Shown one piece after another: positions 1-58,437 of a stretch of DNA of 58,437 nt. Positions within the stretch are counted from its first letter, which is position 1; every line of letters starts with the position of its first letter. The translations under genes were made by a program, and so were the position numbers. A model generated the notes under the pieces. It saw only the letters and a program-made list of their open reading frames with translations, was not told where the DNA came from and did no database searches. This DNA is from Sulfuricaulis sp. (GTDB taxonomy: Bacteria > Pseudomonadota > Gammaproteobacteria > Acidiferrobacterales > Sulfurifustaceae), in contig NZ_JANLGY010000024.1 of NCBI RefSeq assembly GCF_024653915.1, positions 1 to 58,437 of the forward strand. Reading direction: 5' to 3'.

Positions 1-164
1 CTGCGGTTCTTTTTTTAAAAACGTCAGCCCCTAAATCCAAGCGAGTAGATAATCGCTTGCACCCTCCCTGGCGTTGTCCTCATTCCAAGGCACCCGCACA
101 ACTAAACCCTACTATTTTTATAGGTTATATGGAATGTAGGGGTATAGCAAGTTAGAGGGGTAAT

Positions 165-466
165 TCAGCGCCGGCCACCGTTGCTGACGGCGAATAAAAC
201 TCGATCGAGCATACGCACCGGCAAAACCCGCCGCAGCACGGCGAAAAGATGCGTGGGAAAGGTAACGGCATAACGCGCTTTCGGCCGGCGCGCCTCCAGT
301 GCTTTGATCACTTTCTTCAGCACCGCTTCCGGCGGCAGCGTGAACGGCAAAGGCTTCTCGCCGCCCAGGCGCTGTTCCACGCGCGCGTAATAGTCACGAT
401 ACGCGCTGTGCTCGCGGTCGATGTTGCGCTTGAAGGCCGCGTAGGCGTTGGCGCGAAAGCGGCTAT
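165..466 (-). pseudogene. 3' fragment of a short-chain dehydrogenase (duplicate)
   Basis: Read on the minus strand, about 100 codons match the C-terminal third of the intact SDR at 1357-2199 almost residue for residue: SRFRANAYAAF, then YYARVE, then PLPFTLPPEAVLKKVI and SNGGR before the stop. The match begins abruptly near 466 and everything upstream is absent, including the TGxxxGIG cofactor loop and the YxxxK catalytic site, so it cannot make an enzyme. A GTG at 380 could start a 71-residue product, but no ribosome binding site is evident. Its last codons differ slightly from the intact gene, so this is an old duplication rather than an assembly artefact. Confidence 0.85.
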
Positions 467-614
467 TGCCAGTGTCAGTTTGCTCGATTCACTGGTGCTC
501 TATGGCTTTCCGGAAAAAAGCAAATTATTTGCGGTGGGGCATCTGATTTTTGTCGTTAGCGCTTTAGCGTGGATGTTCTTCTGGCCAAGGCGTATTGGAC
601 GGCGTCAGGATTAA
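467..614 (+). pseudogene. C-terminal remnant of an unidentified membrane protein
   Basis: On the plus strand, directly abutting the SDR fragment, an open frame of about 48 codons ends at TAA 612-614. It contains a clear hydrophobic segment (FAVGHLIFVVSALAWMFFW) followed by a basic tail (PRRIGRRQD), the pattern of a last transmembrane helix with positive residues inside. The frame continues upstream only through the antisense of the SDR fragment, so this looks like the end of a gene cut off at the junction. I do not recognise the family. Confidence 0.4.
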
Positions 615-729
615 ATAATGAGATTGCCCTCTAACAATCAAATCAAGTTCGCCCGCGAAAGGCGCTGGCCGGACGTGCGAGAACCGCGCACCGTTTATTT
701 GAGTCATTATCCCGGAACGATGAGCTTGG

Positions 730-759
730 TTGACATGCTATATTGAGTATAGTCATAAT
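730..759 (+). promoter_or_regulatory. Toxin-antitoxin promoter with internal operator
   Basis: TTGACA at 730-735 is a perfect -35. CATAAT at 754-759 is a good -10 with 18-bp spacing. Between them an inverted repeat, CTATA (738-742) and TATAG (748-752) with 5 bp between, is placed where an Xre-type antitoxin would autorepress. Transcription would begin near 765-767, at the toxin start codon itself. Confidence 0.65.
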
Positions 760-764
760 ATGAT

Positions 765-1046
765 ATGTGGCGCATCGAAGAGCACCGACGGGTGGATAAA
801 CAGGCTGCGGCGGTCCCGAAGGATATCCTCAAGCGCTACGAAAAGTGGAAGGACATTGCGGCGATATCCGGCCCACCCGGGCTCCGTCTGATCAGGGGAT
901 TTCGTGACGAGGCTCTTTCAGGCGAGTGGCGAGGTTACCGGTCTTCCCGACTCGGAATTCAGTGGCGCGTCATCTACCGCGTGGTTGCCGAGAAGCTGCT
1001 CTTCCAGGTCGCATCGATAACCGCGCATGACTATAGGAGGTCATAA
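765..1046 (+). CDS. RelE/HigB-family toxin
   Basis: A 93-residue protein of the RelE/ParE superfamily, whose members are ribosome-dependent mRNA endonucleases or gyrase poisons. Visible family features are the central basic stretch GEWRGYRSSRLGIQWRVIYRV and the C-terminal ITAHDYRR strand. The antitoxin gene follows immediately (stop TAA 1044-1046, next ATG 1047). The toxin-first order and Xre partner are typical of HigBA-like modules. No Shine-Dalgarno precedes the ATG, and the predicted transcription start coincides with it, so the message may be leaderless while the antitoxin has a strong GGAGG. That arrangement would favour antitoxin synthesis. Which target it attacks cannot be read from sequence. 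Confidence 0.85.
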   Translation: MWRIEEHRRVDKQAAAVPKDILKRYEKWKDIAAISGPPGLRLIRGFRDEALSGEWRGYRSSRLGIQWRVIYRVVAEKLLFQVASITAHDYRRS

Positions 1047-1307
1047 ATGAAAGAGTATCGTCCTGCCAAAAAGCGTGTCACGGTTTCGGTCGGTGAGTCC
1101 GTGCGCATTCTTCGTGAACTCCAGGAGTTGAGCCAGAGCCAATTGGCTCGCCTGACCGGCATTCCCCAGGCCACCATTTCAGCCATCGAGAACGATCGTG
1201 TCCGTCTGGGTGTCGAGCGGGCCAAGGTTCTCGCCCGGGCACTCAAGTGTCATCCCGGGGTGCTGGTATTTCCCGGCTGGAAGCTGCCCGACAAAGCGGC
1301 GGCATAA
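1047..1307 (+). CDS. Xre-family antitoxin (HigA-like)
   Basis: An 86-residue helix-turn-helix protein. Residues about 16-70 form an HTH_3/Xre domain with the recognisable SQSQLARLTGIPQATISAIE helix-turn-helix and a following ENDRVRLGVERAKVLARAL helix. GGAGG at 1036-1040 sits 6 nt before the start. It should neutralise the toxin and repress the operon through the CTATA/TATAG palindrome upstream. The C-terminus (LVFPGWKLPDKAAA) is short, with no separate toxin-binding domain visible. Confidence 0.88.
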   Translation: MKEYRPAKKRVTVSVGESVRILRELQELSQSQLARLTGIPQATISAIENDRVRLGVERAKVLARALKCHPGVLVFPGWKLPDKAAA

Positions 1308-1356
1308 CAGGTTGTTCAACCGTGCGCGCAAAAACAGCGTGCCGGTGAACTCTGCG

Positions 1357-2199
1357 TTAGTGACGCCCGCCATTGCTGGTGGCGGACAGGATTTGGTCGA
1401 GCACGCGCACCGGCAACACCCGTCGCAACACGTGAAAGAGATGCGTGGGAAAGGTCACCCCATAGCGCGTCTTCGGCCGGCGCGCCTCCAACGCGCGAAT
1501 CACCTTCTTCAGTACGGCTTCGGGCGGGAGTGTGAAGGGCAAGGGCTTGGGGCCTTCGAGGCGTTTTTCCACGCGCGCGTAGTATTCACGATACATACTA
1601 TGTTCACGGTCTATGTTGCGCTGGAAGGCCGCGTAGGCGTTGGCGCGGAAACGGCTTTCGATCGGGCCGGGTTCGATGATCGAGATATATATATTGGTAT
1701 TGCGCAGTTCCAGGCGCATCGTGTCGGACAATGCCTCGAGCGCGAACTTGGTGGCGTTGTAGGCGCCACGATAGGCGAAGCAGACAATACCGAGGATCGA
1801 GCTCATCTGGATGATGCGTCCTTCGCCCTGTGCGCGCATGGCGGGGATGACGAGGTTGGTCAGTTCCTGGGTGCCGAACAGGTTGGTCTCGAATTGGGCC
1901 CGCAATGTGTCGCGGGATAAATCCTCAACCGCGCCGGGCTGTCCGTAGGCGCCGTTGTTAATCAGCGCATAGAGCCGCCCTTGTGTGCGACCGAGCATGT
2001 TCTGCACGGCGGCTTGAATAGATTCAGAGGAATCCAGGTCGAGCCATAAGCTTTCAAACCCCGCGGCCGAGAGAGCGGCGACATCCGGCTCCTTGCGCGC
2101 GCTGGCGAACACCCGGTAACCGCGTTCCCGCAGGCCATGCGCGAGGCAGTTGCCGATGCCGGAAGAACAGCCGGTGATCAATACGCTTTTCGATTCCAT
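1357..2199 (-). CDS. SDR-family oxidoreductase
   Basis: A 280-residue classical short-chain dehydrogenase/reductase. The nucleotide-binding loop TGCSSGIG occupies residues 9-16, the NNGAYG motif 81-86, the catalytic serine about 133-134, and the catalytic pair Y147 and K151 (YNATK). The C-terminal extension (YYARVEKRLEG to SNGGRH) is typical of the subgroup annotated as SDR oxidoreductase or retinol-dehydrogenase-like in proteobacteria. Substrate is unknown. It is monocistronic and convergent with the toxin-antitoxin pair. A degraded copy of its last 100 codons lies at 165-466. Confidence 0.85.
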   Translation of the reverse strand: MESKSVLITGCSSGIGNCLAHGLRERGYRVFASARKEPDVAALSAAGFESLWLDLDSSESIQAAVQNMLGRTQGRLYALINNGAYGQPGAVEDLSRDTLRAQFETNLFGTQELTNLVIPAMRAQGEGRIIQMSSILGIVCFAYRGAYNATKFALEALSDTMRLELRNTNIYISIIEPGPIESRFRANAYAAFQRNIDREHSMYREYYARVEKRLEGPKPLPFTLPPEAVLKKVIRALEARRPKTRYGVTFPTHLFHVLRRVLPVRVLDQILSATSNGGRH

Positions 2200-2304
2200 G
2201 CGGATGGTGTCGGTCAGGAATGTGGCACCATGGGGAAACCGACTGTAGGGTGTTTACCGCCGTAGTTCAATTGCCCGGTTCATGGCGTCGGCGCTGAATT
2301 CCGG

Positions 2305-2310
2305 TATAAT
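2305..2310 (+). promoter_or_regulatory. Candidate -10 box for the gnnA-gnnB-like operon
   Basis: A perfect TATAAT lies 71 bp upstream of the first gene. The hexamer 17 bp upstream (ATGGCG) is a poor -35, so either an activator is needed or the match is fortuitous. Confidence 0.35.
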
Positions 2311-2380
2311 TTGCGCGCTTATATGACGGCGCTTTATTTTTCATTCGACCTCGCGGAAGGACACCGCCCCTTGAGCTCCC

Positions 2381-3349
2381 ATGCCCACGCCTGCTGTTGA
2401 AACTTCCGGAAAACTGCGCGTCGGCGTCGCCGGTGTCGGTTATCTCGGCCGCTTTCATGCGCGCATCTACGCCGCCATGCCGGATGTCGAACTCGTCGGC
2501 GTGGCCGATTCCGATGAACGCGTGGCGAAAGAAGTGGCTGAGCAGCATGGCTGCCGCGCCTACACCGACGCGCGCGAACTGATCGGGAGCGTGGACGCCA
2601 TCAGCATCGTGGTGCCGACCATTTACCATGGCGATGTGGCGCGACCGTTCCTTGAAAAAGGCGTGCACATGCTGATGGAAAAACCCATCGCGCCAACCTA
2701 CGAGGAATCACGCGCGCTGGTGGAGCTGGCCGAACGCGCGGGGGTGATTTTTCAGGTGGGGCATCTCGAGCGCTTCAACGCCGGCATCATGGCGCTGGCC
2801 GAGCGCGCACAGAATCCGCGCTTCATTGAGGTGCATCGCCTTGGCCCCTTTGTCGAACGTGCCACCGACGTGGACGTGGTGACCGATCTCATGATCCACG
2901 ACATCGACATCGTGCTGTCGCTGGTGAAATCGGATATCCGGAATATCGCCGCCACCGGCACCAACGTGCTCACCGATCACGTGGACATTGCCAACGCCCG
3001 CATTGAATTTGAGAACGGCGCCGTGGCAAACGTGACTGCCAGCCGCGTCTCGAACAAGAAACTGCGTCGTATCCGCATCTTTGGAACTGAGCACTATTAT
3101 GGTCTTGACTACATCGACCAGAAGCTCGAAATGGTCCGCTCCGAACCGGACCCGGACGGCGGAAAATGGCCGCACATCGTGACCGAGCGGCTCGACATCA
3201 CGCCGCGCCCGCCGCTGGACGCCGAACTCGAATATTTCGTGAAATCCGTGCGCACCGGCACGCCGCCCCTGGTCACCGGCAGGGTGGGGCTCGAGGCACT
3301 GCGCGTGGCCCTGCTCGTCAAGGAGAAAATCGCCGCATGCACGCCGTAA
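2381..3349 (+). CDS. gnnA: Gfo/Idh/MocA dehydrogenase, GnnA-like (UDP-GlcNAc 3-dehydrogenase)
   Basis: A 322-residue NAD(P)-dependent dehydrogenase. The Rossmann loop GVAGVGYLG is at residues 15-23, the family EKP motif at 100-102, HLERFN at 128-133, and a DLMIHDIDIV stretch near the active site. It is followed, with a 13-bp overlap, by a DegT-type aminotransferase. In Acidithiobacillus ferrooxidans such a pair (GnnA, GnnB) oxidises the 3-hydroxyl of UDP-GlcNAc and transaminates it to UDP-GlcNAc3N, which lets LpxA place an amide-linked acyl chain on lipid A. Family assignment is firm; the GnnA role rests on the pairing and on resemblance. Related oxidoreductases act in O-antigen sugar synthesis. 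GGAAGGA at 2355-2361 is rather far from the chosen ATG. Confidence 0.7.
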   Translation: MPTPAVETSGKLRVGVAGVGYLGRFHARIYAAMPDVELVGVADSDERVAKEVAEQHGCRAYTDARELIGSVDAISIVVPTIYHGDVARPFLEKGVHMLMEKPIAPTYEESRALVELAERAGVIFQVGHLERFNAGIMALAERAQNPRFIEVHRLGPFVERATDVDVVTDLMIHDIDIVLSLVKSDIRNIAATGTNVLTDHVDIANARIEFENGAVANVTASRVSNKKLRRIRIFGTEHYYGLDYIDQKLEMVRSEPDPDGGKWPHIVTERLDITPRPPLDAELEYFVKSVRTGTPPLVTGRVGLEALRVALLVKEKIAACTP

Positions 3350-4473
3350 CCAGGGCCCAGCCCGTCCCGTTTCTCGATCTTACCGCGCAGTACAAACGCC
3401 TCGAAACCGAATGGCTCGCCGCCATCCGCGAGACCGGCGCGCGCGGCAGTTTCATTCTTGGCCCGCATACTCAGGCGTTCGAAAAGGAATTCGCCGAATA
3501 CGTTGGCGTGAAGCACGCCATCGCGGTGGCCAATGGCACGGATTCGCTTTATCTCTCGTTGCGCGCGCTGGGTATAGGCAAGGGCGATGAGGTCATTACC
3601 ACACCATTCACCTTCTTTGCCTCGGCCGAAACCATCGACATGGTCGGCGCCACGCCGGTATTTGTTGATATTCTCCCGGACAGTTTCTGTCTCGACCCCG
3701 CGAGCGTGCGCGCGAAAATCACACCTAAAACCAAGGCCATCGTGCCGGTGCACATCTTCGGTTATCCGTCCGGGATGGACGAGATCATGGAAATCGCCAA
3801 AAAGCACAAACTCGCCGTGATCGAAGACTGTGCCCAGTCTTTCGGCGCACTGCATAACGGCAAGGTGGTCGGTTCGATCGGCGATACCGGTAGCTTCAGT
3901 TTCTATCCGACGAAGGTTCTTGGTTGCTACGGTGACGGCGGTATGGTCACGACCAATTCAGATGCGGTTAACGAACATATCCGTCGGCTGCGTAACCACG
4001 GCGCGGCGAAGCCCTTCCTGCATACCGAAATCGGCATGAACAGCCGACTCGACGAGGTTCAGGCGGCGGCGCTGCGCATCAAACTGCGGCATATCAAAGA
4101 TGACATCGCTGGCCGGCAGAAAGTGGCGGCGGAGTATACGAAGCGCCTGACTAACTCCTCTGTCAAAACCCCGCCCTTACCCAAAAACGGCACACATGTT
4201 TTCAATCTCTATACTATTCGCGTGCACAGGCGCGATGCTGTGCGTCAGGCCCTGACGGACGCACAGATTGGCACCTCGCAGTGCTATCCGCAGGGACTGC
4301 ACCTGCAAGAAGTCTACAAGCATCTCCACTATAAGCCCGGCAGCCTCCCCGTGTGCGAGCACGCCTGTACTGAAACGCTGTCACTCCCCATGTACCCCGG
4401 TATGCCGCTTGGCCACATTGAGCGCGTATGCGAGGTTCTGCTTGCCGCCATCAGCCCGCGCAGGGCGCAATAG
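3337..4473 (+). CDS. gnnB: DegT/DnrJ/EryC1/StrS aminotransferase, GnnB-like
   Basis: A 378-residue PLP-dependent sugar aminotransferase. The cofactor lysine should be K193 in FYPTKVLGCYGDGG; D164 (VIEDCAQSFGA) contacts the pyridine nitrogen. The frame is open further upstream, but ATG 3337 is preceded by AAGGAG (3320-3325) and begins the usual VPFLDL N-terminus. It overlaps the dehydrogenase stop by 13 bp, so the two are translationally coupled. With that partner it would aminate UDP-3-keto-GlcNAc to UDP-GlcNAc3N using glutamate. Alternative: a transaminase for another 3- or 4-amino sugar such as a QdtB/FdtB-like reaction. Its stop codon lies within a 10-bp hairpin. Confidence 0.72.
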   Translation: MHAVTRAQPVPFLDLTAQYKRLETEWLAAIRETGARGSFILGPHTQAFEKEFAEYVGVKHAIAVANGTDSLYLSLRALGIGKGDEVITTPFTFFASAETIDMVGATPVFVDILPDSFCLDPASVRAKITPKTKAIVPVHIFGYPSGMDEIMEIAKKHKLAVIEDCAQSFGALHNGKVVGSIGDTGSFSFYPTKVLGCYGDGGMVTTNSDAVNEHIRRLRNHGAAKPFLHTEIGMNSRLDEVQAAALRIKLRHIKDDIAGRQKVAAEYTKRLTNSSVKTPPLPKNGTHVFNLYTIRVHRRDAVRQALTDAQIGTSQCYPQGLHLQEVYKHLHYKPGSLPVCEHACTETLSLPMYPGMPLGHIERVCEVLLAAISPRRAQ

Positions 4474-4489
4474 CGCAACCTATTGCGCC
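4464..4489 (+). terminator. Hairpin spanning the gnnB stop codon
   Basis: GGCGCAATAG (4464-4473) pairs perfectly with CTATTGCGCC (4480-4489) around a 6-nt loop; the TAG stop is the base of the left arm. No U-tract follows, so it is a weak intrinsic terminator or an mRNA 3'-end stabiliser. Confidence 0.5.
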
Positions 4490-4749
4490 TTACGCTGACT
4501 TCCCTTTATCCCGGCATGCGCCGGGTGGGGATGTTCAGCGAATGAGTAATCTTCTTTAGAGGCGTTATCTGCTTCCTGACGTATGGGGAGAGATAAGCCT
4601 CTGTTCTGACGGTATTTTGTACTTTTGCCGGCCTGAAATATCTCTAAATGCGGGCATTTCGCGGGAATTCCCTGATTCGCCGTGCGGGAAGACAGGCACG
4701 GAACTTGCAACTTTTGCTCCACCTGTCAGGTATTTCCCGAGGTGTTTTC
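4474..4749 (+). other. Gene-free structured leader upstream of the PBP-DGC operon
   Basis: No gene is visible in these 276 bp. A short perfect hairpin (CCCGGC 4510-4515 with GCCGGG 4520-4525) is followed by a longer bulged stem: AGAGGC plus TTATCT at 4558-4570 pairs with AGATAAGCCTCT at 4591-4602. These could belong to the leader of the downstream operon. I do not recognise a known riboswitch class. Confidence 0.35.
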
Positions 4750-5625
4750 ATGACTGTGACCATCAAGCGCATCAGGCCCGTATTAATCAGTGTCTTTTTT
4801 TTCGCCATCCTGAACGCCCTTTCCCCGCTTTCGGTGGCAGCAGAAGATCCACCCGACGCCAAGACCATTACCGGCGCCGGCGAACATTTCTCGTGGGTTA
4901 TTCTCGACGAGCTCAAGCCGGACCTGGAGCGCAAGTATGGCCGCATCATCAAGCTATTCGGCAAGGAGTCCATGCTCGGCGCGGGCTGCGGCAAGGGGAT
5001 AAAAAAGGCCAAGGAAAACGGTCCCGGTCACGAAACCTTCGGCTTCGTCTGCTGCCCGTTGAGTCCAGAAGAGGTTCAGAAGGAAGGTCTCACGGCTCAT
5101 CCGCTGGCGCAGGAGGCGCTGTTGATTCTGGTGAACAAGTCCAATCCGGTTGAGGATATTCCGATCGAAAAGGTCCGCGCCATCTTTCGCGGCGAGATTA
5201 CCAACTGGAAAGAGGTGGGCGGGGAGGACAAACCCATCGTCGTGGTGCTGCGCCCGCACTGCCCGGATCGCCCCGGACACTGGAAGACCATCGTTCCGGC
5301 GCTCGATCAGTTCCGCAAGGACCGGCTCGATGTGAAGAGCGAGGCCGAGGTGGTTCAGCGGGTTTCCGATTTTGCGGAGGGTGTCGGCAATATCGGCGCC
5401 ACCTGGATCTTCAGTTCGGATGAAAAGGTGAAGGTCGTCAAGGTCAGCGGTCTCGCCCCCACGGCGGAAAACCTCAAGTCGGGCAAGTATCCCTTCACGC
5501 AGGAACTGTCCATCGTGACCCACGGCGAGATCTCCGGCGACCTGGCCGGCATCATCAAGGATGTGCAGACGAGCAAGGCGTTCAAGGAAGTAGGGAAGAA
5601 ATACGAACTGGTTCCGCGAAACTAG
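4750..5625 (+). CDS. PstS-like periplasmic phosphate-family binding protein
   Basis: A 291-residue exported protein with a Sec signal peptide (residues 1-29; basic TVTIKRIRP, hydrophobic core, cleavage after VAA). The mature part resembles PBP-like/PstS domains: TITGAGEHFSW at the N-terminus, the hinge phrase HPLAQEALLILVNKSNPVEDI, and FRGEITNWKEVGG, a hallmark of PstS and related proteins. No pstCAB transporter genes are nearby. The next gene, 9 bp on, is a diguanylate cyclase with a periplasmic domain, so this protein probably acts as a ligand receptor for signalling rather than uptake. ATG 4750 was chosen because GAGGTG precedes it and the signal peptide begins there. Ligand (phosphate or another oxyanion) is unknown. 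Confidence 0.75.
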   Translation: MTVTIKRIRPVLISVFFFAILNALSPLSVAAEDPPDAKTITGAGEHFSWVILDELKPDLERKYGRIIKLFGKESMLGAGCGKGIKKAKENGPGHETFGFVCCPLSPEEVQKEGLTAHPLAQEALLILVNKSNPVEDIPIEKVRAIFRGEITNWKEVGGEDKPIVVVLRPHCPDRPGHWKTIVPALDQFRKDRLDVKSEAEVVQRVSDFAEGVGNIGATWIFSSDEKVKVVKVSGLAPTAENLKSGKYPFTQELSIVTHGEISGDLAGIIKDVQTSKAFKEVGKKYELVPRN

Positions 5626-5634
5626 CGCCTGACC

Positions 5635-7206
5635 GTGTTTCTTCCGCGCACATACCGGCTCCGCCTGGTTGTCTACATCACCGTCCTGCTGGTGTTCCTG
5701 GTGGCGGTGCTGGCGTTTTCGTATCGCGGCAGCCGCGCGCTCATCCTGCAGGTGGCCGAGAACAATATCAGCCGCGTGGCCCAGCAGATCGAAGGCCAGG
5801 TCGGATATGACGCGCGCGATTCCCGCGCGCGCGTCAAGATGATCCGCGACAATGTCCCCCTGACGGAGTACCTGTTCATCGCCGCCGCGCTCGATACCGA
5901 CGCCGCCGCTGTCCGGGAATTGTATCAAAGGCAATTCGGCTGGCTGCCGGCGGATCGGGTGGTTTTGCTCATGAAGAACGGCAAGGCCATGCTCGGCGCG
6001 GAGCATGCGGACCTGATCCAGGCGCTGCGCGCGCGGCGCGCGCCAAAGCAACGGCTTGAACAGCAGTTCTACCTCTACGGAAAGAACGGACTGGAGCTGG
6101 TTTCCGCGGCACCCGTGGATTACCGCTCACAATACCTCGGCGTGGTCGCGATCACCGCGGCCATCAGCGATGAGTGGATGAAGACCACGCGCCGACTCAG
6201 CAACGGCCATCTCATCATGGTGAAGGACGGCAAAATCATCCAGACCACGCTCGGGAGCGAATGGGCAGGGCTTGGCTTCAATCCGGCGTCGAATGTGCTG
6301 CGTGCCGGCAATGAAGAATTTCTGGTGCGGCAGATCCAGGTGGCCGGCGCGGACCCCGGCCTGCCTACCTTATGGTTTGCGCTGTCGGAGGCGGAGTTGA
6401 CGGAACGAATCAATCGCCAGCGCAACCAGATACTGGCGCTGGCCGCCACGGGGGGCGTCGGTATTCTGTTGATCGGTTTCCTGATGTTGCGGAATTTCAG
6501 CGCGCCCCTGGGAAGGCTGGTTGCCGTCATCAAAGAGGTCGGCGATGGCCGGTTCCCGGATTTCCGCGAGACGGAAAACAGGGACGAGATCGGCTACCTG
6601 TGGAACCAGTTCGCCGAGATGGTCCGCAATCTGCGCGACAAGCAGGAGGAACTTGCCGCCGTGCACCAGCAGCTCGAAAAACAGGCGGTCACCGACGCGC
6701 TTACCGGTCTCTACAACCGCCATTACCTCTACGATATCTATCCCAAACTCTGGAGCGAGGCGTTGCGGCAGAACGGCGGGCTTTCCGTGATCCTGATCGA
6801 CCTCGACCACTTCAAGTCGGTCAACGACCGTTTTGGACACCCGACCGGCGACACGGTGCTCGTGCACGTGGCAAATGTGTTGCGCGAGTCTTGTCGGGTG
6901 AGCGATTTCCTGTTCCGCATGGGTGGCGAAGAGTTCATCGTGCTCACGCACGCCGGCCTTGAAGGGGCGCAGGTGCTGGCGGAAAAGATCCGGGAGGCGT
7001 TGGAGCGCAGTCCGATCAACGAAGGCCAGTTCACCATCCGCACGACCGCCAGCCTCGGTGTGGCCCAGGCGGAGGAAACCGACGGCCTGAATGGACTGAC
7101 CCAGACGCTGGCACGTGTGGACAAGGCGCTTTACGCCGCCAAACAGGCGGGACGCAACCGCGTGGCCTGTTGGCAGACGCCGCGCCTAGTTGTCTCCAAA
7201 CGCTGA
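5635..7206 (+). CDS. Membrane diguanylate cyclase (periplasmic sensor, HAMP, GGDEF)
   Basis: A 523-residue sensor cyclase that would make cyclic di-GMP from two GTP. The first transmembrane helix is at about residues 10-30, then a periplasmic domain of about 230 residues (sCache-like in layout), a second helix at about 265-286, a HAMP linker (SAPLGRLVAVIKEVGDG, then DEIGYLWNQFAEMV), a short coiled coil, and a GGDEF domain from about residue 350. The catalytic A-site is GGEEF at 430-434. An RxxD inhibitory I-site (RVSD, 421-424) sits five residues before it, so product feedback is expected. It starts with GTG 9 bp after the binding-protein gene, an evident two-gene operon. Confidence 0.9.
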   Translation: MFLPRTYRLRLVVYITVLLVFLVAVLAFSYRGSRALILQVAENNISRVAQQIEGQVGYDARDSRARVKMIRDNVPLTEYLFIAAALDTDAAAVRELYQRQFGWLPADRVVLLMKNGKAMLGAEHADLIQALRARRAPKQRLEQQFYLYGKNGLELVSAAPVDYRSQYLGVVAITAAISDEWMKTTRRLSNGHLIMVKDGKIIQTTLGSEWAGLGFNPASNVLRAGNEEFLVRQIQVAGADPGLPTLWFALSEAELTERINRQRNQILALAATGGVGILLIGFLMLRNFSAPLGRLVAVIKEVGDGRFPDFRETENRDEIGYLWNQFAEMVRNLRDKQEELAAVHQQLEKQAVTDALTGLYNRHYLYDIYPKLWSEALRQNGGLSVILIDLDHFKSVNDRFGHPTGDTVLVHVANVLRESCRVSDFLFRMGGEEFIVLTHAGLEGAQVLAEKIREALERSPINEGQFTIRTTASLGVAQAEETDGLNGLTQTLARVDKALYAAKQAGRNRVACWQTPRLVVSKR

Positions 7207-7374
7207 CCTCTCGTGTCGGTGTTGCACGCTATGTTTTTGGCCAGCTCACGGCGACTTGGTACACGCCACGGCTTCGGTCAGCACGCAGGCTGTATCTGCC
7301 TCATGGTCACCGTGCGCGGAGTCTTCGCCAAGGAACTTCTTGCATGTTCACTGCCCGCTTGCCAAGCCCGCTGA

Positions 7375-8067
7375 ATGATGGCGACTCGTAGTCGATTGCA
7401 CTCTAATGTTCTTGTGCGCGCCGCGATGCTCTGCGCGGTGGTTCTGCTTGGCCTGTCGGTCCCCCCAATCGGGTTCCTGGCCGGTTTTATCGGTCGGATG
7501 CCTAATCAGCTTGCCGTGCCGTTCGTGGAACAGTGGTCGCTGCTCAAAACCCTGTGGGCGTCAAATCCGGAAGCGGCGACACGGATCCTGATGCAACAGC
7601 CGCTGATGGTGATTGCGCACAGCGAGCCGGCCAGCGGAATGGGGGTATGGAAGCTGTTCTTCTACCCCGTTCCTGTGGCGGTTCTCCTGGCGGTTTCGAT
7701 CTTTGCTGCTGTTATTCTCTGCCCCGGTGCCCGCGGCGCGACGTTGCGGCGCCTCGTTCCGCTGCTGCCGGGAATGGCGGTACTGGTGTTCGTTACGACC
7801 TACGTACAAGTGTCGACCTGCTGCACGGGCGGACCGCGGTGGGCTCTCGACGTCTGGCTGTTCTCGCTTGCGTACAATCCGCTCAGTACACTGATCGACT
7901 GGCAACAGCTTTACTCCCGGATTGAGGGGTTATTGTCGATCATGCAGGTTGTACTGGCGCTGCTCGGCGCAGTACTTCTTGCGTTGGGGGCTAGACGAGC
8001 AAGGAATGAACACGCTGATGCGAAACGGCTTCGTGGCACATCCGATCCGTCGGGGCATTCCTCATGA
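7375..8067 (+). CDS. Predicted multi-pass membrane protein, unknown function
   Basis: A 230-residue hydrophobic protein with about four membrane segments (around residues 14-38, 95-115, 126-145 and 185-205). A loop contains CC (VSTCCTGGPRW). I recognise no family. The start is uncertain: ATG 7375 and 7378 lack a good ribosome binding site, and an internal ATG at 7417 would still include the first helix. The stretch between it and the cyclase (7207-7374) shows nothing recognisable. It may be a lineage-specific gene. Confidence 0.5.
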   Translation: MMATRSRLHSNVLVRAAMLCAVVLLGLSVPPIGFLAGFIGRMPNQLAVPFVEQWSLLKTLWASNPEAATRILMQQPLMVIAHSEPASGMGVWKLFFYPVPVAVLLAVSIFAAVILCPGARGATLRRLVPLLPGMAVLVFVTTYVQVSTCCTGGPRWALDVWLFSLAYNPLSTLIDWQQLYSRIEGLLSIMQVVLALLGAVLLALGARRARNEHADAKRLRGTSDPSGHSS

Positions 8068-8163
8068 CCGTCACGGGCAAGCTCCAGCGGAGTTAGTGCG
8101 GCGGCATGAATCCATTTGAACTTATCCAATGGGCATTTCTCAGGATGGCAACATTGACCATTG

Positions 8164-8508
8164 TCAAAAGGTGCCGCCATCCCAGCCCCACATAGAATCC
8201 TTGGCATCCGCGAATTCGATATAAACCCGCTCTGACGGGATTTTGAGTTCATCCAATACAAGTTGGCACAGCACCTTGGATAAGGTCTCCGTCTTGCTCT
8301 CCGGAAGGCCGATGGATTTAAGTTCAAGGTAGGCACAAGGTGTGGTACTGCCCGCGAACATCATGGGTTGGGCGGGGTCGATGCGCACCATGACGTATTT
8401 TTCAGGTTTGCCGATATTTTTGGACACCAGCACCGAAGCCTTTTTCAGAAATTCCTGCTTGGTGTCTTCCGCTATCTCGCGGTTGGTCTGGATTTTAAGA
8501 TAGGGCAT
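8164..8508 (-). CDS. MIF/phenylpyruvate tautomerase family protein
   Basis: A 114-residue protein of the macrophage-migration-inhibitory-factor family, part of the tautomerase superfamily. The start is fixed by the MPYLKI N-terminus: after Met removal Pro2 becomes the catalytic base. AGGAGG lies just upstream, whereas the frame upstream to 8577 lacks this support. Other family marks are the IGKPEKYVMVRID strand-turn, PCAYLELKSIG and a C-terminal WGWDGGTF. Bacterial members tautomerise phenylpyruvate-like enols in vitro; the physiological role is unknown. It is divergent from the methyltransferase gene, with only 53 bp between them. Confidence 0.85.
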   Translation of the reverse strand: MPYLKIQTNREIAEDTKQEFLKKASVLVSKNIGKPEKYVMVRIDPAQPMMFAGSTTPCAYLELKSIGLPESKTETLSKVLCQLVLDELKIPSERVYIEFADAKDSMWGWDGGTF

Positions 8509-8561
8509 GGCATCCTCCTGGGTTGTTCTGCCGGACATAATAATCCACCATAGGGTGGACC

Positions 8562-9152
8562 ATGAAACAACATTCACCTTCCTGCGAACGCAATAAAGAA
8601 CCGATTCTGGCGGTGCTGCGCAATATTTTCACCGCCCCCGGCCTGATACTGGAAATCGGCAGCGGCAGCGGCCAGCACGCCGTGCATTTTGCGCGCGGGC
8701 TGCCACAGATGACATGGCAGCCGACCGATACCACCGAAAACCTTCCCAGTATTTCCGCCTGGCGCGCGGAGGCAAGTTTGCCCAACCTGCGCGAACCGAT
8801 GGCGCTCGACCTCTTTGTCGATGCCTGGCCGGCGAAAGAGGCGCAGGCGCTCGTGTGCATCAATACCCTGCACATCGTCGCATGGGAGGCCGTGCAAAAA
8901 TTATTCATCGGCGCTGGACGGCTGCTCAAAACTGGTGGCATTGTGTATGTCTACGGTCCCTATCGTTACGCTGGCCGAGCGCTGGAACCGAGTAACGAGG
9001 ACTTCGATCGCTGGTTGAAGGCCCGCGACCCGGTTTCCGGCGTGCGCCTGTTCGAAGACGTGAACCGGCTGGCTGAACAAAATGGTTTTATTCTCGCCGG
9101 CGACCGCGCCATGCCGGCAAACAATCGTTCGATATGGTGGCAAAAGAGCTGA
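8562..9152 (+). CDS. DUF938 family SAM-dependent methyltransferase
   Basis: A 196-residue class I methyltransferase-like protein of the DUF938/UPF0585 family. The N-terminal SPSCERNKEPIL and the SAM-binding glycine motif LEIGSGSGQHAVHFA (residues 29-43) are characteristic. WQPTD (about 52-56) is the acidic motif II region, and the C-terminus ends ANNRSIWWQK as in the family. Its substrate is not established. Monocistronic. Confidence 0.88.
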   Translation: MKQHSPSCERNKEPILAVLRNIFTAPGLILEIGSGSGQHAVHFARGLPQMTWQPTDTTENLPSISAWRAEASLPNLREPMALDLFVDAWPAKEAQALVCINTLHIVAWEAVQKLFIGAGRLLKTGGIVYVYGPYRYAGRALEPSNEDFDRWLKARDPVSGVRLFEDVNRLAEQNGFILAGDRAMPANNRSIWWQKS

Positions 9153-9242
9153 TGCAACCGGTCCTCATTCGGCTTCCCTCGGCAGCCCGCGGATGATACT
9201 TTCAGTACGGTCCGGCAACGACATTCAGGTGATTTCACCATA

Positions 9243-10085
9243 ATGCTGCACTTCATTGCCAATGGATTGGTGGCAGCCGCGATTATCCTCCAGTTTCTGG
9301 CGCTGAGACCTGTCCGAATATTGATTGCGCTGCTTCCCCCCGGCCGACTGCGGTTCAGTTGGTATGTCCTGACCGCCCTCATTATTATTTTTATTATCGG
9401 TTACGGCGCCTACATTCCGGCGTTCTGGGGAAGCCATGAGAGACTCTCTGATCTTGTTGTTCCGGCAGTTTTTTTCCTGGTCGCATGCTTCGTGCTTCTG
9501 GTAAACATCCTGTCCCTCGAAACCGCGCGCAACATGCAACGCCTGAGAGTTTTCGAACAGGAAAGCATCACCGATCCTCTAACGGGTATCTATAATCGCC
9601 GCTATCTGGAGCGCCGTCTGACGGATGAAATTGCGCGTGCCAATCGTTATGGCATGCCGCTTTCCGTGCTCTTGATTGATATCGATCATTTCAAGCGCGT
9701 CAATGACATCTATGGGCATCAGGTTGGTGACCTGGTGCTGGAAGGCATGGCGCAACTGATTGTCACTACCCTGCGGACCACGGACATCGTGGCGCGCTAT
9801 GGCGGCGAGGAAATCATGGTAATTGCGCCGAGCACGCCCGTGAAAATAGCGGCTGATTTGGCTGAAAGGCTGCGCAAGATTGTGGAGAACGCCTCATTCG
9901 AGGTGCCGATCGAACTGGATTGCGATATCAGCGCGCTGGGTGTCACGGTGAGCATTGGTGTGGCCTGTATTGGTCCACACACCAAGGATATGCAGGATCT
10001 GATACAGAGCGCTGACAAGGCGTTGTACCGCGCAAAAAGCGAAGGGCGCAATCGTGTCGTCACGGGTAATACCACGGACGTCTGA
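9243..10085 (+). CDS. Membrane diguanylate cyclase (short N-terminal membrane domain)
   Basis: A 280-residue protein. The first 95 residues contain three hydrophobic helices without a large periplasmic domain. A GGDEF domain follows from about residue 112 (SITDPLTGIYNRRYLERRL). The A-site is GGEEI at 187-191, with phenylalanine replaced by isoleucine, a tolerated change. The I-site RTTD is at 178-181, five residues upstream. It should synthesise cyclic di-GMP under product inhibition. AGGTGA lies upstream of ATG 9243. The gene ends 22 bp before a MITE-like repeat and converges on pyrD. Confidence 0.88.
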   Translation: MLHFIANGLVAAAIILQFLALRPVRILIALLPPGRLRFSWYVLTALIIIFIIGYGAYIPAFWGSHERLSDLVVPAVFFLVACFVLLVNILSLETARNMQRLRVFEQESITDPLTGIYNRRYLERRLTDEIARANRYGMPLSVLLIDIDHFKRVNDIYGHQVGDLVLEGMAQLIVTTLRTTDIVARYGGEEIMVIAPSTPVKIAADLAERLRKIVENASFEVPIELDCDISALGVTVSIGVACIGPHTKDMQDLIQSADKALYRAKSEGRNRVVTGNTTDV

Positions 10086-10107
10086 ATTCTCACTCCGCTT
10101 ATATATT

Positions 10108-10310
10108 GGGAACCTCTAAAAATCGCTTCTCATGTAGGTTGGGTCAAGCCGCGTCAGCGGCGGACCCAACACAATTTCGCCCGGAGCGAAATTGGGCGCA
10201 CACAGTGCGCCCGAAGGGCGAGCCACAGGGATGTGGCGAGTCAAAATCATATTGTTCGGCGGGTTTCGCTTCGCTCAACCCACCCTACACTTGAATTATT
10301 AGAGGTTCCC
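10108..10310. repeat. 203-bp MITE-like palindromic element, copy 1
   Basis: The element is bounded by terminal inverted repeats GGGAACCTCTAAAAA and TTATTAGAGGTTCCC. Just inside lies a second inverted pair (TGTAGGTTGGGT and ACCCACCCTACA). The interior is a chain of small palindromes: AATTTCGC/GCGAAATT, GCGCAC/GTGCGC, GCCC/GGGC, GCCACA/TGTGGC. A copy with about seven mismatches occurs at 28850-29052. It encodes no protein, so it would need a transposase in trans. It fills the gap between the convergent cyclase and pyrD genes. Confidence 0.85.
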
Positions 10311-10319
10311 TCTTGTTAA

Positions 10320-11432
10320 TTAGCCAGAGTTTTGCCGGCGCGCCTGCGCCACGGCTTCCGCCAGCGTGGCACAACCGGAGACCCGCACACGCTCGGCCAA
10401 GTTGCGCACGATGGCCTGCACCACGCACGGCCCTTCGTAAATCAGCGCGGTGTATATCTGGACCAAATCGGCGCCGGCGACGAGCTTGTTCCATGCGTCG
10501 TCCGCGTTTTCAATACCGCCCACACCAATAATCGGAACGTTTCCCTGAAGATGGCTGTACAGCTTGCGGATGATTTCCGTGGAAAGCGATTTGAGCGGAC
10601 GGCCGCTCAGGCCGCCGCTCTGGTGCGCCAGCGGATCGTTGGCAAGATGGGGACGAGTGATGGTCGTATTGGTGGCGATAACCGCATCGAATTTGTGTTC
10701 CAGCACCAGCCGGGCAATTGCAGTAATCTGAGTATCATCCAGATCGGGCGCGATCTTGAGCGCGATCGGCACGTAACGTCCGTGTTTTTCAGCGAGTGCG
10801 GCCTGTTCCGCCTTTAATGTACGCAGCAATGCTTCGAGATTTTCTTCATTCTGAAGGTCGCGCAGGCCAGTCGTATTCGGCGAGGAGATGTTGACAGCAA
10901 TGTAATCCGCGTGGGGATACGCGTCTCGGAGTGCGGCGCAATAGTCTTCGACCGCGCGTTCAACCGGCGTGTCGCGATTCTTGCCGATATTAATCCCGAT
11001 TGGGCAAGGCCTGGCCTCGCGAGCAAGATTGACCAGGAGCTGACTAAGACCGACGTTGTTGAACCCCATGCGATTGATCAGCGCCGCCTGCTGCGACAGG
11101 CGAAACAGACGTGGTTTTGGGTTGCCGGGCTGCGGCCGCGGGGTAACTGTACCGAGCTCGAGGAAGCCAAAACCCAGATCGGACAAAGGCTGGATATATT
11201 CGGCATTTTTATCCAACCCGGCCGCCAATCCCACCGGGTTTGGAAAATTAAGTCCCATCACGCTGACCGGCAAAGATGTCGGGCGATGCGCGAATACAAT
11301 TCGTGTCAGTGCACCGGCGCCGGGTATCCGGTACAGCAGGCGCAACGCTGAAAAGGTCAGGTGGTGGCTGGTTTCGGCGGGGAGCCGGAAGAGCAGCGGG
11401 CGCAACAACCGATACGAGACGCAAGTGTTCAT
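10320..11432 (-). CDS. pyrD: Dihydroorotate dehydrogenase (quinone), class 2
   Basis: A 370-residue enzyme that oxidises dihydroorotate to orotate in pyrimidine synthesis and passes electrons through FMN to quinone at the inner membrane. The amphipathic N-terminal extension (about residues 1-40) marks class 2. GLAAGLDKNAE binds FMN, LELGTVTPRPQPGNPKPR is the family signature, and S184 in NISSPNTTGLR is the catalytic base; class 1 enzymes use cysteine. IIGVGGIENADDA is the phosphate-binding loop. It stops 10 bp from the end of a MITE-like repeat, which may act as its 3' border. Confidence 0.96.
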   Translation of the reverse strand: MNTCVSYRLLRPLLFRLPAETSHHLTFSALRLLYRIPGAGALTRIVFAHRPTSLPVSVMGLNFPNPVGLAAGLDKNAEYIQPLSDLGFGFLELGTVTPRPQPGNPKPRLFRLSQQAALINRMGFNNVGLSQLLVNLAREARPCPIGINIGKNRDTPVERAVEDYCAALRDAYPHADYIAVNISSPNTTGLRDLQNEENLEALLRTLKAEQAALAEKHGRYVPIALKIAPDLDDTQITAIARLVLEHKFDAVIATNTTITRPHLANDPLAHQSGGLSGRPLKSLSTEIIRKLYSHLQGNVPIIGVGGIENADDAWNKLVAGADLVQIYTALIYEGPCVVQAIVRNLAERVRVSGCATLAEAVAQARRQNSG

Positions 11433-11562
11433 GGGAGTGGATGCATGATAAGCCGGCAGTGGGTGAGAATGTCAACGACAAAAAGTCATGCTGTTGTATT
11501 TATGGTGATGCGATATGATGGAATCAGCATCATCCATTGGACATGACATCAGGAGGATGAAT

Positions 11563-11970
11563 ATGGCCAGAGCACAGAAGGTCAGTTACTTCGCGATGCA
11601 AATCCCCAACCGGGCGGGCGAGGCGGGGCGGATTCTGGCGGGGTTGGCGAAGGCCGGGGTCAATCTGCTGGCGTTCACCGGTTTTCCCAGCGGAAACCGG
11701 TCGCAGGTGGATTTTATTCCCGCCAACCCGACCACCTTTCTGGCGGTTGCCCGGGGCATGAAACTCAGGGTGCGCGGCAAAAAGACGGGATTTCTCGTTC
11801 GCGGCAGCGACCAGCGCGGTGCGATTGCCAAGGTGATGTTGAAGTTGGCGAGGGCCAAGATCAACGTCACCGCTGTGGACGCAGTCTGTGCCGGCGCCGG
11901 ACGTTTCGGTGCGATTCTCTGGGTTAAACAGAAGGATGTAAACCGCGCGGCGCGCTCGCTCGGCGCCTAA
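11563..11970 (+). CDS. Stand-alone ACT-domain protein
   Basis: A 135-residue protein built of two ACT-like halves: VSYFAMQIPNRAGEAGRILAG at residues 7-27 and TGFLVRGSDQRGAIAKVMLK about residues 73-92. ACT pairs bind amino acids or other small ligands and regulate metabolic enzymes. The start was chosen at ATG 11563, 6 nt after AGGAGG (11551-11556); the ATG at 11557 directly abuts that motif. It lies upstream of ilvD with a hairpin between, so a link to branched-chain amino acid synthesis is possible but unproven. Confidence 0.72.
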   Translation: MARAQKVSYFAMQIPNRAGEAGRILAGLAKAGVNLLAFTGFPSGNRSQVDFIPANPTTFLAVARGMKLRVRGKKTGFLVRGSDQRGAIAKVMLKLARAKINVTAVDAVCAGAGRFGAILWVKQKDVNRAARSLGA

Positions 11971-11985
11971 TATCCACCTTATTGC

Positions 11986-12008
11986 CCTCCGTCGCGTCGC
12001 GGCGGAGG
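11986..12008 (+). terminator. Hairpin between the ACT gene and ilvD
   Basis: CCTCCGTCGC (11986-11995) pairs with GCGGCGGAGG (11999-12008) with one wobble around a 3-nt loop. No uninterrupted U-tract follows, so termination strength is doubtful. Confidence 0.35.
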
Positions 12009-12105
12009 CTCAGGTGTTGTCCGTTTTCCACTTCAGCCAACTCCTCGGTCTACGGTAGAATGACCGGCTTTCATCGGTCGGCCATCGGGCACGGGCGGAG
12101 ATTTC

Positions 12106-13788
12106 ATGGCAAGCAAACTGAATCGTTATAGTTCCCGCATCACGCAACCCAAGTCGCAAGGCGCCTCGCAGGCGATGCTTTACGGCACCGGCCTGACGCG
12201 CGCGGATATGGACAAGGCCCAGATTGGTATCGTCGCCAACTGGTTCGAGGGCAACACCTGCAACATGCATTTGAACGATCTGGCCGCCCGGGTCAAAGAA
12301 GGCGTGACGAAAGCAGGGCTGGTGGGCATGCGCTTCAACACCATCGGCGTATCGGACGGCATTTCCATGGGCACGGATGGAATGTCATATTCTCTGCAGT
12401 CGCGCGAGGTCATCGCCGACTCGATCGAGACGGTCATGGGTGCGCAGTGGTATGACGGGCTCATCGCGTTGCCCGGCTGCGACAAGAACATGCCCGGCTG
12501 CCTGATCGGCATGGGCCGGCTGAACCGTCCGGCGATCATGGTATACGGCGGCACCATCAAGCCGGGCCACAGTAAAAAGGGAGACACCCTCGATATCATC
12601 TCGGCGTTCCAGAGTTATGGCGAATTCATTGCCAATAAGATCGACGAGACGACGCGCGAGGACATCGTCGAACACGCCTGCCCCGGCGCGGGGGCGTGTG
12701 GCGGCATGTACACCGCGAACACCATGGCCAGCGCCATCGAGGCACTCGGCATGTCTCTGCCGTATAGCTCCTCGGTTCCGGCAATGGAGCCCGGCAAGCG
12801 CGAGGAGTGCTTGCGTGCCGGCGCCGCCATGCGCGAATTGCTCGAAAAGGACATCAAGCCGCGCGACATCATGACGCGCGCGGCGTTCGAGAACGCCATG
12901 GTCATGGTCATGGCGCTCGGTGGGTCGACCAACGCCGTGTTGCACCTTATCGCCATGGCGCGTTCGGTGAGGGTGAATCTCACGATCGACGATTTTCAGA
13001 AGGTCTCGGATCGTGTGCCGTTTCTCGCGGACCTGAAACCGAGCGGCAAGCACGTCATGGAGGATTTGCACAACGCTGGGGGAACGCCGGCAGTGATGAA
13101 ATATCTGCTTGAGAAGAAATTGCTCGAGGGCGGGTGTCTCACGGTCACGGGAAAGACCATCGCGGAAAATCTCGCCAAGCTTCCAGGTTTGAAAGCCGGT
13201 CAGAACGTTATCATGACGCTGGAAAAACCTGTCAAGGCGAGTGGCCATATACAAATCCTCAAGGGCAATCTCGCACCGGGCGGAGCCGTGGCCAAAATCA
13301 CCGGCAAGGAAGGTTTGCGTTTCACGGGTCCGGCGCGGGTGTACGACTGCGAGGAAGACATGTTGAAAGGCCTCGAACGCGCGGAGATCAAAAAAGGTGA
13401 TGTGGTGGTCATCCGTTACGAAGGTCCGAAAGGCGGTCCCGGCATGCCCGAAATGTTGACACCCTCTTCAGCCATCATGGGCGCGGGCCTGGGAAAAGAC
13501 GTGGCGCTTATGACCGACGGACGCTTCTCCGGCGGATCACACGGCTTCATCATCGGTCATGTGGTGCCGGAGGCGCAGGAAGGCGGGCCGATCGCGCTGA
13601 TTCGTGATGGCGATGTGATCACGATCGATGCCGGGAAGAACGAGATCAGCGTGGCGGTGAACGATGCGGAAATGGCCAAGCGCAAGGCGGCCTGGAAAAT
13701 GCCGCCGTACAAAGTTACGCACGGTACGCTCTACAAGTTCATCAAGAATGTCAAAAATGCCTCCGAAGGTTGCGTCACCGACGAATGA
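12106..13788 (+). CDS. ilvD: Dihydroxy-acid dehydratase
   Basis: A 560-residue IlvD/Edd-family dehydratase, catalysing the step from 2,3-dihydroxy-isovalerate and -methylvalerate to the 2-keto acids of valine and isoleucine synthesis. Cluster-ligand cysteines are C125 in CDKNMPGC and C198 in [16 protein letters not shown] (residues 192 onward). The [16 protein letters not shown] signature lies near the C-terminus. GGAG precedes ATG 12106. The length fits the 550-560-residue type found with [2Fe-2S] members rather than the longer E. coli enzyme; the cluster type itself cannot be read from sequence. Monocistronic. Confidence 0.95.
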
Positions 13789-13997
13789 AGTGAACGCACG
13801 CTGGTTGCCGGGTTGATCATTTCTGGCGCCGTGATGTTTGTTTACCCTGCAGTGCCATTGCCCGCCGGCAGCGTGACGACGCACCGCATTCACCCGCCAC
13901 GGGAAGACACCCGCCGCTGACGCCTTCTTTGGGTGGCTGGGTAAAAAATTGCGCTCAGACAGGGCTAATCTTCGAGGTTTTCAAGCCTGTTTGGGCT

Positions 13998-14014
13998 TTG
14001 GCACGGTTTCTGCT
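13998..14014 (+). promoter_or_regulatory. Sigma-54 (RpoN) promoter
   Basis: TTGGCACGGTTTCTGCT matches the -24/-12 consensus YTGGCACGRNNNTTGCW at every fixed position except one (CTGC for TTGC), with exact GG-to-GC spacing. Transcription should start near 14025, leaving a leader of about 55 nt to the small Arg-rich gene. The other 13789-14079 sequence shows nothing else recognisable. Confidence 0.65.
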
Positions 14015-14079
14015 TTGCTTTAGGTATATCAAACGCCGGCCGGGGTTAACCGCCAGAACCCGGGCCTGACGAGGTTACC

Positions 14080-14262
14080 ATGGCAAATGTCTATACGAAC
14101 GGAAGCACGGGTTACAAGGGCGCTGAGCGTCGCAAGTTCAATCGCCGCAATGTGGTGGATCGCCGCAAGGATATCCGCTGGGAACCGGATAAATCCAGCC
14201 GGCGTCAAGCGACCGGTCGCCGAGTCGTTGATCAATTGGGTGTGAACGGCAACAAACGTTAG
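14080..14262 (+). CDS. Small Arg-rich basic protein, sigma-54 controlled
   Basis: A 60-residue, strongly basic protein with repeated paired arginines (GAERRKFNRRN, VDRRKDIRW, SSRRQATGRR). It has no signal peptide or membrane segment. GAGGT lies 9 nt upstream of the ATG. Its codon use and strong upstream sigma-54 signal argue that it is real. The charge suggests nucleic acid or membrane-surface binding, but I do not know the function. Its neighbours (a PilZ protein and zinc-ribbon protein) hint at surface or pilus physiology. Confidence 0.6.
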   Translation: MANVYTNGSTGYKGAERRKFNRRNVVDRRKDIRWEPDKSSRRQATGRRVVDQLGVNGNKR

Positions 14263-14323
14263 GAAGTAATCTTTCTGACTCGAAATCCGGGGGAGTCGGG
14301 CGGGGGGTCCGCCTGCGTATTTT

Positions 14324-14653
14324 TTATATATGCGATACCAGGCGCGCCTCGGGGATGACTGCACGCAGCGCCTCGGTGATTTGAAAGCGTACACCGGGGA
14401 CCGGTTTCACGCTTACCCATAACAGGCTCAGCTTCAGATTGAGTTCGGCGAATACCACGACGTGATTATAACCGGCGAACACGGTCTGGATGTGTTCGAT
14501 GGTGGCCTGGATAAGATGCTGCGGTTTGTGCACCAGGCCGGGAATGAGCACCATAAAATCACTTAAGGCTTTGCCGTGCTCATCAAATGCCGGTGCGCGT
14601 TTGCGCAGCGGTTCGGCGGGCAGGAACGTCGATGAGACCACCAGCTCCGACAT
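14324..14653 (-). CDS. Conserved-looking hypothetical protein
   Basis: A 109-residue soluble protein with an alternating strand/helix pattern (SDFMVLIPGLV; ATIEHIQTVFAGYNHVVVFAELN; LSLLWVSVKPVPGVRFQITEALRAVIPEARLV). The repeated valine-rich strands resemble a small alpha/beta fold. I do not recognise the family. It is read away from the PilZ gene; the 213 bp between them includes a palindromic stretch (CCAGAATCCTGG and a CCCGGAGATCCTGG near-repeat, 14730-14758) that could be a shared control region. Confidence 0.6.
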   Translation of the reverse strand: MSELVVSSTFLPAEPLRKRAPAFDEHGKALSDFMVLIPGLVHKPQHLIQATIEHIQTVFAGYNHVVVFAELNLKLSLLWVSVKPVPGVRFQITEALRAVIPEARLVSHI

Positions 14654-14866
14654 GGGAAAATACCCTCCCGGTTTCAGGCTATTTGCAGTTCTTCTGTGTA
14701 CAAGCTTATCTGATTGTTAAGAAAAAACCAGAATCCTGGGGACATCCCGGAGATCCTGGTGGATAAGTGCTCCCTAATATACTGATTCTTTCCGTAGCCT
14801 GGAGCTTGACCCGCCGCCGGTACAATCACATCATGTGGACGTAAGCATTTCCGGGTGGGGGAGCAC

Positions 14867-15184
14867 ATGAAGGCCGAGCAGCGCCAGAGTATCCGTAAAA
14901 AAATAGCGTTCAATATTATTATTAATCACGATCTCGCCTATTCGAAGAGCTGGAAGCTTTGCGATCTGAGCCTGAGCGGAGCCAGGCTGGAAGCGGGGAG
15001 AGGCGGCCTTTCTCCCGGCACGCCGGTCGAGGCGGTTCTTACCCTCAGGGAGCATGACGAATACGATCTGCATCGTGTGCCCGCGGACGTGGTGCGCACG
15101 GACCGGGGTGGTGTAGCACTGCGGTTTCGCCACTACGATGACCGGACTTACACCGCGCTGGTGAAGTTGTTGTACAGCAGCTAG
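14867..15184 (+). CDS. PilZ-domain protein (cyclic di-GMP receptor)
   Basis: A 105-residue single-domain PilZ protein. The two cyclic di-GMP binding motifs are present: RxxxR as RQSIR (residues 6-10) and DxSxxG as DLSLSG (33-38). ATG 14867 is preferred because GGGGGAG precedes it; an in-frame GTG at 14855 overlaps that motif. Two diguanylate cyclases lie 5-9 kb upstream. Stand-alone PilZ proteins commonly control motility or pilus function. Its end faces the convergent zinc-ribbon gene 17 bp away. Confidence 0.85.
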   Translation: MKAEQRQSIRKKIAFNIIINHDLAYSKSWKLCDLSLSGARLEAGRGGLSPGTPVEAVLTLREHDEYDLHRVPADVVRTDRGGVALRFRHYDDRTYTALVKLLYSS

Positions 15185-15201
15185 TCCGAAGACCAGAAGT
15201 C

Positions 15202-15798
15202 CTATTTAGTTTGATAAATCTCGCCGCGCGTGGAGTTGTCCACGGCCCGCGGTAGCAGGAAGTCGTTGCGCGCGAAGATGTACCCGCACAGACAGAGGGC
15301 GGAGGTGACGGGAAGCACGGTCTGGCAATGTGGGCAGGTTTTGGTCCGGGTGTTGGCGAATCCTTCCATGATCTTCTCCGCCTTGGCGGCTTGCTGTGCA
15401 CGGAAGGCCTCGGTGGGTTGAGCTGACAGGGACGGCGCATCCGGTTTAGACGGCAGGGATTCCCGTATCTGCGCAATTTTAGCGGCTTGAGCGTCACGCT
15501 CATCACGCAGCGCCAGCGCATCTTGCACGGACCGCAGCAGCTTGTCGGCTTTGCGGTGGTTAGACATGTCGGCAATCAGTTCAGCGCGCGCGGATTCCAC
15601 CTTTTCCACGACCTGGTCGATGCGTGCCGCCAGATAGGCCTCGAACAATTCCTCTTCTTGCAGCGCCTGCTCATCGGAGGGCGGTTCGTTTTTGCCGAGG
15701 GAATCGAAGGAGTAGCCGCAGTTGCAGCTTTTGGCATCGACAGATACCACTGTGCTGCATGCCGGGCACGGCTTCTGGTATATGCTGGAGTTCCTCAT
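15202..15798 (-). CDS. Double zinc-ribbon protein with central coiled coil (paralogue A)
   Basis: A 198-residue protein. The N-terminal zinc ribbon is CPAC (residues 11-14) with CNC (25-27), and a C-terminal one is CPHC with CLC. Between them is a long charged helical region (EEELFEAYLAARIDQVVEKV onward) likely to be coiled coil. A paralogue at 20037-21011 has the same plan: N-terminal YQK/FQK-CPxC ribbon, AEELYENYLAAR helix, Ala-rich linker and C-terminal ribbon ending in CGY(I/E)F. Function unknown; zinc-ribbon scaffolds of this size often mediate protein or RNA contacts. No transmembrane segment. Confidence 0.7.
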   Translation of the reverse strand: MRNSSIYQKPCPACSTVVSVDAKSCNCGYSFDSLGKNEPPSDEQALQEEELFEAYLAARIDQVVEKVESARAELIADMSNHRKADKLLRSVQDALALRDERDAQAAKIAQIRESLPSKPDAPSLSAQPTEAFRAQQAAKAEKIMEGFANTRTKTCPHCQTVLPVTSALCLCGYIFARNDFLLPRAVDNSTRGEIYQTK

Positions 15799-16550
15799 GT
15801 TGCAATCCCTGTCAATGTTCAGATTCGCCTGATTACAACTCCGTGCTGCCAGAGTTAAGTATAGGCATGGAAAGGCCTTCTGCCGAGGAAAAATGCCCGC
15901 AAGGGTTGCCTGAATAATGCACCTAATGAACGGATCGGCGGTAACCGCTCCGGTTATACAATGACTTACATTTCTGCCGGCTTGGCACCATGGTGGGGCT
16001 TCAGTATTGCGGTAGCGATATGGACATAGTCCGCTACGAGGAAATGAGACAGCGTTTATGGAAATCTGCGCTCAACCTGGGGAGAGAATGTTTGTCTCGC
16101 TGAAACCATGTCCGAATATCAATGAAGCGAACGATGATGTCGTGGTCGAGTGCATGACGCCGCATACAAGAATAAATGCGGCCCAGATGGCCACGCTAAA
16201 GAACCTCTGCTAACAATGCGTGCTCATGGAATGAGAGCCCCTTGCAGATTAACTCTGAAGTCGGGTTTGGTTTCCTATTAAAAAGAGTGTTTGCTAAAAA
16301 CACACACCTGTTGTATCCCCGCATAACTGAACTCGGACAAACCGGAATATGACAAGCATGTGGCGCTATTTGCGGTCATCAGCCTTAAATCAGCGGTCGT
16401 CGGCCCGTCTCGTCAATGTCAGGATCTATACTTGTAATTTCTCCGATTATCCGCCTTAATGAATGAACGACGCTTATCGCCTTTTATGATGCGCAGGGGA
16501 ATCGTCGAGTAAAGCTCTCATGTTGGTTGGATTCACACAAGGAGGTTCAC
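15799..16550. other. Gene-free stretch, possibly decayed
   Basis: About 750 bp without a convincing gene. Stop codons are frequent in all frames; the longest fragment worth noting is a 27-codon frame at 16019-16102. AAGTATAGGC at 15857-15866 reads GCCTATACTT on the minus strand and is the likely -10 of the zinc-ribbon gene. A GAACCTCTGC motif at 16200 resembles one end of the MITE-like elements. TATGAT at 16485-16490 could be the -10 for the small gene at 16551. Confidence 0.4.
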
Positions 16551-16739
16551 ATGAGTCATGCACAGCGCTCAGCAAAACTGGAAACGGGCAAGAACATCGA
16601 AGTTGAGACGAGCAGAGAGTCTGTTGAAGTAGCCGAAGCGATCAAGGCGCTGCAGGCGCAGCTCGCCGATCTTCGCAAGATCGTTCAGGCCGCCAAAACA
16701 TCTGGCGAAGACACCGTCAAACTTGGACGCCGTCAATAA
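16551..16739 (+). CDS. Small coiled-coil protein
   Basis: A 62-residue soluble protein with a predicted amphipathic helix (ESVEVAEAIKALQAQLADLR and on) and a basic tail KLGRRQ. AAGGAGG lies 6 nt before ATG 16551, a strong translation signal, which is why I accept it. The frame extends 8 codons further upstream but without support. I do not recognise it; the helix would suit self-association or binding to a partner. Confidence 0.6.
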   Translation: MSHAQRSAKLETGKNIEVETSRESVEVAEAIKALQAQLADLRKIVQAAKTSGEDTVKLGRRQ

Positions 16740-17327
16740 CGTTCTTCTTAATCCCGCGCTTAATTTGTAACTCTTACTTTACCAGTCCAAACCGCCAGCC
16801 AGTTTTCCGAATCGGCCGTCATCGCTGATTCTGTCACTCCGTCCTGACGACAGATGCCAGCGCTACGCTACATGCCGGTCGTGTGCGTTCGCGCAGAAAA
16901 CCATTCTGGGCGACATGAGACCACCGAGAGGAGTTCCGGCAGGAACCGTAGTTGTCAACCATCGATTGACGCCAGTTCAACGCGATGGAAGATTTCCGCC
17001 CGGGAAACCAGCCCGCCGACGTAGTCTGGCCCTGCGAGCAGCCGAGTTGGTGACGGGTGACCCCGTATGGGGTCAGGGCAAGCATGCTGATGGACAGATC
17101 ACCTCGCCGGCCCGGCCCGAAAACCATGTCTGACATGCCATGTACTTTCCGAAAAAGGCGTGCACAAATAATGGTATCGTATGAGATCATAAGCTTCGGC
17201 GCCGATGGTTCGGTCGGTCAGAAGGTCAGGGAAGATTGATGGACATGAGATACTCCAATCGGAATAACCCCCAGCGGGCAATGCCCTCCTTCCGGAACCC
17301 TCACCGGCATTGGCTAGGGGCGGAATA
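16740..17327. other. Gene-free stretch before gspA
   Basis: About 590 bp with only low-quality overlapping frames on both strands and no recognisable protein. A perfect hairpin, TGACCCC (17058-17064) with GGGGTCA (17069-17075) and a 4-nt loop, is the only clear structure. No convincing promoter for the downstream operon is visible. Confidence 0.4.
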
Positions 17328-19037
17328 ATGTACCTCCAGTATTTTGGTCTGCACGAAAACCCGTTCTCCATTCCGCCGGACCCGAATTATTTATATCTGA
17401 GCCGGGGACATCAGGAGGCGCTCGCCCATCTCCAATACGGGTTGGGAGAGGCGGGTGGTTTTGTGCAGCTGACCGGTGAGGTCGGCACGGGCAAGACGCT
17501 GCTTATCCGCACGCTGGTCGAACGTCTGCCCGAAGGCGTGGATGCCGCCCTGGTGCTTTATCCAGTGCTGACCGTTTCCGAGTTTGTCGCCGCCATTTGC
17601 GATGAGTTGCGTGTGCCGCATCCCGGCGAGAAGGCCAGCCTCAAGCAGTTAATTGATTCCCTCAACGCCCACCTATTGCAAACCCACGCGCAGGGTCGCC
17701 GTACCGTGCTCATCATCGACGAGGCGCAAAACCTGAGCCACGAAGTGCTGGAGCAGGTGAGGCTGCTCACCAACCTCGAGACCACCAAGCAGAAACTGCT
17801 GCAAATCATCCTGATCGGCCAGCCGGAGCTGGCCCAGATGCTGGCGCAACAGAATCTGCGCCAACTGGCGCAGCGCATTACGGCGCGTTTCCACCTGGTG
17901 GCGCTCACCCGCAAGGAAAACTTTGAATATATTCTTCATCGTTGCCGGGTCGCCGGCGCCAAGGCGGTTTTATTTGATCGAAAAGCCATGGAGCATGTAT
18001 ATGTCACTTCCGGTGGTATTCCGAGGTTGATCAATGTGATCTGTGATCGTGCCTTGCTCGGGGCTTACACGCTGAATAAAACCGTAGTGGATACCTCCAT
18101 CGTCAAGCGTGCGGCCCGGGAGATTGGACAAGGTGCGGCACCGAAGCCATGGCTCGCCCCCAGGGTCTTGGCTGCTGTTTCAGCATTGGCTGCTGTGCTG
18201 ATCGTGGCGGCCTGGCACTGGTGGCCGCAATGGACCCATGTAGCGTTGCCTGAAAAAAGCTCCACCAGTGAAGCGAAACCTTCTCTTGAGGAGAAACCCG
18301 CTAATCCCGAAATTGCACCTGCAACGTCTGCTGCAGCGCCCACAACGATGTCCAGCAATGCCAATGCCGCGACCGGTTCCGCCGTCGCTACCGTATCCAA
18401 ACTTCAGGCATTGCTGGACAGTCCTGAAGCCAAAACTGATACCGATTCGGCTATGAAGAATCTGTTTGATCGCTGGGGGCTGGATTACGCGGCACTGATG
18501 GGCGCCTCCGCATGTGAGCGTGCACTCAATGCGGGCTTGCATTGTATTTATCAAACCGGAACCTGGAATAATCTGCGCGAGCACAACCGGCCGGTGGTCA
18601 TTGAATTACAGGATCCCTCGGGCCGCAAACATCACGCGCTGGTCACCGCCCTCAGCGCGGATTCGGTGTCGCTCGTTATGGGCGGTGAGCCGCAGGAGTT
18701 TTCCGTGCCGGAAGTGGGCCGTTTGTGGTTTGGGAAATATCTGTTGCTCTGGAAACCGGCGACGCCTACGCAGGAAATATTGCGGCTGGGCGACCGCGGC
18801 GAGGCGATTGTCTGGCTGCGTGACGCGCTGGCACGCTTCCGCGGCGAGCCGCTCGCGGCAGTGTCAAGCGACCTGTTCGACAAAGAGCTTCAGGAGCAGC
18901 TGATGCAGTTCCAGCGCCGGCACCGACTCACGTCCGATGGCGTGGCGGGGCAGATCACGCTGGCCAAATTGCAGGGTTACCTAACCGGTAAATCGCCTGC
19001 TCTCATTGCCGGGGCCGTGACCGCCGAGGTGCGCTGA
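17328..19037 (+). CDS. GspA/ExeA-like AAA ATPase with peptidoglycan-binding domain
   Basis: A 569-residue inner-membrane ATPase. Residues 1-270 are the ExeA-type AAA domain: N-terminal YLQYFGLHENPFSIPPDP, Walker A GEVGTGKT (50-57), Walker B VLIIDEAQ, and the sensor region GQPELAQML. One transmembrane helix lies near 282-300, followed by a Pro/Ala-rich periplasmic linker and a C-terminal peptidoglycan_binding_1-type domain (LRLGDRGEAIVWLRDAL to VAGQITLAKLQGYL). GspA with GspB opens the cell wall for assembly of the type II secretin in Aeromonas. ATG 17328 follows GGCGGA. gspB starts 2 bp after the stop. No gspC-N genes are in the window, so a different client (pilus or other secretin) is possible. 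Confidence 0.85.
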   Translation: MYLQYFGLHENPFSIPPDPNYLYLSRGHQEALAHLQYGLGEAGGFVQLTGEVGTGKTLLIRTLVERLPEGVDAALVLYPVLTVSEFVAAICDELRVPHPGEKASLKQLIDSLNAHLLQTHAQGRRTVLIIDEAQNLSHEVLEQVRLLTNLETTKQKLLQIILIGQPELAQMLAQQNLRQLAQRITARFHLVALTRKENFEYILHRCRVAGAKAVLFDRKAMEHVYVTSGGIPRLINVICDRALLGAYTLNKTVVDTSIVKRAAREIGQGAAPKPWLAPRVLAAVSALAAVLIVAAWHWWPQWTHVALPEKSSTSEAKPSLEEKPANPEIAPATSAAAPTTMSSNANAATGSAVATVSKLQALLDSPEAKTDTDSAMKNLFDRWGLDYAALMGASACERALNAGLHCIYQTGTWNNLREHNRPVVIELQDPSGRKHHALVTALSADSVSLVMGGEPQEFSVPEVGRLWFGKYLLLWKPATPTQEILRLGDRGEAIVWLRDALARFRGEPLAAVSSDLFDKELQEQLMQFQRRHRLTSDGVAGQITLAKLQGYLTGKSPALIAGAVTAEVR

Positions 19038-19039
19038 AT

Positions 19040-19753
19040 ATGTCATATATTCTGGATGCCCTTCGAAAGTCCCAGCAGGCGCGGCAGCCCGGCACGGTGC
19101 CGCGGACCGGTGCTGTACACAACATCTCTTTGGCACTGCCGGTCAGTGGTTGGTGGCTCGCCTTGGGAATCGTATTGCTGTTTGGCCTGCTGGTGGGCGC
19201 CTACCTATTCTGGCGAGGCACGGAGGCAAACCTACCCAGTCCACCGCCTGAGCCCGTGACGAGTGAGCCAGTCGCGGCGGCACCTGTATCGGTGCCTGCG
19301 CCAATGACTCCCGTAGCTGGAAAGCCCGCACCTGCTCCGGAAGCATCCCCTAAAAAAACCATCCCCGTTGCCGATCTGGCCGAGCAGGCAAAAGTCCCTG
19401 TTCTCATTACGCCCCCGAAGAAAGTCGTTACGGCACGTCCGGAGAAAAAACCCATCGCGAATCGCCGCCCGGAGACAAGCCAAGCCACCGCCGTTCCGGC
19501 CTTGCCGCTCGTCACGGACGACACGCCGCTGTTGCAGCAAATGCCCCAGGATTTTCAGCGCTCCCTGCCGTCACTGGCGGTCACGATTCATGTGTATACC
19601 CATGACGAATCCCAGCGGATTCTGTTCATCAACAACCGGGAATATCGCCGGGGCAGCCAGATCGAGGGCGGTATCCGCGTCGAGGATATCGTCCCGGATG
19701 GCGCCGTTCTGAGCTTCCGCGGTGAGCGTTTCAAGCTGAGCCGGCCGCGTTAA
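19040..19753 (+). CDS. GspB-like protein
   Basis: A 237-residue bitopic membrane protein. The N-terminal SYILDALRKSQQARQ is the signature of GspB/ExeB. One transmembrane helix lies at about 37-59, then about 100 residues of Pro/Ala-rich periplasmic linker, and a C-terminal T2SSB domain (LPSLAVTIHVYTHDESQRILFINN and on, ending VLSFRGERFKL). It partners the ATPase encoded 2 bp upstream and should couple ATP use to peptidoglycan binding during secretin assembly. Confidence 0.88.
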   Translation: MSYILDALRKSQQARQPGTVPRTGAVHNISLALPVSGWWLALGIVLLFGLLVGAYLFWRGTEANLPSPPPEPVTSEPVAAAPVSVPAPMTPVAGKPAPAPEASPKKTIPVADLAEQAKVPVLITPPKKVVTARPEKKPIANRRPETSQATAVPALPLVTDDTPLLQQMPQDFQRSLPSLAVTIHVYTHDESQRILFINNREYRRGSQIEGGIRVEDIVPDGAVLSFRGERFKLSRPR

Positions 19754-19782
19754 CCCCGTTTTTCCCCCGAAGACAGCCCTTC

Positions 19783-20013
19783 AGGGCGGATCCTGTCAAC
19801 CGCGCCGTGGTTGAAGCCGCCAACCAGATCGGTCATGCCATGGGTATGCAGACCGTTGCTGAGTTCGTCGAGAACGATGAAATAATCGAAGTATTGAGAG
19901 AGATAGGCGTGAACTACGCGCAGGGTTATGGCGTGGCCAAGCCGGTGCCGATGGAAGAAATCTTTTCCGAAGCCAGTCAATCTGTCGTCCGGCAGCGTTC
20001 TGTCGGAACCTGA
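19783..20013 (+). pseudogene. C-terminal remnant of an EAL phosphodiesterase domain
   Basis: The frame reads DPVNRAVVEAANQIGHAMGM, then QTVAEFVEN and YAQGYGVAKP, which is the last third of an EAL domain (the conserved QTVAEFVE and AQGYG motifs). The catalytic EAL/ExLxR part and everything upstream are missing; the preceding frame is short and unrelated. It begins about 30 bp after gspB. A GTG at 19807 could start translation but the product could not be active. This is evidence that a cyclic di-GMP phosphodiesterase gene once stood here. Confidence 0.85.
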
Positions 20014-20036
20014 AGCAGTATTTCAAATGCTGTTTT

Positions 20037-21011
20037 TTAGAGCGAGCTGAAAAGCTTGGCGAATTCCGCGCGCTCATCTTCGCTCATCGCCAGGGTTGGC
20101 ATAAGCGTTTCACTGGCCGGGAATTCGTAACCACAGCGACAGCGGTTGAGCTTGTTGTCGACACTGCCCGTACAGTTTGGGCACTCCTTCTTGTCCGGTC
20201 CCAGTAACCGTGGCGCGGACTTGGTCAGAATCGGGGCCGGGGGCGGTGATTTGGGTTCCGTCTTCGGAACCATGACGCTCTTCGGGGCCACGGCCGCTTC
20301 TTCCCTTACCACCGCTTTTACCGCCGCCGCGGTTTCCGTTTTGCGCAGGAATTTTTCGGCCTTGGCGGACTGCGCCTGGCGGAAGGCGGGATTCGGCGTT
20401 TTAGTCTGGGTGGGTGGCAGGATGAATTCCGGTCTTGCCGCTACCGGTGCGGGCACTGGCGTGCTTTTCGCCGTTGCTAAAGCGGCTTTCCTGGCTGCTC
20501 GCTTGGCGCGGAAGGAGGCCGTGATGGCGGTATTTGTGGAGGCATTTGCGGCTCTGGCCTCTGCCCGTACCAGGGATGGCCTCGGAACTGGCTTCGTATG
20601 CACAGCTTTATTCTTCGATACAGCAGGGGCATGCATCGGGCGCGCGGCAGGAGCAGGCGGTGGCAGAGCCTGCTTCATTTCCACCACGCGGGCGGACTGC
20701 GCGGTCAGGGCGGCGCGCGCCTCTTCCGATTCCTGGATGGCGTTGGCGACACGCTGGGATTTTTGCGAGCTCACGGGATCACGCGCGAATTCGGATTGTG
20801 CGGCCATGACCGCGCTGGCGGCCTGTTCGGCACGCGCCGCCAGATAATTTTCGTAGAGTTCCTCGGCCTTCAGCCGAATCTGTTCCGAGGAAAGCGTGGC
20901 GTCGGTGTCATCGTGATCAAATTGATGTCCACAGGTGCATGCACTGGCGTCCAGGGCAAGCGTCACCATGCAACCGGGGCAGATTTTCTGGAAAATACTC
21001 CTTGTCGTCAC
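20037..21011 (-). CDS. Double zinc-ribbon protein with Ala/Pro-rich centre (paralogue B)
   Basis: A 324-residue protein if the GTG at 21011 is used. The N-terminal zinc ribbon is CPGC with CTC, followed by an AEELYENYLAARAEQAAS helix, a long Ala/Pro/Lys-rich low-complexity centre, and a C-terminal ribbon CPNC with CRC ending CGYEF. GTG 21011 makes the N-terminus line up exactly with the paralogue at 15202-15798 (TTRSIFQK versus RNSSIYQK). It follows AAGGAC and leaves a 57-nt distance to the shared GCCTATACTT motif, as in the paralogue. An in-frame ATG at 21053 would sit almost on the predicted transcription start. Function unknown. Confidence 0.65.
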   Translation of the reverse strand: MTTRSIFQKICPGCMVTLALDASACTCGHQFDHDDTDATLSSEQIRLKAEELYENYLAARAEQAASAVMAAQSEFARDPVSSQKSQRVANAIQESEEARAALTAQSARVVEMKQALPPPAPAARPMHAPAVSKNKAVHTKPVPRPSLVRAEARAANASTNTAITASFRAKRAARKAALATAKSTPVPAPVAARPEFILPPTQTKTPNPAFRQAQSAKAEKFLRKTETAAAVKAVVREEAAVAPKSVMVPKTEPKSPPPAPILTKSAPRLLGPDKKECPNCTGSVDNKLNRCRCGYEFPASETLMPTLAMSEDERAEFAKLFSSL

Positions 21012-21067
21012 AGGACGTCCTTGTCCATTCGAAGGTGTTGTCTGTCGAATCATGGTAGTCGCAAAAA

Positions 21068-21077
21068 AAGTATAGGC
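21068..21077 (-). promoter_or_regulatory. Shared -10-like decamer upstream of zinc-ribbon paralogue B
   Basis: The minus-strand decamer GCCTATACTT lies 57 nt from the start codon. The identical decamer lies 59 nt upstream of paralogue A (15857-15866). TATACT would be the -10; neither site has a good -35, so a regulator may be required. Confidence 0.45.
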
Positions 21078-21538
21078 CCGGTCAAATAATGGGTGTACGT
21101 CATGACGATGTATGGGGCCGCCAACCCGACAGGTGGCGCGTTTTTTGAGCCTGCGACACCGGGCCGCGGGCCGGCTTGCAGCGTCGTGCTTATCCCCGGA
21201 AGCCGGGAGGTTTTTAGCGCCGCAACCCGGTTTGGATGTACCGACAGGCAAACCGACAATTCAGGCGACCGAGGGCTTTGACTGGCGTCAAAGTTTTTAT
21301 GTCAGACCTTTGCTACACAGGAAACGTCACATTAAAGTGACCTCCGGCTGGCGGACATCCTCCTGGGGACGATCCTCTATCTAACGACAAGGAACGTCGA
21401 CATATATCAGCATATGTCGAGGCAATGAGACCCTACCCGGGTCCCCCATCCCCAGGACCGCTGGCCGCCGCATTTCATGTCTATTTGGCGCAGTGGCCCG
21501 CCTGTTGTGCCGGCGGGTATTCTGACATCATCCCCCGA
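21078..21538. other. Intergenic stretch with inverted repeats
   Basis: No gene recognised in about 460 bp. CGACATAT (21398-21405) and ATATGTCG (21412-21419) form a perfect 8-bp inverted repeat with 6-nt spacing; GTCAC/GTGAC (21327-21342) form a second. Either could be a regulator site for the broken methyltransferase gene that follows, or remnants of it. Confidence 0.35.
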
Positions 21539-21814
21539 ATGAATGAGCCCGACCCGCGCGAGCGGGTGACTTCAGTTTTTAATCTTGTGGCCGCCGGATA
21601 CGATCGCCCGGAGCTGCGTTTTTTCCCTTTCTGTGCAGATCGACTGATCGCGCGGCTCAGCCCCCTGCCGGGGACAAAACTGCTGGACGTGGCTACCGGG
21701 ACCGGTGTGGTGGCGCTGGCGGCCGCGCATCTGGCGGAAATAAAACCGCTGATTTCAGAGAAAGGTCTTTGGCTGGATGTGGAAACCCATTTTGCCGCCG
21801 GCACCAAGCCTTGA
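21539..21814 (+). pseudogene. SAM methyltransferase with in-frame internal deletion
   Basis: The 91-residue product starts like a UbiE-type class I methyltransferase (PDPRERVTSVFNLVAAGYDR; LLDVATGTGVVALAAA, the SAM-binding motif I). It then jumps directly to HLAEIKPLISEKGLWLDVET and HFAAGTKP, which resembles the extreme C-terminus of the same family, normally about 270 residues long. Roughly 180 residues are missing between residues 63 and 64, with the frame kept. Without motifs II-III it should be inactive. The start is ATG 21539; the frame is open upstream but unlike the family. Confidence 0.7.
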
Positions 21815-21817
21815 AAG

Positions 21818-22690
21818 CTATTCGATCTTGAGCCTCACGGTGCGGCGCTCGCCCGTGGTTGTGCTGGCGCTATCCAGAATCATGCGATGAACCTCACCAC
21901 GGCTTCCGAGAATTTCTCCCAAGTCGAGCCACTCGCCAAGTTTGGTTTCGACCGTGGTGGACAGTTCCTGAAAATCGGCGAGGCCGGTGGCGGGGTTTTT
22001 CAGAGACGATAATCGGGGCGTGATCTCGACCAGCACCCGGTCGCCGCGTACACGCGGCAATACATCGAAACCTGTTGTGATATTTTGAAATTCAACATCC
22101 TGCATGAGCGCGAGCTGATGACGGCTGAGCGCCAATATTCTTTTCACGTGCGGTACCGACTGGCCGATACGGATGTAGGCGCGCTGTCCGTCCAGGGTCA
22201 TGACAGTGTGGGTGCTGGCATTGTCGGCAGCGGTTGTGCGGCGACTGGCCGAATAGCGCAGCTTGTCTTTTTGTACGATGAGACCATCCCCTGGCGGAGT
22301 TTTGGCGGGTAACGTGACACGCGCCTTGTTGCCAACTTGAACCTCTCCGGTTACGGACTGGGACGTGGTGACGCTGTCGTCGGCGGATGCCTGCTCCACG
22401 GTGATCCGCAACCGCTGCCGCGCTACGTCCACTTGTTCCAGAATACGTTCGATCTCTTTTAGATTCCTGTCCGAAGTCCGAATAATCAGACGAAAGTCCA
22501 TGCCGGTGAGCGCATCGTCCGGTCCCAGCAAGGGGCGGATCAGGGGGATGACATCGCCGGCCGCGCGATGCTTCAGCTGGATGATGCGGGTCTCGTCGGC
22601 GCCGGCATGGGGCAGGGCGAGGCACAACGCCAAGGCGACAAACAGGGCATGAATGTTCGCACGGCCGTGTGGCTTGTCAATCGATCTCAA
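21818..22690 (-). CDS. Exported secretin-N-like protein
   Basis: About 290 residues. A signal peptide (hydrophobic ALFVALALCLALP, cleavage after AGA) is followed by a GspD/PilQ N-domain-like ring-building motif (ADETRIIQLKHRAAGDVIPL, then RTSDRNLKEIERILEQVD), a linker, and a strand-rich second half (RAYIRIGQSVPHV; FDVLPRVRGDRVLVEITPRL) resembling the start of a secretin domain. It lacks the secretin pore signature, so it is a short secretin-like accessory, not a pore. The start is uncertain: TTG 22690 gives a normal signal peptide and a GGAAG site. ATG starts further upstream (22795) lie deep inside the NlpC gene. It overlaps that gene's stop by 14 bp. Confidence 0.6.
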   Translation of the reverse strand: MRSIDKPHGRANIHALFVALALCLALPHAGADETRIIQLKHRAAGDVIPLIRPLLGPDDALTGMDFRLIIRTSDRNLKEIERILEQVDVARQRLRITVEQASADDSVTTSQSVTGEVQVGNKARVTLPAKTPPGDGLIVQKDKLRYSASRRTTAADNASTHTVMTLDGQRAYIRIGQSVPHVKRILALSRHQLALMQDVEFQNITTGFDVLPRVRGDRVLVEITPRLSSLKNPATGLADFQELSTTVETKLGEWLDLGEILGSRGEVHRMILDSASTTTGERRTVRLKIE

Positions 22691-23162
22691 GGCGCCGCGC
22701 TTCCGTGAAATGACTTTGCCAGTAGGAGTCGTTGAATCCGGCGACATAAACATTTTTACCGCTGGAGGGCGAGTGCACGAAGCGATTTGCTCCAAGGTAC
22801 AGCGCTACGTGGGATGACTTCCTGCCTTCCTGGGTAAAGAACACCAGATCGCCGCGCTGGAGGTTGCTCCGGGAGATGGGGCGGGAAGCACGCAACAGAT
22901 TGCGTGTGCCATGGGGAATTTTTATCCCAACCCGACCATAGCTGTATTGCACCAACCCGCTGCAGTCGAAGCCCTTTGGTGTGTTGCCGCCGTAGCGATA
23001 AGGTTTTCCCACCATGGTCAGCGCCTGGTCTGCTGCCTGGCTGCCCAAAGATGGAGTGGGGTCGACCGCAGGTGCATGGCCGCATCCCGCCAACACGATC
23101 AGCGAGATGGCCAAAGATGCATTCTGGAAGAATCGAAAAGGCGCTGGTGCTTCCAAGCTCAC
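22677..23162 (-). CDS. NlpC/P60 family lipoprotein
   Basis: A 161-residue putative murein endopeptidase. The lipobox LAGC gives a lipidated C27. The catalytic residues of the NlpC/P60 cysteine peptidase fold are visible: C67 in FDCSGLV, H118 in SSHVALYLG and H130 in FVHSPSSG, the arrangement of Spr/MepS and YafL. Such enzymes cut stem peptides or crosslinks in peptidoglycan. It overlaps the upstream gene by 4 bp (ATGA) and the downstream secretin-like gene by 14 bp, so the three are probably one operon concerned with the envelope. Confidence 0.88.
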   Translation of the reverse strand: MSLEAPAPFRFFQNASLAISLIVLAGCGHAPAVDPTPSLGSQAADQALTMVGKPYRYGGNTPKGFDCSGLVQYSYGRVGIKIPHGTRNLLRASRPISRSNLQRGDLVFFTQEGRKSSHVALYLGANRFVHSPSSGKNVYVAGFNDSYWQSHFTEARRLEID

Positions 23163-23716
23163 AACCCTGCCGCGCGCGGGGCGACGATGGGTTCACTGCG
23201 ATCCCACAATTCATTGAATCGCCGCGTGAGCAGCACGGCATCGTGACCATCTTTTGGATGGATTAAACAATCGGGCTTATCGGTATCCTGCTGATGCAGA
23301 TAGCCACGGTGATCAACAACCATGAACATTTCGTGGATGCCGAGGTGTTCCTCGGAAACCTGGTGCATGTGGATGAAGTCGCTGAGTCGGCGGCACAGTC
23401 CGACCAGGCGGTCGTTGTCGCGTAGCGTCTGATCCGTGTCCTCGATCACAATGCGCGCGAGATTCTGGCGATGACGCGCGGCGAAACTGGCCAGTGCACG
23501 CGCAAAACGGGAGTTATTGAAATAGGCGCCATCCAGTCGTGGCGCGAAGATAACAATCTCGCGCGTGGCATTTTCCGCCAGCATGGCCAGAAAATCGCTG
23601 ACCTCGGTGCGATCCCGGATGATTCGGCGCTGTGGCGCCATCTCGGTGGCAGGTGAATTCTTGGCCGTTTCCATGTGCGTGTAAAAACTCTCTTGATGGC
23701 GGAAAATCGTCGCCAT
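23159..23716 (-). CDS. Hypothetical protein, PLD-like/DUF7931-type
   Basis: About 185 residues, soluble. The segment REIVIFAPRLDGAYFNNSRFARAL, then LARIVIEDTDQTLRDNDRLV, looks like the single phospholipase-D-like fold reported for DUF7931 proteins, but a full HKD motif is absent, so catalysis is doubtful. The C-terminal half (IHEMFMVVDHRGYLHQQD) repeats the pattern. I recall the family rather than being able to confirm it. ATG 23716 follows a TATATAT stretch that could be a -10; an alternative start is ATG 23674. It overlaps the NlpC gene by 4 bp. Confidence 0.6.
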   Translation of the reverse strand: MATIFRHQESFYTHMETAKNSPATEMAPQRRIIRDRTEVSDFLAMLAENATREIVIFAPRLDGAYFNNSRFARALASFAARHRQNLARIVIEDTDQTLRDNDRLVGLCRRLSDFIHMHQVSEEHLGIHEMFMVVDHRGYLHQQDTDKPDCLIHPKDGHDAVLLTRRFNELWDRSEPIVAPRAAGL

Positions 23717-23781
23717 CAAGATATATATAGACTACTTCACGAAATTGGCAGGGGTAAAACCAGCGTAGAGCCAAAGCCGGA

Positions 23782-25242
<1,461 letters not shown>

Positions 25243-25264
25243 GATTAGCCTGGAAAATGCCGGA

Positions 25265-26365
25265 TTAGTGCAGCGCTGAGCGCGTCTCGGCAGTTTGCGT
25301 GGCGGGCATGGCTTCCTCAATGATACCTCCGCCCAGGCATTCATCGTTGTCATAAAAAACGACTGACTGTCCGGGCGTGAGGGCGCGCTGCGGATTATCA
25401 AATGCCACATGCAGGCCTTTGACATGCGGCGTCACGGTGCAATTCTGATCCGGCTGGCGGTAACGGGTTTTGGCGCACAGCTGGCGTGGCCAGGGCAACG
25501 GTTCGACGCCGATCCAGTGCAACTGGTCGGCTATCAGCGCCTCGCTGAACAACGCGGGATGATGCTCTCCCTGCTCGACGTAAAGAATATTGTTGGCGGC
25601 ATCCTTGTTGACCACGTACCAGGCCTCGCCTTCTCCGCCGATGCCCAGTCCCTGACGCTGGCCGATGGTGTAGTACATCACGCCGTCATGGTTTCCCTTG
25701 AATGACCCGGCGAGCGTGCGCATTTCACCGGGTTGCGCAGGCAGATAACGCGCGAGAAAGGATTTGAAATCGCGCTCGCCGATGAAGCAGATACCGGTTG
25801 AATCCTGGCGATTGTAATTCGGCAGACTTGCCTCCTGTGCCAGCCGGCGCACCTCGGTTTTGGTCAGATCGCCCACCGGAAATACCGTGTGCGCCAAGGC
25901 CTCCCGTCCCAGCAGATACAGAAAATAGGATTGGTCCTTGTTGGCATCGCGCGACTTCAGCAGACGGAAGCGTCCGGCATGGCTGTCGACCCTCGCATAA
26001 TGCCCGGTGGCAATGCGGTCCGCGCCGAGGACAAGCGCGTGTTCCAGAAACGCCCGGAATTTTATTTCCTTGTTGCACAGCACGTCGGGATTGGGCGTGC
26101 GGCCTGCCCGGTACTCTGACAGGAAATGACTGAACACGCGGTCCCAGTATTCGGTGGAGAAGTTGACGGTCTTGAGGGGAATGTCGAGGTGGTCGCATAC
26201 TGTCTGCGCCATTTTCAGATCCTCTTCCGCGCTGCAATGGCTCGCGGTGTCATCCTCCTCCCAGTTCTTCATGAACAGGCCGGTGACCTCGTGACCCTGG
26301 CGCTTCAGGAGCAGCGCTGCCACGGCCGAATCCACGCCACCGGAGATTCCGACAATGATTTTCAT
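25265..26365 (-). CDS. mnmA: tRNA-specific 2-thiouridylase MnmA
   Basis: A 366-residue enzyme that puts sulfur on U34 of Lys, Glu and Gln tRNAs using ATP and a sulfur relay. The PP-loop [12 protein letters not shown] is at residues 6-17; the two catalytic cysteines are C97 (CNKEIKF) and C193 ([12 protein letters not shown]). The C-terminal barrel ends LGGGIIEEA. It is followed by purB and preceded by nudJ with a 6-bp gap, the same order as E. coli without hflD. Confidence 0.97.
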
Positions 26366-26371
26366 GTCTGT

Positions 26372-26854
26372 CTAAACGATACTTTGTGTAGCGGCTGATG
26401 CCGCCAGTTTTTGCAGGTCTTTGAGGACATTGAGCGGGTAGCGTTGTCCGGAGAGATAATCGTTCAGGCAGCGCTCCACCTGTGGACTGCGGTGACGCGC
26501 GCGTTCGGCGCGGATCTCTTCCGGACTCAGCCACAGTGTGCGCACGATGTCATGGTCGAGTGCTCGGCTTGCTTCATGGTGCGTCACGTGTCCGATGAAG
26601 GCGAAGCGCAGGTAGGTGGTGCCCTTGGCGGGATGTTGCCAGCGGTAGACGCCGAGCAGTGATTCTGGTGTGAAGTGCCAGGCGGTTTCTTCCAGCGTTT
26701 CACGCACCACGGCGTCCAGCAGGCTTTCGCCTTCGTCGAGATGACCGGCCGGCTGGTTGAGCACGAGTTGGCCGTCGGCCTTTTCCTCGACCAGCAGGAA
26801 TTTTCCGTCACGCTCGATAATCGCCGCGACCACAACATTCGGTTTCCAGATCAT
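26372..26854 (-). CDS. nudJ: Nudix hydrolase, NudJ-like
   Basis: A 160-residue Nudix pyrophosphohydrolase. The Nudix box is GHLDEGESLLDAVVRETLEE plus TAW, carrying the metal-binding REtlEE core; the usual glycine near its end is alanine (EETAW for EETGW), a mild departure. The N-terminus KPNVVVAAIIERDGKFLLVEE and QPAGH match NudJ, which in E. coli removes phosphate from HMP-PP and other diphosphates. Position between mnmA and rluE supports the orthology. Confidence 0.88.
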   Translation of the reverse strand: MIWKPNVVVAAIIERDGKFLLVEEKADGQLVLNQPAGHLDEGESLLDAVVRETLEETAWHFTPESLLGVYRWQHPAKGTTYLRFAFIGHVTHHEASRALDHDIVRTLWLSPEEIRAERARHRSPQVERCLNDYLSGQRYPLNVLKDLQKLAASAATQSIV

Positions 26855-26866
26855 GAATCAACCTTA

Positions 26867-27412
26867 TCAAACTTGCGCATCGGCTTCACGCCATTGCCCC
26901 GGCGTCAGACCCTCAAGGGTGAATCGACCGATGGCATAACGCACCAGACGCAGCGTTGGAAAACCCACGGCGGCGGTCATGCGCCGCACCTGACGGTTAC
27001 GACCTTCGGTCAGCGTGATTTCAAGCCACGCAGTCGGTATCGATTGGCGAACTCTTATTGGCGGATTTCGCGGCCAAAGCGCGGGTTCCGCGATATGTTG
27101 GACCTTCGCCGGCTGTGTACTTTTGTCGTCGAGGATGACGCCACGACGCAGCCGTTCCACTGACGCCTCGTCCGGCTCGCCCTCCACCTGCACCCAGTAG
27201 GTCTTGGGCAGCTTGTAACGCGGATCGGAAAGGCGCTGCTGGAGTTTGCCGTCGTCGGTGAGCAGCAGCAATCCTTCGCTGTCCCGGTCGAGCCGCCCGG
27301 CGGGGTAGACGCCGGGAACTTTGATATAGGTGGCGAGCGTTTCACGCCCGGTGCTGTCGGTAAACTGCGTCAGCACACCGTAGGGTTTGTTAAAGAGAAT
27401 CAGCCGGGGCAT
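26867..27412 (-). CDS. rluE: 23S rRNA pseudouridine synthase RluE
   Basis: A 181-residue member of the RsuA/RluB/RluE group without an S4 domain. The catalytic aspartate is D42 in [30 protein letters not shown] and [12 protein letters not shown] are the family C-terminal blocks. In E. coli RluE modifies U2457 of 23S rRNA. It diverges from icd as in E. coli. Confidence 0.93.
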
Positions 27413-27461
27413 GGCAGAAGTTTAACGCAGCGCGACGTGGCATCGTACCGGCTCGATCTGA

Positions 27462-27470
27462 TGATAGAAT
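27462..27470 (+). promoter_or_regulatory. Candidate extended -10 promoter of icd
   Basis: TGATAGAAT is an extended -10 (TG, one base, TAGAAT) 26 bp upstream of the icd start. The -35 region is not recognisable. Confidence 0.4.
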
Positions 27471-27496
27471 GCACAGCAGTTTTCCCGGAGCAGATC

Positions 27497-28750
<1,254 letters not shown>

Positions 28751-28763
28751 CTAATGTAATCTT

Positions 28764-29186
28764 TCAGAACGCGGACGAACGCAGACATTTAAGGAACCTC
28801 TGATTTATTAATTTCTGACGCTAAGTCGCAAAGACGCAAAGATTATTCAGAGAACCTCTAAAAATCGCTTCTCATGTAGGTTGGGTCAAGCCGCGCCAGC
28901 GGCGGACCCAACACAATTTCGCCTGGAGCGAAATTGTGCGCACACAGTGCGCCCGAAGGGCGAGCCACAAGGATGTGGCGAGTCAAAATCATACTGTTCG
29001 GCGGGTTTCGCTTCGCTCAACCCACCCTACATTTGAATTATTAGAGGTTCCCTTCAGTTATTTTTCCGAGTTTTTCTTTGCGCCTTCGCGTCTTTGCGTC
29101 AAATAATCATATTTAATCAGACCTTCCTTAATCTGATAGACGCGGATTCTTCGAAATGGACTGCTTGATCTGCGTTTATCTGCAGC
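28764..29186. repeat. Nested palindromic insertion complex
   Basis: The gap between icd and cspD is layered. Outermost are GAACGCGGACGAACGCAGAC (28767-28786) and its loose inverse near 29138-29185. Next come TTTAAGGAACCTCTGATTTA (from 28788) against TTTAATCAGACCTTCCTTAA (29112-29131). Then hairpin arms of CGCAAAGA tandem repeats (28817-28841 and 29076-29100). At the centre is a complete 203-bp MITE-like copy. The order implies successive insertions into pre-existing palindromes. Confidence 0.7.
28850..29052. repeat. 203-bp MITE-like palindromic element, copy 2
   Basis: Same length, ends and interior as the element at 10108-10310, in the same orientation, with about seven single-base differences. 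One end reads GAGAACCTCTAAAAA instead of GGGAACC; the other is a perfect TTATTAGAGGTTCCC. It sits in the loop of the CGCAAAGA-arm hairpin. Confidence 0.85.
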
Positions 29187-29191
29187 CCCGG

Positions 29192-29219
29192 AAAAAACAA
29201 ACCCGGCACATGGCCGGGT
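29192..29219 (-). terminator. Rho-independent terminator of cspD
   Basis: On the minus strand ACCCGGC (29213-29219 complement) pairs with GCCGGGT around a 5-nt loop and is followed by TTGTTTTTT, a textbook intrinsic terminator 27 bp after the cspD stop. Confidence 0.85.
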
Positions 29220-29245
29220 CGCAAAACTTCAAACGGTAGTAACGA

Positions 29246-29455
29246 TTACTTGGATAGGGAACGTATGTGGGAAGCTTGGGGGCCCTTGGGACCTTCCTGA
29301 ACTTCAAACTCGACCTGCTGACCCTCTTTGAGGGTCTTGTACCCTTCCATTTCTATTGCAGAATAATGCGCGAAGACATCATCGCCGCCATCTGTGGGTG
29401 TAATGAATCCATAACCCTTGCTGGCGTTAAACCACTTCACGGTACCTAGCGTCAT
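29246..29455 (-). CDS. cspD: Cold-shock domain protein, CspD-like
   Basis: A 69-residue single CSD protein binding single-stranded nucleic acid. RNP1 is KGYGFI and RNP2 is DVFAHYSAI. The [20 protein letters not shown] end resembles CspD of Pseudomonas, which also lies between icd and clpS. In E. coli CspD inhibits replication in stationary phase; whether this one does is unknown. AGGAGGGG lies 5 nt upstream of the start. It is divergent from clpS. Confidence 0.88.
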
Positions 29456-29754
29456 ACATCCCCCTCCTGCTGCGGCAACCGCCGCTATCCTTCAGTTTGC
29501 TGATACCACACCCGCCTCCTGCAAGTGCCTGAGTAAAGGCGCAGCTCGGTCATCATCCTTCTTTTTTTAGGCAAGTCAAGCAAGCCCCCTCCGGGCGCTG
29601 TAACACCGGCCAGCGGCCCGGAAAATCCCGGATGAACCTCAAATTTCATGCCACTTTTTCAGGGGTTGAATTTTCAGACTTGGGTCGCACAATGTACTTG
29701 AATTTGCCAGACAGGACGCGGGTTCCCGTAATGAATTGGTGTAACCTTTAAGGT
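29456..29754. promoter_or_regulatory. Divergent control region between cspD and clpS
   Basis: About 300 bp with no gene. The best clpS promoter I see is TTGCCA (29704-29709) with CGTAAT (29727-29732), 17-bp spacing, moderate quality. A T-run (29572-29578) near the centre and GC-rich inverted segments around 29590-29630 may shape the cspD leader. Confidence 0.3.
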
Positions 29755-30072
29755 ATGAGCGACAAGCCTCAACATTCTCTCGAAGGTCCGGTCGTCCAGG
29801 AGGCGAAACCCCGGCTCCAGAAGCCGCAGCTGTACAAAGTCATACTGCTGAACGACGACTATACTCCAATGGAGTTCGTCGTAATTATTCTGGAACGGTT
29901 TTTCGTCAAGAGCAGGGAAGATGCGACCCGCATCATGATGCATGTGCATCAGAAGGGAATAGGGATATGCGGGATTTACATCCGTGACATTGCGGAAACC
30001 AAGGTGCGTCAGGTGCTGTCGTATGCCCAGGAACATCAGCACCCGTTGCAGTGCACCATGGAGCCTGAATAA
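29755..30072 (+). CDS. clpS: ATP-dependent Clp protease adaptor ClpS
   Basis: A 105-residue adaptor that binds N-terminal Leu, Phe, Trp and Tyr and delivers those substrates to ClpAP. The flexible tail (1-25) is followed by [17 protein letters not shown], whose NDD/YTPM residues shape the N-degron pocket, and [13 protein letters not shown]. It precedes clpA by 60 bp. The start has only a weak AAGG very close to the ATG. Confidence 0.96.
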
Positions 30073-30132
30073 GGGGAAGATTTTCTAACAGGGACGATTT
30101 TTGATGAGGGGCCAGTGCCCGGAGGCGGTGCC

Positions 30133-32397
30133 ATGTTGTCGCAAGAACTAGAGTTTTCATTGAACAGCGCGTTTCAAGGCGCGCGTGAAAAGCGCCACGA
30201 GTTCATCACCGTGGAGCACCTGCTGGCGGCGCTGCTCGACAACCCCTCCGCGGCACGCGTGCTGCGCGCCTGTGGCGGCAACATCGAAGAACTGCGTCGC
30301 AGTCTGAGCGCCTTTCTCGAGGAAAACGTCCCCAAGCTTGCCGCCGGAAGCAAGATCGACACCCAGCCCACCATCGGTTTTCAGCGCGTTATCCAGCGCG
30401 CGGTACTGCACGTCCAGGGCGTGGGCAAAAAGGAAGTCACCGGCGCCAATGTTCTGATCGCCATTTTCGGCGAGAAGGAATCGCATGCCGTCTATTTTCT
30501 GCACAAGCAGAACATCAGCCGTTTCGACGTGGTGAATTTCGTGTCGCACGGAATTTCCAAGGTACCGGGCGAAAGTCAGGGTGATCTGCCTGCCTCCGAA
30601 GATACCGAGGAGGGCGCTTCCACCACTGAAAAAAGCCCCCTCGATGTTTTCTGCATCAATCTCAATGAACAGGCGCGGATGGGTAAAATCGATCCGTTGA
30701 TCGGACGCGACCGCGAAGTGGAGCGCACGATCCAGGTGCTGTGCCGCCGCCGCAAGAATAATCCACTGTACGTCGGTGAAGCCGGCGTGGGTAAAACGGC
30801 GATTGCCGAAGGCCTGGCCAAGAAGATCGTGGACGGCGAAGTGCCGGAGGTGCTGATGCACAGTACCATTTACGCGCTCGACATGGGTTCCTTGCTGGCG
30901 GGCACTAAATACCGCGGCGATTTCGAAAAGCGCCTGAAGGCGGTGTTGCAACAGCTCAAGAAACAAGAGAACACGGTCCTGTTCATCGATGAAATTCACA
31001 CTATCATCGGCGCAGGCGCCGCATCGGGTGGTGCGATGGATGCCTCCAACCTCCTGAAGCCGGTGCTGGCCTCGGGCGACCTCAAGTGCGTCGGCTCGAC
31101 CACCTATCAGGAATACCGCAACATCTTCGAGAAGGATCGTGCGTTGTCACGCCGCTTCCAGAAGATTGATGTCACCGAACCCTCGGTGGAGGAAACGGTG
31201 GAAATCCTGCGCGGCCTCAAGATCCGATTTGAAAATCACCACGGCGTGCGTTATACGCAGCAGGCGCTGCGTTGTGCCGTGGAGCTTTCGCACCGTTACA
31301 TCAATGACCGGCACCTGCCGGACAAGGCCATCGACGTGATCGACGAGGCCGGCGCGAGCCAGCATCTGCTGCCGCCGAGCCGCCGCAAGAAAACCATCGG
31401 CGTGCATGACATCGAGGATATCGTCGCCATGATGGCGCGCATCCCGCCCAAGACGGTTTCCACCTCGGATCGCGAGGCGCTCAAGACGCTCGAGCGCGAC
31501 CTCAAGATGGTGGTGTTCGGTCAGGACGACGCCATCGAGGCTTTGGCGACCGCGATCAAGATGTCGCGCTCAGGTTTGGGCCATCCGGAAAAACCCGTCG
31601 GCTCCTATCTTTTCGCCGGACCCACGGGCGTCGGCAAGACCGAGGTCACGCGCCAGTTGGCGCACATTCTGGGTCTGGAGCTCATCCGTTTCGACATGAC
31701 GGAATACATGGAGCGGCATACCGTGTCGCGCCTGATCGGCGCACCACCCGGTTATGTCGGTTTCGATCAGGGCGGCCTGCTGACCGAGGCCATCGTCAAG
31801 CATCCGCATTCGGTGCTGCTCATGGATGAAATCGAAAAGGCGCATCCGGACGTGTTCAACCTGCTGTTGCAGGTCATGGACCACGGCACGCTCACGGATA
31901 ACAACGGACGCAAGGCAGATTTCCGTAACGTCATTCTGGTGATGACGACCAACGCGGGTGCTGAGCGCCTGAGCCGGTCGAGTATTGGCTTTACCCAGCA
32001 GGACCACGCCGGTGACGAGTTGCAGGAGATCAAGCGTTTGTTCAGTCCCGAGTTCCGCAACCGGCTGGATGCGACCATCCAGTTCAAGCCGCTGGATGAG
32101 ACGACCATCTCGCATGTGGTGGACAAGTTCATTCTCGAGCTGGAAGCGCAGTTGGCAGACAAGCATGTCACGGTCGAGCTGGACAATGCCGCACGCGCCT
32201 GGCTCGCCAAGCACGGCCACGATCCGGCCATGGGCGCGCGTCCGATGTCGCGGTTGATCCAGGAGAAGGTCAAGAAGCCACTCGCCAATGAGCTGCTCTT
32301 TGGCAGCTTGGCCACGGGCGGGCATGTGAAGGTGACGGCCGACGACAAAGGACTGTCATTCGATTTTGTTACCGCGGCTGACAAGACCCCGGCCTGA
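30133..32397 (+). CDS. clpA: ATP-dependent Clp protease ATP-binding subunit ClpA
   Basis: A 754-residue Hsp100 unfoldase (E. coli 758). Residues 1-145 form the N-domain that docks ClpS. The first AAA module has Walker A GEAGVGKT and Walker [10 protein letters not shown]; the second has GPTGVGKT and [17 protein letters not shown] ClpP-binding IGF/IGL-type loop is expected after the second AAA. GGAGG precedes ATG 30133. clpP is not in the window. A strong terminator follows. Confidence 0.97.
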
Positions 32398-32420
32398 TTT
32401 TTCGGGCATGAAAGCAGTCG

Positions 32421-32450
32421 ACGGCGCGTATTTACGCGCCGTTGTTTTTT
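32421..32450 (+). terminator. Rho-independent terminator of clpS-clpA
   Basis: ACGGCGCGTA (32421-32430) and TACGCGCCGT (32433-32442) form a perfect 10-bp stem, followed by TGTTTTTT. Only the plus-strand side has the T-tract. Confidence 0.9.
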
Positions 32451-32471
32451 CTGCGTTAGCCTGCAGTAAAG

Positions 32472-32690
32472 CTAGCGGGCGCGGAAAGTAATCCGGCCCT
32501 TGGTGAGATCGTAGGGGGTGAGTTGCACGGTGACGCGATCGCCGGTGAGGATGCGGATGTAGTTCTTGCGCATCTTGCCCGAGATATGGGCCGTCACGAT
32601 GTGTCCGTTGTCCAGCTTGACCCGGAACAGGGTGTTGGGAAGGGTTTCGGTGATGGTCCCTTCCATCTCAATATGTTCTTCTTTCGCCAC
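32472..32690 (-). CDS. infA: Translation initiation factor IF-1
   Basis: A 72-residue OB-fold protein that binds the A site of the 30S subunit during initiation. [20 protein letters not shown] and the [20 protein letters not shown] end are nearly invariant in the family. It lies next to the clpA terminator, convergent with clpA, as in Pseudomonas. Confidence 0.97.
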
Positions 32691-32796
32691 GCAATTCCTT
32701 AGTGTGATTTCATCGGCGGCGTATGATGCCGCAGTCGTGCGAAGGCGTAAAGCAATTTCAGGAGCAGTCCGGCCGGGACTGCTGCTGAGGGCAGGA

Positions 32797-33051
32797 TCAG
32801 ATCACGCGTTCACGCTGGCGGGCGTGGCCGGCGCAGACATCGCTTGGCAACCAGGCCACGTAGGGATGCACGGCCTCCGGGCTGATAATGATCTGCATCA
32901 TCAGAAACCGGGAAACCTCCTCCTGACCTTGCATCTCCGGCAGACACTCCAGGAGTTTTTGGTAATGCCACTGGTTCAGGTAGAGCAGGTTTGGATGGAG
33001 CGCGTGTTCGCGGTGATAGTACTCGATGAGTCGATAGAGAAAGCTGAGCAT
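32797..33051 (-). CDS. Small hypothetical protein between infA and bpt
   Basis: An 84-residue, probably soluble and helical protein ([38 protein letters not shown]). It contains no domain I recognise. ATG 33051 gives a compact protein; the frame is open to an ATG at 33093, and neither start has a strong Shine-Dalgarno. It is on the same strand as bpt and infA, so may be cotranscribed in the N-degron/translation cluster. Its conservation in relatives would decide whether it matters. Confidence 0.55.
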
Positions 33052-33128
33052 GGATTTCGCACCCCGACCGGATGAACCGGCCTTATGCCCCATAAGGGAT
33101 GCAATGGGCGTGCCAGCTGGGCGGTAAT

Positions 33129-33863
33129 CTACGAGCCAGTGCGCGTGTGGGGGCTGTCCAGATTAACCCAGTGACCCTGAAGAAAGGCTTCCAGCGGGCG
33201 GTAGTGGCCCTTGTACGCCATTTTCTGACATTCCCTGATCCAGTAACCCAAATAGAGCCACGGCAGTTGTTGCTCGCGGGCGTGTTCTATCTGCCACAGC
33301 ACGGCGTAGATGCCGAGGGCGCGGCGCTTTGGGCCTGGATCGAAAAAGGTATACACCGCCGAGAGCCCATCCGGAAGCATGTCGGTCACCACGACTCCCA
33401 GGAGTTTCTGATTCAGTCGCATTTCGTAAAAGACGGTGTGGATATGACGCGATCCGAGAAAGTTCAGGTATTTCTGCGGATCGGGATCGTCCATGCCTCC
33501 GCCCGGATGACGCGAGGACTGGTACCGTTGATACAGTTCAAAATGTTCTTCCTGGAAGAGCGGTGGGCGCGCCATCACGGACAGATCCTGATTGCGTCTC
33601 CAGATGCGCCGTTGGCCGCGATCTGGCCGGAAACGATTCACCGGAATGCGCACCGGAATGCAGGCGTTGCATTCGCGGCAATGCGGGCGGTAAATGAGAT
33701 CACCGCTGCGCCGGAAACCAAGGCGCATGAACCCGGCATACTGGCGGCTGTCGAGCGGTTGGCGCGGATCGAGAAATAGCGAGGTGGCGGTGCGTCCGGG
33801 CAGGTAACTGCACGCGTGCGGCATTGAAAGAAAAATTTCCGGAGGTTTATGTGGGCTCGTCAT
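33129..33863 (-). CDS. bpt: Aspartate/glutamate leucyltransferase (bacterial ATE/Bpt)
   Basis: A 244-residue aminoacyl-tRNA-protein transferase that attaches leucine from Leu-tRNA to proteins starting with Asp or Glu, creating a ClpS substrate. The N-terminal [16 protein letters not shown] and [17 protein letters not shown] cysteine block, then the GNAT-like [21 protein letters not shown] and [17 protein letters not shown], are the ATE signature. It overlaps aat by 4 bp (ATGA), so the two transferases are co-translated. Confidence 0.93.
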
Positions 33864-34645
33864 GGCCTGGCCGGTGGATGACTCCCTGTAAGTATTGCCG
33901 GATCCGCCTCGAAGCGCCAGTGGCCCGGATGGCCGTGTTGTTGAAGCGCCCGTTCCAGCCGTTCCATGAAGTCACTGCGACGGATCTCATGCGCGCCCAA
34001 GCTGGACAGATGCGCCGATGGCAGTTGGCAATCAACCAGGTCAAAATTCCAGTGTTCAAGTTGCCGAACGAGATGCACAAACGCCACTTTGGAAGCGTCG
34101 GCTTCACGGCTGAACATGGATTCACCGAAAAAGACGCCGCCCAGAGCGACGCCATAAAGCCCGCCGACAAGTTTCCCGTCAAACCAGGATTCCACGGAAT
34201 GCGCCAGTCCGCGTTCGTGCAGCATGCAATAGGCCTCGATCATTTCCGGCGTGATCCAGGTGCCATGCCCGATACGCTCGCTTCGGTCGCTCCCGGCATC
34301 CTGCCTCTCGCGACACTTGTACTTCCCTGTACATCGAGGTTGGGCGCAGGAAGAGATGACTTCGCGGAAAGATTTATCCAGCGTCACCTCGAATTTTTTC
34401 TGGCGCAGTGTTTTGCCCAGGCTGCGCGAAACACGCAGTTGCGACGGGAACAGCACGGCGCGCGGATCGGGCGACCACCACAGTATCGGCTGGTCCGGGT
34501 TGTACCAGGGGAAAATGCCGTGGCGATAGGCTTCCAGCAGTCGCTCGGCGCGTAGATCACCGCCGACCGCCAGCAGGCCCTCGGGCGAGGCCAGCTCTAC
34601 CGGCGGGAAACGCAGATCGGTCGATCCGGGCTTGAGGACAAACAT
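33860..34645 (-). CDS. aat: Leucyl/phenylalanyl-tRNA-protein transferase with in-frame insertion
   Basis: A 261-residue L/F-transferase that adds Leu or Phe to N-terminal Lys or Arg for the N-degron pathway. [20 protein letters not shown] (residues 44-63) and [20 protein letters not shown] are the family signatures. Residues about 105-126 (34268-34333) are an extra 22-residue hydrophilic stretch between SSCAQPR and HGTWITPEM, where E. coli Aat runs straight on. Its DNA carries TGTAC/GTACA and other palindromes, so it looks like an in-frame repeat insertion into a surface loop. The rest of the protein is intact and probably functional. Confidence 0.92.
34268..34333 (-). repeat. Palindrome-bearing 66-nt insertion inside aat
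   Basis: On the minus strand it begins TGTACAGGGAAGTACA (5-bp arms, 6-nt loop), continues through GCGAGAGGCAGGATGCC and ends with GGGAGCGACCGAAGCGAGCG. The length is a multiple of three with no stop. The composition resembles dispersed intergenic palindromic repeats rather than the flanking gene. Confidence 0.6.
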
Positions 34646-34662
34646 GGTTCAATAAGTTTTTG

Positions 34663-34754
34663 AAACCACAGATGGACACGGATAAACACAGATAAAAGAA
34701 TGCAACGATCGCCCGATTTTTTCATCAGTGTTCATCTGTGTTCATCCGTGGTTA
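34663..34754. repeat. Hairpin with tandem-repeat arms (CACAGATAAA type)
   Basis: The left arm holds three 10-nt repeats of the form CACRGATRRA (34666-34694). The right arm (34722-34754) is their near-perfect inverse. It lies between aat and the DUF482 gene and contains that gene's last codons and stop. Confidence 0.7.
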
Positions 34755-35901
34755 CGGTCTGGTTTTTAAACGGCACATGCTCGTTCAGTTCGTTTACATA
34801 TGAATCCACATCGAGGCGTTCCCGGGCGAGGTAATCTGCCACGGCGCGACTGAATTCCGGGTGCGTCAGCCGGTGCGCTGAGCGTGTCACTACCGGTGTG
34901 AACCCGCGCGCCAGCTTGTGTTCACCCTGCGCCCCGGCCTCGAAGGAGCGCAGGCCCTGGATAATGCTGTATTCAATGGCAGTGTAATAGCAGGTTTCAA
35001 AATGCAGGCTGTGAAATTCACCCCGGCAGCCCCAATAGCGCCCGTACAATGTTTCGGCGCCGCGCAGATTGAGTGCGCCGGCAATGTATTCGTGGTCCTT
35101 GCGCGCCAGCACCAGAACGACCTGATCCCGCATCGTTTCACCCAGCCGGTGGAATAACTCGCGCGTCAGATAGGCGTAGGCGTCGTGCGCGCGAATCGTC
35201 GAGACATAGAATTCGTAGAAGATGTCCCAATGCGCGGAAGTGATGGAAGCGCCTGTCAGCACTTCCATGATTATACCCGCCTCTTGCACATGACGGCGTT
35301 CGCGTTTGATTTTTTTGCGTTTCTCCGCCGTGAAGCTGGACAGAAAATCATCGAAATCGCGATACCCCGGATTGGACCAGTGAAACTGAAAGCCGGTGCG
35401 CAGCAGGTGACCCTCTGTTTCAAGCAAATGCGCGTCTTCATCCGTCACGAACAGCCAATGGAGTGATGACGCGCCTATTCCCTGCATGTGTCGTGTGGCG
35501 CCTTGTATCAGCTCGTTCTTTATTTTTGCCGATTTGGTACCGGTTGCCACGAGCAATCTCGGGCCACCAACCGGTGTGAACGGCACACCGACCACGAGCT
35601 TGGGATAGTATTTTTCGCCCGCCTGCGCGTAGGCATTGGCCCAGGCCCAGTCAAAGACATACTCGCCATAGGAATGATGCTTCAGGTACATGGGCGCTGC
35701 GCCCAACAGCCGGCCTTGCAGCGGACCTTCTTCGTAAACCACAAGATGCTGCGGCAGCCAGCCGGTTTTCGGGCAGACACAGTCGGTGGTTTCCAGCGCT
35801 GAGAGAAATTCATGACGCAGGAACGGATTGGCATCGCCAACCAGGGCATTCCAATCGATGGCGGGAATTTTCTCCAGGCAATCTACGACATTGACGTGCA
35901 T
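34732..35901 (-). CDS. DUF482/COG3146 family GNAT-like protein
   Basis: A 389-residue cytosolic protein of the COG3146 group, described as putative peptidoglycan-related acyltransferases with a duplicated GNAT/FemX-like fold. Characteristic phrases are WNALVGDANPFLRHEFLSALE (residues about 17-37), MYLKHHSYGEYVFDWAWANAY, VPFTPVGGPRLL, SSLHWLFVTDED and FEAGAQGEHKLARGF near the C-terminus. No enzymatic activity is established. The final residues (TVTTDEHR and stop) are encoded by the arm of an intergenic hairpin repeat, so the native tail has been replaced. Confidence 0.82.
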   Translation of the reverse strand: MHVNVVDCLEKIPAIDWNALVGDANPFLRHEFLSALETTDCVCPKTGWLPQHLVVYEEGPLQGRLLGAAPMYLKHHSYGEYVFDWAWANAYAQAGEKYYPKLVVGVPFTPVGGPRLLVATGTKSAKIKNELIQGATRHMQGIGASSLHWLFVTDEDAHLLETEGHLLRTGFQFHWSNPGYRDFDDFLSSFTAEKRKKIKRERRHVQEAGIIMEVLTGASITSAHWDIFYEFYVSTIRAHDAYAYLTRELFHRLGETMRDQVVLVLARKDHEYIAGALNLRGAETLYGRYWGCRGEFHSLHFETCYYTAIEYSIIQGLRSFEAGAQGEHKLARGFTPVVTRSAHRLTHPEFSRAVADYLARERLDVDSYVNELNEHVPFKNQTVTTDEHR

Positions 35902-36249
35902 CCCTTCATTCTAAACGTGCGCGTCCGGGCATGCATCAGACGAAATCATCACGCTCACTATGGATCAGACGCGCCTGATTGAAAACCGCGAACGTGATGT
36001 GTCTTTACCTGTCTCAAGGGCCTAATCATGCATGCTTGGGCTGCTGAATGGGCGCTTGTCTGTGACGGGTTTGCCGCGGTAATCCGACTATCCGGGCAGT
36101 CAGGAATATTTTCTTGAGACCGTCAACTGGACCCTCCATGTAACGTTCAGGTTTGGACAGGTAACTGCTTTCCCGTCACAATGACAGCTTGCCATCTGCC
36201 TGCAGAATGTCCTGAGACAGACGCAGCCCCGAAAGTCGTCGAAATCCAC
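35902..36249. promoter_or_regulatory. Control region upstream of the efflux operon
   Basis: About 350 bp without a gene. The best promoter candidate for the operon is TTGGAC (36153-36158) with CACAAT (36177-36182), 18-bp spacing. An in-frame ATG at 36181 is possible but the signal peptide starts at 36250. Confidence 0.3.
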
Positions 36250-37509
36250 ATGATTGCCATCTTTAAAAAAATGCTGCCAGTCCTGCTGCTTGGACTGATG
36301 CCGCCGCTCTGGGCGGCGCCACCCACCGCGCTGATCTGGGAGACCAGTGTCGAAGAGGCGACCGTTGGCAATCCGGAGCTGCGTACCGCACGTGCCAACC
36401 TGGCGGCAGCCGGCCACACCGCCACCGCCGCTCACAGCGGGAATCTGCCGCAATTGGCGGCGGGTGCGGGATACAGCGACAGTTCGGGAAGTGCGACGGC
36501 CACCGGCACCAATTACAGCACCTCGCTTTCGCTCAGCCAGAATCTTTTTTCCGGTTTTCAGGACAGCGCCCGCATCGAGCAAGGAACGGCGAATCTCACC
36601 CAGGCTGAGGCCAGTCTCGCCACGGCCAAAGCCAAACTGAGCCAGGAATTGAAATCGGCATTTGCAGGATTGCAATTCGCGCAGGACAACGTCACGCTCA
36701 CCGAGAAGATCGTGCGACGGCTGGAGGAGAATCTGCGACTGGTGGAGCTGCGTTTCGAAGGCGGTCGAGAAAACAAGGGTTCGTTCCTGTTGACGCGCGC
36801 CACGCTGGCCCAGGCACGCTACGAGCATCTTCAGGCGCAACAGGCGCAGGCCTCGGCGCAGGCACAATTCGCGCGCGTGCTGGGTCGAGCCGAGCCGGGA
36901 GGATTGCAGGTAATCGGGAACGTGCCAGTAACTGCACCGGGCACGGCGCCGGACTTCCGGGAACTGGTGCAGCAGTCCCCCGACCTGTCGCTGGCGCGGG
37001 CACAGGAGCGATCGGCAGTGGCGGATGTAACACTGGCGCGCTCCGGGTTCTATCCGAGCGTCGATCTTACCGGCAGCGTCGCACGGGAAGGCCAGGACTG
37101 GACTCCCGACAAGGACCGGCGCACGGTGGGGCTGAACCTGACCATTCCGCTATTCAGCGGCGGCAAGGATTACTACACGACGAAGAGCGCGGCATCGACG
37201 CTCGAAGCCGTGTCTTCTAACAAGGATAATGTAGAGCATCAATTATTGGTGCGGCTCAAGCAGGCCCATGCGGGCTACGTCGAGTCAGCGGAGAAGCTCA
37301 AGGTGGATCGGGCATTCCTCGAGGCCGCTCTCACGCGCGCCGAGATCGCGCGTTCGCGTTACAACAACGGCCTGATGTCGTTCGAGGATTGGGATCGGAT
37401 CGAGAACGATCTCATCCAGCGCCAGAAAACATTTTTGCAAAGCCAGCGTGATCGCGTCACGGCCGAGGCGGCCTGGGAGCAGGCGCAGGGAAAAGGGGTG
37501 ATTCCGTGA
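36250..37509 (+). CDS. TolC-family outer-membrane efflux channel
   Basis: A 419-residue outer-membrane factor. The signal peptide runs to about residue 21 (cleavage after LWA). Two OEP repeats follow, each with a long coiled-coil hairpin (NLAAAGHTATAAHSGNLPQL and ELRFEGGRENKGSFLL regions in the first half, TLARSGFYPSVDLTGS and EIARSRYNNGLMSFEDW in the second). The order TolC, membrane-fusion protein, MacB-like ABC exporter defines a tripartite pump. Its stop overlaps the next start (GTGA). Confidence 0.88.
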   Translation: MIAIFKKMLPVLLLGLMPPLWAAPPTALIWETSVEEATVGNPELRTARANLAAAGHTATAAHSGNLPQLAAGAGYSDSSGSATATGTNYSTSLSLSQNLFSGFQDSARIEQGTANLTQAEASLATAKAKLSQELKSAFAGLQFAQDNVTLTEKIVRRLEENLRLVELRFEGGRENKGSFLLTRATLAQARYEHLQAQQAQASAQAQFARVLGRAEPGGLQVIGNVPVTAPGTAPDFRELVQQSPDLSLARAQERSAVADVTLARSGFYPSVDLTGSVAREGQDWTPDKDRRTVGLNLTIPLFSGGKDYYTTKSAASTLEAVSSNKDNVEHQLLVRLKQAHAGYVESAEKLKVDRAFLEAALTRAEIARSRYNNGLMSFEDWDRIENDLIQRQKTFLQSQRDRVTAEAAWEQAQGKGVIP

Positions 37510-38480
37510 GCACGAGTGAAACCATACGTAAATACCGGTGGGTAATTGGAGTGGTGCTGCTCATCGCGCTCGGTACCGGCGCGTATCTCTACTGGTATGC
37601 CGGCGGTGATAAGCAACCCGCCTATCGCGAGGTCGGCGTGACCCGCGGCGACCTCGAGGTATCGATACTCAGCACCGGCGTGGTGCAACCCCGGAACCGT
37701 CTTGAAATAAAACCGCCGATCGCAGGTCGCGCCGAGCAGGTGCTGGTACAGGAGGGGCAGAGCGTTACCAAGGGCCAGATCATGGCGTGGATGAGCTCGA
37801 CCGAGCGCGCGGCGCTGATCGACGCCGCCCGTGCCCGCGGACCAGAGGAACTCAAGCGCTGGGAAGAGTTGTACCGCGCCACCCCGGTGTTGGCGCCGAT
37901 CAACGGCACGGTCATTCTGCGCAGCGTGGAACCCGGCCAGACCTTTACCGGTAGTGACGCCGTGTTCGTGTTGTCGGACCGGCTCACGATCAAGGCGCAA
38001 GTGGATGAGACCGATATTGCGCGGATTCGCCTGCGCCAGAATGCGCAGCTTATGCTCGATGCCTATCCGGACCAGCCCTTCGACGGTCAGGTGGACCAGA
38101 TCGCGTATGACGCCAAGGCGGTGAACAATGTCACGACCTATGAGGTTGATGTGTTGCCCGAGAAGACGCCTGCGTTCATGCGCAGCGGGATGACGGCAAA
38201 CGTGAGCTTTGTGACGGAGTCGCGCCAGAACGTGCTGCTGGTTCCGGCCGAGGCGGTGAAAATGCGCGATGGCAATGCCCATGTCCTGCTTTCGCCGTCG
38301 AGGCCGAACGGCAAGCCGGAAGAAAAGCGGATCAGGACCGGGTTGAGCGACGGCCGGCGCACCGAAATCCTCGAAGGAATGAGCGAAGGAGAAAAACTCC
38401 TGGTGGAGCGTTTGCGTTCCGGTAGCGGCAGCGACGCCGCTTCCAGTCCGCTCATGCCTTATGGCAGAAAGAAGAAGTGA
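37506..38480 (+). CDS. Periplasmic adaptor (MacA/HlyD family)
   Basis: A 324-residue membrane-fusion protein. An N-terminal anchor helix (residues 10-31) is followed by the lipoyl/barrel-sandwich halves: EVSILSTGVVQPRNRLEIKP then APINGTVILRSVEPGQTF. The alpha-hairpin between them is very short (about 30 residues), unlike canonical MacA, which suggests a different contact with the TolC channel. A beta-barrel domain (IKAQVDETDIARIRLRQNA) and membrane-proximal domain complete it. GTG start, 4-bp overlap with the channel gene. Confidence 0.85.
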   Translation: MSTSETIRKYRWVIGVVLLIALGTGAYLYWYAGGDKQPAYREVGVTRGDLEVSILSTGVVQPRNRLEIKPPIAGRAEQVLVQEGQSVTKGQIMAWMSSTERAALIDAARARGPEELKRWEELYRATPVLAPINGTVILRSVEPGQTFTGSDAVFVLSDRLTIKAQVDETDIARIRLRQNAQLMLDAYPDQPFDGQVDQIAYDAKAVNNVTTYEVDVLPEKTPAFMRSGMTANVSFVTESRQNVLLVPAEAVKMRDGNAHVLLSPSRPNGKPEEKRIRTGLSDGRRTEILEGMSEGEKLLVERLRSGSGSDAASSPLMPYGRKKK

Positions 38481-38493
38481 GTCCAGCGCAAGG

Positions 38494-40443
38494 ATGATCG
38501 AGCTTCAGGACATCCGCAAGATCTACCGCATGGGTGAGACCCGCGTGGAGGCCTTGCGCGGGGTTTCGCTCGGTATCGAGCCGGGCGAGTTCGTGGCCAT
38601 CACCGGCCCGTCCGGATCGGGCAAATCCACCCTGATGCACGTGATCGGGCTGCTCGACGTGCCCGATTCGGGTTCCTACCGCCTCCTTGGCCGGGAGACC
38701 GCACACCTGCCGGAGGACGACCTGGCGGTGCTGCGTCGCGAGGCCATCGGTTTCGTGTTCCAGCAGTTCAACCTGTTGCCGCGAGTCAGCGCGGCAGAAA
38801 ACGTGGCGATGCCGCTGCTGTACTCACGTCACGATCTCGACATGGTGCGTGCTGAAAAGCTGTTGACGCAAGTCGGGTTGGCTGATCGCGTGCGCCACAA
38901 GTCGAACGAGCTTTCCGGCGGGCAGCAGCAGCGCGTGGCCATTGCGCGTGCCCTGGTGAATGAGCCGCGCATTATCCTTGCCGATGAACCGACCGGCAAC
39001 CTGGATACCGCCAGCCAGAAGGAAATCATGGAGGTCCTCAAGCAACTCAATCGCGAGGGAATCACGATCGTCATCGTTACGCATGAAGAAGAAATCGCGC
39101 GTGAGGCGCGTCGCCGCATCCGCATGCGCGACGGCGTCATCCAGTCCGATGACTGCGTTGCGAAGACTTCACATGCCTCTTCGCCGCCCAGTCCAAACGT
39201 CCGACCGCCCGACCGCTGGCGCCTGCAGGAGATCGGCGAGCATCTGCGGCAGGGACTGCGTGCGCTGGCGAGCAACAAAGTGCGCACGGCGTTGTCGATG
39301 CTGGGCATCCTGATCGGCGTGGCCGCCGTGGTGGCGATGCTGGCGCTCGGGCGGGGCGCGCAGAAGGCCATCGAGACACAGTTGGCATCGCTGGGGTCGA
39401 ATCTGCTGGTACTGCGCCAGGGCGCTGTGCGCGTCGGCGGTGTGGCACAGGAAGCGGGAGCGACGACACGGCTGAGCATCGATGATGTTGCCGCGATCAA
39501 GGAACGGATCGCGGGAGTCAAGCAGGCCTCGCCCTCGGTTCGGGGCCGCGCGCGCGTGAGTTTCGGTAATCGCAACTGGAATACCCAGATACTGGGAACC
39601 GGTCCGGAATATGAACATATGCGCGCCGCCCGGCCGCAGCTCGGGCGCTTTTTCACGGAGGCAGAGAACCAGCGGCGCACGCGCGTGGCGCTCATCGGAT
39701 TGACGGTGGTGCGCGAACTCTTTGGCGGGCAAAACCCGCTGGGTGAATACATCAAACTCAACAAGATCAATTTCCAGGTCATCGGCATTCTTCCCGAAAA
39801 AGGCGCGAACGCCTGGAACGATCAGGACGATATTGTGGTGATCCCGACACAGACGGCCATGTATCGCCTGCTCGGAAAAAATTACGTGGACTACATCGAT
39901 ATCGAGGCCGTCAGCGCCGACCAGCTCGAGTCGATCATCGAGGATGCCAAGCAGCTCATGCTGGTGCGCCACCGGGTGCCGCCGTCGTTGAGTCAGGATG
40001 CTTTCGAGGTACGCAATCTGGCGGACATTCAGGCCACCATGGCGGAAAGCAGCCGCACCATGTCATTCCTGCTCGCCACCATTGCCGGGATTTCCCTGCT
40101 CGTGGGAGGTATCGGTATCATGAACATCATGCTGGTGTCGGTGACCGAGCGCACACGCGAGATCGGACTGCGCAAGGCTGTGGGCGCGCGCCGGCGCGAT
40201 ATCCTGTCGCAGTTCCTGGTGGAAACCCTGGTCGTGAGTCTGATTGGTGGATTCGCCGGCATTGCCGTCGGCTGGATCATGACGGTGATGATGTCAGCAT
40301 TCGCCGGTTGGTCGGCATCCATCACGGCGGATGCCGTGCTGCTGGCCTTCCTGTTCTCTGCCGGAATCGGTATCGTTTTCGGTATCTACCCCGCACGCAA
40401 GGCCGCCGGACTTAATCCCATCGAGGCGTTGCGCTACGAGTGA
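38494..40443 (+). CDS. MacB-like ABC exporter (ATPase-permease fusion)
   Basis: A 649-residue type VII ABC protein. The N-terminal ATPase has Walker [10 protein letters not shown], the signature [15 protein letters not shown] and Walker [13 protein letters not shown]. After a linker of about 30 residues, the MacB permease has its first helix ([20 protein letters not shown]), a large MacB_PCD periplasmic domain, and three more helices ending [12 protein letters not shown] 38494 gives the usual [15 protein letters not shown] start; an in-frame ATG at 38461 overlaps the adaptor gene by 20 bp. The pump probably exports a macrolide-like compound, peptide or lipid. Confidence 0.9.
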
Positions 40444-40514
40444 GCCCAGGCTTTGGGATGTGATACATTTCACGCCTGACCGTCCACCGTTTTTTTAATA
40501 AAAAAGACTGATCC

Positions 40515-41678
40515 ATGAACCTGCACGAATATCAGGCCAAGGCGCTGCTCACTGAATACGGCGTTCCGGTCTCACCGGGTCGTCCGGCCTTTTCCGTGAG
40601 CGAGGCGCTGGAAGCGGCCAACGCATTGGGCGGCGACAGCTGGATGGTTAAGGCACAGATACATGGCGGCGGTCGCGGCAAGGCCGGTGGCGTAAAAAAG
40701 GTCAGCGGCCGCGATGCATTGAAAAACGCAGCGGAAAGCCTGCTGGGGAAGAAACTGGTGACGCATCAGACCGGTCCCGCCGGGCAACCGGTGCAGCGCC
40801 TGCTAATCGAACAAACGAGTGCGGTGAAACGCGAGCTGTACCTGGCCTGCCTGCTGGATCGTGCGCTGGAACGCATCGTGTTTATCGCCTCCAGTGCCGG
40901 TGGCATGGACATCGAGGAGATCGCCACCAGGCATCCGGGAAAAATCCTGAAGGCAGTTGTCGATCCCGTGGCCGGTCTGCAGGGCTATCAATGTCGCGAG
41001 ATCGGTTATGCCCTCGGGCTGAATGACGCGCAAGTCACGGCACTGACGCGCATGATGTTGAGTCTGTATCATCTCTATTGCGCGCGTGACTTGAGCCTGT
41101 TGGAGATTAACCCGCTGGCGATTGTTAGCGACGGAGAATTGATCGCGCTCGATGCCAAGATCCAGGTGGATGACAGTGCGCTCTACCGACAGAGGGCGCT
41201 TGAAACATTACGCGACCCCTCGCAGGACGATTCCAAAGAGCAGAAGGCGCGTGAGATCGGGCTCAATTACATTGCGCTCGATGGCAACATCGGCTGCATG
41301 GTGAACGGTGCCGGATTAGCCATGGCCACCATGGACTTGATCAAGCTGCACGGCGGCATGCCGGCGAATTTTCTCGACGTGGGTGGGGGCGCTACGGCCG
41401 ACAAGGTGGCCGAGGCCTTCAAGCTGATTCTCTCGGACAAGAACGTCAAGGCTATCCTGGTCAATATCTTCGGCGGTATCGTGCGCTGCGATTTGATTGC
41501 TGAGGGTATTATCAAAGCCGTCAAGGAAGTCGGGATTGAAATTCCCGTGGTGGTGCGGCTTGAAGGAACCAATGTCGACAAGGGACGGGCGCTCCTCAAG
41601 AGCAGCGGTCTGAAAATTATTTCGGCTGACAGCCTGACCAGTGCCGCCCAGCAAGTGGTGGCAGCAGCAAAAAAATGA
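40515..41678 (+). CDS. sucC: Succinate-CoA ligase (ADP-forming), beta subunit
   Basis: A 387-residue ATP-grasp subunit that binds nucleotide and couples succinyl-CoA cleavage to ATP synthesis in the TCA cycle. [18 protein letters not shown], the [16 protein letters not shown] loop and the C-terminal [13 protein letters not shown] and [10 protein letters not shown] are family marks. It overlaps sucD by 4 bp (ATGA). An A/T-rich stretch (TTTTTTTAATAAAAAA, 40491-40506) precedes the gene. Confidence 0.97.
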
Positions 41679-42547
41679 GTATCCTGGTTAATAAAAATAC
41701 GAAAGTGATTTGTCAGGGGTTCACTGGCAAGCAGGGGACATTCCATTCAGAACAGGCGATCGCCTATGGCACCCAAATGGTCGGCGGCGTGACCCCGGGC
41801 AAGGGCGGACAATCGCACCTCGGATTGCCGGTGTTCAACACCGTGCGGGAAGCCGTGCACGAAACCGGCGCGACCGCGACCATGATTTACGTGCCGGCGC
41901 CGTTCGCCGCCGATTCCATCCTGGAGGCGGCCGCGGCGGGTATCAAGGTAATCGTGTGCATTACCGAGGGCATACCGGTGCGCGACATGCGCAAGGTCAA
42001 GGCTGCACTGCATCAGTATCCCGGTGTCTCGCTCATCGGACCGAACTGCCCCGGCGTTATCACGCCGGGCGAGTGCAAGATTGGCATCATGCCGGGCGTT
42101 ATTCACAAACCGGGTGCGGTCGGCATCATTTCGCGTTCGGGCACGCTGACTTATGAAGCGGTGTATCAGACTACGCAGGAGGGGCTGGGTCAGAGCACTT
42201 GTATCGGCATTGGTGGCGATCCGATCCAGGGGCTGAATTTCGTGGATTGCCTGAAAATGTTCCAAGCCGATGCGGGCACGCGCGGTATCGTTATGGTGGG
42301 TGAAATCGGCGGGCAGGCGGAGGAGGACGCCGCCGCCTATATAAAGAATCACGTTACCAAGCCGGTGGTGGCGTATATCGCTGGCGTGACCGCACCCAAG
42401 GGCAAGCGCATGGGTCATGCCGGCGCGGTAATCGCCGGCGGCAAGGGCACGGCCGAGGAGAAATATCGCGCGCTTGAAGCCGCCGGGGTGCATACGGTGC
42501 GATCGCCAGCCGATATCGGTGCGCGCATGCGCGAAGCGCTGGCCTGA
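41675..42547 (+). CDS. sucD: Succinate-CoA ligase, alpha subunit
   Basis: A 290-residue CoA-binding subunit. The phosphorylated histidine is H248 in [26 protein letters not shown] and [19 protein letters not shown] are the CoA-site signatures. Translation is coupled to sucC (ATGA overlap) and nadE starts 1 bp after its stop. Confidence 0.97.
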
Positions 42548-42548
42548 C

Positions 42549-44216
42549 ATGACCGCTCGCCTGCGCATTGCTCTTGGCCAGCTCAACCTGCTGGTGGGTG
42601 ATATTGGCGGGAATGCTGCGAAGATGATTGCCGCGGCCCAGCGCGCGCGTGACGAGCTCAAGGCCGATCTTGTCCTGTTTCCCGAGCTCGCGCTCACCGG
42701 TTATCCGCCCGAGGATTTGCTGTTGCGTCCCGATCTCAGCGTACGGGTGGAGCTCGCGCTGGGTGAGATGCTCAAGAATATTTCCGGCATCGACGTGATC
42801 GTGGGTTATCCCAAGCGGCAATATGGCAAGTTGTTCAACGCCGCCTCGCTGCTGCGTGGCGGCAAAGTGGCGTCGACCTATTTCAAGCACATCCTTCCCA
42901 ACTACGGCGTGTTTGACGAAAAACGCTATTTTGCCGACGGCACCGATCCCTGTGTGCTGGATATCAAGGGCACGCCGGTGGGTATCACCATCTGTGAGGA
43001 CATCTGGGAGCGCGGACCAGTGGAGCAGACCGTGAACGCGGGCGCGCGTCTTGTGATGAATATCAATGCATCGCCCTTCCACGGGAGAAAGGGGCGGGAA
43101 CGTCTCGATATTGTCGCCCGCCGTGCGCGCGCCAATGGCGTGCCCATTGTTTATCTGAATCTGGTGGGTGGGCAGGATGAGCTGGTGTTCGATGGCGACT
43201 CCTTTGTCGTCAACGGGCGGGGTGAAATGACCCAGCGGGCCCCGGCTTTTGTCGAGGGATTGTATCTCGTGGAGATCGATACCGGAGACCACGTCGAGCC
43301 GGTCAAATCGCAGATCATGCCGGATCTTTCTGATGAGGAGAGTGTTTATTCTGCGTTGGTTCTGGGCATCCGCGACTACATCGCCAAGAACAAGTTCAGC
43401 GGTGCCGTCATTGGCCTGTCCGGTGGAGTGGATTCGGCGCTGACGCTGTGTTTGGCGGCCGATGCCATCGGCGCTTCACGGGTCGAGGCCGTCATGATGG
43501 CTTCGCCCTTCACGTCGTCGATGAGCCTGGAAGATGCGCGCATGCAAGCCTTGTCGCTCGGCGTAAAATACAGTTTCATCTCGATCGAAAATCTATTCGA
43601 ATCGTTTCGCGCGGCACTCAAGGATGAATTCAAGGGCATGGCGCCTGATACCACCGAGGAAAACATCCAGGCGCGTATTCGCGGCACGCTGCTCATGGCG
43701 ATCTCGAACAAGACCGGCAAAATGGTGCTGACCACCGGCAACAAGAGCGAAATGTCGGTCGGTTACGCCACGCTCTACGGCGACATGGCTGGTGGTTTTG
43801 CCGCCATCAAGGATGTACCCAAGACACTGGTGTACCGCCTGGCGGAATACCGAAATAAGATTAAACCTGTTATTCCCAGGCGCGTGTTCGAACGTCCGCC
43901 GTCGGCGGAACTGGCGCCGGACCAGAAGGACACCGATTCGCTGCCGCCGTATTCGGTGCTGGATCCGATCCTCGAGCGCTATGTCGAGCTGGATCAGTCG
44001 GCGGAGGACATTATTGCCGCGGGTTTTGACGAGGCCACGGTGCGCAAGGTGTTGCGCATGGTGGACCGCAATGAATACAAGCGCCGGCAGGCGGCGCCTG
44101 GTGTGCGTATCACGCCGCGCGCCTTTGGGCGCGACCGGCGCTATCCCCTTACCTCAGGCTACGGCAGCCACGGTCCGGACAAGCCGGGTGGTAACGGCCC
44201 GGCCAGTGGTATTTAA
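42549..44216 (+). CDS. nadE: Glutamine-dependent NAD+ synthetase
   Basis: A 555-residue two-domain enzyme for the last step of NAD synthesis. The N-terminal nitrilase-like glutaminase domain (1-270) has the E46-K113-C149 triad (FPELAL, FKHILPNYG, ICEDIW). The C-terminal synthetase has the PP-loop GLSGGVDSAL and the GNKSEMSVGYATLYGDMAGG block. It is joined to sucCD in a likely operon, and lies upstream of glnB as in several beta- and gammaproteobacteria. Confidence 0.95.
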   Translation: MTARLRIALGQLNLLVGDIGGNAAKMIAAAQRARDELKADLVLFPELALTGYPPEDLLLRPDLSVRVELALGEMLKNISGIDVIVGYPKRQYGKLFNAASLLRGGKVASTYFKHILPNYGVFDEKRYFADGTDPCVLDIKGTPVGITICEDIWERGPVEQTVNAGARLVMNINASPFHGRKGRERLDIVARRARANGVPIVYLNLVGGQDELVFDGDSFVVNGRGEMTQRAPAFVEGLYLVEIDTGDHVEPVKSQIMPDLSDEESVYSALVLGIRDYIAKNKFSGAVIGLSGGVDSALTLCLAADAIGASRVEAVMMASPFTSSMSLEDARMQALSLGVKYSFISIENLFESFRAALKDEFKGMAPDTTEENIQARIRGTLLMAISNKTGKMVLTTGNKSEMSVGYATLYGDMAGGFAAIKDVPKTLVYRLAEYRNKIKPVIPRRVFERPPSAELAPDQKDTDSLPPYSVLDPILERYVELDQSAEDIIAAGFDEATVRKVLRMVDRNEYKRRQAAPGVRITPRAFGRDRRYPLTSGYGSHGPDKPGGNGPASGI

Positions 44217-44229
44217 TAGAATCACCGGC

Positions 44230-44337
44230 AAAAATTCTGAACCACGGGGAACACGGGGAAAAGCATAAAGGGTATAAATAGTCTTTCTGTTTTCAGGTGT
44301 TTTTTATTCCCCGTGCTCCCCGTGGTTTAAGATTTTG
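44230..44337. repeat. Hairpin with tandem-repeat arms (CACGGGGAA type)
   Basis: AACCACGGGGAACACGGGGA (44240-44259) and its inverse (44307-44327, one mismatch) flank 46 bp. Each arm carries two copies of the unit CACGGGGAA. It fills the nadE-glnB gap and may terminate nadE or attenuate glnB. Confidence 0.7.
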
Positions 44338-44353
44338 GTTTCCATTTGGTTAA

Positions 44354-44728
<375 letters not shown>

Positions 44729-44738
44729 CCACCGTTGA

Positions 44739-45521
44739 CTAGCGGCTGGCTGTCAGCGCGCCGACCTCGGCGAGGTAACGGCTGTTCGGGAAATTCTTGC
44801 CAAGTATCCGCAGGGTGTCTTTCAGCAAATCGTTCATCCCCATCGCCTTGTAGGACAACGCCATGATGCCAAGGGCGTCTTCCGTCGACGGCGTGCGGGG
44901 ATAATTTTCCAGCGCGTATTTGGCGCGATTAACGGCCGCGACGTAAGCCGAACGTTCGTAATAGAAGCGCGCCACCAGCGTTTCATACTTCGCCTGAGCC
45001 TCGAACAGATAGGCCATGCGCTGCCGGGAATCCTCGGCGTAGCGGCTGTTGGGAAAGCGCTGCACGACTTCGTTGAAGGCGTTGTAGGAATCCAGCGCGC
45101 CTTTGGGGTCGCGGTCGGAAAGATCGTCCTTGGAGCCCAGTAGCCAGTTCACCAGACCCCTTTCGCCGTGGAAGTTCACCAGCCCCTTGAGGTAATACGC
45201 ATAATCCACGTTCGGGTGCGTCGGATGCAGGCGGATGAAACGGTCGGCGGCCGCGATGGCGAGCGCCGGTTCCTCATATTTGTAGTTGGCGTAGGCAATT
45301 TCCAGTTGCGCCTGTTCGGCATAGCGCCCGTAAGGGTAGCGTGCTTCAAGGGTTTCAAAATATTTTATGCCGGCCTCGTAATCCTCGTCCGCCACCTTCT
45401 GCTTGGCCTCTGTGTAGAATTTCTCCGGCGACCAGTCCTTGGTCGGGTCTTCGGTGATGCCGGCGCATCCGGCGATCAACAACAAGGAAAGGCCGGCCAG
45501 CGGCCTGATGAAACGACGCAT
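44739..45521 (-). CDS. bamD: Outer-membrane assembly lipoprotein BamD
   Basis: A 260-residue lipoprotein of the BAM complex that inserts beta-barrel proteins. The lipobox LLLIAGC gives lipidated C19. Five tetratricopeptide-like repeats follow (for example KQKVADEDYEAGIKYFETLE, ALDSYNAFNEVVQRFPNSRY). ATG 45521 starts at the signal peptide; the frame is open upstream without support. Its divergence from rluD and pgeF is the E. coli order. Confidence 0.95.
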   Translation of the reverse strand: MRRFIRPLAGLSLLLIAGCAGITEDPTKDWSPEKFYTEAKQKVADEDYEAGIKYFETLEARYPYGRYAEQAQLEIAYANYKYEEPALAIAAADRFIRLHPTHPNVDYAYYLKGLVNFHGERGLVNWLLGSKDDLSDRDPKGALDSYNAFNEVVQRFPNSRYAEDSRQRMAYLFEAQAKYETLVARFYYERSAYVAAVNRAKYALENYPRTPSTEDALGIMALSYKAMGMNDLLKDTLRILGKNFPNSRYLAEVGALTASR

Positions 45522-45599
45522 TCGATTTACCCCGATACAACGTATAAAGTCGCGCCAGCTTAACCCGATTTCACTTCGCCGAAAAGACCAGCCGCAGGA

Positions 45600-46562
45600 A
45601 TGAACCAGGAATCCAGATTGTCGGCAACTATCCCGGCCGAGCTGACCGGACAACGGCTCGATCAGGCGTTATCGGCGCTGTTCAAGGACATCACGCGCTC
45701 GCGACTGCAACAATGGATCGAAGATGGCCGCGTTACCCTCAACGGCCGGGCCCCGCGCAAACGCGACAAGGTGAAGGAGGGCGATGCGGTAGAGATCATG
45801 GTCCCGCCGCCAGTGGATTCGGGCTGGAAGGCGCAGGCGCTTCCGCTGGTGTTTGTGCATGAAGACAATGAACTCCTCGTCATTAACAAGCCGCCCGGTT
45901 TGGTGGTGCACCCCGGCGCGGGCAATCCGGAAGGCACCCTGCTGAACGCGCTGATCGCGCACGCGCCGAAACTCGCGAGACTCCCCCGCGCCGGGATCGT
46001 GCACCGGCTCGACAAGGATACCTCGGGCTTGCTGGTGGTCGCGAAGACCGAAAGCGCGCGCCAGAACCTGATCGGACAGCTGCAGGAGCATGCTGTCGAG
46101 AGGGAATACCTCGCCATCGTGAATGGCGTCATGGTCGCCGGCGGAACGATTGAGGCTCCAATCGGGCGCCATCGCACTCAGCGCACGCGCATGGCGGTGA
46201 GCAGTCAGGGCAAACCCGCGGTGAGCCATTACCGCGTCATGAAAAAATATCGTGCACACACGCTGGTACAGGTCAACCTCGAATCCGGTCGCACGCATCA
46301 GATCCGCGTGCACATGGCGCATTTGCATTATCCCGTGGTGGGTGATCCCGTGTACGGCGGTCGGCTCAAAATCCCCGCTGGTTCGAGCGAAAAACTGAAA
46401 GATGTATTGCGAGGTTTCAAGCGTCAGGCCCTGCATGCGCTGAAGCTGTCGTTGATTCATCCCGAGACGGGGAAACGTGTGCAGTGGGCGACGTCAGTAC
46501 CGGAGGATATGAGTAAATTGATGGAGGCCCTGGCAATGGATGCCAAGGCGCATTCTGATTAA
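45600..46562 (+). CDS. rluD: 23S rRNA pseudouridine synthase RluD
   Basis: A 320-residue enzyme making pseudouridines at 1911, 1915 and 1917 in helix 69 of 23S rRNA in E. coli. The S4 RNA-binding domain is at residues about 17-70, and the catalytic aspartate is D138 in IVHRLDKDTSGLLVVAKT. The end carries SGRTHQIRVHMAHLHYPVVG. It is divergent from bamD across 78 bp and followed by pgeF. Confidence 0.95.
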   Translation: MNQESRLSATIPAELTGQRLDQALSALFKDITRSRLQQWIEDGRVTLNGRAPRKRDKVKEGDAVEIMVPPPVDSGWKAQALPLVFVHEDNELLVINKPPGLVVHPGAGNPEGTLLNALIAHAPKLARLPRAGIVHRLDKDTSGLLVVAKTESARQNLIGQLQEHAVEREYLAIVNGVMVAGGTIEAPIGRHRTQRTRMAVSSQGKPAVSHYRVMKKYRAHTLVQVNLESGRTHQIRVHMAHLHYPVVGDPVYGGRLKIPAGSSEKLKDVLRGFKRQALHALKLSLIHPETGKRVQWATSVPEDMSKLMEALAMDAKAHSD

Positions 46563-46638
46563 AATGTCGAATATGTCTCCGGTAGCGACACCTGATCATC
46601 CCTTGTAATATCACCCGCTGGCAGGAAACCATAAATCC

Positions 46639-47406
46639 ATGGCGGCGACGATCAATACCCTCGAATTCATCTACCCCGACTGGCCGGCGCCAGTGCACGT
46701 GAAGGCATTGACGACAACGCGCAACGGGGGTTTCAGCGTAGGCCCTTATGCCTCGTTTAATTTGGGCAATCTGGTGGGCGATGAGCCGGGCAACGTCAAG
46801 CGCAACCGCGCCCTGTTGCGCGATGTGCAGAAGCTACCGGCCGAGCCGTGGTGGCTCACGCAGGTGCACAGCAGTCGCGTGATTGATGCCTTCGACGCCG
46901 GTCCCGGCGAGGAAGCGGACGGTTGTGTGACCGGCACGGGTGGCGTGGTGTGCGCAGTACTGACGGCGGATTGTCTGCCGGTATTCCTGTGCGACCGGCG
47001 CAGTACGCGTATCGGCGTGCTGCATGCCGGTTGGCGCGGTTTGGCGGCGGGCGTCATCGAGGAGGGATTGCGCAAAATTCAAATTCCCCCGGCGAATCTG
47101 CTGGCCTGGCTTGGGCCGGCCATCGGGCCATCGGCTTATGAGGTGGGTGACGACGTGCGCAAAGTGTTTGTCAGTCAGGACAAGGAGATGTCCGAGTCAT
47201 TCACTGCCATACCCAATCGTCCGGGACACTGGCTGGCCGACCTTTATAATATTGCACGCTTGCGTCTGCGCTCACAAGGCGTGCAAGCGATCTTCGGCGG
47301 TCTGCGTTGCACGCTGCGCGAGCGCAATCTGTTTTATTCCCACCGGCGGGATGGTACCTGCGGCCGCATGGCCTCGCTCATCTGGCTGGATAAGCATGCT
47401 CGTTAA
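46639..47406 (+). CDS. pgeF: Peptidoglycan editing factor PgeF (YfiH family)
   Basis: A 255-residue DUF152/Cu-polyphenol-oxidase-fold protein. In E. coli it prevents L-Ser misincorporation in the murein stem; family members also have purine-nucleoside phosphorylase or adenosine deaminase activity. The metal/catalytic residues sit in WLTQVHSSRV, LTADCLPVFLCD and VLHAGWRGLAAGV. Location after rluD is the conserved position. Confidence 0.92.
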   Translation: MAATINTLEFIYPDWPAPVHVKALTTTRNGGFSVGPYASFNLGNLVGDEPGNVKRNRALLRDVQKLPAEPWWLTQVHSSRVIDAFDAGPGEEADGCVTGTGGVVCAVLTADCLPVFLCDRRSTRIGVLHAGWRGLAAGVIEEGLRKIQIPPANLLAWLGPAIGPSAYEVGDDVRKVFVSQDKEMSESFTAIPNRPGHWLADLYNIARLRLRSQGVQAIFGGLRCTLRERNLFYSHRRDGTCGRMASLIWLDKHAR

Positions 47407-47444
47407 GCCATGACGCCTGCTTTCTCGCCGGGCAATCTCCAATA

Positions 47445-48278
47445 ATGGATTCCCTGATACTCTGGATTATTGTTTTTACCGCTCTCGGCGGCGTGCTGAG
47501 CGTCTTCGTGGCTGCCGCCTTTCTGCTGGTGCCGGAGGCGATGCGCGCGCGCATGCTGTCACCGATGGTGAGCTTTGCCATCGGCGCGCTGCTGGGCGCG
47601 TCGTTTCTCGCCATACTGCCGCATGCCTTTGAATCACCGGGGGTGGATGCGCATCATGTCACGCTCACGATTCTGTGTGGCATTCTGGTTTTTTTCTTGC
47701 TCGAAAAGATGGTGATTTGGCGCCACTGCCACACCGATGGCTGTGACGTGCATGGAAGCACTAATGTCGCGGGAGACAGGACGTCGGGAGCGACCGAAGC
47801 GCATGTACCGGACGTGGACAGGGCGCGCCACGCGGCGACCGGTAATATGATCCTGATCGGCGATGGTATCCATAATATGGTGGACGGGGTGCTGATCGGA
47901 GCGGCGTTTCTGACGGATATTCACCTCGGCGTCATCACCAGCATCGCCGTCATCGCCCACGAGATCCCGCAGGAGCTTGGCGACTTCGCCATTCTGCTGC
48001 ACAGCGGGTACAGCCGTTCGCGGGCATTGCTGTACAACGCCCTGACCGGATTGACCACGATCGTCGGTGGTGTTGTGGCCTATTTTTCCCTGTCGCTCGC
48101 CAACCAACTGGTGCCGTATGTGCTGGCCATTGCCGCGTCGAGCTTCATCTACATTGCGGTCGCCGACCTGATCCCCGGCCTGCACAAGCGCCCCGAGTTC
48201 AGCGCCACGGTGCAGCAGATTGCGCTGATCGTGCTTGGTGTGGCTGTAATATATCTGGCCCATTCCACTCTGCATTGA
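47445..48278 (+). CDS. ZIP-family divalent metal transporter
   Basis: A 277-residue inner-membrane protein with about eight helices. The ZIP signature residues are in helices IV and V: GDGIHNMVDGVLIGAAF and AHEIPQELGDFAILL, whose His, Asn, Asp and Glu bind Zn, Fe or Mn. The cytoplasmic loop contains a short His/Cys cluster (WRHCHTDGCDVHG) that may sense metal. It starts 38 bp after pgeF. Substrate is not determined by sequence. Confidence 0.88.
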   Translation: MDSLILWIIVFTALGGVLSVFVAAAFLLVPEAMRARMLSPMVSFAIGALLGASFLAILPHAFESPGVDAHHVTLTILCGILVFFLLEKMVIWRHCHTDGCDVHGSTNVAGDRTSGATEAHVPDVDRARHAATGNMILIGDGIHNMVDGVLIGAAFLTDIHLGVITSIAVIAHEIPQELGDFAILLHSGYSRSRALLYNALTGLTTIVGGVVAYFSLSLANQLVPYVLAIAASSFIYIAVADLIPGLHKRPEFSATVQQIALIVLGVAVIYLAHSTLH

Positions 48279-48464
48279 TTCATCTGACACTTGGCGGGTG
48301 CGCATCGGAAAGAATCAATATCAACGACACAGTAGTTATATTCATCTGTTCTACGGCTATCGTAGATTATGCTGGTTCAGCGGGTTAATCTGAATTCTGC
48401 TTATGTCTGGTGGATGATCCTTGGTTAGGGCGCTGCGGTGAGCACCGAAATTCCCGCATTATCC

Positions 48465-48493
48465 TTGACTCTTTAATTAACCGAGCATATAAA
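48465..48493 (+). promoter_or_regulatory. Sigma-70 promoter of the DUF3015 cassette
   Basis: TTGACT (48465-48470), 17 bp, TATAAA (48488-48493): one mismatch in each hexamer with optimal spacing. The start would be near 48500, with a leader of about 55 nt ending in AGGAGG before ATG 48554. The remaining part of the 48279-48553 gap shows nothing else. Confidence 0.8.
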
Positions 48494-48553
48494 TGAAATG
48501 GTTGTTTGAGTAATTAGGATGCTTTATCCCTTTAATATCAGGAGGATTACTTA

Positions 48554-49048
48554 ATGCTGAACAAGAAGCTCATGGCTGTCGCTGTAGCGGGATTGTTCTC
48601 AACCGGTGCCATGGCGGCCGGGGAAAATAATATCGGATGCGGTTGGGGCAGCAAAGTGTTCGATGGTCAACGCGGCATTGCTCCCCAGGTTCTCGGGGCG
48701 ACCACCAATGGCACTTCGGGCAACCAGACTTTCGCCATTACTTCCGGTACCTCAGGGTGCACGCAGGATGGCGTCGTGAAATCCAACTGGAAGACGGCGA
48801 TGTTTATCGATGGCAACAAGGAAAAGTTAGCGCGCGACATGTCCACCGGCAGTGGTGAGTCGTTGGAGTCACTGGCCAAGCTGATCGGCGTTGAGGATCA
48901 GCACAAGGCAGCATTCTTCCAGACCACCAAGGATAACTTTGCGCATATTTTCTCTACCGACAATTCATCCACCGATCAGGTGCTTGCCTCTCTGAAGCAG
49001 GTGTTGGCGTCGGACAGCGAACTCGCTCAGTATTCCCAGTCGATCTAA
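48554..49048 (+). CDS. Exported DUF3015 family protein
   Basis: A 164-residue exported protein. The signal peptide ends at AMA (residue 21). The mature start GENNIGCGWGSKVFDGQRG and TFAITSGTSGCTQDGVVK are typical of DUF3015, and two conserved cysteines (in IGCGWG and SGCTQ) could form a disulfide. The second half is helical. Function is unknown. It has a strong promoter and a terminator of its own and is followed by a DUF4105 gene, a pairing I recall in several proteobacteria. Confidence 0.85.
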   Translation: MLNKKLMAVAVAGLFSTGAMAAGENNIGCGWGSKVFDGQRGIAPQVLGATTNGTSGNQTFAITSGTSGCTQDGVVKSNWKTAMFIDGNKEKLARDMSTGSGESLESLAKLIGVEDQHKAAFFQTTKDNFAHIFSTDNSSTDQVLASLKQVLASDSELAQYSQSI

Positions 49049-49071
49049 ATCACCAAGCTGTCGTATCACCG

Positions 49072-49107
49072 CGGCACCCAGCTGTTGTAAGCTGGGTGCC
49101 GTTTTTA
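49072..49107 (+). terminator. Rho-independent terminator after the DUF3015 gene
   Basis: CGGCACCCAGCT (49072-49083) pairs perfectly with AGCTGGGTGCCG (49090-49101) across a 6-nt loop, followed by TTTTTAT. It would let most transcripts stop before the DUF4105 gene, making the first gene the most abundant. Confidence 0.9.
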
Positions 49108-49132
49108 TATCTCCCGTGATTGCGGGTACCTC

Positions 49133-51052
49133 ATGCCAGGGCGCTGGATTTTACAGTTCATTTTTTTATGGTCGCCGCTTGCTGGCTTCGCGGCCGACAA
49201 TGCCTATCTGGAAGAACTGATTCAACGGGCCCGACAGGCCAACCTGTCGCAGCGAGCCGAGTGGCTCAACTTGCTGCATTATAAGCCTTATCCCTATTGG
49301 CCGGGCAGCCGCAGTCTTGCCGACGACCCCGAATTTTTCAATGCGCCCCATGGCAAGACCGATGCGGCGGGTGAACTGGAGGCGACGCTCGCCGTTTTTT
49401 TCTCCACCGCGGAGGAGACCGACAAGACACAAAATCCCCAGTGCCGGTTTATCGCGCGCTACCGGTGGTTGAAGCAGGAACTGCAATTCGATCCGGCGCG
49501 CCTGCCGAAGCAGCCTTGCAGGCGTTTTTATCAGTGGCGCGCCAGCCTCGATCCACACGAAATCACGCTGGTCTTTCCCGCTGCCTACTTGAACAACCCG
49601 GCCTCGATGTACGGTCATACGTTGCTGCGTATCGATGCCAGGGATCAGGACGAACATACGCGCTTGCTGGCCTATTCCATCAGCTATGCCGCCGGCACGG
49701 ATGAAACCAGCGGCCTGATTTTTGCGGTCCGGGGATTATTCGGAGGTTATCCCGGTGTTTTCGCTATTACGCCTTATTACCTCAAGGTCAGGGAGTACAG
49801 CGATATTGAAAACCGCGACGTGTGGGAATATCAGCTGACGCTTACGCCGGAAGAAATCGATCGCCTGTTGATGCACGTGTGGGAGCTGGGCCCGACTCAC
49901 TTTGATTATTATTTTTTCGACGAGAATTGCGCTTACCATCTGTTGTCGTTGCTGGAGGTGGCCCGCCCGGGTTTGCAGCTGACGGACCAGTTCCGCTGGT
50001 GGGCGATTCCCTCCGATACCGTGCGCGCCGTGACCGATCAGCCGGGTCTGCTCAAGCGCGTGGTTTATCGTCCCGCCAGCGTCAGCATCATGCGTCAACG
50101 ACTGATGCAAATGCCGGTGGACCAGAGCAGACTCGCCAAGGATTTGGCCCAACAGCGAATCGATGCTAACGATGATCGCCTACGCGAACTGCCCGCGCTG
50201 GATCATGCCAGGGTTTTGGAACTTGGCTATGAGTACGCGTCATATGAAGCAGCCACTGGTCGCAACAAAGCGCCCGATGCTGTCACACGGATGCGCGAGC
50301 TATTGTTGGCCCGCAGTCAGTTGAAGATTCCGCCGCAGAAACCCGGGGTGCCGGTACCGTCGGTTCGACCGGACGAGGGTCACAAGACGTCACGCATCGG
50401 GATCGGGGCGGGAAGCCGGGACGGTCGCCGTTTCGGGGAGATTCATCTGCGCCCGACCTATCATGATCTGCTGGATCAGGACGCCGGTTATACCCGCGGC
50501 GCGCAGATACAGTTTTTCGACATGCGCTGGCGGCACTACCGGGGCGAAGATGGCCTGCGTCTGGAAGAATTCAAGCCGCTGGACATCGTCTCGCTGTCGC
50601 CGCGCAACGATTTTTTCAATCCAATATCATGGAAGATCAATGTTGGCTGGACGCGCAAGCATTTTCCCGGCGGCGACGAACCGCTGGTATTCCGGTTCAA
50701 CGGTGGGTCCGGGCTGGCCTACAGTGCGCCGGGACTGTTCGGCGGCAATGCCGTTTACTACGGCTTCATCGAGGCGGCGCTGGACGCTGGTTCGCGCTTT
50801 GAGAGCAATTACACTTTGGGCGCCGGTCCCGCCATTGGCCTGCTGGCCAATGTGTCGGAGCGCTGGGGGTTCAATCTGCAGGCGCGCTCGTTGCGTTACG
50901 GCCTCGGTGACGATCACTGGTCACGCGAGCTGGCGCTGGAGCAGCGCTACGCGCTGACGCGGCAGAGCGCGGTGCGCCTGCGGCTGTCACGCAAACAGGA
51001 ATTCCAGGATTACTGGAACAGCGGGGACCTCTCCGTGCATTTTTATTTCTGA
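49133..51052 (+). CDS. DUF4105 (Lnb-like) periplasmic/outer-membrane protein
   Basis: A 639-residue exported protein. The signal peptide is about 20 residues. Residues about 110-280 are DUF4105, a fold related to NlpC/P60 with its catalytic pair in NPASMYGHTLLRID (H162) and FFDENCAYHLLSLLE (C266, H269). Pfam links this domain to Lnb, a lipoprotein N-acyltransferase of Bacteroides and Bdellovibrio, so an acyl transfer at the envelope is plausible. The last 230 residues (IGIGAGSRDGRRFGEIHLRP to the end) are strand-rich with alternating aromatic residues, like an outer-membrane beta-barrel ending in HFYF. Its stop overlaps the next gene (TGATG). Confidence 0.8.
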   Translation: MPGRWILQFIFLWSPLAGFAADNAYLEELIQRARQANLSQRAEWLNLLHYKPYPYWPGSRSLADDPEFFNAPHGKTDAAGELEATLAVFFSTAEETDKTQNPQCRFIARYRWLKQELQFDPARLPKQPCRRFYQWRASLDPHEITLVFPAAYLNNPASMYGHTLLRIDARDQDEHTRLLAYSISYAAGTDETSGLIFAVRGLFGGYPGVFAITPYYLKVREYSDIENRDVWEYQLTLTPEEIDRLLMHVWELGPTHFDYYFFDENCAYHLLSLLEVARPGLQLTDQFRWWAIPSDTVRAVTDQPGLLKRVVYRPASVSIMRQRLMQMPVDQSRLAKDLAQQRIDANDDRLRELPALDHARVLELGYEYASYEAATGRNKAPDAVTRMRELLLARSQLKIPPQKPGVPVPSVRPDEGHKTSRIGIGAGSRDGRRFGEIHLRPTYHDLLDQDAGYTRGAQIQFFDMRWRHYRGEDGLRLEEFKPLDIVSLSPRNDFFNPISWKINVGWTRKHFPGGDEPLVFRFNGGSGLAYSAPGLFGGNAVYYGFIEAALDAGSRFESNYTLGAGPAIGLLANVSERWGFNLQARSLRYGLGDDHWSRELALEQRYALTRQSAVRLRLSRKQEFQDYWNSGDLSVHFYF

Positions 51053-51900
51053 TGCGACGTCTTCTGGTCATCGGTTTTTTCTCGCTCAGCCTTCTGGGCT
51101 GTAGCAATGTTTTTTTCTTTCCGTATCAGGCGCATGTTCAGACACCCAAGCAACTGGGGTTGGTGTATGAAGACGTGTATTTCAACGCGAGCGACGGCAC
51201 GCGCCTGCATGGCTGGTTTCTGCCCGCACAGGGCAATGCGCTCGGGACCATTCTGTTTTTGCACGGCAATGCCGAGAACATCAGCACCCACATCATGTCG
51301 GTGCGCTGGTTGCCGGCCAGAGGTTTCAACGTGTTCCTGCTGGATTACCGGGGATACGGCGCATCCGAGGGAAAGCCCACCTTTGGCGGCGCGCAGGATG
51401 ATGTGGAGAGCGCGCTGAAAATGCTGACCGCGCGGCCGGGCGTGGATGTCAGCCGCATCGTGGTTTTTGGTCAAAGCCTCGGTGGCGCCATTGCTGTGTA
51501 TCGCGTGGCGCACACCGCCTACCGCGAGAACATCCGCGCGCTGGTGGTGGAGAGCGCGTTTTCCGGTTACCGTCAGATCACGCGTGAAAAACTCGCCGAC
51601 TTCTGGCTGACGTGGCCGTTCCAGTATCCGCTCTCGTGGACGGTATCGGATGAATACAATCCGTCCACGGCCGTAGCGAATATCAGCCCCATCCCACTGC
51701 TAATCATCCACGGGGATCAGGACCCCATCGTGCCGCTGCATCACGGGCAACGCTTGTTCGAACTCGCGCGCGAACCGAAACAGTTATGGGTCGTGCCGGG
51801 CGGCGGCCATACTCAGGCGTTTCAGAAAAAAGAGTATCGCGATCGCCTGGTCGCTTATCTGACGGAGATTCTGACCGCGGCACCAGCCGCTCACAGATAA
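51052..51900 (+). CDS. Lipoprotein alpha/beta hydrolase
   Basis: A 282-residue serine hydrolase of the YfhR/ABHD13-like group. The lipobox LLGC lipidates C17. The oxyanion region FLHGNAENIS, the nucleophile elbow GQSLGG, the acid in HGDQDPIVPL and the histidine in GGGHTQAF form the triad. It starts on the last base of the DUF4105 stop, so the two are translationally coupled and probably act in the same envelope process. It overlaps the convergent DsrE-like gene by 10 bp. Confidence 0.88.
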   Translation: MRRLLVIGFFSLSLLGCSNVFFFPYQAHVQTPKQLGLVYEDVYFNASDGTRLHGWFLPAQGNALGTILFLHGNAENISTHIMSVRWLPARGFNVFLLDYRGYGASEGKPTFGGAQDDVESALKMLTARPGVDVSRIVVFGQSLGGAIAVYRVAHTAYRENIRALVVESAFSGYRQITREKLADFWLTWPFQYPLSWTVSDEYNPSTAVANISPIPLLIIHGDQDPIVPLHHGQRLFELAREPKQLWVVPGGGHTQAFQKKEYRDRLVAYLTEILTAAPAAHR

Positions 51901-52421
51901 ACGTAACCGCCGCGGCGCAGACGCGCCTCTTCATCCGGGCCGTACGGAACCAGTTCGATAAAGGCCGGGACTTCTTCTTCCTTGATACCAAGATTTTTCA
52001 TTTCAGTCCGGCACATTTTTACCTCGATAATGCCTTCGGCATCGAGGCGCACCGCCTGATCCACCGTTTTCTGAAATCGCTGGTAATTTTTCCTGGTGAA
52101 GATTTCAATTTCGGGGCCGTGCAACACCAGCGCGATACCGGTGCGGCGGTTATCAGCGCGCATGGTTTTTGCCAGCTCCTCGGCGCGCGTCAGTAGGCCG
52201 GCGATTTCCTCCGGTGTGTGCAGCGTGACGTTGAACAGGTAGCGTCCTTCTTCCGTCGTAAGGCTCGTGGCTGGTGAGGCCGGCGTTGGTTCCGTGAGCA
52301 CATGGGATTGTGGTGGTACCACTAGATAAACCATGGCAGCGATGCCGGCGACTACCGTCACGATAAGGGCAACTTGCTTGTGGCGCACTCGATTTCCTTT
52401 TGGTTGCCTTGATTCAATCAT
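51891..52421 (-). CDS. Membrane-anchored DsrE/COG1416-like protein
   Basis: A 176-residue protein with one N-terminal transmembrane or uncleaved signal helix ([19 protein letters not shown]) followed by a DsrE-like domain: [39 protein letters not shown] and [18 protein letters not shown]. The cysteine in MCRTEM matches the position of the conserved Cys in COG1416 proteins. DsrE relatives carry or transfer sulfur in sulfur oxidisers, but periplasmic members have unknown roles. The start overlaps the nadC stop by 8 bp. Confidence 0.72.
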
Positions 52422-53262
52422 GGTGGCGAAAGCGCATGGACAAGTCCACGGCCTCGACATTTTTGGTGATATCACCGATGGAAATGAAGTCCACGCCGGT
52501 TTCTGCGATAGCGCGGATATTGGAAAGATTAATGCCGCCCGAGGCCTCCAGCTTGGCGCGACCACGTGTTTCCTGTACGGCGGTCCTCAATTCCTCGACG
52601 CTGAAATTATCGAGCAGGATGCGCGTGGCACCGGCTTGGAGCGCATCGCGCAGCTGAGCGAGGTTCTCCACCTCGATTTCCACGGTCACGTCTGACGGCG
52701 CGGAGGCCTTGGCCGAGCGCAAGGCGGAGGCGATCGAGCCTGCCGCGGCAATGTGGTTTTCCTTGATCAAAATGGCATCGTACAAACCCATGCGGTGATT
52801 CTGTCCGCCGCCGCAGGCCACCGCGTATTTCTGCGCGCGCCGCAGTCCGGGGAGGGTTTTGCGCGTATCGAGGATGACTGCGCGCGTTCCCCGCAAAGCG
52901 TCAACGTATTGGCGTGTCTGTGTCGCGGTGCCGGAGAGCAGTTGCAGGAAATTGAGCGCCGTGCGCTCGCCGGTCAGCAGCGCGCGCGCCGGCCCATGCA
53001 GGGTGCAAAGTGTTTGTTCAGCGCGAATGGCGTCGCCGTCACGGACATTCCAGGTGACGCTGATACGCTTGTCCACCTGATGGAAAACTTCATCGAACCA
53101 GGCCATACCGCAGAGGATGGCCTGCACGCGCGTGACCAGCTGCGCCTCGGACTGCGTGTCAGCAGGAATGAGCGCCGCAGTGAGATCACCCGTGCCGACA
53201 TCCTCCGCCAGCGCGCGGTGGACCATTTCGGTGATGTCGTCAGGGAGATTCGGCGCGGGCAT
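52414..53262 (-). CDS. nadC: Nicotinate-nucleotide diphosphorylase (carboxylating)
   Basis: A 282-residue quinolinate phosphoribosyltransferase that converts quinolinate to nicotinate mononucleotide in NAD synthesis. [16 protein letters not shown]-like N-terminus ([16 protein letters not shown]), the substrate site [37 protein letters not shown], and the EVEVEN-type loop are conserved. NadE lies 9 kb upstream, but no other nad gene is present. Confidence 0.96.
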
Positions 53263-53298
53263 CGGAGTAGATCGTAATCGCGGGAGCGCGAGTTCGCA

Positions 53299-54684
53299 TT
53301 ACCTGCCGTGTTTCGCCGCGCGTCGGATTAATACCGTGAGGATGGGCGGCGTTATCAGCGTCGTGAGGATCACCACCGCGACGATGACCGAGAAGATCTC
53401 GTCGCTGACGACCCCGAGGGCCTTGCCGGTAACGGCGAATATCAGCCCAACCTCGCCGCGCGGCGCCATGCCCCATCCGACAATCCATTTGTTGACCGGC
53501 CCGGCAGCGATGCCGGCCACGATTTTTCCGGCTAACGCGATCGCAGTGATGACCACGGCCAGCACGAGCACGTGCAGGTTGAAAAATACATCGACCTTGA
53601 CCTGCATGCCAGTGAAAATGAAAAACAGCGGAACGAAGAAGTGACCTACAGGTTCGATCAACACCTCGAGGTTATGTTTTTCGTGTCGCGCCAGCGTCTC
53701 GCGCACGCGTTGCGCGGTGTCGGATTCGTTATTGCCGGCAACCCGGCGGATGTCAGCAATCAGTTCCGGTTCGGCGAAGTCGCGGAATTGCACTTCGTCA
53801 AGCACCAGCCCTGCGGCGAAGGCGCCGATGATTGGCGCCAGGCCGATCAGGTGTGCCAGCCAGGCGAAGATCAGGCAGAAGGCGATCAGGATTGAAAATT
53901 TCATGCCGCTGCCGGTGTGGATTTTTGACAGCCAGTGGCTGGCCAGCGGGGCCACGCGCTGGCCGATGACGAGGGCGCCGACGAGGAAGAGCAGGGCCTT
54001 GAGCGTGATCCAGCCGATGTCGAGAATGCCGACCTCGCCCGTGGTGGCGACGGCGGAAACCACCGCCAGGATGATCAGACCGAGCACGTCGTCGATCACC
54101 GCCGCGCCCAGCACGATCTGCGCCTCGTGCGAATGCAGCACATTGAGGTCGCGGAACACGCGCGCCGTGATGCCGACAGAGGTGGCCGTGAGCGTGGCGC
54201 CGAGGAACAAATAGGAATTCGCGGAGAGCCCCGGCAACAGCCACGGGCCGATGACGTAGGTCCCGAGCGCGAAGGGCGCCACCACGCCGATGACGGCGAC
54301 CAGCAACGCCGGCACGCCGACTTTACGCATGGCCGCGATATCGGATTCGAGCCCGATCTGGAACAACAGGATGACGACACCGAGCTCGGCCAGGAAGATG
54401 ATGATCTCGTTCGACTTGGCCGGCTCGATGACGTCTATGCCCAGCAGGTACAGGTTGCCGATCAGCACACCCATCAACAGCTCGCCCAGGACCGCCGCCT
54501 GGCCGATTTTTTCGATCAGGCCGGAAATCTTGGCGAGCAGTAGCATTATCGCCACCCACAGAAAGGCATTGGCCGCCGTCGCGGCTTCGGGCGAGGCTGC
54601 CCACACTTCGCTGCCTGCGATGAAAATCAGCGCCAGGCCGACAAAAATTCTTGAATGAGCGAATTTATTGTTGGGCATTGTCAT
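53299..54684 (-). CDS. Cation:proton antiporter (CPA2 family)
   Basis: A 461-residue monovalent cation/proton antiporter with 12-13 predicted helices. An N-terminal signal-like helix (IFVGLALIFIAGSEVWA) precedes the transport domain; AAVLGELLMGVLIGNL and the NDD/IDD-type motif AAVIDDVLGLIILAV (paired aspartates in the middle helix) mark the CPA2/KefB-NapA fold. No RCK domain is attached, so it is not a gated K+ system of the KefB type. It is 36 bp upstream of nadC's start on the same strand. Confidence 0.88.
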   Translation of the reverse strand: MTMPNNKFAHSRIFVGLALIFIAGSEVWAASPEAATAANAFLWVAIMLLLAKISGLIEKIGQAAVLGELLMGVLIGNLYLLGIDVIEPAKSNEIIIFLAELGVVILLFQIGLESDIAAMRKVGVPALLVAVIGVVAPFALGTYVIGPWLLPGLSANSYLFLGATLTATSVGITARVFRDLNVLHSHEAQIVLGAAVIDDVLGLIILAVVSAVATTGEVGILDIGWITLKALLFLVGALVIGQRVAPLASHWLSKIHTGSGMKFSILIAFCLIFAWLAHLIGLAPIIGAFAAGLVLDEVQFRDFAEPELIADIRRVAGNNESDTAQRVRETLARHEKHNLEVLIEPVGHFFVPLFFIFTGMQVKVDVFFNLHVLVLAVVITAIALAGKIVAGIAAGPVNKWIVGWGMAPRGEVGLIFAVTGKALGVVSDEIFSVIVAVVILTTLITPPILTVLIRRAAKHGR

Positions 54685-54855
54685 GAATGACGATTGACGA
54701 TGTGTCTTTTTAAATCAAGATATGGAGCTTGGCCAGCGCAGACGACTAGCGAGCGGGGACAGGCGGAAGCGGTCGGATGATTCAAGTGGATGGCCAATTG
54801 CCATAAGTGGGTTGGTGTGCCGGTTCCAACTATAGATGATTCCGGACGCTGTTGA

Positions 54856-55776
54856 CTAGGACCGGAAAATTGTCACGACATAGACGGTATAGAGGGCGAG
54901 TAGAAGTACTCCACGCCGGCGTTCGATATGCCCGCTCCGTACTGGCCAGATAAGTGCCACGGTTACCATCCCAAACAACGAGACTATTGCCACCTCTCGC
55001 CAGTCTATTGATATCGGTGAAATGATCGCAGCAATGGCGACGATAAAAAGACCGTTGAAGATATTGCTGCCTAGTATTGTTCCAAGCCCCACTTCGTCAT
55101 GCCGGCGTATTTTGGAAACCACCGTCGTTGCAAGTTCCGGCACAGAGGTCCCGATCGCTACGACCGTTGCCCCGATGACAAATTCGCCGAGACCGAAGGA
55201 TGCAGCGATGTCTTTTGCGCCGATGACGATGAAGTGGCCCGCAGCGATCAGAAACACCAGGCCAGCGAGGCAAAGAATAATTGCCAACCACCCGCGTCGC
55301 TCAGCCAGTATTTCCCCGGCGGCGCTTCTCTGTTTACGTGCCTCGACAATCACGGTGACCATCCATGTGAGGAACATGCCCAGGAGCAGCAGCCCATCGA
55401 ACCGTGACAGCACGCCGTCGAGGGCCAGAATGCCGATGATCAAAGGAGTAATCAGCGCGACTGGAAAGTCGCGTTTCAGGCTGTCACGAGGGCATTGAAT
55501 TCCCGAGATAAGCAGGGTAATGCCGAGAACTAAAGCAACGTTTACGATATTGCCGCCCAAGGCGTTGCCCAGAGAAATCTGCGGTTCTCCAGCCATCGCG
55601 GCGGTGATGGCAACCGAGAGTTCCGGGCTGGACGTGGCAAACGCCGCCACCGTTGCGCCTATAATTCCGGCAGGGATTCGCGCCCAGCGGGCTATCCCCA
55701 CCACGCCGCGGACAAAAAGCTCGCCGCCAATTCCAGCGCAAAGAACACCGGCAGCCAGGGTCAGGTAATTATTCAT
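54856..55776 (-). CDS. Calcium/sodium antiporter (CaCA family, YrbG-like)
   Basis: A 306-residue inner-membrane exchanger with about ten helices. The two alpha-repeats are visible: ATSSPELSVAITAAMAG with SLGNALGGNIVNVALVLG in the first half, and GTSVPELATTVVSKIRR with LGTILGSNIFNGLFIVA in the second. Their acidic and Asn residues form the ion site. E. coli YrbG and archaeal NCX_Mj are relatives. Monocistronic; the 170 bp before the CPA2 gene contains nothing recognisable. Confidence 0.9.
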   Translation of the reverse strand: MNNYLTLAAGVLCAGIGGELFVRGVVGIARWARIPAGIIGATVAAFATSSPELSVAITAAMAGEPQISLGNALGGNIVNVALVLGITLLISGIQCPRDSLKRDFPVALITPLIIGILALDGVLSRFDGLLLLGMFLTWMVTVIVEARKQRSAAGEILAERRGWLAIILCLAGLVFLIAAGHFIVIGAKDIAASFGLGEFVIGATVVAIGTSVPELATTVVSKIRRHDEVGLGTILGSNIFNGLFIVAIAAIISPISIDWREVAIVSLFGMVTVALIWPVRSGHIERRRGVLLLALYTVYVVTIFRS

Positions 55777-55950
55777 CGTTATTGGTTCGTGAAAGCCAGC
55801 CGAGTTTATTTTTCAATTAACCTATAGATTGGGTTGGTCATATATCAGTAATTCATCGCGTTCGAATATTTTGACACGTTTGCCGATTGCGCTATGCTGA
55901 GCCTGGTTTGATATCCGGTCTGGTTCCGAAATGCCGTCGTTCCACGTTAC

Positions 55951-56295
55951 ATGAACCCCGAGTTCGCCGATCGCCTGCCCGAGAGCTGGGAGCGATTCTC
56001 CCGCTTCTTTTCCGCGCTTGGCGACACCACCCGCCAGCAAATCCTATTGGTATTCGAGCCCGGCGAGGAAATCTGCGTCAACCACATCGCGCGCCTGTTC
56101 AAGGTCAGCCGCCCGGCCATCTCGCATCACCTGAAAGTCCTGCGCAATGCGGAATTGCTGGTATGCGAGAAGCGCGGCAAGGAAGTTTACTACCGCATCA
56201 ACCAGGCATACTGCGTCGAAGTAATGCGCACGGTGCACGAATTCATCTCCGCCTGCAAACAGTCCGCAACCTTACCGGCGACCGACGCCCGCTAA
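55951..56295 (+). CDS. ArsR-family transcriptional regulator
   Basis: A 114-residue winged helix-turn-helix regulator. LGDTTRQQILLVFEPG (residues 25-40) begins the domain; ICVNHIARLFKVSRPAISHHLKVL is the DNA-reading helix-turn-helix; YYRIN is the wing. The classical CVC metal site is absent: only one Cys is near the start of the helix, so it may sense something else (redox or an organic ligand). The N-terminal RFFSAL is preceded by a short acidic stretch. A TIR element begins 33 bp after its stop, and no target operon is adjacent on that side. Confidence 0.85.
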   Translation: MNPEFADRLPESWERFSRFFSALGDTTRQQILLVFEPGEEICVNHIARLFKVSRPAISHHLKVLRNAELLVCEKRGKEVYYRINQAYCVEVMRTVHEFISACKQSATLPATDAR

Positions 56296-56327
56296 TACCA
56301 GCCATTCCACTGTTATGGAAGTTCTGA

Positions 56328-56466
56328 TTAAGGAAGCTCCGATTAATTCTCCCGTTCGCCCTGAGCCTGTCGAAGGGTGAACGGGAAGCGATTGGACGGA
56401 TTGGGGTTTCGTCCGTTCGTGGTTCGACAAGCTCACCACGAACGGAATTAATCAGAGCTTCCTTAA
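56328..56466. repeat. 139-bp TIR element with two internal palindromes
   Basis: The ends TTAAGGAAGCTCCGATTAAT and ATTAATCAGAGCTTCCTTAA are inverted repeats with one mismatch. The interior contains two hairpins: GTTCGCCCT/AGGGTGAAC and CGTTCGTGGT/ACCACGAACG. TA dinucleotides border both ends of the AGGAAG core, suggesting TA target duplication. No coding capacity, so a non-autonomous (MITE-type) element. Confidence 0.75.
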
Positions 56467-56475
56467 TTGATTTTG

Positions 56476-56600
56476 AACCGCCAAGACGCCAAGGGCGGGA
56501 TTCTCGCGAATGTTCAGCGGACATTCGCGCCGCCGAACGGGTGTAGCTGCACCCTGGGTCGCAATAGACAAAACTTGGCGTCGTGGCGCCTTGGCGGTTT
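56476..56600. repeat. Hairpin with tandem-repeat arms (CGCCAAG type)
   Basis: AACCGCCAAGACGCCAAG (56476-56493) faces CTTGGCGTCG plus TGGCGCCTTGGCGGTTT (56574-56600). Inside are two smaller perfect stems, GCGAATGT/ACATTCGC and GGGTG/CACCC. It is the fourth hairpin of this architecture in the window and lies 9 bp from the TIR element. Confidence 0.65.
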
Positions 56601-56663
56601 AAGAATATTAGAGATTCTTTAATTTTGTTGTCGGCCGGTCTGCGAAGGCGGCAGTGGCCGGGT

Positions 56664-58430
56664 TCAAAGGATGTCGGCCCAACGCGGCGAAGCGGAGAAG
56701 GCGGCGTGGATGAGGCCGATGTGCGAATAGGCCTGGGGAAAATTGCCCCACATCCGCCGGGTCGCGGTTTCGCAGTCCTCCGAAAGCAGGCCGAGCGGCG
56801 AACTGGCGCTGAGCACATGGTTCATGACTTCTCGCGCCTCTCCAATCCGCCCGACCGTGGCGAGCGCTTCGACGAGCCAGAAACTGCACAGTATGAACGC
56901 CACGGTGGGTTGGCCGAACCCGTCGTCGGTGCGATAGCGCAGCAGCCAGCCGTCCTGCGAAAGGTTTTTCCAGATGGCGTTCAGGGTGCCTTGAATTCGT
57001 TCGTCGTTATGCGGCAAAAATCGCAGGCTCGCCATTTCAAGCAAGGAGGCGTCCAGGTCATTGCCGCCGTATGTGGCGACGAATGCGCCCAGCCCGGGGT
57101 TCCAGGCGTTCTCGACGATCTGCCGGTGAATGTGCGTGGCGGCGTTGCGGAACTCCGACGCGTGCGCCGGTGAATGCCGCCCGGCGATATTGGCCATGCG
57201 GTCGGCGGCGGCCCATGACATGAGACTGGAAAATGTCCGTGGTTTCTGTTCCAGCCGGTATTCCCAGATGCCGGCGTCGGGCGTTCCGGCAACGGCTATC
57301 GCTTTCCGGGCCAAACGTTCCAGCAGGGCATACGACGCCGGTGAGCGCTCCGCGCTGAATCGTTCGTCGAGAAAGACCGGAGCGAGCGCGAGCACCATTT
57401 CGCCGAATATGTCGTGTTGCGTCTGCAACGCCGCGGCATTGCCGACGCGCACCGGTCCGTCGCCGTTGAATCCGGGCCAGTGATCGAGGGTGCGTTCTTC
57501 CAGATCGGTTGTTCCGTCAATGCGGTAAATCGGCTTGAGCGTGAGTTCAGGATCGTTACCGGCGACATTCAACAAGAAATTGGTGAAGCTCTCACGTTCC
57601 TCGAAGTGGCCGAGCATGCGGAAGGCATCGAGGGCGTAGTAGGCGTCGCGCAGCCAGCAGTAACGATAGTCCCACGTCCGGCCGCTGCCCGGCGCTTCCG
57701 GAATGGAGGTTGTGACGGAGGCGGTGATGGCGCCGGTGTCCTCGAAACAATGCAATTTGAGCGCGAGCGCGGAACGGATAACTTCTTTCTGGTACATCGG
57801 CGGAATGTTGCAGCGCTTGATCCACCTCTGCCAGTAACGCATCGTGTCGTGCAGAAAACGCTCGCACAGGCCGGGCAGGGCTTCCTCGACCGGCGCGCCC
57901 CAGGCGAGCACCAGATGCCGCCGTTCGGTGAGCACGAAGGGTTGGCCGCCGAGATAGGAAGGGGGAATGTCGGTGGTGAGCCGCAGCGGGCTTTCGAAGC
58001 CCTCGAAACGAATGTGATTCGATCCCGGCAGGACCAGCGGTGCCGCTTTCGACCAGCCCAGGCGCGGTTCGCAAACCACGCGCACTTGCGGTGTTCCTTC
58101 GATCGGCTCGACGATGCGGTACAGTTGCGTGGGACGCGTGATGCGTTCGTACTGAACCAGCCGCGGCGCGAAATCGATTACACGAAACGACCCACTCGGA
58201 GTGCGGAACGTGGTTTCGAGCACGTTGGTGTTGCCGAGGTAACGTTGCGTGCCTTCCGCGCCATCGGGCGCGCCGACCGTGAATCGCCCGCCATTCTGTT
58301 CATCCAGCAACGTCGAGAACACCGGTTCGGAATCGAAACGCGGCAGGCAGCACCACACCACTTCGCCGGTGCGCGAGACCAGCGCCGAAAACTGGCAGTT
58401 CCCGATCAGACCTAGATTTTCGAGCCGCAT
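56664..58430 (-). CDS. Glycoside hydrolase family 15 protein (glucoamylase/trehalase-like)
   Basis: A 588-residue GH15 enzyme. The N-terminal super-sandwich domain (LGLIGNCQFSALVSRTGEVVW, DFAPRL) occupies the first 220 residues; the (alpha/alpha)6 barrel follows. RTWDYRYCWLRDAYYALDAF is the family signature. Catalytic acids should be E390 in GIWEYR and E551 in LLSEDCE, before GNFPQAYSHIGLI. Such cytosolic GH15 proteins hydrolyse trehalose, maltose or glycogen-derived oligosaccharides in bacteria. The start 7 bp from the window edge gives a normal N-terminus, though an upstream start outside the window cannot be excluded. Confidence 0.9.
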   Translation of the reverse strand: MRLENLGLIGNCQFSALVSRTGEVVWCCLPRFDSEPVFSTLLDEQNGGRFTVGAPDGAEGTQRYLGNTNVLETTFRTPSGSFRVIDFAPRLVQYERITRPTQLYRIVEPIEGTPQVRVVCEPRLGWSKAAPLVLPGSNHIRFEGFESPLRLTTDIPPSYLGGQPFVLTERRHLVLAWGAPVEEALPGLCERFLHDTMRYWQRWIKRCNIPPMYQKEVIRSALALKLHCFEDTGAITASVTTSIPEAPGSGRTWDYRYCWLRDAYYALDAFRMLGHFEERESFTNFLLNVAGNDPELTLKPIYRIDGTTDLEERTLDHWPGFNGDGPVRVGNAAALQTQHDIFGEMVLALAPVFLDERFSAERSPASYALLERLARKAIAVAGTPDAGIWEYRLEQKPRTFSSLMSWAAADRMANIAGRHSPAHASEFRNAATHIHRQIVENAWNPGLGAFVATYGGNDLDASLLEMASLRFLPHNDERIQGTLNAIWKNLSQDGWLLRYRTDDGFGQPTVAFILCSFWLVEALATVGRIGEAREVMNHVLSASSPLGLLSEDCETATRRMWGNFPQAYSHIGLIHAAFSASPRWADIL

Positions 58431-58437
58431 GCGTGAA

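Follow-up and report, generated by a model that had tools for sequence, protein, structure and literature searches.

How did palindromes of different sequence come to lie one inside another within a single intergenic gap? The question is raised by the window, a 58,437-nucleotide stretch of DNA from Sulfuricaulis sp. that forms contig C24 of a 2.73-Mb genome, in which a gap of 420 bp separates icd (PF00180) from a convergent cold-shock gene (PF00313, 29246-29455) that lies on the opposite strand and is followed by clpS (PF02617). The best matches to this icd in the named collection, where records very near the window may have been excluded, came, at 88% identity, from two gammaproteobacterial MAGs, of which one is labelled Sulfuricaulis sp. 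(L231). A preliminary description had seen concentric inverted-repeat layers in the gap, laid down by successive insertion, and had suggested that hairpin loops were the preferred sites of that insertion. The concentric arms are indeed present. The single-stranded fold of positions 28764-29186 has an energy of -89.9 kcal/mol, whereas shuffled versions average -53.2 (z -7.5; 0 of 100 shuffles equalled it), and the nest proved even to be four deep, with the layers A, F1, D and E following one another from the outside in.

28764-28788, unstranded: left part of layer A, an old palindromic repeat (AACGCGGACGAACGCAGACA) that follows the icd stop codon; an F1-free version in the sister species G008 (L060) was aligned across the insertion point
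28789-28792, unstranded: left copy of the F1 target-site duplication (TSD), TTAA, from scripted excision
28793-29127, plus strand: F1, MITE-like, with a CGCAAAG-type core between GGAACCTCTGATTTA ends, from scripted excision
28816-28841, unstranded: left arm of the F1 core, TGACGCTAAGTCGCAAAGACGCAAAG, one of its two inverted-repeat arms
28846-28849, unstranded: left copy of the D TSD, TTCA, from scripted excision
28850-29052, plus strand: D, a 203-bp MITE-like element in the F1 loop with ends GAGAACCTCTAA and TTAGAGGTTCCC, from scripted excision and other copies in the same genome
28876-29030, unstranded: core of D, GTAG to CTAC, REPIN-like, two inverted hairpins with E between them, from the sequence and its folds; the GTAG tag is as in PMC3733652
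28914-28985, plus strand: E, a 72-bp three-hairpin module running from CAATTT to GAGTCA, from excision against E-less D (fold z -4.8)
29053-29056, unstranded: right copy of the D TSD, TTCA, from scripted excision
29076-29101, unstranded: right arm of the F1 core, CTTTGCGCCTTCGCGTCTTTGCGTCA, the second inverted-repeat arm
29128-29131, unstranded: right copy of the F1 TSD, TTAA, from scripted excision
29132-29186, unstranded: right part of layer A, TCTGATAGACGCGG to GATCTGCGTTTATCTGC, from its arms and the alignment to G008
10108-10310 (C24:10110), plus strand: a second copy of D with E on the same contig, flanked by TATT and TCTT, from an own-genome match

Both D and F1 have the properties of MITEs, being short elements with terminal inverted repeats (TIRs) that occur in several copies and are bounded by 4-bp TSDs. 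The preliminary description had assigned AAGGAACCTCTGATT ends and CGCAAAGA arms to two layers; both are present, but in a single element, F1, whose length is 128 bp without D and a single TSD copy. It had also recognized a complete 203-bp MITE-like copy, which we recovered as D with TTCA on either side, but had overlooked the 72-bp layer E inside it. At the outermost step, F1 entered A where, in the form kept in G008, the short hairpin CAGATA-TTT-TATCTG has its tip. Cores related to that of F1 occur at 12 further loci in the same genome, and among the resulting 13 CGCAAAG/CGCAGAG-type cores, own-genome matches placed GGAACCTCTGAT ends on both sides of two and on one side of another; these end calls allowed at most three mismatches, except at the borderline locus L015, and the table of cores is motif-based and rough. 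From their sequences, the ends and the core arms of F1 thus look like separable modules. A further nesting partner was seen in two F1-type cores (L006, G000:C25:13247, and L015, G000:C20:164734), the right arms of which carry an element of about 50 bp beginning GCTGTACAGGAAGTACGAATGTCGCG.

The whole block could, in principle, be one repeat family that moves or recombines as a unit, and the joint occurrence of D and E at three loci of the genome is what such a unit would look like. However, among 40 scored own-genome candidates, the full 423 bp matched itself alone while its parts occurred separately, and the sister species G008 has A without F1. We consider a single mobile unit extremely improbable.

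Comparison of the orthologous icd gaps, which the preliminary description had proposed as a check on successive insertion, did uncover forms with fewer layers. For each of the eight relatives within the genus we inspected the DNA 3' of icd, and in none (0/8) did F1 lie directly downstream of that gene. In G002, G004, G005 and G007 the gap is short and bare, with less than 30 bp to the next hairpin; in G006 it holds a different palindrome, of the AGGATT type; and in G001 and G003 another gene lies 3' of icd. G008 retains A, which aligns to the A of the window without gaps across the F1 insertion point. The G008 gap (L060) additionally shows private insertions next to A and within it: the icd stop codon is followed directly by another kind of palindromic element, bounded by TAGAACCTATCTCA, and the right arm of A contains a further palindromic block.

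Emptier forms of the inner layers are found as well. F1-type cores without D occur in the source genome, and D without E was found at two loci there (C14:33126 and C4:31579) and also in G008, G006 and G009. When E is removed from the window's D, the remainder is identical at 129/131 positions to the E-less copy of G008 (L099) and at 126/132, 117/131, 122/131 and 126/131 to four other E-less copies. Given that D and E stand together at three own-genome loci (the nest itself, C24:10110 and C1:3944), and that the latter two copies match the window's at 94 and 95%, we conclude that E entered D before the composite copies spread. The entry of D-type shells into the loops of F1-type cores likewise happened more than once: in addition to the window (L001, TSD TTCA), it is seen in G008 (L099, TTAT) and, with a different core in the shell, in another genus (L195 in G009, TTAA), and since the three TSDs differ, these were separate events. 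Because such earlier states persist in the genome and its relatives, the order of insertion and the choice of site can here be measured and need not be guessed. Two other composites were noted along the way: G007 carries another stack made of different elements (L139), and at L103 (G005:C1:811272) a GTAG-type core, with a left hairpin that contains a CCCTCTCCC palindrome, sits in another type of ends (GGAAGCTATCTCA-like).

Our preferred reading, which we hold with high confidence, is that the 420 bp were left by palindromic elements, unrelated and non-autonomous, that inserted one after another. A would already have been in place before the source species and its sister G008 split. F1, a MITE with GGAACCTCTGAT ends, would then have inserted into a TTAA within A and duplicated it. 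In a separate event, E would have entered some D locus, between the two hairpins of D, and copies of the composite would subsequently have reached three or more places in the genome, one of those copies going into a TTCA of the AT-rich loop of F1. The TIRs and 4-bp TSDs of D and F1 make DDE-type transposition their probable mode of movement, and the F1-type TSDs would fit the YTAR of IS5. E may have arrived by another route, single-stranded and hairpin-guided in the manner of Y1/HUH enzymes, as suggested by its A|A joint, its lack of a clear TSD and its frequency in other palindromic repeats.

An alternative to this reading is that the layers serve a function, as a stacked terminator or RNA element maintained by selection between the convergent icd and cold-shock genes. 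Such a role would fit a block that folds very well and that lies where hairpins can stop transcription. Yet none of the eight relatives in the genus has F1 or its contents 3' of icd, the 420-bp block has no match in Rfam at gathering scores, and the one terminator-like site in 28700-29300 falls at 29200-29220, beyond the nest, a count that does not exceed chance expectation. We therefore regard a selected function for the nest as very unlikely. A search of plasmids revealed no relative of either the block or E.

If the nest was built by successive insertion, what steered the insertions into the loops? The transposases of F1 and D could actively prefer hairpin loops, whether cruciform-extruded or single-stranded, which is what the preliminary description had supposed, and the repeated entry of D-type shells into F1-type loops (three separate insertions in two genera), together with the position of F1 at a hairpin tip of A in its G008 form, is consistent with such a preference. 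To look beyond the window, we surveyed shells of this type in several genomes of the family and kept 55 of 64 candidates (79-285 bp, with terminal inverted repeats), nine having been dropped by eye for mispaired ends. Since a TSD with at most one mismatch was a condition of listing, the survey is not an independent test of the TSDs. In the end class GGGAACCTCTAA (33 kept) the TSDs are AT-rich, and in the F1-type end class GGAACCTCTGA a manual count found YTAR, the TSD of the IS5 group, on both sides in 15/22, on one side in 3/22 and on neither in 4/22, the window's F1 having TTAA. The targets of the 55 insertions are thus AT-rich 4-mers, YTAR or TTNA-like. By motif, the same ends enclose GTAG cores in 15 elements, CCCTCTCC in 13, CGCAGAG in 10, GCCGGAAT in 6, CGCAAAG in 5, CGTTCG in 4, and CGCGAAG and CGCCAAG in 1 each.

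We rebuilt the pre-insertion site of each of the 55 insertions and compared it with controls that were matched by target motif and distance, although not confined strictly to intergenic DNA. The sites were not clearly more hairpin-enclosed than matched sites nearby: enclosing base pairs averaged 7.6, compared with 6.4 in near controls (n=358, p=0.17) and 6.9 in far controls (n=405, p=0.34). Long stems gave a mixed picture. Stems of at least 13 were in excess over target-matched, mostly more distant controls (5/55 vs 4/381, p=0.002), but the excess was not clear against nearby controls (5/55 vs 16/439, p=0.07), nor when the window's site was removed (4/54 vs 16/416, p=0.19). With stems of at least 15, the comparison with nearby controls gave p=0.03 when the window's site was included (4/55 vs 8/439) and p=0.12 when this site of discovery was left out (3/54 vs 8/416). 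Moreover, in L107 of G008, D sits in an outer arm junction of F1 and not in its loop. An order-level search of 57 genomes yielded shell sites outside the family only in G039, G043, G045 and G029, so few that it offers no independent replication of the shell test. One of these genomes contains a coreless, 35-bp palindrome consisting of D-type ends only (L321, G029:C47:6213-6247).

Another explanation for the loops lies in the sequence of F1 itself. Of the 15 positions in F1 at which a D-type target 4-mer starts, four belong to the loop and the other 11 to the outer AT junctions; one of these 4-mers reaches into the right arm at its outer end, but none falls wholly within a stem. Given that the stems hold no complete target, sequence alone steers insertions off the stems, and this preference is enough to explain the nesting. 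Any loop preference of F1/D-type elements is at best weak, and we think it unlikely that their transposases seek out loops as such. Under our reading of successive insertion, D and F1 would end up in hairpin loops since these, unlike the stems, contain AT-rich target 4-mers, and perhaps also since landing in an old selfish repeat does no harm.

No autonomous partner of D or F1 appeared in the TIR lists, which used exact or 1-mismatch patterns. A lone inverted TIR pair at the distance expected of an IS (G016:C38:34761/35598) turned out to be two complete short elements lying side by side, and by eye it held no transposase ORF. PF05598, the sole transposase family searched, was found at nine loci in 5 of 20 family genomes; these loci showed scattered 2-mismatch matches and no convincing D or F1 ends, and neither they nor the TIR lists provided a transposase acting on GGAACCTCT ends. 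A RAYT was also considered as the mover of the D core, which consists of two inverted, GTAG-tagged hairpins as a REPIN does (28876-29030; also in the fold of the E-less L099), the two-hairpin fold being less clear in the L005 copy of D. However, the GTAG core flanked none of the eight Y1 loci that we read by eye, of 20 fetched, and the flanking repeats recognized at those eight were GGGGTCAG-like or others. At L166, L167, L162 and L160, RAYT-like Y1 genes are flanked by inverted repeats of the AAGGGGTCAG or AAGGGGACGCTACCC type, which resemble the GGGGWSAS TIRs described in the available portion of PMC3733652 and not GTAG palindromes.

Insertion into REP-type palindromes is itself known. According to the part of PMC1525189 available to us, ISPsy8, ISRm22, IS1397 and IS621 target REPs or palindromic units, and ISPsy8 and ISRm22 insert at the symmetry axis of the palindrome. 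The window likewise has mobile elements within short palindromic repeats; those cases, however, as that part presents them, concern full insertion sequences with a strict sequence target, whereas the nest consists of non-autonomous palindromes in palindromes, four deep, with MITE-like layers on AT-rich 4-mers. The accessible text of PMC3733652 describes GTAG-15 dimers in long palindromes of A. variabilis, GTAG-23 elements in small palindromes of T. roseum and CGTC-1 dimers in 41-bp palindromes of H. neapolitanus, and states that target palindromes free of REPs were not found in A. variabilis or H. neapolitanus. As far as that text goes, its REPs show one level of nesting, while the window shows four, with emptier forms and TSDs. 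REPINs, in the excerpt of PMC3116915, resemble the D core in having GTAG and CTAC with two inverted hairpins, although the D core differs in being wrapped in transposon-type TIRs with 4-bp TSDs, and the Y1 genes that we examined are flanked by other repeats. With IS5-group MITEs, for which the available portion of PMC10359306 gives YTAR as the TSD of IS5, the F1-type elements share mostly YTAR TSDs and the form of a short TIR element, but no matching transposase or IS was found for them. Among the matches listed, no title or abstract start described a multi-level stack of palindromes, most subscription literature being outside the scope of the search, and a literature look-up of GTAGGTTGGGT and CCATCCCTGGC gave seemingly unrelated titles among the matches listed. 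The locus is therefore an instructive variant of a known process, in its depth and in its ordered series of emptier forms. Bacterial intergenic repeats are usually catalogued as separate families, and here they can be seen to stack.

The part most worth following is the host preference of E, of which we met no earlier description in the literature compared. E matches were present in 8 of the 9 genomes of the genus, and 38 of 54 raw alignments, in seven genus genomes, were insertion sites with clean ends; the 16 that we dropped had poor ends or were tandem or partial copies, and included L376, sited in an AATCCTG repeat. A stem of at least 13 spanned the site in 11/38 cases compared with 6/374 controls (p=8e-9), the controls here too being drawn from more than strictly intergenic DNA. 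When sites were grouped by flank, which merged only L097/L341 and L358/L361, the excess held against nearby controls (10/36 events vs 15/415, p=4e-6), and further merging by judgement (L001/L002, L107/L115, L027/L369 and L348/L360) left 9/32, or 8/31 without the composite of the window (p=5e-5). At 14 of these 32 joints, an arm motif belonging to a known palindromic repeat was recognized by eye (CGCAAAG in five, AATCCTG in three, the GTAG core in three, CGCCAAG in two and GTGACTTTT in one), eight of the 14 with a spanning stem of at least 13 and six, including four of the CGCAAAG type, without one within 90 bases. E is thus clearly biased to palindromic repeats within the genus. Among the layers of the nest, E is the only one with a clear bias of this kind; it lies mostly in arms or between hairpins, and occupies a tip, that of the right hairpin of D, in L102, L107 and L115. 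Two cases that look alike can therefore be told apart, MITE-like layers that can enter hairpin loops by way of AT-rich targets and a module that favors palindromic hosts in its genus, and the long-standing problem of site choice by REP-like elements becomes testable within one genus.

The bias is established for this genus only. In a class-level sample of 185 genomes, E-like DNA occurred in 18 outside the genus (20 including G000 and G005), and one of the eight copies examined there had a spanning stem of at least 13. Structurally, E has three hairpins and variable ends (GAGTCA, GCATCA, CGTCA or CCACA), and it departs from CGTC-tagged REPs, in which a conserved CGTC, TGTC or CCTC tag stands beside one hairpin of 8-9 bp. 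IS200/IS605-type elements insert without a TSD next to a fixed short target; E joins its surroundings at A|A, and in D, in recG and in a 5S-derived piece no more than a single A is duplicated. For the latter two, the empty forms were reconstructed by eye from homologous sequence, and no enzyme was identified for E. We tentatively suggest that E may be an undescribed family of mobile three-hairpin elements that targets host palindromes, CGCAAAG, CGCCAAG, AATCCTG and GTAG alike, without target duplication, the palindromes serving as landing pads, perhaps as hairpins on lagging-strand single-stranded DNA. If this is true, repeats would be a preferred habitat of other repeats. Alternatively, E could persist only where it is harmless, in which case survival and not targeting would account for its hosts; the copy in frame within recG (L012, G000:C6:79670-79747), a gene identified by its RecG domains PF17191 and PF19833, weighs somewhat against this, and the 715-codon frame there remains open. 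In its place within a reading frame, E resembles the Rickettsia palindromic elements and other intragenic REPs covered in the available part of PMC3733652, and it differs from them in its three hairpins and in lacking a conserved CGTC tag. The 5S-derived piece (L010:207-474, on G000:C25) is a partial repeat of the 3' end of 5S rRNA, seen by eye, that carries E and lies downstream of a complete 5S rRNA match.
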